Below are positions 1-36,591 of a DNA stretch of 36,591 nucleotides, in pieces. Every line of letters begins with the position of its first letter. Within the stretch, counting starts at the first letter, position 1. The DNA lies in IMG/VR virus record IMGVR_UViG_3300026519_000647, positions 1 to 36,591 of that record; one strand, 5' to 3'. Below the pieces are notes generated by a model that was not told the DNA's origin, ran no database searches, and worked only from the letters and a program-made list of their open reading frames with translations. This DNA comes from a virus. Both the position numbers and the translations under genes were made by a program.

Positions 1-807
1 TTAGTTTGAGATAATGACCTCACGCGCTTTCTTGCTCGCCGTTTTGTTTAGTGTGTAGGTTGTGTTCACCGATTCCATTTCAAACGCGCCAAACATATCT
101 CTGACCTCTGGCTTGTCATTGAGGCTCATAATGAAACGGCCTTTGATTCTGCTGAGCACCTCCGCTAGTTTTTCAAAATCAGATTGGGCAAACATATCTT
201 TACCATAGTCATTCTCATTGCTGAAATACGGAGGGTCGAGATAGAACAAGGTGAATGCGCGATCATATTTTTCTATAAATTTATCATAGGGCAAGCACTC
301 AATATTTACGCCCGCCAGTCGTTCATGTGCATCTTCCAACATACCTGATAGCTTGTTTAAATCAAACCGTGCTGGGTATCCTGCAGCAGTCCCAAAGTGC
401 CGCGTCTCAACCCTCCCGCCAAATGCCGTGCGCTGCAGATACAAAAACCGCGCTGCGCGTTCTAGGTCAGTGAGTGTGTCCGGGTCTGTCCGGTTCAAAC
501 GCTCAAACTCTGTGCGGGTTGTCAGTTGAAATTTAAGCACATCCATAAACTGTGGATAATGACGCTGCAGGATGCGAAATAGATTACTGACATCACGCGA
601 TAGATCATTAATTACCTCAGCCTTTGGCCTGTGAGTGCGGCGGAAGAATACGCCGCCCATGCCTACAAATGGCTCGGCGTATAATTTATGGGGAATAGTG
701 TTGATACGTGCAATCAGGCGCTTGGCCAGATTGCGTTTGCCGCCGATATAGGGCGCGACAGGATTGGCCGGCTGAACCGGACGTAATGATTTAGGGATTG
801 AATTCAT
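1..807 (-). CDS. D12-class DNA adenine-N6 methyltransferase
   Basis: This 268-residue protein is predicted to methylate adenine in DNA using S-adenosylmethionine. It shows the D12/Dam layout: PYIGGKR near residues 19-25 (SAM/DNA-binding N-terminal motif), EPFVGMGGVFF (motif I, FxGxG type) near 45-55, and the catalytic DPPYF at residues 191-195. Length is normal for the family, so it looks intact. It lies downstream of the thermonuclease-like gene on the same strand, separated by 122 bp, so it may be the last gene of the leftward late operon or have its own promoter. No restriction endonuclease lies beside it, so an anti-restriction or regulatory role is inferred. Its start lacks a good ribosome site (only GAGTGA about 8 bases upstream). 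The recognition sequence cannot be read from the protein. Confidence 0.93.
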   Translation of the reverse strand: MNSIPKSLRPVQPANPVAPYIGGKRNLAKRLIARINTIPHKLYAEPFVGMGGVFFRRTHRPKAEVINDLSRDVSNLFRILQRHYPQFMDVLKFQLTTRTEFERLNRTDPDTLTDLERAARFLYLQRTAFGGRVETRHFGTAAGYPARFDLNKLSGMLEDAHERLAGVNIECLPYDKFIEKYDRAFTLFYLDPPYFSNENDYGKDMFAQSDFEKLAEVLSRIKGRFIMSLNDKPEVRDMFGAFEMESVNTTYTLNKTASKKAREVIISN

Positions 808-929
808 GATTTAAGTCACTCTATGTTTCACCCGCCCCGTACAGGGTGGCGGGATTGATTCGCAGGTACCTGCATTGTCATGAGAGAGACCGCTCTCGGC
901 TTATGCGTTACAGCGCATTAGCCCCCGCC
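808..929. other. Intergenic region with several dyads; candidate promoter/terminator or cos region
   Basis: No gene is visible in these 122 bases. They hold a hairpin with arms CCCGCC (831-836) and GGCGGG (848-853), a perfect 12-bp palindrome GCAGGTACCTGC (862-873), and a hairpin with arms ATGCG (903-907) and CGCAT (914-918). In P2 the cos site lies just beyond the end of gene Q, so this is a positional candidate for cos, but I recognise no cos sequence. It could equally be the terminator of the portal operon plus the promoter of the methylase. Confidence 0.4.
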
Positions 930-1406
930 TTAATCGGGCGGAGCAATCGGCGTATCGATCGGCCAGTCTTTGCCGTCGTAAAATTCGACGCCGCCTATGA
1001 TGTCGCGCATGTGTTCGTTTAGGTTTTTGCCGTCTTTGTGGACTATGCCGAGCAGGCGTCCGAATTTACCGCTTTTGTCTTGGACGGTTTCAATCACAAC
1101 CCAAACCGGCTCGGCTAGCTGGTGGTATTTGACCTTGCGCGGAAAATCAGCAGGATCGAGGCCTAGGAAGCTAATCAGGGCATCGCGGTGATCAAAACCG
1201 ACCTGCACATCATCTGCATCAATCCCTTTGCGCTTGTTGCGCTTAATCTCTTGGCAGTTGATAGCGAATAGCCGAATGGTCTCATCATCTTTCCAAACAT
1301 GATCATACATATCAAGATTACCAATAATCGTATCGCCGTCATAAATTGCGGTTATTGTAAACCCGTAGCGGTATGCTGGTTTTGTTATTATCCTAGTTCT
1401 ACTCAT
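930..1406 (-). CDS. Staphylococcal-nuclease-like (thermonuclease/SNase) protein
   Basis: This 158-residue protein resembles the SNase fold, a Ca-dependent phosphodiesterase of DNA and RNA. The key residues appear in the expected order: D23 and D25 in YDGDTI, R45 and E53 in IRLFAINCQEI, and R117 in FGRLLG. These match the catalytic Asp/Arg/Glu/Arg pattern of the family. No signal peptide is seen, so it would act in the cytoplasm. Its start overlaps the end of the portal gene by 8 bp, so it is translated as the third gene of the leftward late operon P-Q-nuclease. P2 itself has no such gene here. The role is inferred only; host DNA degradation or help in DNA processing at packaging are possible. 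Confidence 0.75.
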   Translation of the reverse strand: MSRTRIITKPAYRYGFTITAIYDGDTIIGNLDMYDHVWKDDETIRLFAINCQEIKRNKRKGIDADDVQVGFDHRDALISFLGLDPADFPRKVKYHQLAEPVWVVIETVQDKSGKFGRLLGIVHKDGKNLNEHMRDIIGGVEFYDGKDWPIDTPIAPPD

Positions 1407-2439
1407 TGTCTTGCTCCTTTTCCCAATCGAATGGTTTGAATGTTATGACCTGTTCGCCTATCCACGCGTTCAGTTCGGCCATGCGGGATTGCAATGGCCT
1501 TATTTCGTTTTTCTCGAATATGATTTGCGCATCGGCGGCGGAGCCAAACCCGCCTGTGTTATTGGGCACGATGCCCATAATTTGCGGTGGCACACGGTGC
1601 ATGGCTAAAACATCATCCCGGCTGATGTTTTTGATATTGGTGAACTGGTCTTTGGCTGTGGCTTCGGACAAATGGATAATTTGCAGCCCGTCTTTTTTAC
1701 CGCCGGGCGCGTGCATGAACAAAGACTTGAAATTCCCCGGCCCTTTGGATTTCCGCATTTGCTCCTGCAGGGCCTTAACATCGTCCTCATTAAAAGTGGC
1801 GTCGGTGAGATACATCACATAGCCAGCATGTGCGCCATTATCGTAATATTTCCGCCTGAATATTGTGGCGCTTTCGTTCAGCCAAATAGAATGCAATGCC
1901 GCCATATAATCCGGCTGGCCATAGATTTCCTGATTTACGTCCGGCTCCAATAAATGGAAAATGCTGTCTTTTTTGAACGCATGCATTTTGCTTTTCTTGT
2001 CCAAAAATCCATAGCCGCCCTTTTTGTGAATGCGGACAAATTTCGACGGCGCAGGTTTAAGCGAAAACGCACCGCCGAGCCTGTTTTTAATCCGCTCAAA
2101 ATAGGCATTGCCAAACACCAGATAATCATAGACAAAGCGGGCAAAATCGGCGCGGCTCAATAAATTATGTTCAATATAATTCGCGACCAGTAAATTGGTT
2201 TTGACCTTAAGCGCACTGGCATGATGCACACTAGATTTCAGGGTCTCGGACAGCCCCTGCACGGGCGTCGGCAAATCATAATATTCATCATGGCTCGGCA
2301 CCAAAAACCCAATCACCCGCGAACGGGTCAAAGACGGATCAGGATCACCAAAGCTAAAACTATAGAGCCGCTGCCCTGTGTCCGCTAGGTTTTCATCTTT
2401 TTTGGGCTTTGCCTTTACCGCTGTTTTTACTCTTGCCAT
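1399..2439 (-). CDS. Q: P2 gpQ-like portal protein
   Basis: This 346-residue protein belongs to the PBSX/P2 gpQ portal family, which forms the dodecameric ring at the capsid vertex through which DNA is packaged. Recognisable segments are YSFSFGDPDPSL near the N-terminus, the ARFVYDYLVFGNAYFERIKN region, DVNQEIYGQPDY, and the C-terminal NNTGGFGSAADA followed by FEKNEIRPLQSRM. Length matches P2 gpQ (about 344). It overlaps the terminase gene upstream by 13 bp and the nuclease gene downstream by 8 bp, indicating translational coupling. Confidence 0.96.
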   Translation of the reverse strand: MARVKTAVKAKPKKDENLADTGQRLYSFSFGDPDPSLTRSRVIGFLVPSHDEYYDLPTPVQGLSETLKSSVHHASALKVKTNLLVANYIEHNLLSRADFARFVYDYLVFGNAYFERIKNRLGGAFSLKPAPSKFVRIHKKGGYGFLDKKSKMHAFKKDSIFHLLEPDVNQEIYGQPDYMAALHSIWLNESATIFRRKYYDNGAHAGYVMYLTDATFNEDDVKALQEQMRKSKGPGNFKSLFMHAPGGKKDGLQIIHLSEATAKDQFTNIKNISRDDVLAMHRVPPQIMGIVPNNTGGFGSAADAQIIFEKNEIRPLQSRMAELNAWIGEQVITFKPFDWEKEQDNE

Positions 2440-4196
2440 GTTATACTTCCTTTTTTCTTGCCGGATAATGTGTCGACACTTTCAAGCGCCATTTCGTCGA
2501 GGGCGTTAAACAAAGCCCATGCAATATCCGCATGACCCGTATCGCCAGAGCGGCCGGCTTTGTATGTGATGTGTTTTGAATTGTCGGTGACCGAGCGGTG
2601 AATGGCGAGCAAGCTGGCCAGCATGTCCGTCCAACCCGCATCAAATTTAATCCGGCGATTTTGGATAAGATGCTGCGCTTTAATCACAAGCCGGGTTTTG
2701 CTCTCAACGCTGTAAATAATTTTATTGGTACGCGGGAAGAATTGTTTGACCAATTCATAAACCGCTAAGCCCATGCCCGACGCGTCAATATTGATGGCCT
2801 GGACATTGTATTTTTCGGTGAGGGCTTTCAGTTTTTTGGCCTGTTCATCAAAACTGATATTGTTCCAGCTTTCTTTCTGAACCACACGGAACAAACCGCC
2901 CGCCGTTTGCGGCGGGGCAATCACAACCACACTGGCATTATCTCGCGACCGCGACGGATCATAACCAATCCAGACGGGCAGATTACCCAACGGACGGGCG
3001 GCCAGAGGTTTCAAATCCGTCCAAGCCGTCCAGCTATCGACCATACAGCGTTGCAATTCGGTTAGGCTGAAAATACTGGCGGCGGCGTCGACAAATTCGC
3101 ACATAAACAGATTGCGAAACTCCTGTTTGGCGTATTCCAGCCGCAGTTCACCAATATCAAACAAAGTACAGCCGCCCGCTTCGGCGTCTTCGACCGTAAC
3201 AATTTGCCGCCATTGCCCATCCGGACAAACAAGCCCGTCTTTTAGATCAGCATGGGTCAGCTTAAATTCTTTGCGCTCCGCCTTGCTGCGGCCTTTGTTG
3301 AACAACTTCCCAGACCAGAACTCATAGGCTTCGCTGCTGAGTGTTGAGGGTACAGAGAAATATGTTTTGCGCCATTTTTTGTGCGCAGCCATGCCTGATG
3401 AGACTTTGCGGAGTTCGTGGAATTTATAAACCCAGTGATATTCGTCGAAATACAAATGCCCGTGATAAGATTGGGCAGTGCGCGAATTGGTACCGAGAAA
3501 ATACAGAGTGGCGTCATTATGGCCAAGCTTAATCGGGTCACCCCTAAGCTCTACCCCAGTCACCTCTTTAACCCAGTCTATAATATAGCCCTTGAACACA
3601 TGGGCTTGGGCTTTGGAAGCCGAAAGGAAGATTTGGTTATCGCCCGTCTTGGCCGCGTCCAATAGGGCTTCGCGGGCAAAGTACCAAGTGGCACCAATTT
3701 GGCGGGATTTTAATATATTGCGGGTGCGGTGTATTTTGGCTTTGAACCAAACACGCTGATAATCAAACAAGCATTCATCAAATGATTTTTGCAACAGGGC
3801 AATATGCTCATCGGTCAGGACGTTTTTACCTTTGACGGCTTTACCCTTGGATTTGTTTTTCAGCTTCGGATTTATATCGGACGGCACACCGCCGTTTTCA
3901 AACTTCTGAATACGGGCAGTCCGCTCCAATAATTTACCCAGACTTTCAATTTCCTTGAAATCCCGATCGGTTTTTTCCGGCTTGGCAACCAATTGGTTTA
4001 ATCTTGTATGGGTGTTTACCCCAACCTGTCTGGCCGGAGACGCTTTGTCCCAATTATCCCGCCGCTTCCAACTATCAATAGTCTGGTATTTAAGCGACAG
4101 TTTTTCCGCAATATCGACCATTTTCCAGCCTTGCCAATATAGCATGGCCGCTTGGTGACGCGGCGCGGTTTCGGGGTCAATCACAGAAAATAACAT
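2427..4196 (-). CDS. P: P2 gpP-like terminase ATPase (large) subunit
   Basis: This 589-residue protein is the packaging motor ATPase with a C-terminal RNase H-like nuclease domain. Visible parts are an N-terminal helix-turn-helix (MLYWQGWKMVDIAEKLSLKYQTIDSW as a divided segment), a Walker-A-like KSRQIGATW ending near residue 171, Walker B LYFDE with D251/E252, and a nuclease motif GYDPSRSRDNASVVV starting near D413. I chose the ATG at 4196 rather than an upstream in-frame GTG at 4217, because the N-terminus then matches P2 gpP and a -10-like TATTGT (4208-4203) would place the transcript start at about 4196. No Shine-Dalgarno sequence precedes it. It heads the leftward late operon and diverges from O across a shared 22-bp dyad. 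Confidence 0.95.
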   Translation of the reverse strand: MLFSVIDPETAPRHQAAMLYWQGWKMVDIAEKLSLKYQTIDSWKRRDNWDKASPARQVGVNTHTRLNQLVAKPEKTDRDFKEIESLGKLLERTARIQKFENGGVPSDINPKLKNKSKGKAVKGKNVLTDEHIALLQKSFDECLFDYQRVWFKAKIHRTRNILKSRQIGATWYFAREALLDAAKTGDNQIFLSASKAQAHVFKGYIIDWVKEVTGVELRGDPIKLGHNDATLYFLGTNSRTAQSYHGHLYFDEYHWVYKFHELRKVSSGMAAHKKWRKTYFSVPSTLSSEAYEFWSGKLFNKGRSKAERKEFKLTHADLKDGLVCPDGQWRQIVTVEDAEAGGCTLFDIGELRLEYAKQEFRNLFMCEFVDAAASIFSLTELQRCMVDSWTAWTDLKPLAARPLGNLPVWIGYDPSRSRDNASVVVIAPPQTAGGLFRVVQKESWNNISFDEQAKKLKALTEKYNVQAINIDASGMGLAVYELVKQFFPRTNKIIYSVESKTRLVIKAQHLIQNRRIKFDAGWTDMLASLLAIHRSVTDNSKHITYKAGRSGDTGHADIAWALFNALDEMALESVDTLSGKKKGSITWQE

Positions 4197-4239
4197 GGGC
4201 GCACAATATGAGCGCACTGAAATAATGTGCGGCCTTTCC

Positions 4240-4261
4240 GTGCATTATCCTGATAACGCAC
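4240..4261. promoter_or_regulatory. 22-bp dyad between divergent P and O operons; candidate late-activator (Ogr-type) site
   Basis: The arms GTGCATTATC (4240-4249) and GATAACGCAC (4252-4261) flank CT and are complementary except for one position. The only other copy in the window precedes gene V (11642-11663). The dyad centre is 54 bp from the P start and 58 bp from the O start, so one element could serve both divergent promoters. Possible -10 boxes about 45-47 bp from the centre (TATTGT toward P, TTGTAC toward O) would put the centre near -55, as for P2 Ogr. Alternative boxes about 25 bp away cannot be excluded. The early operon encodes an Ogr homologue. Confidence 0.65.
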
Positions 4262-4308
4262 CGATACCATTTGATTGATAGTGAAAAAGGTTTTTTGTAC
4301 ATCTCGAA

Positions 4309-5187
4309 ATGACAAAACCAAACCTGATAACAAAATTCTTCGCAATCGGCACATCCGGACCAACTGTTGATGGGCGTATTATCAAGCCCTCAACTATTGA
4401 TGAGCTGGCCGCAACCTATGATCCTGCTGAATATACTGCGGGTATAAATATTGAACATTTAAACAGTCGGTCTATGTGGGGTGAATTTCCCGCGATGGGA
4501 CGGGTTGTGGCGCTAAAAGCTAGAGACGATAAAAAAGGTCGCCGTGTTTTGCTGGCACAAATTGAACCAAGTTTGCACTTGCAGTATTTAAGCCAGCAAA
4601 AGCAAAAATTATTCACATCTATGGAAATCGTAACCAATTTTGCAAAAACGGGAAAAGCCTATTTAATAGGCCTGGCAATGACCGATCGTCCGGCGGCCCT
4701 AGGAGTCGAAGCTTTATGTTTTTCTGCAAATAACGATGGTCCAACGGACGACAGATTCAAAAAAAACCTATTCACCCAAAATTATGAAACGGAGATTTTC
4801 ACCATGGACGACGATAACAAACCTGCCGAAAAATCTGAAATCAAGCCTGCGGGCGACGAAAAACCCGAAACCCAAAGAGGTGACAAGCAATCCTTCGTGC
4901 AAAAATTCGCCAAACTCTTAAATCCTGTAAAACAGGAAAGCGACGACAACTTCACGGCGCTACAAGCTGCCAGCCTTGAACTGGCGCAAAAATACGCGGA
5001 TTTGGACACAGCCCATGCTGAAATGGCCGACAATTTCAAAACCGTTACCGAAGATCTGTCGCGGAAACTCCTCGCCCAAGAAAACACCATCACCAAATTA
5101 TCCGCCGCCCTTGAAGCTACCCCCGAAGGCGGCACACCTCGCCCGACCGCCACGGGCGAAGAAGATGAAAACCTCGCTGACTGCTAA
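4309..5187 (+). CDS. O: P2 gpO-like capsid scaffolding protein and serine protease
   Basis: This 292-residue protein assembles the procapsid and cleaves itself and capsid proteins during maturation. The N-terminal protease domain carries a triad that aligns with P2 gpO: D21 (VDGRII), H50 (NIEHL) and S104 (LFTSMEI). A low-complexity acidic linker follows (about 150-190), then a coiled-coil scaffold helix (about 195-265). The ATG at 4309 has no Shine-Dalgarno sequence; the nearest purine run is 18 bases away. The gene starts the rightward head operon, 47 bp after the late dyad. A well-placed internal start at 4804 may give a free scaffold form. Confidence 0.93.
   Translation: MTKPNLITKFFAIGTSGPTVDGRIIKPSTIDELAATYDPAEYTAGINIEHLNSRSMWGEFPAMGRVVALKARDDKKGRRVLLAQIEPSLHLQYLSQQKQKLFTSMEIVTNFAKTGKAYLIGLAMTDRPAALGVEALCFSANNDGPTDDRFKKNLFTQNYETEIFTMDDDNKPAEKSEIKPAGDEKPETQRGDKQSFVQKFAKLLNPVKQESDDNFTALQAASLELAQKYADLDTAHAEMADNFKTVTEDLSRKLLAQENTITKLSAALEATPEGGTPRPTATGEEDENLADC
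4804..5187 (+). other. Possible internal in-frame start in O giving scaffold-only protein
   Basis: An in-frame ATG (residue M166 of O) is preceded by GGAG at 4791-4794 with a 9-base gap. This is a better ribosome site than that of O itself. The product, beginning MDDDNKPAEK, would be a 127-residue acidic coiled-coil scaffold without the protease, as lambda Nu3 is made inside gene C. This is inferred from the site and the domain boundary only. Confidence 0.4.
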
Positions 5188-5230
5188 TAAACCAGCCCGC
5201 CAAAACTAACCCGATTAAGGAAACTACCCC

Positions 5231-6268
5231 ATGCCTAAGAAAATCCTAAATACCGCATCTGTCGCAATGATGGTTCAGGCCTATAAAACCCGCGTCATGG
5301 AACTAAACGGCGTCACACCCGATGTTGGCGGCTCGTTCGCCGTAGACCCGTCCATTGAACAAAAATTGGAAGACAAAATTCGCGAAAATGCAGACTTCCT
5401 CGGCGAGATTAATGTTGTCGGGGTGCGAGATTTAGAGGGCGATAAAGTCGGGCTGGACGTAACCGGAACCATTGCCAAGCGCACAGATACAGATGTGGGT
5501 GATCGCCAGACCGCCGACAATCTCGCCCTTGCTGATAGCCGCTATCGCTGTGAAAAAACCGAATTCGACACGCACATTAAATGGTCAACCTTGGACGCTT
5601 GGCGCAAATTCGCCGATTTCCAACAACGTATCACAGGCGGTGTCACGCGTCAGATCGCGCGCGACCGTTTAATGATCGGATTTAACGGCACAAGCGCCGC
5701 CGCAGTTACAGACCCTGTCGCTAACCCACTCTTGCAAGATGTCAATATTGGCTGGCTTAAACATGTGGAAACCCGGCGTCCCGCTGCCCATTTGAACGCT
5801 ATCAAAATCGGTATTGGCACAGGCGCAGACTTCAAAAATATTGACCAAGCCGTTTATGCGGCGCGGCATGAACTTATTTCACCGTGGAACCGCAATGACA
5901 CGAGCTTGAACTCTATTATGGGGTCTGGCTTGATGGTCGATAAAAACATTGCCGCTATTGGTGACAATGAAGCCCCAACCGAACGCGCCGCCCTACAAAC
6001 CCTAATCGCCAATCAGCTGATCGGAACCTTGCGCACGAAATATGTACCGTTTTTCCCAGAACGCTCAGTCTTTATCACCAGCCCGGATAATCTGGCTATT
6101 TATTACCAAGAAGGCTCGCGTCGCCGTCATATTATCGACAACCCAAAACGCGACCGCTTGGAAGATTACCAAACTTTGAACGAGTCCTATGTGGTCGAAG
6201 ACTTGGACAAATGCGCCCTGCTAACCAATGTATTGCTTTGGGATGAAGTTGGCGCAGTTTGGGCATAG
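5231..6268 (+). CDS. N: P2 gpN-like major capsid protein
   Basis: This 345-residue protein is the HK97-fold major capsid subunit of P2-like phages. Family features include an N-terminal scaffold-processed segment, FAVDPSIEQKLEDKI, the FLGEINVVGVRD region, the conserved GFNGTSAA segment, the NPLLQDVNIGWLK segment, and a C-terminus with RRHIIDNPKRDRLEDYQTLNESYVVED (conserved as spaced pieces). Length fits P2 gpN (357). AAGGAA (5218-5223) is a fair ribosome site before the ATG. It follows O by 43 bp and precedes the small terminase gene, as in P2. Confidence 0.96.
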   Translation: MPKKILNTASVAMMVQAYKTRVMELNGVTPDVGGSFAVDPSIEQKLEDKIRENADFLGEINVVGVRDLEGDKVGLDVTGTIAKRTDTDVGDRQTADNLALADSRYRCEKTEFDTHIKWSTLDAWRKFADFQQRITGGVTRQIARDRLMIGFNGTSAAAVTDPVANPLLQDVNIGWLKHVETRRPAAHLNAIKIGIGTGADFKNIDQAVYAARHELISPWNRNDTSLNSIMGSGLMVDKNIAAIGDNEAPTERAALQTLIANQLIGTLRTKYVPFFPERSVFITSPDNLAIYYQEGSRRRHIIDNPKRDRLEDYQTLNESYVVEDLDKCALLTNVLLWDEVGAVWA

Positions 6269-6302
6269 GCAAAGTAAATTTAACCGGGGATAGGAGAATA
6301 TC

Positions 6303-7100
6303 ATGAATGTATTTCGCAAACACCGTGAAAAAACGCTAGCTGCGGAAGCGGCCAAAGCCGCCGCCGCGTCTGGCGACGGCAATATGGACACCGCCAAAGC
6401 CACAAATATTTACGAACAAATGTTGGCGCAAATGGCCGCCCATAAGGTCGAACTGAAAGGCGTCCAAAGTCTGACCGCCAAGGCCGAGAAAAAAGCTGAA
6501 TTCATTCCCGTTTACGAATCCTATGTTGAGGGTATTCTTGCCGCCGACGAAGATGTGCAAGACGACGTGGTTGTTACCATATTTGTTTGGGCCATGGATG
6601 CTGGCCAGTTTGAATTGGCCTTGCGCATTGCCGAGTGGGCGCTGAAATATGACCTCGCCCCGCCGCCAAATTTCACCCGCACCATTGCCACTATTTTGGC
6701 AGAAGTTATCGCCGACACGGCTTTGTCCGACCGCGATAATATCCAAAACTATCTGGATGTCTTGGAAGATACATTGGACTTGGTCAGGGACAAAGACATG
6801 CCCGACCAGGTTAAGGCCAAATTGTATAAAGCTTTGGGCTTTGCCAATAGCAAAGCATTCCCAGAAGAGGCGCTCGAATATCTTGAGCAAGCGCTCAAAT
6901 TAAACCCACGCGCAGGTGTCAAAAAAGACATCAAAGCCTTGGAAAAAACAATCACCGACCTATCCCCGGCGCCCGTCCCCGCCGAAGGTGTGCAAACCGA
7001 GGCCGTCAAGGCCGAAGTTGAAACACCATCTGGCGGGGCGGCTGCGGATAAGTCTGAACAACCGCCTGTAAAACAAGCTGCAACAGATGAGCAGCAATAG
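6303..7100 (+). CDS. M: P2 gpM-like terminase small (endonuclease) subunit
   Basis: This 265-residue protein is the small terminase subunit that recognises and cuts cos with gpP. The family signature is visible in the middle: a segment of acidic and aromatic residues near DVVVTIFVWAMDAGQFELAL, then IAEWALKYDLAPP, and ADTALSDRDNIQNYLD. The first 40 residues and last 55 are Ala/Glu/Lys/Pro-rich and look flexible. AGGAG at about 6292-6296 gives a clear ribosome site. The C-terminal end overlaps gene L by 14 bp. The presence of gpM implies a cos-type packaging phage. Confidence 0.92.
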   Translation: MNVFRKHREKTLAAEAAKAAAASGDGNMDTAKATNIYEQMLAQMAAHKVELKGVQSLTAKAEKKAEFIPVYESYVEGILAADEDVQDDVVVTIFVWAMDAGQFELALRIAEWALKYDLAPPPNFTRTIATILAEVIADTALSDRDNIQNYLDVLEDTLDLVRDKDMPDQVKAKLYKALGFANSKAFPEEALEYLEQALKLNPRAGVKKDIKALEKTITDLSPAPVPAEGVQTEAVKAEVETPSGGAAADKSEQPPVKQAATDEQQ

Positions 7101-7557
7101 CGTCATAATCCCCCACGGCGCGGGCGACCCTGTTGATGTCACAATCGCCAGCCATAATTTCTGGCCGGAATTGTCCAGCAATGATTTCCGCAATATTATG
7201 CGGGTCGGCGGCACTATCCCAAACACAAGGGTCGAAGCCACGCTGATTGCCGCCGTCATTGCGGTCAATAAGGAATTGCAAAAATTCAGGTTAACATGGG
7301 CGCTTTATGCAGGCCTTGAAGATATACCCGCCGATCAAGTCGCAGGCATATCGATCTATGTCCACCAATACCAAGCCGCCGTCTTCAACAATGCCAAAGC
7401 TGACCTAGTGGAAAGATACCGCGATTTTGACAGCACAAATGACGGCCACGACGAAGCCGATAAATTAGAAGAAACCATAGACGATTACCGCCGCAAATCC
7501 CGCGAAAACATTCGGGCTTTATTGGGAAATCCGCGCACAACAATAGAGCTGCTATGA
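7087..7557 (+). CDS. L: P2 gpL-like head completion/stabilisation protein
   Basis: This 156-residue protein matches P2 gpL, the adaptor bound beneath the portal that completes DNA-filled heads. Family markers include FWPELSSNDFRNIMRVGGTI near the N-terminus, the helical RVEATLIAAVIAVNKEL segment, and a C-terminal helix ending IRALLGNPRTTIELL. It overlaps M by 14 bp and X by 4 bp, consistent with coupled translation in the head operon. Length is close to P2 gpL (169). Confidence 0.92.
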   Translation: MSSNSVIIPHGAGDPVDVTIASHNFWPELSSNDFRNIMRVGGTIPNTRVEATLIAAVIAVNKELQKFRLTWALYAGLEDIPADQVAGISIYVHQYQAAVFNNAKADLVERYRDFDSTNDGHDEADKLEETIDDYRRKSRENIRALLGNPRTTIELL

Positions 7558-7766
7558 CCCAGACCTTAAAAACCCAATCCGGCCAAACCATTGATGATAT
7601 TGTTTACCAGATTTACGGCGACAATCCCCACATGTTGGCAGCGGTGACGGGTGCTAACCCGCATGCCTTAAATCTAGGCATTCATTTGCCCGCTGGTATT
7701 GAAATCAATCTGCCCGAGATTATCCCAACAACCAAAACCCAAACCATTATCAATCTTTGGGATTAG
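7554..7766 (+). CDS. X: P2 gpX-like tail protein
   Basis: This 70-residue protein has the LysM-like tail protein X fold used in the baseplate hub or tail of contractile phages. The segment YQIYGDNPHMLAAVTGANP followed by LGIHLPAGIEINLPE is typical (the family pattern is residues D-x-x-x-x-x-x-YG followed by N-P-x-L-x-x-x-G-x-x-L-P-x-G). The start codon overlaps the stop of L (ATGA). As in P2 it sits directly before the lysis genes. Confidence 0.93.
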   Translation: MTQTLKTQSGQTIDDIVYQIYGDNPHMLAAVTGANPHALNLGIHLPAGIEINLPEIIPTTKTQTIINLWD

Positions 7767-7777
7767 AAAGGAAAAAA

Positions 7778-8068
7778 ATGACTGACAAAACCGCAGACAA
7801 ACCAGCATGGCATCTCGACCGAAAAATTCCCATTGGCATTATCATCACTATATTATTCCAAGCCGCTGGCGGCCTGTGGTTTCTCTCCAAACTCGACAGC
7901 CGCCTTGACGTGCTGGAAAAACAGGATGCTGAAAACGTGCAGGTCAACAAAGCATTTTTCGCCCTCGAAGCCAACATGAGAACAACACAAGATTCCCAAG
8001 CGCGGATAGAAAAAAGCCTGGATAAAATGAATGACCGCCTGAACCGTCTCATAGAAAAGGACAATTAA
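7778..8068 (+). CDS. Small membrane-anchored coiled-coil protein in the lysis cassette
   Basis: This 96-residue protein has a single hydrophobic segment (about residues 17-36, IPIGIIITILFQAAGGLWFL) followed by a long charged coiled coil ending in repeated LxxL/R pairs. I start it at the ATG at 7778, preceded by AAAGGAAA, rather than an upstream GTG at 7757 inside gene X. It lies between X and the three-TM holin candidate. Position and topology suggest a holin partner or antiholin, as small TM/coiled-coil proteins are common in phage lysis cassettes. No family is recognised with confidence. Confidence 0.75.
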   Translation: MTDKTADKPAWHLDRKIPIGIIITILFQAAGGLWFLSKLDSRLDVLEKQDAENVQVNKAFFALEANMRTTQDSQARIEKSLDKMNDRLNRLIEKDN

Positions 8069-8069
8069 G

Positions 8070-8393
8070 ATGAAAAATGTATTCAAACGCGCCAGTATTT
8101 ACATCGGCAAAAACCCGATCATCCTCTTGGTGATACTCGCCTTGCCCGCCCTCACACTGTTCAACTATTTATTCGGCGCTGCGCTGACTGAAAACGGCAC
8201 GGCGGTATTTCTGACCGCTATCCTTGGCGTTATACTTCTGTTTGCCGCAATCCGCCTGTCCATGTATTTCAAATATTTCTCGCATCTATCTTATGTAAAA
8301 CAAATAACGGAGGATCCAAATGCGCTTGCTCATTTACTTGGTAGTATCTTTATCGGCGTTGCTATCGTCGTCGGTCTCATTCTCGGCGGATAA
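8070..8393 (+). CDS. Three-transmembrane protein, probable holin
   Basis: This 107-residue protein has three hydrophobic segments at about 16-36 (NPIILLVILALPALTLFNY), 44-63 (NGTAVFLTAILGVILLFAAI) and 86-106 (AHLLGSIFIGVAIVVGLIL), with basic residues between. It starts 1 base after the preceding gene and its 3' end overlaps the lysin start by 74 bp in another frame. P2 has its holin (Y) at this location. The size, three segments and neighbouring signal-peptide lysin support a holin that triggers lysis, but no family motif is evident. Confidence 0.7.
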   Translation: MKNVFKRASIYIGKNPIILLVILALPALTLFNYLFGAALTENGTAVFLTAILGVILLFAAIRLSMYFKYFSHLSYVKQITEDPNALAHLLGSIFIGVAIVVGLILGG

Positions 8394-9564
8394 TAACAAA
8401 GACAGGTTCACCGCCTGCCGACCTTACCAAGCCGATATTGCGGGGGCAGTAAAAAAATATTTCCCCCAAGATTTCCAATACCCAGACGCTATGACTGCGC
8501 AGATATACCAAGAAAGCCTGTGCGCCCGCTTTGCTGTATCCCATGCCGGTGCCCAAGGTCTCGGCCAGATTATGCCCGGCACCATGCCGGAAATCCGCCG
8601 CGCCATAAAATTCGAAAAATCACCATTCAGCAAAGCCGCCATTTATCCTGCCGCCTATTATCAAGGTAAAATGATGGTCGGCTGGACGGCGCGGCGCACA
8701 CCCTATCAACGCTGGCAATTGGGGCTTGCGAGCTATAATTCCGGCTTTGGTAGCGTCCTGAAATCCCAAAAAAAATGCGGCGGCGCGGCTCTCTGGGATC
8801 AGATTAAATATTGCCAGCATTTGGTCACAGGCAAAAACGCCGAAGAAACCATCACCTATGTAGAGCGGATAATTCGCTGGTGGACAGAATTGGCCGGACG
8901 TGACCCCATGGCCATGCCAACTGAGTTAAGCCGCTATCAACAAACTAAATTGATAAACCGCATCAATAAAAAATACGATGTAAGGCGATATTTTAGCGGT
9001 CGGGCTTGGGGGTCATATTGGGCTGTTTGGGACGGCTGGATAACCGCCGACCATGTTCACACCGCTAATATGGGCGAGACACCTTATTATGCCAGCGGTA
9101 AAATCTGCCGCGCTTACGGCGAAATAGACGCCGTGCTTTACGGCGGCATATTGCCAACCCAAAAACCCCGACCAGCCATGGACGGTGAGCGCGTCTATAT
9201 TTTAGGTTATCCAGGCGGATCCGATACGCCGAGCCTACGCACAGGCCGCGTCCTGTTTCAGCGCACCAACAGCGGATCAGATATTTATACCCACCCCGCA
9301 TGGATATTGGTGATTGATAACCCGCCTAAACGAAATCGCTTCGCCCAATTATTCGCCCATACCGAACCTGTCATTGGCGGCATGAGCGGCGGGCTTGTTG
9401 TCAGCCGTAATATGACTGCCCTCGGCGTTCTGGTTACCCAAAACGGGCGCACAGATTTGAACAATGACGGCATCCTCGATGACAGCGCCGATTTCTCTGC
9501 CTTATCGGATATCTGGCAGATTTTCAACGGCGCATGTAAGTTCTCGCGTGGGTGGGGGCAATAA
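8320..9564 (+). CDS. Lysin: secreted SLT-type lytic transglycosylase fused to trypsin-like serine protease
   Basis: This 414-residue protein has an N-terminal signal peptide (about 1-23, ending SFSA). A Slt35/Slt70-like transglycosylase domain follows (about 35-190): catalytic E65 in YQESLCARFA, GAQGLGQIMPGTM (78-89) and ASYNSG (137-142). The C-terminal half (about 225-405) looks like an S1/trypsin-like protease: H245 in GWITADHVH, D270 in GEIDAVLYG, the strand segment VYILGYPGG, and S356 in GGMSGGLVV. A DLNNDGILDD stretch (379-388) resembles a Ca-binding EF-hand loop. GGAGG (8309-8313) sets the start. It would act in the periplasm, cutting glycan strands and probably a protein target. The fusion is unusual for a lysin. 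Confidence 0.85.
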   Translation: MRLLIYLVVSLSALLSSSVSFSADNNKDRFTACRPYQADIAGAVKKYFPQDFQYPDAMTAQIYQESLCARFAVSHAGAQGLGQIMPGTMPEIRRAIKFEKSPFSKAAIYPAAYYQGKMMVGWTARRTPYQRWQLGLASYNSGFGSVLKSQKKCGGAALWDQIKYCQHLVTGKNAEETITYVERIIRWWTELAGRDPMAMPTELSRYQQTKLINRINKKYDVRRYFSGRAWGSYWAVWDGWITADHVHTANMGETPYYASGKICRAYGEIDAVLYGGILPTQKPRPAMDGERVYILGYPGGSDTPSLRTGRVLFQRTNSGSDIYTHPAWILVIDNPPKRNRFAQLFAHTEPVIGGMSGGLVVSRNMTALGVLVTQNGRTDLNNDGILDDSADFSALSDIWQIFNGACKFSRGWGQ

Positions 9565-9565
9565 T

Positions 9566-10000
9566 ATGTGGTCATTCTTATTGAAACCCAAAGTGCTGGC
9601 CGGACTGGGCGGCATTGTCCTATTCTTGGCGCTCGGCTTATATGTGCGCGGCGCAATCCACGACTACGGCCTTGGCCAATATAATCAAGGCAAGGCGGAC
9701 TGCGAAACCGCCGTGCGCAATAAAGCTGCCAAGACAAAGTTTAAATTAGAGAGTGTTCAAAAACATGCCGCCGCCGAAGCCGCAAAAACCGAAACCGTTT
9801 ATGTGACCGTCACCAAACAGGTAGCTGTCACCGACGCGCGGATTGTCGCGGAAAACACCGCCTTAAAAAAAACCATAGAAAACCTAGAAACGAGGATATC
9901 AAATGCGAAACCTGATTTGTCTGTTTGTGCTGGCCAGCCTGTCCCTGTTGACAGCTTGCGCATCCACACCAAAATTGACCGTCTCTTACAAGGCGGTTGA
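9566..10000 (+). CDS. Rz-like inner-membrane spanin (i-spanin)
   Basis: This 144-residue protein has one N-terminal transmembrane helix (about 10-29) with a short cytoplasmic start, then a long periplasmic helical region (about 40-120) typical of i-spanins. I use the ATG at 9566, one base after the lysin stop; the longer frame opening at 9464 lies within the lysin. The Rz1-like gene begins inside it at 9903 in another frame, the classical Rz/Rz1 overlap. The pair would fuse the inner and outer membranes in the last step of lysis. Sequence similarity to known Rz is weak; the call rests on topology and gene arrangement. Confidence 0.8.
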   Translation: MWSFLLKPKVLAGLGGIVLFLALGLYVRGAIHDYGLGQYNQGKADCETAVRNKAAKTKFKLESVQKHAAAEAAKTETVYVTVTKQVAVTDARIVAENTALKKTIENLETRISNAKPDLSVCAGQPVPVDSLRIHTKIDRLLQGG

Positions 10001-10277
10001 AGTCGTCGCCGCGCCTAAGCCTATCGATCCTATCGCTGAGGATATAAAGGCGGAGCCAAACCCGCCCAACCTCCCCTCTGCCGGCACATATGGCACCTCG
10101 GATATTCGCGCCCAGAAACTCGGCCTCTATGCCCTCGCCTTGCGTAAATGGGGGCGCGACTTGGTGACCGCAATCGAAAGCCGCGAACAAGCCCAAGCCA
10201 AAATGCGCGAACGCCAACAAGCGGAGCGCGATGCCGCTTTGGCAAAAATCGCCCAGTTGAATAAAGAGGAAAACTAA
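9903..10277 (+). CDS. Rz1-like outer-membrane lipoprotein spanin (o-spanin)
   Basis: This 124-residue protein begins with a lipoprotein signal peptide whose lipobox is LLTAC (Cys at 19), so it should be anchored in the outer membrane. A proline-rich part follows (AAPKPIDP, PNPPNLPS), then a charged C-terminal helix that could pair with the i-spanin. It overlaps the Rz-like gene by 98 bp in a different frame and its stop overlaps the R start by one base. Longer than many Rz1 proteins, but with the same architecture as P2-type LysC. Confidence 0.85.
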   Translation: MRNLICLFVLASLSLLTACASTPKLTVSYKAVEVVAAPKPIDPIAEDIKAEPNPPNLPSAGTYGTSDIRAQKLGLYALALRKWGRDLVTAIESREQAQAKMRERQQAERDAALAKIAQLNKEEN

Positions 10278-10696
10278 TGCAAGCCTTGACCATGTTGCGC
10301 GAGCATATGCTGGTGACCTTAAAAAAGCCCGCCGAAAAACTCATCACATTTGTCGAAAGCGGCACAGTGATAACCGTGCCCGGACCCGCCGACGCCAATA
10401 AAGATTTCCAGCTCAATTACCAAGGCGTGATTTACGTTCTCGGCATTAAATATGATGCCCGCTATATTTGTTGGGTTGTCGGCGAATGGATGAACACATA
10501 TCAGCAAGAACACACGGCGGACGATATCCAGTTTGAAGCTGAAATCCTAAGCCATGATATGGTTGATTTGGAGTTTCGGATTAATTTTACGGAAATCGTC
10601 AAGGTGAGCGAAGATGAAAACGGCACCACATTGACATCGTGCTTTGCGGGTCTGGAAGACACGCCTGCCCTAGATGTGACCATAGAATACCACTAA
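10277..10696 (+). CDS. R: P2 gpR-like tail completion protein
   Basis: This 139-residue protein matches the P2 gpR family, which with gpS terminates tail tubes and joins them to heads. The family pattern is present: an N-terminal helix ending in FVESGTV, a central FQLNYQGVIYVLGI strand region, VGEWMNTYQQEH, then DLEFRINFTEIVKVSEDENG. Its position after the lysis genes and before S is as in P2. Ribosome binding uses AAAGAGGAAA just upstream. Confidence 0.88.
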   Translation: MQALTMLREHMLVTLKKPAEKLITFVESGTVITVPGPADANKDFQLNYQGVIYVLGIKYDARYICWVVGEWMNTYQQEHTADDIQFEAEILSHDMVDLEFRINFTEIVKVSEDENGTTLTSCFAGLEDTPALDVTIEYH

Positions 10697-10698
10697 GC

Positions 10699-11130
10699 AT
10701 GAAATCCGAATTTGAAGATATTGAAAACTTTCTGGAAGATACGCTCGCCGGGCTAAAACCTGCATCTCGTAAAAAACTCCTCAAAAAACTCGGCATGACC
10801 ATGCGCAAGGCCAATCAAGAACGGCAAATGCAGCAGGTCAATTTGGACGGCTCTAAATGGGCGGCGCGGAAATCCGGTTCCAAGCGCAAGATGATGAAAA
10901 AACTCCGCCTTGCCCGCATGCTGAAAATCACCACAACACAGGAACAGGTACAAGTCGGCTGGAAAGGCCGCGCGGGCAGGATTGCCCGCATCCATCATTT
11001 TGGTCTGCGGGGACGCGTGGGCAAGAACGGTGTGCGCGTCAAATACGAAATCCGCGAATTACTCGGACAAGGGCGCGGGGATGCAGACAACCTGAACCAA
11101 ATCATTGAAAACTGGCTTTTGGAGAAATAA
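10699..11130 (+). CDS. S: P2 gpS-like tail completion / virion morphogenesis protein
   Basis: This 143-residue protein belongs to the phage virion morphogenesis family (P2 gpS). It is basic, with FLEDTLAGLKPASRKKLLKKLG at the N-terminus, the conserved DGSKWAARK segment, and a C-terminal REILGLG-type motif seen here as RELLGQG. The ATG at 10699 sits 2 bases after the R stop; the frame is open further upstream within R but without a start that fits. It is the last gene of the head/lysis operon before a 100-bp regulatory gap. Confidence 0.9.
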   Translation: MKSEFEDIENFLEDTLAGLKPASRKKLLKKLGMTMRKANQERQMQQVNLDGSKWAARKSGSKRKMMKKLRLARMLKITTTQEQVQVGWKGRAGRIARIHHFGLRGRVGKNGVRVKYEIRELLGQGRGDADNLNQIIENWLLEK

Positions 11131-11156
11131 AAACATCAATAAATGCATATTAGCCC

Positions 11157-11210
11157 TTGCAAAATAGCGCCAATGGTGCTATATAATAGGGGTTAGCGCC
11201 ACTGGGGCGC
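11157..11210 (+). promoter_or_regulatory. Promoter with two tandem operators before membrane peptide/HTH pair
   Basis: A perfect TATAAT (11182-11187) lies 19 bases after TTGCAA (11157-11162). It is flanked by two 17-bp partial dyads, TAGCGCCAATGGTGCTA (11165-11181) and TAGCGCCACTGGGGCGC (11194-11210), 29 bp apart. One overlaps the spacer and the other covers the expected transcript start. This is the layout of a repressed promoter. The HTH protein encoded at 11412 is the obvious candidate repressor (inference). Confidence 0.65.
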
Positions 11211-11232
11211 GGCTTTATTGAAAGGAAGCAAA

Positions 11233-11415
11233 ATGACAAATACAGAGATGACAATGATAGAGACAACAATGGAACAAAAACAGTTTGAAGCTAAAATCAG
11301 CCAAATGCTTGCCGATGCAAAATATAATAGCATTCGCGCATTTTGGCACCCCGTACTCATCGCCGCAACTTTACTCGGTGCAGGCGCGGCACTTGGTAGG
11401 TTGTTTTTCTCATGA
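11233..11415 (+). CDS. Small membrane protein, unknown function
   Basis: This 60-residue protein begins at the ATG at 11233, preceded by AAAGGAAG. The first 40 residues are polar and Met/Thr/Glu-rich (MTNTEMTMIETTMEQ). The last 20 are hydrophobic (HPVLIAATLLGAGAALGRLFF), forming one C-terminal membrane segment. The stop overlaps the HTH gene start. It is transcribed from its own promoter rather than, or in addition to, the late operon. No family is recognised; a toxin-like or superinfection-related role is only a possibility given the paired regulator. Confidence 0.7.
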   Translation: MTNTEMTMIETTMEQKQFEAKISQMLADAKYNSIRAFWHPVLIAATLLGAGAALGRLFFS

Positions 11416-11621
11416 CCCACACGGAATTTAAACAGGCCCGGCATTTGCTGGGCCTCACCCAATCGCAAATGGGTCAGATGTTGTCAGTATCGCCGCAACA
11501 TATCCGCCGCATGGAAACCAGCCCGACCAATAAAAGCGCGCGTCAGGTAAACGGAACAACCGCCCGCCTGGTTACGGCCTATCTTGATGGATATCGCCCC
11601 ACGGACTGGCCACAAATATAA
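11412..11621 (+). CDS. Helix-turn-helix DNA-binding protein
   Basis: This 69-residue protein is almost entirely an XRE-like HTH domain: FKQARHLLGLTQSQMGQMLSVSPQHIRRMET, with the TQSQMGQML-SVSPQHIRR pair as helices 2 and 3. The remaining C-terminal part (ARLVTAYLDGYRPTDWPQI) is typical of short regulators. It starts in an ATGA overlap with the membrane peptide gene. It probably represses the promoter at 11182 through the two adjacent operators. It does not correspond to a P2 core gene and is an insertion between S and V. Confidence 0.85.
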   Translation: MTHTEFKQARHLLGLTQSQMGQMLSVSPQHIRRMETSPTNKSARQVNGTTARLVTAYLDGYRPTDWPQI

Positions 11622-11641
11622 TATTTATGATTAATATATCA

Positions 11642-11663
11642 GTGCGTTATCTCGATAACGCAC
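11642..11663. promoter_or_regulatory. 22-bp perfect dyad before V operon; candidate late-activator (Ogr-type) site
   Basis: The arms GTGCGTTATC (11642-11651) and GATAACGCAC (11654-11663) are perfectly complementary around TC. Nearly the same element lies between P and O. The centre is about 59 bp before the V start, matching the 58 bp for O. A CATAAC at 11694-11699 would place the centre near -55, as in P2 late promoters. TATAAG at 11675-11680 is the alternative -10. V has no ribosome site upstream. Confidence 0.68.
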
Positions 11664-11711
11664 GGAAATCATTTTATAAGTGTGGGTGAAGCGACATAAC
11701 TAAGCCGTGTT

Positions 11712-12224
11712 ATGAACAACCGCCTGCTCCACAATATAATCGCCATTGGCACACTTGTCGCAATTTCCGATGATGCTAAATTTGCGCAGGTCAAAATAGG
11801 CGACATCACAACTGATTTTCGCCCTTTGCCTGCCCTGTACGGCCTGAATTTCACCACCGCGCGGCCTGTCCCGCTAAATGCTCAAGTGGTTGTCAATTGC
11901 CCTTCGGGAAATATGGACGCTGCAATCATTATCGGCTATCTCTGGGCGCAAGGGGTCAGCCCATACACCACAGATACCAATATTGACGGCATAAAATTTG
12001 CGGACGGGACTTTGGTCGAATATGACAGCGCGGCGCAAAACCTGAAAATAAATTGCGCGGGCGATGTTAATATTACCGCCGCTGGCACATTGACCATGGC
12101 GGCGACAAAAATAATCATCGAGGGCGAAGTCGAACAGACGGGCGGCGATATGACCTCGGACGGCATTTCCGCGCAAAATCATAAGCACGAAGAAACCAGC
12201 ATCATTACCAAGGTGCCGCAATGA
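11712..12224 (+). CDS. V: P2 gpV-like baseplate assembly protein / tail spike
   Basis: This 170-residue protein is the membrane-piercing spike at the tip of the P2-type tail. The N-terminal OB-fold region (about 1-90) contains VAISDDAKFAQVKIGDITTDFRPLPA in divided conserved pieces. The C-terminal part has repeats of the beta-helix spike (INCAGDVNITAAGTLTMAATKIIIEGEVEQTGGD) and ends in HKHEETSIIT, close to the HxH iron-binding tip of gpV. It heads the baseplate operon. No Shine-Dalgarno sequence is seen; GGGTGAAG lies 20 bases upstream. Confidence 0.94.
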   Translation: MNNRLLHNIIAIGTLVAISDDAKFAQVKIGDITTDFRPLPALYGLNFTTARPVPLNAQVVVNCPSGNMDAAIIIGYLWAQGVSPYTTDTNIDGIKFADGTLVEYDSAAQNLKINCAGDVNITAAGTLTMAATKIIIEGEVEQTGGDMTSDGISAQNHKHEETSIITKVPQ

Positions 12225-12586
12225 GTTATTACGGCGGTAAAAATGTGAGCGGCATGTGCGCAAAAACAGGTAAGCTGATTTCCGGCCTAGACCATGTCCG
12301 CCAAAGCCTAGATCGGATTGTGCTGACACGTATCGGTACACGGGTGCAACGCCGGACATTTGGCAGTGATTTGTTTGCAATTGTATCTGCGCCTGGCAAT
12401 GAAGCCACACGGCTTAAAACCGTGTCCATTCTAGCCCGCGCCATTCTGAAATGGGAGCCACGGGTCAAGCTGTCCCATATTACGTTCGCTCTTAACAGTG
12501 CCGGCCAAAGCATTATTGAAATTGTCTGCAGCTATGCTGGTCAGAACATAAATCATGATGTGATAATTACGGGGTCTGCATCATGA
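12221..12586 (+). CDS. W: P2 gpW-like baseplate wedge protein
   Basis: This 121-residue protein belongs to the gp25-like baseplate wedge family. Conserved features are SGLDHVRQSLDRIVLTRIGTRVQRRTFGSDL (family core, a helix then RxGxRxxRxxFGS), an acidic-to-helical middle and a C-terminal strand. It overlaps V by 4 bp and J by 4 bp, as expected in the V-W-J-I order. The protein attaches the sheath start to the baseplate. Confidence 0.94.
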   Translation: MSYYGGKNVSGMCAKTGKLISGLDHVRQSLDRIVLTRIGTRVQRRTFGSDLFAIVSAPGNEATRLKTVSILARAILKWEPRVKLSHITFALNSAGQSIIEIVCSYAGQNINHDVIITGSAS

Positions 12587-13443
12587 GCGCGTTCCCGTTT
12601 TCAAAATTAGATTTGCAAAAACTCGGTGCGCCGACCGCCATTGACGAGATTGCCTTCGATGCAATCTTGCTGGAAATCACCGATAAATTCAAAGCTGATA
12701 ATCCGGATTTGTCCGCTGCCTTAGATTTTGAAAGCGATCCGATCACCGCCTTGCTGCAAGCCTGGGCATACCGTGAATATTTATTTCGGGCATATATCAA
12801 CAACTCCCTGAAAGCTGGAATGTTGGCTTTCTCAACTGGTACCAATCTCGACCATTTGGCGGCACTTGTGCCCTTGCAAAGACTGGACGGCGAAACCGAC
12901 GATGATTTTCGCCAGCGTATCCAGTTGGCACCGGAAGGGTTTTCAACGGCGGGGCCTGTCGGCGCTTATGAATTTCACGCCCGAAGTGTGTCGGGTACAA
13001 TCCATGATATTTATGTGGAGACCCCGACGCCGGGTGTGGTTCATGTCTATGTCATGGAAGATATTGCCGCTGCGCCTATTTCTACGGAATTGATACAGGA
13101 CGTGGGCGCAACCCTCAATCAAGACGAAATCCGCCCGCTGACGGATCAGGTACAAGCACTGCCTGCCGAGCTGATTGATTATAACATAACGGCAGATTTA
13201 ACTTTTGGTGCAGGTCAAGACGGCGCGGCACTTTTACTAAGCGCCGAAGCCAGCTTACGCACTTACACACAATCCCGCCGTAAATTCGGCCAAGATATAT
13301 CCCGCTCCGGCCTGATTGCTGCCCTGCATGTTGGCGGTGTTGAGAATGTAGATTTGACCGCGCCCGCGACAGATGTGACGCTGACCCCAACACAAGTCGC
13401 GCTCGCTGGCACACTCACGATTACGGAGGCGGTAAATGCTTAA
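12583..13443 (+). CDS. J: P2 gpJ-like baseplate protein
   Basis: This 286-residue protein is the baseplate J family wedge component. Characteristic segments are FDPITALLQAWAYREYLFRAYIN (with DFESDP before), the LDHLAALVPLQRLDGETDDDFRQRI region, LAPEGFSTAGPVGAYEFHA, and a C-terminal GLIAALHVGGVENVDLTAP segment. Length agrees with P2 gpJ (302). It overlaps W and I, consistent with translational coupling. Confidence 0.95.
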   Translation: MSAFPFSKLDLQKLGAPTAIDEIAFDAILLEITDKFKADNPDLSAALDFESDPITALLQAWAYREYLFRAYINNSLKAGMLAFSTGTNLDHLAALVPLQRLDGETDDDFRQRIQLAPEGFSTAGPVGAYEFHARSVSGTIHDIYVETPTPGVVHVYVMEDIAAAPISTELIQDVGATLNQDEIRPLTDQVQALPAELIDYNITADLTFGAGQDGAALLLSAEASLRTYTQSRRKFGQDISRSGLIAALHVGGVENVDLTAPATDVTLTPTQVALAGTLTITEAVNA

Positions 13444-14047
13444 TACAATCCTCCCCGCAAGTTCCAGTGATTTAGAAAAGGCTTTCGATAAAAACAATGC
13501 CGCCCGTTTTGACCACGACCTGCCCATAGATAAATTATGGTCAGCCGAAACCTGTCCCGAGCAATTTCTACCATTCCTCGCCTGGTCCCTAAGTGTTGAT
13601 AATTGGGATTCAAACTGGCCGGACAGCGTCAAGCGGCAAGTCATCACCAGTGCGGCCTATGTACACAGGTTTAAAGGCACTGTGGCAGGTATGAAAGCGG
13701 TGCTGGCCGCGTTTGACCTCGGCATACAAATATCCGAGTGGTTTGAATATGGCGGCGACCCGTATTTTTTCCGGATTGACGTTGAGTTGACCAGTCGGGC
13801 GCACTCTGATGCGGAAATTAACAATATCATCCAAGCTATTGAGACGACTAAGAATGCCCGCTCCCATCTTGAACGCCTGCGAGTGTTTTTGACCAGCACC
13901 GCGACCCCCATGGTTGGTGTCAGCACAGTTTCTGGGCTGGATATTTCAATTGAACCCTGGATTCCGATCGTCCCTGAAACTGTAGCAAATCTGAACGCAG
14001 GGCTGAGTGTGCAAATGTCCTATATTATAGAATTGGAGGCGGCGTAA
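13436..14047 (+). CDS. I: P2 gpI-like tail protein
   Basis: This 203-residue protein is the tail protein I family member connecting fibres to the baseplate. Family markers are LPASSSDLEKAFD near the N-terminus, CPEQFLPFLAWSLSVDNWD, the RFKGTVAGMKAVLAAFDLG segment and FFRIDVEL. A GGAGG sequence just upstream (inside J) serves as ribosome site. It overlaps J by 8 bp and H by 1 bp. Confidence 0.95.
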   Translation: MLNTILPASSSDLEKAFDKNNAARFDHDLPIDKLWSAETCPEQFLPFLAWSLSVDNWDSNWPDSVKRQVITSAAYVHRFKGTVAGMKAVLAAFDLGIQISEWFEYGGDPYFFRIDVELTSRAHSDAEINNIIQAIETTKNARSHLERLRVFLTSTATPMVGVSTVSGLDISIEPWIPIVPETVANLNAGLSVQMSYIIELEAA

Positions 14048-14589
14048 TGTCACAATATGGTGGTATGTTAACAAACATTGGACTGGCGGCATACGCTAAT
14101 GCCCAATTGACGGGCGAAGTCATCGCCCTGACCCATATTGCGGTTGGTGATGGTGCCAACCCGCCCGTACAAAGTGCGACAGCTTTGCAAAATGAAGTCT
14201 GGCGGGCAGCAACAACGCGGATTGGCGTTTCGGCAACTGATAACAATGTGCTTGAAATTGATACGGTTTTGCCTGCCGTCGACGGAGGCTTCACGCTACG
14301 CGAGATCGGTGTATTTGATGCGGACGGCAATCTGTTTGCGATTGGCAATGTCCCGGAAAGTTACATTCCATCCGTTGCCGAAGGATCAGCGATAGAAGTG
14401 CATTTACGCTTAAAAGTCGTTGTGGGGAATACGGCACAAATATCCTTAACCGTTGACCCTGGCATTATAATGGCCACCCGCGCCTATGCCCAAGATTTAA
14501 ACAATGTAGCGCTGATCCGTGCCGCCCAAGCCCGCATGGCGGCACTCACCGAACAACAATATCGTTTGAATACACAATATTTCACATAG
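14047..14589 (+). CDS. H: Tail-fibre N-terminal (gpH-like, tail-collar) protein
   Basis: This 180-residue protein corresponds to the N-terminal attachment domain of P2 gpH-type fibres. Signature pieces are LTNIGLAAYANAQLTG, LTHIAVGDG, NEVWRAATT, and GGFTLREIGVFDADGNLFAIGNVPE, all typical of the phage tail-collar fibre domain. P2 gpH is about 670 residues; this one stops after the attachment domain, so the receptor-binding part is probably supplied by the next gene. The ribosome site is GGAGG. Confidence 0.88.
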   Translation: MSQYGGMLTNIGLAAYANAQLTGEVIALTHIAVGDGANPPVQSATALQNEVWRAATTRIGVSATDNNVLEIDTVLPAVDGGFTLREIGVFDADGNLFAIGNVPESYIPSVAEGSAIEVHLRLKVVVGNTAQISLTVDPGIIMATRAYAQDLNNVALIRAAQARMAALTEQQYRLNTQYFT

Positions 14590-14598
14590 GAGATGAAC

Positions 14599-15327
14599 AT
14601 GACTATAGCCGATGACATACAAACATTAAGTCAAGACATAGCAGATTTTGCATCGGCACAAGGCCAAGCAATAACAGATTTGAATAATGCCAAACTTGCT
14701 GCCTATGCAGCGGCGGCTGAAATTAACGCGACTACGCGCGCGCGCAGTATTTATGCCGCCACCTATGGTGACGACGCTAACCCTGGCACATTGGCGGCCC
14801 CTGTGCGGACCGCACAGCGGATTACCGAGTTATATCAGGCGCGGGGCACACTGATCATCAATTTTCTAACAGATTTCGTTTGGGACTATTATATGCCCCA
14901 GCACAATGATTTACCTGACTATGTCAAGCTCTATGGGCGCGATGATCAAAATGCCTATGTTAACCGAACATTGACCTTTGTAGATTCGGTTAATTCAGCC
15001 ACAAATAGCGGGAGTTTCAGAGGTGGTAAAGCCACTAAATACGCACTCTACGGCTTGGATGTAGTTTTAAATACATCCAAAAATAATGCAGCGTTTGAGA
15101 ATTCAGCTCTGGGAATTTATGATTTATCTAACGGCACTATCAGCCGCAATCCGGCATCTACAGGGTCGGCGTTGTTATTCTTACGCCCATTCCGGGCTGG
15201 CATTATTTGTGGCCATGCCAATTTTATAATTGACCCAACCGCAGCCGGATATGTCTTCCCCGGCATTGCTGCGGGAGCCGATCCCAATACCGACAACCTC
15301 ATCGTTTCAACATTCACTTCAGCTTAG
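14599..15327 (+). CDS. Probable distal tail-fibre / receptor-binding protein
   Basis: This 242-residue protein follows the short H protein directly. I place its start at the ATG at 14599, 6 bases after AGGAG (14588-14592), not at the closer ATG at 14593. The first 45 residues form an Ala/Gln/Asp helix that could be a coiled-coil linker. From about 50 the sequence has a DUF1565-like look (SIYAATYGDDANPGT, as in pectate-lyase-like fibres) and then aromatic and Asn-rich strands. Host recognition is inferred from position; no catalytic motif is seen. Confidence 0.65.
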   Translation: MTIADDIQTLSQDIADFASAQGQAITDLNNAKLAAYAAAAEINATTRARSIYAATYGDDANPGTLAAPVRTAQRITELYQARGTLIINFLTDFVWDYYMPQHNDLPDYVKLYGRDDQNAYVNRTLTFVDSVNSATNSGSFRGGKATKYALYGLDVVLNTSKNNAAFENSALGIYDLSNGTISRNPASTGSALLFLRPFRAGIICGHANFIIDPTAAGYVFPGIAAGADPNTDNLIVSTFTSA

Positions 15328-15336
15328 GAGTCCAAA

Positions 15337-15894
15337 ATGGCAAATCCACAGGAAGATTTACCGCCAACTGTCGAAGGCAAATTGACCATCATTTTGAATG
15401 GTCAGCGTATTGATAATTTAACTGAAGACGGCATTCGCACTATGGCTTTCTTTGAAGGGCGAGACCGCGAAGCTTTGGTTGCCGAGGCTTTGGCGCGCAA
15501 GGCAAAACAAGACGCTGTAAATATCATCCGCCCAAAAATCAGAGACAGGGTCGGCGATACGGCCAGCTTACTGGGCACTACGGCTGATGCTGCACAATTA
15601 TCTGTGGCCTTTGCTTTGGCCGATATTGTTGCCATGGAGACCACGACCACATTTGCGGCCTATAAAACCGCCAAAATGACCTTGCTCGGCGCACTTGCGG
15701 GCGTTGATCATGTCACGGGCAATCCGGTCGACGTACCGACATTGGCACAAGACTTAATCACTAAAATCCAGTCCGGTGAAATCAAACTGACGGCATCCCT
15801 TAAGGGTCTGGTTCCGGCACTCGAAGAAATCATGGGACGGTCAACGGGTGTTGCCGATATTATGATCGAAGCCTTAGGCGGCGGTGCCGCCTAA
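15337..15894 (+). CDS. Hypothetical tail-region protein
   Basis: This 185-residue protein has no recognised family. It has an acidic, helix-rich middle (FFEGRDREALVAEALARKAKQDAV split over 38-62) and an Ala/Thr-rich remainder. GGAG precedes the ATG. Because it sits between the fibre gene and the DUF1353 gene, where P2 has its fibre assembly gene G, it may be a fibre chaperone or a fibre-associated protein. That is positional inference only. Confidence 0.6.
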   Translation: MANPQEDLPPTVEGKLTIILNGQRIDNLTEDGIRTMAFFEGRDREALVAEALARKAKQDAVNIIRPKIRDRVGDTASLLGTTADAAQLSVAFALADIVAMETTTTFAAYKTAKMTLLGALAGVDHVTGNPVDVPTLAQDLITKIQSGEIKLTASLKGLVPALEEIMGRSTGVADIMIEALGGGAA

Positions 15895-16250
15895 TGTCAA
15901 ACTTTTCCACATTCAACGCCTTTACCCGTGCGATTGAAACCCGCACGGACTATATGCTTGGGGAAAAACTGGTATGGGACATCGGTGCTAAAGGATCGGG
16001 CTGGCCATTGATTATAACTACAGGTTTTAGGTTTAACATCTCTGTACCGCGCCTATTGGAGTGGCTCTTAAGCCCTCATAACCGCCGGATTTTGCCAGCC
16101 GCTGCCATTCATGACGTATTGCTTAACCGAGGTCATGACAAAGCCTTTGCCTCTTCAGAATTTCGCCGTGCCTGTATTGCACGCGGCGTCCACCCGGCAT
16201 TTGCCTGGGTCTTATTTTTTGCAACACTCATCAAAACCCAATTTTTATAG
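15894..16250 (+). CDS. DUF1353 family protein
   Basis: This 118-residue protein fits DUF1353, a small family common in phage tail regions. The hallmark is AAAIHDVLLNRG (about 69-80), preceded by a V-P dipeptide strand (FNISVPRLLEWLL) and followed by FRRACIARGV and a hydrophobic C-terminus. The function of the family is unknown. It overlaps the preceding stop by one base and is followed 9 bp later by the sheath gene. Confidence 0.8.
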   Translation: MSNFSTFNAFTRAIETRTDYMLGEKLVWDIGAKGSGWPLIITTGFRFNISVPRLLEWLLSPHNRRILPAAAIHDVLLNRGHDKAFASSEFRRACIARGVHPAFAWVLFFATLIKTQFL

Positions 16251-16259
16251 GAGACTATT

Positions 16260-17405
16260 ATGGCACTTTACCACCACGGCGTCCGCGTCATAGAAATCAA
16301 CGAGGGCACACGCCCCATCCGGACTATTTCCACAGCCGTTATCGGGCTTGTGGCCACATCTAGCGATGCGGATGCGACGTTTTTCCCGGCCAATGACATC
16401 ACACTGGTTACTGATATCGACCTTGCGATTACCAAGGCCGGCACGGACGGCACATTACTGGCGGCGCTTACTGCGATTTCCCTGCAGTGCAAACCGATAG
16501 TGATTGTCTCTCTGGTCGCTGAGGGCGTAGACGCCGCCGCCACAGAAGCCAATGTTATCGGCAGCCAAATCAATGGCCGCTATACGGGTATCAAGGCTTT
16601 CGCGGCCGCTAAAGGCAGATTCGGATTTGCCCCGCGCATTCTCGGCGCACCAGGCTTGGAAAATGCGGGCGTTATTACCGAGCTGGTTGCAAGCGCGCAA
16701 ACCCTGCGCGCCTTTACCTACGCCCAGGCACCAACCAACACCAAAGAAGATGCCACCACATTCCGCGACACATATGGTGCGCGGGAATTGATGCTGGTCT
16801 GGCCGGACGGGATGAGCGGCGCAGATAGCCTGCCCACCGCCGCCTATGCAATGGCTATGCGGGCTAAGATTGACGCCGACATTGGGTGGCACAAAACCCT
16901 ATCCAATGTCGCGGTCAACGGCATTACGGGATTAACCCATGATGTCACATGGGATTTACAAAATCCCAATACAGATGCGGGCTATCTTAACGCCCAAGAG
17001 GTCACAACCATTATCCGCGAAAACGGCTATCGGTTCTGGGGTGACCGCACCTGTTCCGCCGATCCGCTCTTTGCCTTTGAAAACTATACCCGCTCGGCGC
17101 AAATCATCGCCGACACGATTGCCGAAGCCCATATGTACGCGGTTAGTAAAGGCATCACCAAAACAACGGCGCGGGATATTGTCGAAAGCGTCAACCGTAA
17201 ATTCCGCGCATGGGTATCCGAGGGCTATTTGCTGGGCGGCGAATGCTGGATTGATAAAGACGCCAACGGTATCGACATTATCAAGGACGGCAAATTGGTG
17301 ATTGATTACGATTTCACCCCCATCCCGCCCCTCGAAGATTTGACCTTCCAGCAGCGCATCACCGATAAATATATTGCTGATTTGGTATCAGTAATCGCAA
17401 ATTAA
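16260..17405 (+). CDS. FI: P2 gpFI-like contractile tail sheath protein
   Basis: This 381-residue protein is the sheath subunit that contracts on infection. Typical pieces are YHHGVRVIEINEGTRPIRTISTAVIGLVATS at the N-terminus (divided family motif), GRFGFAPRILGAPGL in the middle and NENGYRFWGDRTCSADPLF-like spacing seen here as RENGYRFWGDRTCS, and a C-terminal KYIADLVSV. AGGAG lies just upstream. Length is close to P2 FI (396). No separate late dyad precedes it, unlike P2, where F has its own promoter. Confidence 0.97.
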   Translation: MALYHHGVRVIEINEGTRPIRTISTAVIGLVATSSDADATFFPANDITLVTDIDLAITKAGTDGTLLAALTAISLQCKPIVIVSLVAEGVDAAATEANVIGSQINGRYTGIKAFAAAKGRFGFAPRILGAPGLENAGVITELVASAQTLRAFTYAQAPTNTKEDATTFRDTYGARELMLVWPDGMSGADSLPTAAYAMAMRAKIDADIGWHKTLSNVAVNGITGLTHDVTWDLQNPNTDAGYLNAQEVTTIIRENGYRFWGDRTCSADPLFAFENYTRSAQIIADTIAEAHMYAVSKGITKTTARDIVESVNRKFRAWVSEGYLLGGECWIDKDANGIDIIKDGKLVIDYDFTPIPPLEDLTFQQRITDKYIADLVSVIAN

Positions 17406-17419
17406 AATAGGAGATTATC

Positions 17420-17929
17420 ATGTTACCCAAAACACCAAAAGTATTTAACTTGTTTCTGGACGGCGATAGCTGGGCCGGCAAAGTATCCGAAGTCACCTTG
17501 CCAAAGCTAACCCGCAAAACCGAAGACTACCGGGGCGGCGGTATGGCGGCACCTGTTGAAATTGACCTCGGCTATGAAAAGCTGGAGTTTGAATTCACCC
17601 TGCAAGAATACACCGCCGATATTATCAAAAAATGGGGCGAGTGCAGCGCGGACGGCGTCCCCATGCGCTTACTGGCCGGTGCCAAGCGCGACGGTGGTGA
17701 TTGCGCCGTAGATAACATTGAAATCATCGTTCGGGGTCGCCCGCGCGAACTGGACTTCGGCAATATGAAGCCGGGTGATTTGTCCGGCCTTAAGGTTCCG
17801 TTCGCCTGCTCATATTTCAAATATGTCCTGAACGGCGAAACCCTGGTCGAACTTGACCCTGTCAATATGGTCGAAAAAATCGGCGGTGTCGACCGCTATG
17901 AGAAACTCCGCGAAGCCATAGGCGTTTAG
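17420..17929 (+). CDS. FII: P2 gpFII-like tail tube protein
   Basis: This 169-residue protein forms the inner tail tube. Family signs are NLFLDGDSWAGKVSEVTLPKL, the YRGGGMAAPVEIDLGYEKLEFEF region, and EFTLQEYTADI. Length matches P2 FII (172). It lies 14 bp after FI with an AGGAG ribosome site. A strong hairpin follows 20 bp downstream, which would favour more FI/FII than downstream mRNA, as expected for highly used structural subunits. Confidence 0.96.
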   Translation: MLPKTPKVFNLFLDGDSWAGKVSEVTLPKLTRKTEDYRGGGMAAPVEIDLGYEKLEFEFTLQEYTADIIKKWGECSADGVPMRLLAGAKRDGGDCAVDNIEIIVRGRPRELDFGNMKPGDLSGLKVPFACSYFKYVLNGETLVELDPVNMVEKIGGVDRYEKLREAIGV

Positions 17930-17949
17930 CATACGGCCTTAACAATACA

Positions 17950-17974
17950 TCGAGGGCGCGGCCTGCGCCCTCGA
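17950..17974 (+). terminator. Strong intercistronic hairpin between FII and E
   Basis: Arms TCGAGGGCGC (17950-17959) and GCGCCCTCGA (17965-17974) are perfectly complementary around GGCCT. No T-run follows (TAATCC), so it is a weak or leaky terminator, or an RNA-end stabiliser protecting FI-FII mRNA. Two copies of AAAGGATAGAAA come next, the second serving as the ribosome site of E. Confidence 0.6.
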
Positions 17975-18019
17975 TAATCCAACCAAACTCCAAAGGATAG
18001 AAACCAAAAGGATAGAAAA

Positions 18020-18301
18020 ATGAAAAAAATTACACTGCATAAGCCAATCGAAAACGGCGATAAAAAGATAACATCCGTGACAATGCGCAAACCAAGTGCT
18101 GGCGAAATGCGCGGATTATCACTGGCAGAAGTCGGCATGTTGGATGTTGATACTTTAATCACTCTGATCCCGCGCATCACCACACCGTCAATCAGCGAGG
18201 TCCAGGCGGAGGGATTGCCATTTGAGGACATTATGGCACTTGGCAAGGCTTTGGTCGCTGACTTCGGCGCATCGGGAAACGGCGATACCCCCAAACCATA
18301 G
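18020..18301 (+). CDS. E: P2 gpE-like tail assembly chaperone
   Basis: This 93-residue protein is the E-type tail chaperone that coats the tape measure before tube polymerisation. The family pattern is visible: basic N-terminal strand (ITLHKPI), then KITSVTMRKPSAGEMRG and LITLIPRIT. AAAGGATAG precedes the ATG. Like P2 E it carries a programmed slippery site near its end (18274-18280), which gives an extended E+E' form. It lies between the tube and tape-measure genes. Confidence 0.88.
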   Translation: MKKITLHKPIENGDKKITSVTMRKPSAGEMRGLSLAEVGMLDVDTLITLIPRITTPSISEVQAEGLPFEDIMALGKALVADFGASGNGDTPKP

Positions 18302-18450
18302 AGCAGGGATGGGTGGATATTAACATGGTTCTGGGCGGCTCTTGGCCGCCCTCCGAACTTAACACTATGCCATTTGATGAATATTTGACTTGGTACAATC
18401 TAGCTTATGAGCGCCATCAGGCGCAGGAAAAAGCCAATAGTGAGGCGTGA
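18020..18450 (+). CDS. E+E' frameshift product (tail assembly chaperone, long form)
   Basis: A canonical -1 heptamer G-GGA-AAC lies at 18274-18280 in the correct frame (zero-frame codons TCG GGA AAC). After slipping, translation reads a new frame to the TGA at 18448-18450. The added part contains VLGGSWPPSELNTMPFDEY and a C-terminal helix ending ANSEA, which matches the P2 E' pattern (F/L-G-W/S-xPx-ELxxM). The long form would have 142 residues. The tape-measure ATG overlaps the TGA. Frameshifting of E/E' is known for P2, though with a T-rich site. Confidence 0.8.
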
Positions 18451-21146
18451 TGAGTCAACGTAAAGATTTCAAATATAGTATGGGCTTTAAGGGTGTTGAC
18501 AAATTGTCATCACCTCTGGGTAAAATCCAAAAATCTATTGGTGTCACCAGTAAAGAACTGCGCGACTTACGCAAATTAGAAAAGCAATTTGGGCAATTCA
18601 AAACCCTTCGCAAAAACAGTGCTGGCACCACAGCAGCCTTGAAAAAAGCCAAAAACGAAACTGCGGCGCTTGGAAAAACCCTCTCTAAAATTGATAAGCC
18701 AACGAAAAAAATGACGGCGGCGTTCAAGAAAGCGCAAAAAGCCACCCATGCATTGAAGCTGAAGCAATCTAAGGAAATCGCGGCTTTGGCGAAATTGGGG
18801 AAAACCCTGAATGCTGCTGGTTATAGAACCCTAGATTTCGCCACATCACAGCGGAAGCTGAAATCTGACATTTTGCGCTCTAACACTGCCTTGGACAAAC
18901 AAAGGCGAGCGCTCAAAAAAACCGCTGCTGAATACCGCAAGCAAAAAGCCGCACAGGCGCAATACCAAAGGTCTCTGCAGACCGCGTCCAATTTAGGCAT
19001 TGTCGGCGCGTCTGGGGTTGCTGTAGGTACGAGGACTTTGCGCGGGACATTTGGGCTTGTAGAAAGCATCCGTCCATTGGAAAAAGCCATAGGTGAACTG
19101 CAGTCCTTGGGTGTCAAGAATTTACAAATTTACAGAAATGCGGCGGTACAGATAGACGACCAGCTAGCCTACACCACTGCGGATAGCTTTGTGCGTTCGG
19201 CCTATGACATTCGGTCAGGTATCAGTGCTCTGTCGGACGAGGGTGTGGCCGCAATCACAGGTATGGCGCTTGTCACCGCGCGGGCAACAAAATCTACAGG
19301 CGAAGAAATGACATCCTTGACGGCCAGCGCCTACGGGATTTTCAAAAACCAATACAAAGATTTATCAGATGTTGAATGGGGTGAGCAATTTACGGCGGGA
19401 CTAGCCGCCAGCGTCAAAGCCTATAAAACCAATGGTGCGGCCATGCAGCGTGCAATACAGGCAGCCAAAGGCGGTGCGGCGACCCTAGGCATGGGCATGG
19501 CAGAGGAAATGGCAATTCTCGGCACATTGCAGGCCAGTATGAAGGGTGCGGAGGCGGGGACGGCTCTTAAATCCTATGCAGCTAATGCGGCCAAAGCGCA
19601 TATGGCGTTCAAACAAGACGGGGTTAATATCAACATCCTGGATAGTGAGGGCATGATGCGCGACACGCGTTTGGTTTTGAAAGACATTCGCGCACAATAT
19701 GGTGATCTAGATGCATTCGAAATGCTAGCCATAAAAAAAGCTTTCGGGACTGACGAAGCTGTCAATTTGATAAATGCGCTTATGGAAAACCAAACCAGTT
19801 ATAGCGTAGGTTTCAAACAAATCACGGCCGGCATGAAACAGGGTAATGCCTATATCAATGAAATGGCCCGGTTGATGGACAGTAATGCAGACGCCGAAAT
19901 TCAGCAATCTATGGAAGATTGGGCGGCCATGAAGCGTGACCTTGGATACGCTCTCTTGCCAATCTTTCAAGATATGATTCCAGTTCTTAAATCTGTCACA
20001 GGCTGGATAAGTCGGTTCTCTAAAAACCATAAAACCTTGGTTGGCGTGCTGGGCTTGGCCGTGGTCGCATTTGGACTATTAGCAACGGTCATGGGTGCTT
20101 TGACCTTGGCAATGGCGTCTATGATTGGGCCATTTGCAGTGTTGAAATTCGCCAAAGCCTCCATGATTTTCAAAACGGGTTTGCTTTCTAAGGCTATGCG
20201 AGGGCTGGGCTTTGCGTTCAAATGGGTGGCGCGAACCGCCTTGCCTGTCCTGATCGCGGGGATGAAAGTTCTTGCACGAGTGTTTTTGCTCAATCCGATC
20301 GGTCTGGCTATCACCGCCATAGCTACTGGTGCATTTCTTATTATCAAATATTGGAAGCCTATCAGTGGTTGGTTTGGGCGCATGTTCAAAAAATTGAAAA
20401 CCGTGTTCGCTTTCACCCCGCTTGGCCTGCTGATGCGCGGTTTGGGCAAAGCGTTCAAATGGCTTGCTGGCATCATCAAAACACCCGCCACTACCGCTAA
20501 AAAAACATGGTCGCTATTAAAAACCATCTTCGCCTGGTCCCCGGCAGGGCTATTGATGCGCGGCCTTGGTGCGGGGTTTAAATGGTTGCGAAAACAAATA
20601 AAATCTCCCGGCACGGTGGCACAGAAAACATGGTCGCTATTAAAAACCACCTTCGCCTGGTCTCCTATGGGTCTCCTGAATAAAGGCTGGAAGAAAATGC
20701 CAGACGAATTCAAGGCTATTTTCGAAGCTATAAAAAACATCGCAATTATTGCCATGCAACACGTCACCAACACCATGTTGCCACCCCTGAAAATGTTCCG
20801 GAATTTCCGCAGGGCTGTGGGCGGGAAAAACTCCGCAATTAACCGCAAACAATTCAAACGCGGTGGATCGGCACTCAAGTCTGGCTTGGGCATTGGTGTC
20901 TTGGCCGCCGCGACGCCCGCCCTTGCCACGCCCGCCTTTGCCGCCCAACCACCCTTGCCGCCCTTTACCCAAGCTGCGCAGGCGGCCAATGCCAGCCAAA
21001 CAACCCAGCACAATAAATTTATCATCAATGCCGCGCCCGGCACGGACGCGGAAGCCCTTGCCCGTTTAGTCGCCGACAAAGTCGCCGACCTAGACCGTCA
21101 AAAAGCCCGCAAGTCCCAAGGCGTTTTACAGGATTTTGAGGATTAG
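18450..21146 (+). CDS. T: P2 gpT-like tail tape measure protein
   Basis: This 898-residue protein sets tail length and leaves the tail with DNA. The N-terminal 180 residues are a Lys-rich coiled coil; then follows the conserved phage tape-measure core (about 220-500) with FVRSAYDIRSGIS and AKGGAATLGMGMAEEMA segments. Hydrophobic helices lie at about 530-560 and 590-635. The C-terminal half has 41-residue tandem repeats and ends with an Ala/Pro-rich part. I start at the ATG at 18450, overlapping the E' stop; a GTG at 18447 is the alternative. GAGG is just upstream. Confidence 0.95.
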   Translation: MSQRKDFKYSMGFKGVDKLSSPLGKIQKSIGVTSKELRDLRKLEKQFGQFKTLRKNSAGTTAALKKAKNETAALGKTLSKIDKPTKKMTAAFKKAQKATHALKLKQSKEIAALAKLGKTLNAAGYRTLDFATSQRKLKSDILRSNTALDKQRRALKKTAAEYRKQKAAQAQYQRSLQTASNLGIVGASGVAVGTRTLRGTFGLVESIRPLEKAIGELQSLGVKNLQIYRNAAVQIDDQLAYTTADSFVRSAYDIRSGISALSDEGVAAITGMALVTARATKSTGEEMTSLTASAYGIFKNQYKDLSDVEWGEQFTAGLAASVKAYKTNGAAMQRAIQAAKGGAATLGMGMAEEMAILGTLQASMKGAEAGTALKSYAANAAKAHMAFKQDGVNINILDSEGMMRDTRLVLKDIRAQYGDLDAFEMLAIKKAFGTDEAVNLINALMENQTSYSVGFKQITAGMKQGNAYINEMARLMDSNADAEIQQSMEDWAAMKRDLGYALLPIFQDMIPVLKSVTGWISRFSKNHKTLVGVLGLAVVAFGLLATVMGALTLAMASMIGPFAVLKFAKASMIFKTGLLSKAMRGLGFAFKWVARTALPVLIAGMKVLARVFLLNPIGLAITAIATGAFLIIKYWKPISGWFGRMFKKLKTVFAFTPLGLLMRGLGKAFKWLAGIIKTPATTAKKTWSLLKTIFAWSPAGLLMRGLGAGFKWLRKQIKSPGTVAQKTWSLLKTTFAWSPMGLLNKGWKKMPDEFKAIFEAIKNIAIIAMQHVTNTMLPPLKMFRNFRRAVGGKNSAINRKQFKRGGSALKSGLGIGVLAAATPALATPAFAAQPPLPPFTQAAQAANASQTTQHNKFIINAAPGTDAEALARLVADKVADLDRQKARKSQGVLQDFED
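20394..20690 (+). repeat. 123-bp (41-residue) tandem repeat inside the tape measure gene
   Basis: Units start at 20394, 20517 and about 20640 (third partial), exactly 123 bp apart. Each encodes a variant of F-A-[FW]-[ST]-P-x-G-L-L-M-R-G-L-G followed by F-K-W-L and a Thr/Lys linker. Part of the DNA (for example TGGTCGCTATTAAAAAC) is identical between the second and third units, which points to a recent duplication. The unit keeps the reading frame, so copy number could change tail length. Confidence 0.85.
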
Positions 21147-21148
21147 GC

Positions 21149-21568
21149 ATGTTGATGCAATTAGGTGATTTTATTTTTGAGCTCAACACGCTGGCGCCCG
21201 ACACACTCAGCAAGACCGTGACGGCGACTTGGCCGAAACAGGCGCGGTATGGTGGCCGGCCAGCAGCGCAGTTCACGGGGATAAGCGGCGAGACCGTCAA
21301 TATCTCCGGTGTGATATATCCGTTTTCCGGCATTACCGGCACGACCAAAGATTTAGGCATTTTAGGCGATATGGTGACCAGCGGCGAAGATTATATCTTG
21401 GTGGCTGCAGACGGGTATATCAAAGGCATGTTTGCCGTTTTATCGATCGCGGAAACCCATACATATTTGGACAAGGCGGGCAGCGCCCAGAAAATCACAT
21501 TCACCATCAATCTTGAGCGCACAGATGATGACCGGATTGACCCCCTGCTTATTGACATTATCCCATGA
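21149..21568 (+). CDS. U: P2 gpU-like tail terminator/assembly protein
   Basis: This 139-residue protein matches the gpU family that helps terminate the P2 tail. Family features are MQLGDFIFELNTLAPDTLSK, the RYGGRPAAQFTGISGE segment, ISGVIYPFSG and a C-terminal ITFTINLER. It starts 2 bp after T and overlaps D by 4 bp, the P2 order T-U-D. Confidence 0.95.
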   Translation: MLMQLGDFIFELNTLAPDTLSKTVTATWPKQARYGGRPAAQFTGISGETVNISGVIYPFSGITGTTKDLGILGDMVTSGEDYILVAADGYIKGMFAVLSIAETHTYLDKAGSAQKITFTINLERTDDDRIDPLLIDIIP

Positions 21569-22554
21569 CCGCCAGTTTCAAACTCACCCACAACGGCAAT
21601 GACATTACCGACAATATCAGCCCACATTTATTGTCCCTCGATCTAACCGATGAGCGCGGCATTCAATCGGACAATCTTAGTATCACTCTCGAAGACGTGG
21701 CCGGCAATTTGGCTTTGCCCAAAACGGGCAGCGAGATTAAGCTTTGGCTGGGCTATAAAGACACCGGACTGGTCTATAAAGGTCTATTTGTCATTGACGA
21801 AATAGAAACCGCTGGCCCGCCCGACATGCAGTCGATTAAATGTCATGCTGCAGATTTTACTGCGGGCATTCAGGTACGCAAAGAAAAATCCTATACCAAT
21901 ACCAGTGTGGTGGCTTTGGTCACTTTTCTAGCGGGTGAACACAATTTGCAGGTCAGTATTTCGGATAAATTCAACAATCAAGCCATCACCCATTTGAACC
22001 AAACCAATGAAAGCGATATGAATTTGCTAACCCGACTAGCCAAACAAGTCGGCGCTTATTTCGCCGTCAAAAACAACACTATGATTTTCGCAGAGCAAGC
22101 CATCAGCAAATCCGCCAGCGGCAAAGCCCTGCCTGTGTTTAACCTGGACCGCGCAGAGACCAGCGATTTTCGCGCCACCGAGCGCTCACGGGAAAACAAA
22201 TTCACAGGCACCAAAGCATTTTGGTACGATATTCCCGGCGCAGAGAAGAATTGGGTCAGTGCAGGCGATCAAACCTTGGTCAAAGCCCTGCCTGGTGCCT
22301 ATTCTGATGCCGCCACGGCGCAAAATGCCTGCCAAGCCGAATTAGGGCGACTACAGCGCGGCGCATTCACTATGAGCATCACCTTATCGCGCGGCGCACC
22401 CGCCCTGATCCCCGAAACCCCCGTCAAACTCTCCGGCTTCAAAGACAATCTCAACGCAGGCAAATGGGTTGCCCTCACCGTCAACCATACATTGGGTGCG
22501 CAGGGCTTGGGGACTGTGGTGGATTTGGAACGGGTGGAGGGTGGGGTGGATTAG
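21565..22554 (+). CDS. D: P2 gpD-like late control / tail hub protein
   Basis: This 329-residue protein is the gpD family hub of the baseplate (historically late control gene D). Recognisable pieces are DNLSITLEDVAGNLALPKTGSEIKLWLGY in spaced form, FVIDEIETAGPPD, KSYTNTSV, LTRLAKQVGAYFAVKN and TRGAPALIPETPVKLSGFK-type C-terminal region (here LSRGAPALIPETPVKLSG). It ends 4 bp into the convergent membrane/WYL gene, so no room exists for a terminator between them. Confidence 0.95.
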   Translation: MTASFKLTHNGNDITDNISPHLLSLDLTDERGIQSDNLSITLEDVAGNLALPKTGSEIKLWLGYKDTGLVYKGLFVIDEIETAGPPDMQSIKCHAADFTAGIQVRKEKSYTNTSVVALVTFLAGEHNLQVSISDKFNNQAITHLNQTNESDMNLLTRLAKQVGAYFAVKNNTMIFAEQAISKSASGKALPVFNLDRAETSDFRATERSRENKFTGTKAFWYDIPGAEKNWVSAGDQTLVKALPGAYSDAATAQNACQAELGRLQRGAFTMSITLSRGAPALIPETPVKLSGFKDNLNAGKWVALTVNHTLGAQGLGTVVDLERVEGGVD

Positions 22555-23330
22555 TCTATAAGTATTTCGCCTGTATCAAGACTATGTAGGCTTTGTATGC
22601 GATCAACACGGAAAGTGCGGAACGCTCGTTTTTTCATACAAATAGCTGTCAGATATTGCCGTTCGTTTTTATTCTCTAGTCCACGGAAAATAATATCTCG
22701 ATGTGATTTTTTGCCGTTTGCGTCCTTATATACCATTTCATATTCTCCACCATCATCAAGGTCAAAAACATCCAAATTTGGTGTATCATCCGGCAATGCC
22801 ATTTTTTTGGTTTTGCGAGTGTCTGCATAATCTTCTTCGTATTCCTCGCAAAACTCCGTTAACAATGTAAATATCTCAAACTCTTCCTCTGCGTCAAAAA
22901 CATCGTCCAATAATGCGATAAGAATTGCTGTGGATATTAAAATAGTCCGATGATCCCCATCCCCTGCTGGATTCTCTTCAAACCAGTATTCTAATTGTCG
23001 TGCCTCACTCTCATCAACTTCATGATCTTCCAAAATATCTTGCGCAAGCTCGTAAAAATCTTCAAGCTGTTCAGATGTGAGTTTTGTGGGTGTGGATTTT
23101 TTACTGGGCTTTATGGACGATATTTTTAATTTTTTCTTCCGTTTTTGCTCTTCCGCTTTTTTATTTTCTTCTTCAATCCATTTGGAAAACCGAGTGCGAT
23201 CTGATTTTGGTAAAATAAAAAACCCAGCCACACCCCATGCCAGAGCCATAAATATGTTGAGCACTAATAATGACCCGGCGCAGAGAAAAAATAATAATCC
23301 AGCTACTATTCGCCTAAATATCAGGTTCAT
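22551..23330 (-). CDS. Membrane-anchored protein with TerB-like middle and WYL-like C-terminal domain
   Basis: This 259-residue protein has N-terminal hydrophobic segments (about 7-38), a Lys-rich linker (about 47-75), an acidic helical middle (EQLEDFYELAQDILEDHEV ... ARQLEYWFEENP ... ILIALLDDVFDAEEEFEIF) resembling TerB-like domains, and a C-terminal segment like a WYL domain (EYEMVYKDANGKKSHRDI to TFRVDRIQSL). WYL domains sense ligands or nucleic acids in many defence regulators. I prefer the ATG at 23330, which overlaps the repressor stop as ATGA, over a TTG at 23342. Coupling to the repressor means it is expressed in the lysogen. Superinfection exclusion or another lysogenic trait is inferred. 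Confidence 0.7.
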   Translation of the reverse strand: MNLIFRRIVAGLLFFLCAGSLLVLNIFMALAWGVAGFFILPKSDRTRFSKWIEEENKKAEEQKRKKKLKISSIKPSKKSTPTKLTSEQLEDFYELAQDILEDHEVDESEARQLEYWFEENPAGDGDHRTILISTAILIALLDDVFDAEEEFEIFTLLTEFCEEYEEDYADTRKTKKMALPDDTPNLDVFDLDDGGEYEMVYKDANGKKSHRDIIFRGLENKNERQYLTAICMKKRAFRTFRVDRIQSLHSLDTGEILID

Positions 23331-23947
23331 GGCTTTATCCAATCTATCGGGCTGACGCTTTCCACTTCTTCATTCATCATCGGTGGGGCGTTGGTTGAGG
23401 TTAGGGTGAACCGTCCGGGCAGTGTGCCGGGCGTGAGGATTTTTATGGCTTTGCGGCCATCGGCCAGATGGCAAATCACCAGTTCGTGCAGATAATCAAT
23501 GATATTTTTCTGGCGTTTTGAATAATATATCAACGCGCCGTCGCGAGGAAACGGGTACAGGCTATCGCCGTTGACCCGCACCGCCACCGTTCCCTTGGCG
23601 GCATTGAACGGCGCAGGCACATCTTCAAGCCCCGCCCCTTGGGCATGATCGTCAATCGGGTGAATATGCCCACCCGCACCAATATCCCCAACCAGCGGGA
23701 TGGTGCGGACGGCGGCGGCGGCGGGCGGATCGTCCCAGTCTTCTTGCGCCTGCTCGCCGAATTCTAGTTCTATAATTCCTATGTCCAAAGCCTTCGCCAG
23801 TATCGCCATTGTTTTGCGTGGAGGGTGGCTATTCCCGCGTTCCCACTCTGAAATAGTGGTTTGTTTTGACCCTATCTCTATGGCCAAGCGACCTTGGCTC
23901 CATTTTTTTTCTCGCCTTTTTGCGGCTATTCTCTGGCCTAAAGTCAT
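23327..23947 (-). CDS. LexA/CI-like phage repressor (HTH + S24 peptidase)
   Basis: This 206-residue protein has an N-terminal XRE HTH (about 3-62, with SQGRLAIEIGSKQTTISEWERG) and a C-terminal S24 autoprotease domain. Likely cleavage is at A91-G92 (GDIGAGG), with S129 in VNGDSLYPF and a lysine at K166 or K169 in GRKAIKIL as the catalytic pair. It would hold the prophage silent and be inactivated in the SOS response. P2 itself has a short, non-cleavable C repressor, so this is a modular exchange. It diverges from the Cro-like gene over two 19-bp operators. Confidence 0.93.
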   Translation of the reverse strand: MTLGQRIAAKRREKKWSQGRLAIEIGSKQTTISEWERGNSHPPRKTMAILAKALDIGIIELEFGEQAQEDWDDPPAAAAVRTIPLVGDIGAGGHIHPIDDHAQGAGLEDVPAPFNAAKGTVAVRVNGDSLYPFPRDGALIYYSKRQKNIIDYLHELVICHLADGRKAIKILTPGTLPGRFTLTSTNAPPMMNEEVESVSPIDWIKP

Positions 23948-23960
23948 GATTTCACCCTAA

Positions 23961-24010
23961 ATACCATATTATTTGGTATTGCCCCTTGACTATACCAAGT
24001 TTTTTGGTAT
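23961..24010. promoter_or_regulatory. Lysogeny switch: two operators and a rightward promoter
   Basis: Two 19-bp operators share arms ATACCA and TGGTAT with 7-bp centres: 23961-23979 and 23992-24010, 31 bp apart (about three helical turns). Between and over them lies a rightward promoter, TTGACT (23986-23991), 16 bp, TATTTA (24008-24013). The expected start is about 24020, which is the A of the Cro-like ATG, so that mRNA would be leaderless. The repressor promoter runs the other way through the same sites but its boxes are not clear. Confidence 0.75.
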
Positions 24011-24019
24011 TTAACGACT

Positions 24020-24280
24020 ATGGATAGTTCAATAAACATAGTAGACCACTTGGTTAATACGTTTTTCAACAGAAATATTGGTGTTTTTGCCGCATGGGTT
24101 TGCAGACCACAACAAACGGTCAGTTATTGGCGCGTAAACAATTCTATCCCAGCCTATGTTGAACGACACATTTTGGCTAAATCTGACAAAGATGGTCTTA
24201 ATATCTCGCCAGTTGATTTTTTCCCCGAACGCTTGCCACAGTACAGAGCCGCTGAGTGTACGGCGGAGGCGGGGCAATGA
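24020..24280 (+). CDS. Cro-like regulator
   Basis: This 86-residue protein has a short HTH of the YdaS/Cro-like type: NRNIGVFAAWVCRPQQTVSYWRVNNSIPAYVERHI, with the W-x-x-x-P-x-x-V-S-x-W and IPA signature. It faces the repressor across shared operators and is the first gene of the early transcript, the place of Cro/Cox in P2-like phages. No ribosome site precedes the ATG, and the promoter boxes put the transcript start at the ATG. The C-terminal tail is short and without further domains. Confidence 0.8.
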   Translation: MDSSINIVDHLVNTFFNRNIGVFAAWVCRPQQTVSYWRVNNSIPAYVERHILAKSDKDGLNISPVDFFPERLPQYRAAECTAEAGQ

Positions 24281-24304
24281 ATTTCCGTTTGGCACAATTT
24301 TTAT

Positions 24305-24382
24305 CGCAGAGTAGAGCAGCATGGTTAGCTCGTCTGGCTCATAACCAGAAGGTCGCCGGTTCAAATCCGGCCTCTGCAACCA
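24305..24382 (+). tRNA. Initiator tRNA-fMet (CAT anticodon), phage-borne, variant anticodon stem
   Basis: A full cloverleaf is present with encoded CCA: acceptor CGCAGAG/CTCTGCA, D-stem GAGC/GCTC, anticodon loop CTCATAA, T-arm GCCGG-TTCAAAT-CCGGC. Initiator hallmarks are the unpaired C1-A72 and the A11-T24 pair in the D-stem. The anticodon stem is TCTGG/CCAGA, so the three consecutive G-C pairs typical of initiators are reduced to two, with a T-A pair at 29-41. It lies 25 bp after the Cro-like gene inside the phage early region, on the same strand. It may be cargo that boosts translation initiation. Confidence 0.93.
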
Positions 24383-24436
24383 GTTGGGCGTCCCCTTGCG
24401 GGGCAACCAGTTGGCCGTCCCCTTGCGGGGCAACCA
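24376..24436 (+). repeat. 27-bp tandem repeat that copies the tRNA 3' end
   Basis: Two 27-bp units (24376-24402 and 24403-24429, one mismatch) and a 7-base partial third begin with GCAACCA, the last bases of the tRNA including CCA. Each unit contains a CAAC-CA-GTTG dyad and a CCCC-TTGC-GGGG hairpin. The tRNA end is therefore present three times. This may be slipped duplication or a deliberate processing signal. Confidence 0.85.
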
Positions 24437-24475
24437 AATACGCGCGGCGGGCTGCCCTTCTGACGCGCGGCGGGG

Positions 24476-24569
24476 GGCGGGGTTTGCTTGTTTCATTTGT
24501 TGGGGGACTCCGACATTTGATATTTGGTTGTTTGAACATCTTCCAAATAGCAAATCCCGCCGCTTTTTT
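24476..24569 (+). terminator. Long-loop terminator-like structure after the tRNA
   Basis: GGCGGGGTTTG (24476-24486) pairs with CAAATCCCGCC (24551-24561) over 11 bp with one G-T wobble, followed closely by six T (24564-24569). The 64-base loop contains its own hairpin, ATTTGG/CCAAAT ending at 24549. It would end the Cro/tRNA transcript unless antiterminated. The long loop makes it less certain than a simple terminator. Confidence 0.6.
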
Positions 24570-24572
24570 AAA

Positions 24573-24587
24573 GGGGTATTATACCCC
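24573..24587. promoter_or_regulatory. 15-bp palindrome just upstream of a possible early promoter
   Basis: GGGGTAT-T-ATACCCC is a perfect dyad. Downstream is a -10-like TACAAT (24615-24620) with a poor -35 (TTACCC, 24592-24597), as expected for an activated promoter. The dyad could bind a regulator such as the CII-like protein at 25216; this is inference. Confidence 0.45.
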
Positions 24588-24626
24588 GGCATTACCCGCC
24601 TTAAATTTGGCAAATACAATCAAATC

Positions 24627-24932
24627 TGTGCCTTCGCTCTGGCCAATCGGCCCACATTCAGAAATGGCACTCGACCGGAGGAAGCGAATAGACCGGAAGC
24701 CCGTGCTTGAGGCGGTGATCAGTGAGGCGTTGGGAGGCGTCATATCTGTAAATCTCAAGATAGAGGTTAGTCCACCGGGTGTGCCTGGACTGGTTAACCG
24801 CTACCTCCCAGTTTTTTCCCATAGACGCCCTCGGCACACCTCCCGTGTTATCCGAGGCCGTCTGCGCCTGTTCATGGATGCTCTGAACAGGTTGGTCGGA
24901 GCGGTGCTCACACACTGCTCCGGTTTTATTTT
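24627..24932 (+). ncRNA. Structured leader or small RNA ahead of the early operon
   Basis: About 300 bases without a convincing gene hold several strong hairpins: AGTCCA/TGGACT (24769-24791), GACG-x-CCTCGG/CCGAGG-x-CGTC (24824-24862) with inner ACAC/GTGT, CCTGTTCA/TGAACAGG (24867-24891), and the terminator at 24897-24932. A longer pairing, GGGAGG (24731-24736) with CCTCCC (about 24804-24809), could close a domain. The last hairpin ends directly at the ribosome site of the next gene. It may be an attenuating leader, a put-like antitermination RNA, or a separate small RNA. I do not recognise a known family. Confidence 0.5.
24897..24932 (+). terminator. Rho-independent terminator directly before the early operon
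   Basis: CGGAGCGGTG (24897-24906) pairs with CACTGCTCCG (24913-24922) over 10 bp with one G-T wobble and a 6-base loop, then GTTTTATTTT. The GGAG ribosome site of the next gene follows at once (24933-24936). Any transcript of the early operon must pass this site, as no promoter fits in the remaining 12 bases. Conditional read-through is therefore likely. Confidence 0.75.
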
Positions 24933-24944
24933 GGAGCGAACGCT

Positions 24945-25223
24945 ATGAGACATTATGCCATTCGCCATAAAACCACGGGTAAATATCTTGCTTATGTCAA
25001 TCAGAATGATGCAGCCCGCAGAAAACTAGAATATATGTTGCAGCCTAAACTTTGGGCGACGCGGTACGGGATTATTAGCAATCTAATTAACCTCAATACG
25101 ATAGACGTTGCGCTTGAAAATTACGAGATTGTCACCTTTGATGTGGTGATTACCCGTGCCGAACAGCCAGCCGTGAATGCCCGTTCATTTTTTGATAATG
25201 TCGCAGGTGACCAGCATGGATAA
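24945..25223 (+). CDS. Hypothetical early protein
   Basis: This 92-residue protein opens the early operon. It has a basic N-terminus (MRHYAIRHKTTGKYLAYVN, typical of small phage early proteins) and a central Leu/Tyr/Asn-rich part. GGAG lies 8 bases before the ATG, immediately after the terminator T-run, so its expression should depend on terminator read-through. It overlaps the next gene by 8 bp. No family is recognised. Confidence 0.7.
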   Translation: MRHYAIRHKTTGKYLAYVNQNDAARRKLEYMLQPKLWATRYGIISNLINLNTIDVALENYEIVTFDVVITRAEQPAVNARSFFDNVAGDQHG

Positions 25224-25674
25224 GCCCACCCTCCAAGTTTTCCTCGCTGCTTTGACGGCGCAGTTAATTGCCAAATGCGGCGGGCAGGTCTCGGCGGCTT
25301 TGGAATGCGATATTAGCCAGAGCCAGTTGCAACGCGCCGCCGACCCAAACCATAGCTATAGTTTGAAAGCTTCGACCATATACCATCTTGAGCAAGCCTG
25401 CGGGGAAGCTATCATATCCCGCGAACTGCACGATATCAGCCTATATGCGGGTCATGAACAGCACAAACACCCAATCCTGCTCGGGATTGATTTGGCCGAC
25501 CAAGCCACAGATTTAACCGTCGCCATTGTTGGCGTCTGGCGCGACGGCAAACTTACAATCAATGAGCACAAATTATTGACCACCAAATATGCCGATATTC
25601 GCAGCCAATTGGCGCGCCTGATCAGCGCAAACCCTATCATGAACACACCGTGGAGCCGTCAACGTGAACACTAA
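25216..25674 (+). CDS. Possible CII/CP76-like regulatory protein
   Basis: This 152-residue protein starts at the ATG at 25216, 5 bases after AGGTGA. The N-terminal half has the pattern of phage CII/CP76-type regulators: a Gly-Gly turn (AKCGGQVSAALECDISQSQLQRAADP, HTH-like), then LKASTIYHLEQACGEAIISREL. The C-terminal half (about 85-150) is of unknown type, with a strand-like AIVGVWRDGKLTINEHK. In P2-like phages such proteins control the early or lysogeny switch. The assignment is tentative. Confidence 0.55.
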   Translation: MDKPTLQVFLAALTAQLIAKCGGQVSAALECDISQSQLQRAADPNHSYSLKASTIYHLEQACGEAIISRELHDISLYAGHEQHKHPILLGIDLADQATDLTVAIVGVWRDGKLTINEHKLLTTKYADIRSQLARLISANPIMNTPWSRQREH

Positions 25675-26041
25675 AACACAATATGCCATGCCTGGTGGAC
25701 GCAAGACGTTCAAACAACGCAGTGCCGAAAAGCTAATTGCCATTGGCAAGGCCTTGCTGGGGCGGGATAGCCTAAGCCCCTATTGGCAAAAACCAACCGC
25801 CGGACAAGTCGCGGTCATGAGCGCCATTCGCGATATAGAACCCGTAGAATATGCGGGATGTTGGGACGGCATCATTTTTACTTTGGGCGGCACGAGCGGT
25901 CAATTTAACATGTTAAAAACCGATGCAGAAATGATGATTGCTTGCGGCCACATAACCGCCGACGGCAAATTGACGGCGCAGGCACAAGCCTATCTCTCAG
26001 ATGTTGACGGCTTTGTCACCCCAATCGCGGCGGTGATATAA
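25664..26041 (+). CDS. Hypothetical early protein
   Basis: This 125-residue protein has a basic N-terminus (GGRKTFKQRSAEKLIAIGKALLG) and a mixed C-terminal part with FTLGGTSGQFNMLKTDAEMMIACGHI. It overlaps its upstream neighbour by 11 bp and the Ogr-like gene by 1 bp, so it is translated as part of the same unit. No domain is recognised. Confidence 0.65.
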   Translation: MNTKTQYAMPGGRKTFKQRSAEKLIAIGKALLGRDSLSPYWQKPTAGQVAVMSAIRDIEPVEYAGCWDGIIFTLGGTSGQFNMLKTDAEMMIACGHITADGKLTAQAQAYLSDVDGFVTPIAAVI

Positions 26042-26316
26042 TGACCGCACCTGTAAACAAAACCCCATCTGCCAAGAAAAAAAGTACGTTCAAATGTCCG
26101 GATTGCGGATCCGCCTGTCGTGTGACCAATAGTAAGATTTTCGGCAATACCTATAAAGAATTCAACGCCAGCTGCACCAGCGATAAATGCGGAGGCCGCT
26201 ATGTTTTTGGCAGCGAGCCTGTGCGGATTTTAACGCCGAGCCAAACCCCAAACCCGATGATCGATTTACCCATGCATGACCATTCTGGTCAAAACCAAAA
26301 CCCTAAAGAGGTATAA
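26041..26316 (+). CDS. ogr: Ogr/Delta-family late transcription activator
   Basis: This 91-residue protein carries the exact zinc-binding signature of the P2 Ogr family, C19-x2-C22-x22-C45-x4-C50, within FKCPDCGSACRVTNSK...ASCTSDKCGGRYVFG. Ogr contacts the alpha subunit of RNA polymerase and binds a dyad centred near -55 of late promoters. Compared with P2 Ogr (72 residues) it has a 15-residue Lys-rich N-terminal extension. In P2 the gene follows D; here it is in the early operon. Its likely targets are the 22-bp dyads at 4240 and 11642. Confidence 0.9.
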   Translation: MTAPVNKTPSAKKKSTFKCPDCGSACRVTNSKIFGNTYKEFNASCTSDKCGGRYVFGSEPVRILTPSQTPNPMIDLPMHDHSGQNQNPKEV

Positions 26317-26318
26317 TT

Positions 26319-26624
26319 ATGCTCAAACCACATTTGGACAATTCCGGCAATATCGCCGCCGATATTTTGGCGAATATGAACACGGTCGGGCAAGACAGCC
26401 GCGACCAAACCTTGACGCGGGTCGTGGCGCGGCTGGTCAATGACCACAATTTCAGTATGGAAGATGCCCGCGACGCGGCGGCCAAGGCCGTGGCCGACAC
26501 CGACTCGCGCGGCATTGACGGCTATCTAGATTTAGACGCAAGCACCAGCACAGCTTTGTTTGTCAAAATTGACGGCACGACCCGCGTCTTGTCCCTCGCC
26601 CAAATCATTTCGTTTTTTGAGTAG
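26319..26624 (+). CDS. Hypothetical early protein
   Basis: This 101-residue acidic protein follows the Ogr-like gene by 2 bases, with GAGG as ribosome site. It has an N-terminal helix with ADILANMNTVGQDSRDQTLTRVVARLV and an Ala/Asp-rich middle, then a short C-terminal strand-helix (ALFVKIDGTTRVLSLAQIISFF). No family is recognised. Confidence 0.65.
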   Translation: MLKPHLDNSGNIAADILANMNTVGQDSRDQTLTRVVARLVNDHNFSMEDARDAAAKAVADTDSRGIDGYLDLDASTSTALFVKIDGTTRVLSLAQIISFFE

Positions 26625-26632
26625 GGTGCGGT

Positions 26633-26854
26633 GTGCAGGGTGTTGTTCAGGATTGTCGGCAATGCACAACGCCCCACCAATATGACCGTCACTGCATCAT
26701 ATGCACGGCGACCCTGATTTTAACAATGCCCAAGGCGGCACGGCGCGACCAGATTGATTACGCTGCCTTACAATTCGAACACAAAACCGAGGATTTAGAA
26801 CAGGAGATAATCAGACAATTTCGCAACAAACGCGCCGCCGCCAAAGCGGCCTAA
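26633..26854 (+). CDS. Small zinc-finger-like protein
   Basis: This 73-residue protein starts at a GTG with GGGTG just upstream. It has paired cysteines, CRQC and CIIC, 12 residues apart with a histidine between, suggesting a C4 zinc finger. A charged helix (KTEDLEQEIIRQFRNKRAAAKAA) follows. The function is unknown; small zinc proteins are frequent in phage early operons as nucleic-acid or polymerase binders. Confidence 0.6.
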   Translation: MQGVVQDCRQCTTPHQYDRHCIICTATLILTMPKAARRDQIDYAALQFEHKTEDLEQEIIRQFRNKRAAAKAA

Positions 26855-26881
26855 ACACAAAAACCAACACCGGAGGATATT

Positions 26882-27055
26882 ATGGTTTTTCTAACACTGG
26901 CGGTTTTCGCCGTCTATTTATGCATAGCGATTGTTGTTGGACTTCACAGTCTGACCAAAAACAACAATCCAGATGCCCCCGTTTTCCAACTCATTTTTGC
27001 AATCGCAAACGGCCTGTCATGGCCGTTGATACTGCGCGGTAGAAAGCAGGCCTAA
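26882..27055 (+). CDS. Small membrane protein, 57 residues
   Basis: This short frame (57 residues, MVFLTLAVFAVYLCIAIVVG at the start) has an N-terminal transmembrane helix and a second weakly hydrophobic stretch (FQLIFAIANGLSWPLIL), ending GRKQA. GGAGG stands 6 bases before the ATG, which supports that it is real. It lies between the zinc-finger gene and a coiled-coil gene in an otherwise unused 200-bp gap. No family is recognised. Confidence 0.7.
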   Translation: MVFLTLAVFAVYLCIAIVVGLHSLTKNNNPDAPVFQLIFAIANGLSWPLILRGRKQA

Positions 27056-27056
27056 A

Positions 27057-27455
27057 ATGGATATGCAAACACATGTAATTACACCGCGCGACGGCGACAC
27101 CGTCGAAAAACTCCACGCCAAAATCAAAACCCTGGAGACCACGGTCGACGATTTACAGGCACAGGCTAAGGCGGGCGGACAGCTAAAACGCGGCGGGGTT
27201 TTACCGCTGGATGATGAACCGTTTTTTGTTCTGGTCGCCCGCGACCCGTTCGCCCCAATCCTTGTAGAAGCATGGGCATTTCTGCGCATGGGCAAGTTCA
27301 CCGAAGCCCAGCACGTCTTAAACCGTCTGTTAAATCCCACCCTGGTCATTGACCCGCAAACATCCGACGACCCCCAAATCATAAGCGCCTTTCACATTGG
27401 CAGCCGCATGACCGACTGGTTCAAATCTAAGATTTTGAAAGGAGCGGGACAATGA
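27057..27455 (+). CDS. Hypothetical early protein with coiled coil
   Basis: This 132-residue protein has an N-terminal coiled coil (about 15-40, VEKLHAKIKTLETTVDDLQA) followed by a helical domain with FFVLVARDPFAPILVEAWAFL. It ends in an ATGA overlap with the next gene. A weak site precedes its ATG at 27057. No family is recognised. Confidence 0.65.
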   Translation: MDMQTHVITPRDGDTVEKLHAKIKTLETTVDDLQAQAKAGGQLKRGGVLPLDDEPFFVLVARDPFAPILVEAWAFLRMGKFTEAQHVLNRLLNPTLVIDPQTSDDPQIISAFHIGSRMTDWFKSKILKGAGQ

Positions 27456-27721
27456 GTAAATCCGTAGCCGTGAAAATATCGGCAGGCATGCGTGACCTCG
27501 CTTTGGACACCGAGAAAAGATTGAAAGCCCTGTCTGGCCGCGATGATTGTCGCTTCATCACCTTGGTCGCCGACAATACAGGCCAAGTGCATTATGTCTC
27601 TAATCTTGAGCGCACAGAAAGTGCGGGCTTGCTTTATTCTCTCTTGGTTGGCTGGGCAAACCGTGATGACCATGTCGCCGCCCATGTCCGCGATATGGTC
27701 AAGAAAGCGGGGGCAAAATGA
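27452..27721 (+). CDS. Hypothetical early protein
   Basis: This 89-residue protein has an alternating hydrophobic/charged pattern (FITLVADNTGQVHYVSNLER) suggesting a small alpha/beta fold. GGAG precedes the ATG, which overlaps the upstream stop. It overlaps the following membrane peptide gene by 4 bp. No family is recognised. Confidence 0.65.
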   Translation: MSKSVAVKISAGMRDLALDTEKRLKALSGRDDCRFITLVADNTGQVHYVSNLERTESAGLLYSLLVGWANRDDHVAAHVRDMVKKAGAK

Positions 27722-27903
27722 TGGCACATATAGTCTTAATCATCGTCACCGTCGTCATAGTGTGCATTGCTCTATTGATGATACCCGATTGGGTTTTTGG
27801 CTGGGCATCTGACGAAGCCGATATGGGCGGCGCAGATTGTTCCGACACCCAAGCGCCAACATTCTACGAAGCCAATGACCCTTATCAAGGCGATAAGCCG
27901 TGA
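27718..27903 (+). CDS. Small single-span membrane protein
   Basis: This 61-residue protein begins with a strongly hydrophobic helix (AHIVLIIVTVVIVCIALLMIP) and continues with an acidic tail (DEADMGGADCSD). Two adjacent ATGs (27718, 27721) could serve as start. The N-terminus could also be a signal anchor. Its role is unknown; an early membrane peptide may affect superinfection or the host envelope. Confidence 0.6.
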   Translation: MMAHIVLIIVTVVIVCIALLMIPDWVFGWASDEADMGGADCSDTQAPTFYEANDPYQGDKP

Positions 27904-28103
27904 CCCTATCCCTATTCCCGTCCGCGCAAATCCCGCGCCATAAATATATCACCCGTATGCATGTTATGGATGCGGGCAGTGGCTTGATTGAATTTGAATG
28001 CGGCAAATGCGCATACAATACGGGCATGATCAAGGACATCCACACCGTGACCGAAAACAAACGCGGGCTACCTTGCCCCATCTGCAATGGGAAAGGTGAT
28101 TAA
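27900..28103 (+). CDS. Small zinc-ribbon protein
   Basis: This 67-residue protein starts with GTG in an overlap with the upstream stop (GTGA). Two CxxC pairs, CGKC and CPIC, 22 residues apart, form a likely zinc ribbon with a C-terminal GKGD. It is the third Cys-pair protein in this operon. The DNA-, RNA- or protein-binding role is unknown. Confidence 0.6.
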   Translation: MTLSLFPSAQIPRHKYITRMHVMDAGSGLIEFECGKCAYNTGMIKDIHTVTENKRGLPCPICNGKGD

Positions 28104-28105
28104 CC

Positions 28106-28456
28106 ATGCCGCCATCTGTCCGCAATTCAGGCACCAGATTGATATGTCCAAAATGTGGGCATGCGCTGAATATCGTCGTGCGGGTGCCCGGCAAGGTTAA
28201 ATGTTGTTTTATCCACCCCCACACCGAATTAAAACGCCAACAAGTATTTGCGCCACGGCGTCTTGGGCAACATAGGCTCGGCAAACTAAAATCCGATATG
28301 AAATTAAGCGTACAGGCGCTCGACACGCTCTTTGTTGACCAAGATGACTTTGTCACCTTGGCGCAGAACATTGCCCAACGTCTAATCACGTCCGGCAAAA
28401 CCTTGCAAGAACTGGCCAATATCCCGCGTGAGGAGGATGACAACAATGAATTTTGA
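28106..28456 (+). CDS. Zinc-binding hypothetical protein
   Basis: This 116-residue protein has an N-terminal Cys pair, CPKC (about 14-17), followed about 16 residues later by CC, which suggests a zinc site (LICPKCGHALNIVV...VKCCFIHPH). The beginning resembles Ogr-type fingers but does not keep the C-x22-C spacing. The C-terminal half is a helical acidic region (DDFVTLAQNIAQRLITSGK). It overlaps the following gene by 11 bp. Confidence 0.6.
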   Translation: MPPSVRNSGTRLICPKCGHALNIVVRVPGKVKCCFIHPHTELKRQQVFAPRRLGQHRLGKLKSDMKLSVQALDTLFVDQDDFVTLAQNIAQRLITSGKTLQELANIPREEDDNNEF

Positions 28457-28880
28457 TTTGAATGTGGAAGCCATGTCGCGGGACGAGTTAATTACAGCTT
28501 ATTATGATGTTGTTGATAGGTTTGAACAGGTGTTTGGCATTGAAATGGCAGAATTGCAGACGGCCATTGACTTTCTACGCGCCAATGATGCGGGGCTTAA
28601 ATATTCTCGAACCGGTAGTGCTAAAACCTTGTGTCTCTTGAAAACAGGTCGGATTATCAGCCGCCGTGCAATCATTGCGGCAACGGCCATGAACAAAGCA
28701 CCAGAAGACTGCATCACCGTGCGCGGCGGCATGGCAAGCGTTTATATTTGCTATTTGCGGAAAATCCTCACCCCCCTGGGCGTCAAAATCATCACAATTA
28801 ATGGCCTCGGTTACCAAATCCAACCTCAGTCCTTAAAAGTTTTATCCGCAGCCCTCGCCGCCACCACAATACGCCAATGA
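28446..28880 (+). CDS. Orphan OmpR/PhoB-type winged-helix protein
   Basis: This 144-residue protein starts at the ATG at 28446, about 9 bases after GAGGAGG. The C-terminal 80 residues follow the response-regulator DNA-binding domain pattern: TGRIISRRAIIAATAMN (recognition region), VYICYLRKILTPLGVKIITINGLGYQI (LRKxL ... I-x-T-x-x-G-x-GY). The N-terminal part has no receiver Asp pocket but is a helix with coiled-coil character (MSRDELITAYYDVVDRFEQVFG). It probably regulates phage transcription without phosphorylation. It overlaps the methylase gene by 4 bp. Confidence 0.7.
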   Translation: MNFDLNVEAMSRDELITAYYDVVDRFEQVFGIEMAELQTAIDFLRANDAGLKYSRTGSAKTLCLLKTGRIISRRAIIAATAMNKAPEDCITVRGGMASVYICYLRKILTPLGVKIITINGLGYQIQPQSLKVLSAALAATTIRQ

Positions 28881-30556
28881 GCCGTATAATGGGGATCATA
28901 GTCGACAATTTCGCGGGTGGTGGCGGCGCGTCTACCGCCATGGAGCAAGCCCTTGGGCGGCATGTTGATATTGCTATCAATCACGACAAAGACGCTATCG
29001 CCATGCACAAAGCCAACCATCCCAAAACCAAACATTATTGCGAAAGCGTTTGGGATGTAGACCCGTCCGAAGCCTGTGCAGGCCGCTCTGTTGATGTGGC
29101 TTGGTTCTCACCAGACTGCAAACATTTCAGCCGCGCGGCGGGCGGAAAACCCAAAGACCAGAACATTCGCGGCCTTGCATGGGTTGTCCTCACATGGGCT
29201 AAACTTCCAGTTTGGCAACGCCCTAAAATTATATTTTTGGAAAATGTTGGAGAGTTCAAGGACTGGCAACCCGTCACCAAAAAAGGTGCGATTGATAAAC
29301 GCTATGCCAAAGGCCACACATTCAGGGAATGGGAAAACCAATTACGGGCGCTCGGCTATAAGACCGAATGTCAAATGCTCCGCGCGGATAAATACGGTGC
29401 GCCGACCATCCGAAATCGCCTGTTTTTTGTAGCGCGGTGCGACGGCCTGCCAATCGTCTGGCCGGAGCCAACCCACGGGGATCCAAATGCAGACGGGTTT
29501 GGCGCGTCTAATCTGAAACCATGGCGGGCGGCCCATAGCATTATTGACTGGAGCATACCATGCCCGTCCATTTTTGAGCGCAAAAAACCACTGGCCGAGA
29601 ATACAATGCGGCGGATTGCGGCGGGGCTAAAGAAATTCGTGATTGATAATCCAGAACCTTTCATCATCAAGGTCAATCACGCATATCCCCAATTCAGAGG
29701 CCAAAGCCTGCACGACCCACTCCAGACTGTAACTCGCAAAAACGGATTTGCCCTGGCCACACCAATTATCGATGCACAATTTGGTGCAAGTACAGGCCGC
29801 GATGTGCAAGAGCCCGTTGGTAGTATTACCGCAGGTGGCCAAGGTAAACAGGCGGTAGTAGCGCCGATAATTGACCGTCAATTTGGCACAGCCACAGGCG
29901 ATACTAACCAAAATGACATCACCCGACCGCTCGGCGCGGTGACCGCAGGCGGCGCGGGCGGTAAGAATGCTCTGATTGCACCCCAAATTGTCGTTATGGG
30001 ATACGGCGATAAAAAGGGGCAAAACCCTAGGCTTCGTTCTTTGCACGACCCACTGCACACCATAACGGCGGGCGGTAAAAAAGCGGCCATTGCCGCTGCC
30101 TTTATAGCCCAACACAACACAGGCGTGGTTGGCAGGGACGCCACGGCCCCATTATCATCCGTAACCGCCACAGGCAGCCAGCAACAGCCCGTAACGGTGA
30201 CATTCGGCGCAGACCACAGCGAAGATGTCAGCGCGTTTTTGCTGAAATATTACGGCAATGAAAAATCTGGTTGCGACATCGAGCACCCGTTGCATACCGT
30301 GACTTCCAAAGATAGATTTGGCCTGATTATGGTCAAAGGCCAGCAATACCGCATCGTTGATATTGGTATGCGGATGCTATCTTCCCGCGAATTATTCAAC
30401 GCCCAGGGCTTCCCGCCATATTATGATATTATGGACGGTGAACTGACAAAAACGGCACAAGTTGCCAAGGCTGGCAATGCGGTCTCTCCGCCGCCAGCCA
30501 TTGCCCTCATCCGGGCTAATTCTGCACCTTATATGGCAGGGAGGTTGGCGGCATGA
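28877..30556 (+). CDS. C5-cytosine DNA methyltransferase with repeat-rich target domain
   Basis: This 559-residue protein shows C5-MTase motifs: DNFAGGGGAS (motif I, about 10-19), SPDCKHFSRA (motif IV, catalytic Cys, about 77-86), ENVGEF (motif VI, about 120-125), IRNRLFFVARC (motif VIII) and GNAVSPPPA (motif X). The middle (about 275-475) holds six copies of a P-[LV]-x-[TS]-[VI]-T unit, such as DPLQTVT, EPVGSIT, RPLGAVT, DPLHTIT, APLSSVT and HPLHTVT, where the target-recognition domain lies. No restriction gene adjoins it, so protection of phage DNA is the likely purpose. Confidence 0.92.
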   Translation: MSRIMGIIVDNFAGGGGASTAMEQALGRHVDIAINHDKDAIAMHKANHPKTKHYCESVWDVDPSEACAGRSVDVAWFSPDCKHFSRAAGGKPKDQNIRGLAWVVLTWAKLPVWQRPKIIFLENVGEFKDWQPVTKKGAIDKRYAKGHTFREWENQLRALGYKTECQMLRADKYGAPTIRNRLFFVARCDGLPIVWPEPTHGDPNADGFGASNLKPWRAAHSIIDWSIPCPSIFERKKPLAENTMRRIAAGLKKFVIDNPEPFIIKVNHAYPQFRGQSLHDPLQTVTRKNGFALATPIIDAQFGASTGRDVQEPVGSITAGGQGKQAVVAPIIDRQFGTATGDTNQNDITRPLGAVTAGGAGGKNALIAPQIVVMGYGDKKGQNPRLRSLHDPLHTITAGGKKAAIAAAFIAQHNTGVVGRDATAPLSSVTATGSQQQPVTVTFGADHSEDVSAFLLKYYGNEKSGCDIEHPLHTVTSKDRFGLIMVKGQQYRIVDIGMRMLSSRELFNAQGFPPYYDIMDGELTKTAQVAKAGNAVSPPPAIALIRANSAPYMAGRLAA

Positions 30557-30819
30557 GCACACCAGAACATAGTAATCGGGCATTTCCTACGGTAAAAACC
30601 GCTTGGCGGCAGGGTGACAGCACCCCGCCGCCGCGTGGTTTCACCACAGGGGAAAAGCTACGGGCATGGGGCTGGCACCGGGACGGCTGGGACGCCCAAT
30701 GCATCTCCTTGCGCCTCAATAAACAGCGGCGCCAGCCACCAAAGAACAAATACAAATATCCGCAAATGCGGGTGCGGGAAGTCATGGACATGCTAAAAGA
30801 AATGGAGATGCTCGGATGA
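30553..30819 (+). CDS. Hypothetical early protein
   Basis: This 88-residue protein overlaps the methylase by 4 bp and the primase gene by 4 bp. It has a proline-rich first half (DSTPPPRGFTTGEKLRAWGWHRDGWD) and a basic second half with RLNKQRRQPPKNKYKYP and RVREVMDMLKEMEMLG. It may be a small nucleic-acid-binding partner of the primase by position only. Confidence 0.6.
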   Translation: MSTPEHSNRAFPTVKTAWRQGDSTPPPRGFTTGEKLRAWGWHRDGWDAQCISLRLNKQRRQPPKNKYKYPQMRVREVMDMLKEMEMLG

Positions 30820-33470
30820 GAGCCGATATATTAGACGACATCCGCCGCAGTCTGATTGCGGATTATAAATTCGTCAAAAAAGGCGCTTGGCTGCAAAAAG
30901 GCACCTGCCCACAATGCGGTGACAAAGAAATGTTCACCCATGCCGACAGCCCTTGGGTGATTAAGTGTGGCCGCTATAATAATTGCGGCTATGAGGGCCA
31001 TGCCAAGGATATATACGCGGAATTGTTTACCAAGTTTAACGAGCGCTATAAGCCGACGCCGGAAAACCCCAATGCCACGGCAGAGGCATATTTGAAATAC
31101 GCCCGTGGCTTTGCCCTAAAACCCATCAAAGGCTGGTACCGCCAAGAAAAATACTGGCACCCCCACGGTGATAGCGGCACGGCCACTGTGCGCTTCGATA
31201 TAGACCGCGCCAATGATATTTATATGGAGCGTTTTGTCGAGACCGTGATTGTCACCGACAAAAGCGGCAAGCGCACCAAACGCAATAAAAACTTTCACGG
31301 CAAACACGGCGGACTTTGGTGGCAACCACCGGGCATTGAATTGAAAGACGGCGATACCGTCTGGCTGGTCGAGGGGTGCCTGGATGCGATCGCGCTGAAC
31401 CTGAACGGCATCAAAGCCGTAGCCACCCTGTCCGCCGTCAATTATCCGGGCAAAATGCTGGAGAAATATAAGGACAAGAAAATCCGCTGGGTATTTGCCC
31501 TAGATAATGACAAGACGGGCAAAAAATACACCAAGCGCCATGTCAAAAAAGCCAAAGCCGCAGAATACAAGGTCGGCGCGGCGCAAATCCCGCCCGGCCG
31601 CGACGGCAAAGCAGATTGGAACGATCTGCACCAGCAAGACAGATTGAACGAAGATTTCTTGCGCGAGTGCATATACCACGGTGATTTGCTGACGGCAAAA
31701 TCTGCCTTTGTAAAATCCATGCTCATTTGGGGTCACGGCAATGCCGACGCCTTTAGCTTCACCTTTGATAACCGTCTGTATTGGTTCAAGACCGATATGG
31801 ATAAGTTTAACAAAGCCAAAGAAGAATTCCGAACATCTAACCCGGATATGGATGCAAAAGAAATCCGCCTAAAAGCCATGCAACAGGCGGGTATGCTGCG
31901 GGAAATATGCAATTGCAATCCCCGCTTTTTATATTTCCAATCTCACGAAGCCACGGACGAAAGCGCCTATTATTGTAGTATATCTTTCCCGAACGGTCGC
32001 CCGCCCATTAAAACCACGTTTTCTGGCGGCCAAATCGCCAGCTCCGCCGAGTTCAAAAAACGCTTACTCACCGCCGCACCAGGCGGCCTATTTACAGGCG
32101 GCGGCGGACAACTCAACTGGATTATCAAAACCCACCTCACCAACATTAAACAAGTGCAGACAATTGACTTTGTCGGCTATTCCAAAGACCATCAGGCCTA
32201 TATTTTCAATGATTTTGCCATCAAGCACGGTCGGTTTTACAAATCCAATGCCGAAGAATATATGGAAATAGACAAACTCTCCATAAAAACGCTCAGCCGC
32301 TCGTTCAAATTTGAAGTTGGTAAACGCCACCAATATAACAACCAGTGGGCAGAGCTGATATATCAAGCGTTTGGCGTCAAAGGTCTGGTCGCATTATCGT
32401 TCTGGTTTGGCGCTCTATTTGCCGAACAAATCCGTGCAGATCATAAATCCTACCCGTTTTTGGAAATTGTCGGCGAACCAGGCTCAGGCAAGACGACGCT
32501 GATCGAGTTTATGTGGAAATGCTTTGGTTTGGAAGATACCGAAGGCTTTGATCCATCCAAATCCACCTTTGCCGCTATCCGCCGTAAATTTGCGCAAGTA
32601 TCCAACATGCCAATTGTATTGCTTGAGGGTGACCGCGAAGAAGCATCTAAATATAAGAAATTCGATTTTAACCAGCTCAAAGACAGCTATAATGGCCGCG
32701 CATTCGGCGAACGCGGCATCAAAAACGGTGGTAGTGAAACCTATGCACCCGCATTCAAAGCTGCCGTCGTTATCTCACAGAACTCTGATGTTCAAGGCTC
32801 TGATGCAGTGCTACAGCGCATTGTGCACTTGAATTTCGACACCGAGAGCCATACGCCGCAAACCCGCGACGCCAGCGACGCGCTTAATCAACTGCCCGTC
32901 GAAAATGTCTCTTATTTCCTGCTCAATTGTATTCAGCGCGAAAAATCCATAATGACACATTTCAACGCCAATACCCGCAAATATGAAAATAGGCTTTTGG
33001 AAAATGAACGCATAAAGAATATCCGCATTGCCAAAAATCACGCACAAATTATGGCGCTCGCAGATTGCATGGTTAAAATAACAGGCCTGCGTGATGAACG
33101 ATTGCGCGAAATTCACGCTTATATCGAAACATTAGCAGCTGAGCGCGAACGCGCCGTCAAAGCCGATCACCCAATGTTGCAGGACTTTTGGGATGCATTT
33201 GAATATCTCAACGTCTCCCATGATTATCCAGTGATAAATCATGCCCGCGACAAAGGCCATATTGCGATCAACCTCAATCATTTCGTCAAAATCGCAACCG
33301 AGCAAAAACAACAAATCCCCGCACTCACAGACCTAAAACCCCTGCTCAAACAAACCCGAACCCATAAATTTATCGGCATAAAGGCCGTCAATTCTGGCAT
33401 AGGCCATGAAGCGGGCTTTGCCGGCCGGACGGTAAAATGTTGGGTGTTTGAAAAGAAAGGCGGCGCATAA
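30816..33470 (+). CDS. Toprim primase-helicase (replication protein)
   Basis: This 884-residue protein combines a DnaG-like zinc finger (CPQCGDKEMF ... KCGRYNNCGY, about 30-57), a TOPRIM nuclease-type primase domain (VWLVEGCLDAIALN with E183, and ALDNDKTGK near 226-234), and a C-terminal P-loop ATPase: EIVGEPGSGKTTLIEF near 549-562 and a hydrophobic IVLLEGD Walker B. It would prime and unwind phage DNA. P2 uses the rolling-circle protein A at this position, so this phage replicates by a different initiator. It starts with ATG overlapping the preceding stop. Confidence 0.9.
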   Translation: MRADILDDIRRSLIADYKFVKKGAWLQKGTCPQCGDKEMFTHADSPWVIKCGRYNNCGYEGHAKDIYAELFTKFNERYKPTPENPNATAEAYLKYARGFALKPIKGWYRQEKYWHPHGDSGTATVRFDIDRANDIYMERFVETVIVTDKSGKRTKRNKNFHGKHGGLWWQPPGIELKDGDTVWLVEGCLDAIALNLNGIKAVATLSAVNYPGKMLEKYKDKKIRWVFALDNDKTGKKYTKRHVKKAKAAEYKVGAAQIPPGRDGKADWNDLHQQDRLNEDFLRECIYHGDLLTAKSAFVKSMLIWGHGNADAFSFTFDNRLYWFKTDMDKFNKAKEEFRTSNPDMDAKEIRLKAMQQAGMLREICNCNPRFLYFQSHEATDESAYYCSISFPNGRPPIKTTFSGGQIASSAEFKKRLLTAAPGGLFTGGGGQLNWIIKTHLTNIKQVQTIDFVGYSKDHQAYIFNDFAIKHGRFYKSNAEEYMEIDKLSIKTLSRSFKFEVGKRHQYNNQWAELIYQAFGVKGLVALSFWFGALFAEQIRADHKSYPFLEIVGEPGSGKTTLIEFMWKCFGLEDTEGFDPSKSTFAAIRRKFAQVSNMPIVLLEGDREEASKYKKFDFNQLKDSYNGRAFGERGIKNGGSETYAPAFKAAVVISQNSDVQGSDAVLQRIVHLNFDTESHTPQTRDASDALNQLPVENVSYFLLNCIQREKSIMTHFNANTRKYENRLLENERIKNIRIAKNHAQIMALADCMVKITGLRDERLREIHAYIETLAAERERAVKADHPMLQDFWDAFEYLNVSHDYPVINHARDKGHIAINLNHFVKIATEQKQQIPALTDLKPLLKQTRTHKFIGIKAVNSGIGHEAGFAGRTVKCWVFEKKGGA

Positions 33471-33656
33471 ATGAAAAATCAACCCACACCAATAGCCCTA
33501 TCTGTCCCCGAAGCCGCCGCCGCTTGCAGCCTATCAGAACGCCAAATGTGGCGCGTCATAAAGGCCAAAAACTTACCAACCAGAAAAATGGGCCGCCGCA
33601 CCCTGGTGCTCTACGACGGCCTAAAAAACTATATAGAAGGACTCCCACAATCATGA
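33471..33656 (+). CDS. Excisionase-like (MerR/AlpA-type HTH) protein
   Basis: This 61-residue protein matches the excisionase/AlpA type: a short winged HTH with LSVPEAAAACSLSERQMWRVIKAKNLPTRKMGRRTLVLYDGLKNYIE (spaced pieces of the family pattern, ending in an R-x-x-R/V-x-x-x-x-L-x-x-Y/W-I). It follows the primase gene by 0 bp. It could be the directionality factor for the integrase at 35434, or a transcription regulator. Confidence 0.8.
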   Translation: MKNQPTPIALSVPEAAAACSLSERQMWRVIKAKNLPTRKMGRRTLVLYDGLKNYIEGLPQS

Positions 33657-34039
33657 CGAACACAATCCGTAAAATAAACGTGCAAAATTGCGCCTGCAAC
33701 AATATAGATTTTCAGACTTACGATAATACAATATTGCTTGGCTATTATGAGATAATGCGACAATATCGCAATAACCGTGCCAAAGCGGGACTACCTGAAA
33801 ATGGCATAGATGTTGACCGATGTTTGGCCGACGAAATTATAGACCTGTGGAAAGCGGGCATTCGCACATATGGTTGTTGCTGCGGGCATAATAAAATCCA
33901 AGGCTACATTAACGTAGACGAAGAAGACTTTTCCAAGGCGCAGGCACTTGGCTATGAGAAATACGTTTTTCCAAATGACCCAAGCCGAGATGACACCATT
34001 ATCCCAAAATCTATTGGTAGGTTTGGAGTGACATCATGA
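33653..34039 (+). CDS. Hypothetical Cys-rich early protein
   Basis: This 128-residue protein starts at the ATG at 33653, overlapping the excisionase-like stop. It contains a CCCGH cluster (GIRTYGCCCGHNKIQGYINV, about 69-88), a motif widespread in small phage proteins and suggestive of metal binding, and NCACNN near the N-terminus. The function is unknown. Confidence 0.65.
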   Translation: MTNTIRKINVQNCACNNIDFQTYDNTILLGYYEIMRQYRNNRAKAGLPENGIDVDRCLADEIIDLWKAGIRTYGCCCGHNKIQGYINVDEEDFSKAQALGYEKYVFPNDPSRDDTIIPKSIGRFGVTS

Positions 34040-34569
34040 TCAAACGCCCAATATTATTCACCGCACCAAACGCCAAACTCATTTTAGACGATGTGAAAAT
34101 CCAAACTCGGCGCTTGACCACAAGCCCGCTATCCCGCGCTCAGGTCGGTGATATGCTTTACGTGCGCGAACCGTGGCGCACAGATGAATTAAACGACCAG
34201 GTCAAGCCCTCTGACCTACACAATACGCCCATATTTTACGAATCTGATTACATAGGTAAGCCGGGCAAACCAGATGGCTCTGGCCGCCTCCGTCCGGCCA
34301 TGTTCCTACCCCGCCGCTTAAGCCGCGCCACTTTGATAATCACAAATGTCCGTACCCAGTTTTTGCATGACATTACAGAAGCAGACGCTAAGGCCGAAGG
34401 TGTCTTGCCCGTTACTTTCACCGACTATAGACCATACACCTGCGCCTATCGCGGTTTATGGGACACCCTACACCCAAATAACCAATGGCACACAAACCCA
34501 GAAATCATAGCCCTGACGTTCAAAGTGGTGCGCCAGAATGTTGATGCAATAGAGGAGGTGGCGGCGTGA
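34036..34569 (+). CDS. ASCH-domain phage protein
   Basis: This 177-residue protein matches the ASCH fold of many phage early genes. Features are IKRPILFTAPNAKLILDDVKIQTRR at the start (R-P-I-L-F and K-T-Q-T-R-R-type motifs), GDMLYVREPWR, RPAMFLPRRLSRATLIITNVRTQ and FLHDITEADAKAEGV. ASCH domains are thought to bind RNA or modified nucleotides. It overlaps its neighbours on both sides. Confidence 0.85.
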   Translation: MIKRPILFTAPNAKLILDDVKIQTRRLTTSPLSRAQVGDMLYVREPWRTDELNDQVKPSDLHNTPIFYESDYIGKPGKPDGSGRLRPAMFLPRRLSRATLIITNVRTQFLHDITEADAKAEGVLPVTFTDYRPYTCAYRGLWDTLHPNNQWHTNPEIIALTFKVVRQNVDAIEEVAA

Positions 34570-34745
34570 GAAAATTAACGTGCGATGAAGAAGCAGACTT
34601 AGACCATATGCGTAAGGCTTGGGATGGATTTATTAATCTTGACAAACTTCACCCAGAGGAATTTCAGGAGTTTAGATACAAAATGCATGATTTACAAAGA
34701 ATGGTTGCCGCACACCCTTTTCTGAGAATAAACCATGACACCTAA
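34566..34745 (+). CDS. Small hypothetical protein, 59 residues
   Basis: This short frame begins with GTG at 34566, overlapping the ASCH stop by 4 bp, and ends inside the next gene (TAA at 34743-34745, 11-bp overlap). GGAGG lies at 34553-34557. The protein is acidic and helical (DEEADLDHMRKAWDGF, HPEEFQEFRYKMHDLQ). No family is recognised, but the overlaps and ribosome site support translation. Confidence 0.6.
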   Translation: MRKLTCDEEADLDHMRKAWDGFINLDKLHPEEFQEFRYKMHDLQRMVAAHPFLRINHDT

Positions 34746-34956
34746 ACGCCGCGCGGCCATTGCCAGACAGAAAATAGCCGCCGCTGAGCGGGCAATTGAA
34801 AGCCTTGGTCATCTTTATCAAGATATCGATAATTCCATTTATGATCAGTGCTGTATGGATGATTTTTGGTGCAACCGCCTTGAAGTCCTCAAAAATATGA
34901 TCAAACACTCCCATGACCAGGAGGAAAAATTTACACTCCTAAGGTGGGGATCATGA
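34735..34956 (+). CDS. Small hypothetical protein
   Basis: This 73-residue protein has a basic start (MTPKRRAAIARQKIAAAERAIE) and a helix-rich remainder with adjacent cysteines (DQCCMDDFWC). It overlaps its upstream neighbour by 11 bp and the methyltransferase by 4 bp. No family is recognised. Confidence 0.6.
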   Translation: MTPKRRAAIARQKIAAAERAIESLGHLYQDIDNSIYDQCCMDDFWCNRLEVLKNMIKHSHDQEEKFTLLRWGS

Positions 34957-35489
34957 CTCTATCAAATAAGCGTGTCAAGACTGTCAAACCCATCCTCGAT
35001 GTCTGCTGCGGAAGCCGTATGTTTTGGTTTAATAAAAAAAACCCTAATGTTATATTTGGAGACATCAGAACAGAAACCCATGTTTTATGTGATGGTCGGA
35101 CACTGGAAATCAAACCAGATATGAAACTTGATTTTACAAAACTGCCATTCGAAACCTCTAAATTCCACCTCGTGGTTTTTGACCCACCGCACTTGAAATG
35201 CGGCGGTGATAATAGCTGGATGGTCAAGAAATATGGGCGGTTGACGGCGGACTGGCGCAGTGACCTCAAAGCCGGGTTTGCAGAATGTTTACGGGTTCTA
35301 AAGCCGAACGGCGTGCTAATTTTCAAGTGGAACGAAACTCAAATCCCAGTTAGTCAGATTTTACCGCTCATAGATGTCCAGCCGCTATTTGGCCACAAAA
35401 GCGGAAAACAGCAGAAAACCCACTGGCTTACATTTATGAAGCCGTCAGATATTCACACCAAGCCTGCATTAATTTCCTCCGCACAGTAA
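34953..35489 (+). CDS. SAM-dependent methyltransferase (DPPH-type)
   Basis: This 178-residue protein has class I methyltransferase features: ILDVCCGSRMFWF (motif I), VVFDPPHLKCGG (motif IV-like with DPPH), and VLKPNGVLIFKW (motif VI-VIII). The DPPH motif suggests adenine-N6 transfer, but the acceptor cannot be fixed. The ATG at 34953 is preceded by AAGGTGG and overlaps the preceding stop as ATGA; an upstream GTG at 34944 is less likely. It is the last early gene and overlaps the convergent integrase by 56 bp. Confidence 0.8.
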   Translation: MTLSNKRVKTVKPILDVCCGSRMFWFNKKNPNVIFGDIRTETHVLCDGRTLEIKPDMKLDFTKLPFETSKFHLVVFDPPHLKCGGDNSWMVKKYGRLTADWRSDLKAGFAECLRVLKPNGVLIFKWNETQIPVSQILPLIDVQPLFGHKSGKQQKTHWLTFMKPSDIHTKPALISSAQ

Positions 35490-36591
35490 GCCCTGTGCCG
35501 CGCCTGTAGGCGCGGCGCACACTAGATCCGACCTTATGCGCCAGGGCCAGCTCCGAAACCTCGTCAGCGAAGCCTGTGCAGTCCATTGCCCAATCTTTAA
35601 AGGTCGACCGGAAACCGTGCGCAGTATAGTCCAACTTCATGGCTTTCAGTGTCGACCGGAACGCGTTTTCAGAAAAACCCTTGCCGCGATAAGGATAGAC
35701 CAGACCTTTTGCCGGCACTGAGCTGGTTGTTGGTAATAATAGCAACATAGCAGGCGTCAGCGGAATGACATGATCCGCCGCGCTTTTTTTCATCCGCGCG
35801 GCCGGTATTGTCCAAAGTTGGTTTTCCAAATCAAACTCGCGCCAGTCAGCATGTCGAACCATATGCCCACGAGACGCCGTTAGGATAGTCAGCGCCAAAG
35901 CAAAGCGCGTGTCGTGCTTGCTAGCCAGTAAAGTGCGATAAAAATTCGGTGCATCGACGTAGGGCATTGCCAAATGATGTTTCACCCTCGGTTTATAGTC
36001 CGGAAGCAGATATTCAAGCCCACCTTTCCACCGAGCCGGGTTTGGCTTGTCCGGATCCCGCCAGTCGAGAGCACCGGCTAAATCAAACGCCTCCTCGATC
36101 ATACCGCGCATACCACGTGCTGAATGGTTCATGGAATACCAAATCGGCTTAATCACATCCTCCACGTCTTTAATACTTATCTGGTCGATTGGTTTTTTGT
36201 GCAAAGGCTTTGCATGTTCCATTAGACAGCGCCGCCATTTGATGCCCGTCTTGTCAGATTTCCAAGATTGTTTGCGCCGCTCGATAATAGCCAGGGCGGC
36301 CTCTTCAAATGTGTGGTCGGAATTATCACCTTTCAAAACCGCGCGAATATCACGCCCCTCAAATGCCGCTAACCTGCAATCGGCCGCAATTTTCCGCGCA
36401 TCTGCAAGTGAGAGCGTGTGAACAGGGGCAATTGTAAGGTCAATCCGGCGCTTGTTCTTTGTTTGCCGATACATCCATGTTTTAGTGCCCTCAGCCCGCA
36501 CCCGTAAATACAGCCCACCTCCATCGGCCAGCCAGCCAATTTTGTTTGTATTTTTCACCATCAAGGGTGTGAGTTTATGTATTTGACCCAT
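35434..36591 (-). CDS. int: Tyrosine-type phage integrase
   Basis: This 385-residue protein is a P4/DUF4102-type integrase: N-terminal arm-binding domain (GLYLRVRAEGTKTWMYRQ, LSLADARKIAADCR), core-binding domain (about 90-190), then the catalytic domain. Catalytic residues are R241 (TASRGHM), H325 and R328 (HGFRS), H352 (LAHKVG) and Y362 (RRAYRRG). The usual Glu after the first Arg is replaced by His-Met, a departure from TGxRxxE. The ATG is at the last bases of the window, so the upstream promoter and attachment site lie outside. Its 3' end overlaps the convergent methyltransferase. Confidence 0.93.
   Translation of the reverse strand: MGQIHKLTPLMVKNTNKIGWLADGGGLYLRVRAEGTKTWMYRQTKNKRRIDLTIAPVHTLSLADARKIAADCRLAAFEGRDIRAVLKGDNSDHTFEEAALAIIERRKQSWKSDKTGIKWRRCLMEHAKPLHKKPIDQISIKDVEDVIKPIWYSMNHSARGMRGMIEEAFDLAGALDWRDPDKPNPARWKGGLEYLLPDYKPRVKHHLAMPYVDAPNFYRTLLASKHDTRFALALTILTASRGHMVRHADWREFDLENQLWTIPAARMKKSAADHVIPLTPAMLLLLPTTSSVPAKGLVYPYRGKGFSENAFRSTLKAMKLDYTAHGFRSTFKDWAMDCTGFADEVSELALAHKVGSSVRRAYRRGTGLTVRRKLMQAWCEYLTAS
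35495..35520. terminator. GC-rich hairpin just after the early operon, inside int
   Basis: GTGC and CGCGCC (35495-35504) pair with GGCGCG and GCAC (35509-35514 and 35517-35520) around TGTA with a 2-base bulge. It lies 5 bases after the methyltransferase stop. No T-run follows, and the same bases encode the region of the integrase tyrosine (codon at 35506-35508), so the structure may be a coding coincidence. Confidence 0.35.

Follow-up and report, generated by a model that had tools for sequence, protein, structure and literature searches.

Lysis of Gram-negative bacteria by phages is described in terms of a holin, an endolysin and a spanin (or disruptin). By analogy of function, the closest precedent for the locus reported here appears to be LypABC of Caulobacter crescentus, which includes two trypsin-like serine peptidases required for lysis mediated by the gene transfer agent (GTA); serine-to-alanine mutants fail to lyse (PMC13236601). 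The likeness lies in trypsin-like peptidases that take part in a lysis freeing phage-like particles, in a related bacterial lineage; however, LypABC is CARD-NLR-like, with ATPase and endonuclease domains, and is not described as a wall-hydrolase fusion or as part of a phage cassette (PMC13236601). Pfam, NCBIfam and PADLOC scans found no CARD, ATPase or endonuclease domain in the lysin that we describe. LypABC, although differently built, shows that lysis in this region of the bacterial tree can depend on proteolysis. A second parallel is LysB of mycobacteriophages, an extra enzyme of the lysis cassette that deals with an outer envelope layer beside the endolysin, but LysB is an esterase, a separate protein, and acts on mycolyl-arabinogalactan (PMC5707550). 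The Rz/Rz1 spanins serve the same step that we propose here, at the outer membrane, but they are structural membrane proteins encoded by separate genes alongside. Our literature search, with most subscription papers outside its reach, returned no previous description of a fusion between an endolysin and a trypsin-like protease.

The lysin gene analyzed here belongs to the lysis cassette of a P2-like prophage, whose host is a marine, Robiginitomaculum-like alphaproteobacterium. The window (the whole stretch of 36,591 nucleotides that was analyzed, IMG/VR record IMGVR_UViG_3300026519_000647) is a P2-like phage with portal, terminase, scaffold, capsid, baseplate, sheath and tape-measure genes. 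The lysin gene, a single plus-strand ORF with its ATG at 8320 and its stop at 9564, lies between an X-like gene (7554) and an R-like gene (10277), where P2 has its lysis genes. The cassette runs in the order holin candidate, lysin, Rz, Rz1, followed by tail genes (Table 1).

Table 1. Features of the lysis cassette and of the fused lysin, in window coordinates. Residue numbers are those of the lysin.
Feature	Position	Strand	Evidence
Membrane protein, one N-terminal TM and coiled-coil-like tail, first cassette gene	7778..8068	+	ORF, TM scan
Holin candidate, 107 aa, three predicted TM segments, overlaps lysin gene start	8070..8393	+	TM scan
Ribosome-binding sequence of the lysin gene, GGAGG	8309..8313	+	read from sequence
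SLT transglycosylase - trypsin-like protease lysin, 414 aa	8320..9564	+	
Putative signal peptide, residues 1-23 (SVSFSA|D)	8320..8388	+	sequence reading; hydrophobic segment 3-21 in TM scan
SLT (GH23-type) domain, residues 58-155	8491..8784	+	Pfam PF01464
Catalytic Glu E65 of the SLT domain (predicted role)	8512-8514	+	sequence motif
Linker, residues 195-220, mostly one predicted helix	8902..8979	+	AF2 secondary structure, helix 201-219
Chymotrypsin-fold protease domain (predicted), residues 221-403	8980..9528	+	Pfam, models
H245, predicted catalytic His	9052..9054	+	48/48 aligned relatives
D270, predicted catalytic Asp	9127..9129	+	47/48 aligned relatives
S356, predicted nucleophile in GGMSGG	9385..9387	+	48/48 aligned relatives
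DLNNDGILDD loop, residues 379-388, calcium-type motif between two strands	9454..9483	+	conservation; model strands 367-378, 387-394
Rz-like inner-membrane spanin, N-terminal TM and periplasmic helical part	9566..10000	+	PHROG Rz-like E 0.023; TM scan
Rz1-like outer-membrane lipoprotein spanin, LTAC lipobox	9903..10277	+	PHROG Rz-like E 0.004

The first half of the lysin matches a PHROG endolysin family (E 6e-21), and Pfam identifies its SLT domain (PF01464) well above the curated cut-off (E 6.7e-9, 35.8 bits against 21.3). These matches characterize it as a probable SLT (GH23-type) phage endolysin, predicted to cleave the wall, and its first 23 residues read as a Sec signal peptide. E65, Q83 and Y139-N140, which fall in the SLT motifs (GLxQ and AYN-type), are invariant, together with four cysteines, across the five fusions known to us from the window and the phage contigs described below. 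We also considered a free protease made from an internal start (ATG codons at residues 197 and 199) and rejected it: these codons are not conserved among the other fusions, and no clear ribosome-binding site was seen.

The second half scores close to the curated cut-off (27.6 bits) of the Trypsin_2 family (PF13365), just below it when the whole protein is searched (residues 279-370, E 1.9e-5, 25.9 bits) and just above it when the C-terminal half is searched alone (E 4.1e-6, 28.0 bits). AlphaFold2 modelled this half of the full-length lysin with high confidence (pLDDT of most blocks above 85); for the SLT half, represented in the alignment by five sequences only, confidence was low. The protease domain modelled alone reached a pLDDT of 87.3 and a pTM of 0.86. 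With either model, the best 50 PDB fold matches were all chymotrypsin-fold proteases, among them Rv3671c, Deg/HtrA, staphylococcal V8/Spl/Esp and flaviviral NS3 (TM about 0.5-0.58 for the domain model). Among solved structures, proteases were reached by the fold comparison alone; a search by sequence found none of them. The S1-type Rv3671c, the Deg/HtrA and the V8/Spl/Esp proteases have the chymotrypsin fold and the H-D-S order in common with the window lysin, but they are 11-20% identical to it and are not wall-hydrolase fusions, and the lysin has no PDZ domain. The models thus point to an S1-type (chymotrypsin-fold) serine protease by fold, with predicted proteolysis, and not to an esterase (cutinase-like) fold as in LysB.

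Conservation was counted, and a tree built, from 48 aligned relatives. The predicted triad is invariant in all five fusions, and in the model each of its residues appears at the place expected relative to the strands. The calcium-type loop is largely conserved (D379 in 45 and D383 in 47 of the 48 sequences), and N375, which precedes it, is found in all. Two cysteines are present in four of the five phage fusions, at a spacing much like that of the chymotrypsin Cys42-Cys58 disulfide; the window lysin has neither. The near-threshold Trypsin_2 score, and the Asp that precedes the catalytic His in the window lysin, would fit a catalytically dead binding module. We regard such a module as very improbable, since His and Ser are invariant in the 48 sequences, Asp is kept in 47, and the glycines flanking the predicted nucleophile are conserved. 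An earlier note, made from the letters of this DNA, had proposed a phage lysin with a signal peptide, in which an SLT domain (E65, GLGQIMP, ASYNSG) is joined to a chymotrypsin-like protease with the triad H245/D270/S356, in that order, and a DxNxDGxxDD calcium-type loop at 379-388. Each of these elements lies where it had been placed, and the domain matches, the position in the cassette, and the structure prediction and search that the note had suggested all agree with its reading of the protein as an SLT-protease lysin, so that its interpretation is supported in part. The outcome on the fold that the note had named as refuting, a C-terminal half unlike chymotrypsin, did not arise.

As for the rest of the cassette, the product of the first gene is XhlA- or releasin-like in shape, with weak PHROG matches only (e.g. 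hemolysin phrog_937, E 0.028). The holin candidate had no firm match in PHROG and further family searches; a small multi-TM gene that overlaps the lysin start is also found in two other loci (L102 and L032). Downstream of the lysin, the Rz/Rz1 pair that the earlier note had placed beside it was recovered: the Rz1-like gene begins (9903) inside the Rz-like gene in a different frame, and an Rz-like gene occupies the same cassette place in L033 and L034. Since the cassettes that we read do contain spanin genes, we rule out that the protease is a replacement for the spanins.

The SLT endolysins of Tetraselmis viridis virus S20 and of the Vibrio phage SSP002 group are about 42-47% identical to the window lysin in the SLT part but, unlike it, have no protease domain. 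The S20 cassette has the same order (a three-TM-like gene, an SLT lysin with a signal peptide, Rz, and an overlapping Rz1-like frame), and its lysin ends after the SLT part, at 222 aa. Because the S20 cassette matches this one while its SLT lysin is devoid of protease, the protease looks most like an addition to a cassette that is complete in other respects. An SLT-only relative of the lysin (54% identical; it has a signal peptide but lacks the protease) was also found at L031:4945-5727, next to a lipoprotein-like gene and amid host genes, possibly in a prophage remnant.

The earlier note had suggested a search for the same two-domain order in other phages, and we found it in four further phage contigs (L032, L033, L034 and L035); L036 is a broken copy of the fusion near L033, and the fusion of L034 corresponds to a copy integrated in a genome of another genus (G021). 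Independent contigs carry the same fusion, which rules out an assembly or frame artefact. The four fusions are 39-44% identical to the window lysin, and the fusion is therefore not recent. Rz/Rz1-like genes lie downstream of it in L032-L034. The relatives in viral contigs were found using profiles, as a scan with the single protein matched nothing; the protease domain had no match among 50,697 cultured-phage records.

The protease is also found as a separate gene without signal peptide in two other lysis cassettes. One of them (L080) contains holin candidates, the protease, Rz, Rz1 and a VanY/M15-type endolysin (VanY by Pfam), and its protease is the bare domain, with no pro-segment. The other, in prophage L026/L039, contains a holin candidate, the protease, an M15-like endolysin (by sequence motif) and an Rz-like gene. 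Overall, seven of the eight phage copies of the protease are in lysis cassettes or in a lysin. The exception, at L037:7881-8492, is a secreted protease that stands alone and is divergent; it lies in a viral contig of 74 kb, where its gene overlaps the following one. On the opposite strand, about 850 bases away, is an M15-like gene, and the region is not clearly a lysis cassette.

These separate genes bear on the possibility that the protease serves the lysin itself, cutting after export its linker or another cassette protein, and thus releasing or activating the SLT domain as a timing switch. The fused form would be exported by its signal peptide, so that some control before lysis is needed, and a linker of about 25 residues is available. 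In L080 and L026, however, the proteases are separate proteins that lack a signal peptide; their neighbours are an M15-type endolysin and a holin candidate, and there is no SLT lysin to process; furthermore, the L080 protease has no pro-segment, and S20 has an exported SLT lysin without any protease. Because the separate gene exists beside an M15-type endolysin, it is unlikely that the function is only the processing of SLT lysins, and we consider such a switch improbable.

We give about an even chance to the explanation that we prefer: a lysis-associated protease that would cut envelope proteins, added to the C-terminus of the endolysin in a P2-like prophage. The lysin would leave the cytoplasm by the Sec route and, at lysis, its SLT domain would break the glycan strands, while the protease, brought to the wall on the same chain, would cut envelope proteins. 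The likeliest substrates would be proteins holding the outer membrane to the peptidoglycan, because alphaproteobacteria such as Brucella and Agrobacterium have no Lpp, and their outer-membrane barrels are covalently joined to the wall via protein termini (PMC10787603), although the host itself may differ. That these tethers specifically are cut is possible but doubtful. Once such links were cut, the outer membrane could detach as the SLT domain opens the wall; Rz/Rz1 would then act on the outer membrane, the protease working beside the spanins, as the earlier note had proposed. Several observations weigh against a lysis protease of this kind: spanins are also present, so that in principle no protease is needed to disrupt the outer membrane; related SLT lysins exist without it; and the Trypsin_2 scores are near the cut-off.

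Among 119 genomes of the bacterial family, 37 matched the domain profile, a few with weak scores; of 385 genomes drawn from the class, two did, the window genome and one other with a weak match. Named host loci belong to Robiginitomaculum, Hellea, Litorimonas, Algimonas and Hirschia. Chromosomal genes for stand-alone proteins (about 215 aa), which lack a signal peptide and sit in ordinary gene neighbourhoods, make up most of the host copies; the domain is therefore not exclusively a lysis factor. The stand-alone copies share a neighbourhood with DNA polymerase IV-like and DivK-like response-regulator genes (names from sequence reading). Two other host proteins (L099:603-1355 and L100:2113-2835) consist of one TM segment followed by the protease domain. 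In the tree, the phage proteases, both fused and separate, form one group with modest support (88/84), and the main host group is separate (99/98); the L037 protease is very divergent, and long branches leave the details unsure.

The host copies raise the alternative of a host-derived accessory domain that travels with the lysin and serves some purpose other than lysis, such as countering competing phages or host defence. The close relatives are indeed host chromosomal genes, in the 37 family genomes, and some are membrane-anchored (L099 and L100), but the phage copies group apart from the main host clade, with the modest support given above, and all of them but L037 are in lysis cassettes or a lysin. 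We judge this alternative to be quite improbable.

Some host copies are fused to wall hydrolases. Two Hirschia proteins (L044:7341-8522 and L070:7422-8558) are fusions of GH108, PG_binding_3 and the protease, and could be domesticated lysins. They may have a link to gene-transfer-agent endolysin genes; the stand-alone GH108 genes that we read in relatives are in other neighbourhoods. In L074, PG_binding_1 and a clear CHAP domain are fused to the protease domain, and the window's own genome (G000:C56, L027:8176-9624) has a chromosomal protein with PG_binding_1, a CHAP-like part and the protease domain. Since the domain is paired with three unrelated kinds of wall hydrolase and has copies in lysis cassettes, it probably works at the wall; this is the strongest argument that the sequences offer. 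The same pairings (SLT, GH108, CHAP) bear on yet another role, in which the protease destroys surface proteins (receptor, S-layer or adhesins) so that released phages avoid sticking to debris. The cassette evidence would fit this role too, and a chymotrypsin-fold protease could cut many exposed proteins; the fusions, though, point to the wall and not to the cell surface, and we find it an unlikely explanation.

There is a fair chance that the fusion, a variant of the phage endolysin, marks a new class of lysis protein. If a lysis protease is indeed at work, a protease of the cassette would be an additional enzyme class in Gram-negative phage lysis, and it would become testable how phages handle outer membranes whose links to the wall are proteins other than Lpp. 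It would be a counterpart, on the phage side, to the trypsin-like peptidases that Caulobacter needs for lysis. The recurrence of the protease in the lysis machinery of related viruses suggests that cleavage of envelope proteins is a further means by which some phages leave the cell. More tentatively, and with less confidence than in a lysis role at this locus, phages of Maricaulales-type marine alphaproteobacteria may rely on an additional kind of lysis protein, a "lysis protease" acting on the protein links between outer membrane and wall, either as the C-terminal domain of an endolysin or as a separate cassette gene, with bacteria having kept copies fused to wall hydrolases for a lysis function of their own.

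We made several minor observations. The stand-alone host proteases (L002:1363-2010, L056:7893-8537 and orthologues) have a conserved MSFFRFFRR-like N-terminus and no signal peptide. The L099 and L100 proteins share a TADH motif and a GGSD.P.LR stretch with the window lysin. The Hirschia GH108 fusions are at a common chromosomal site, with a hisI-like gene upstream and rluD/rpoH-like genes downstream. At L089:1189-1848, in a relative, a GH108 gene is followed by a membrane-protein gene and an efp-like gene; this may be a gene-transfer-agent lysis pair. Finally, a small helix-turn-helix-like ORF (11412-11621) lies amid the tail genes of the P2-like phage in the window.
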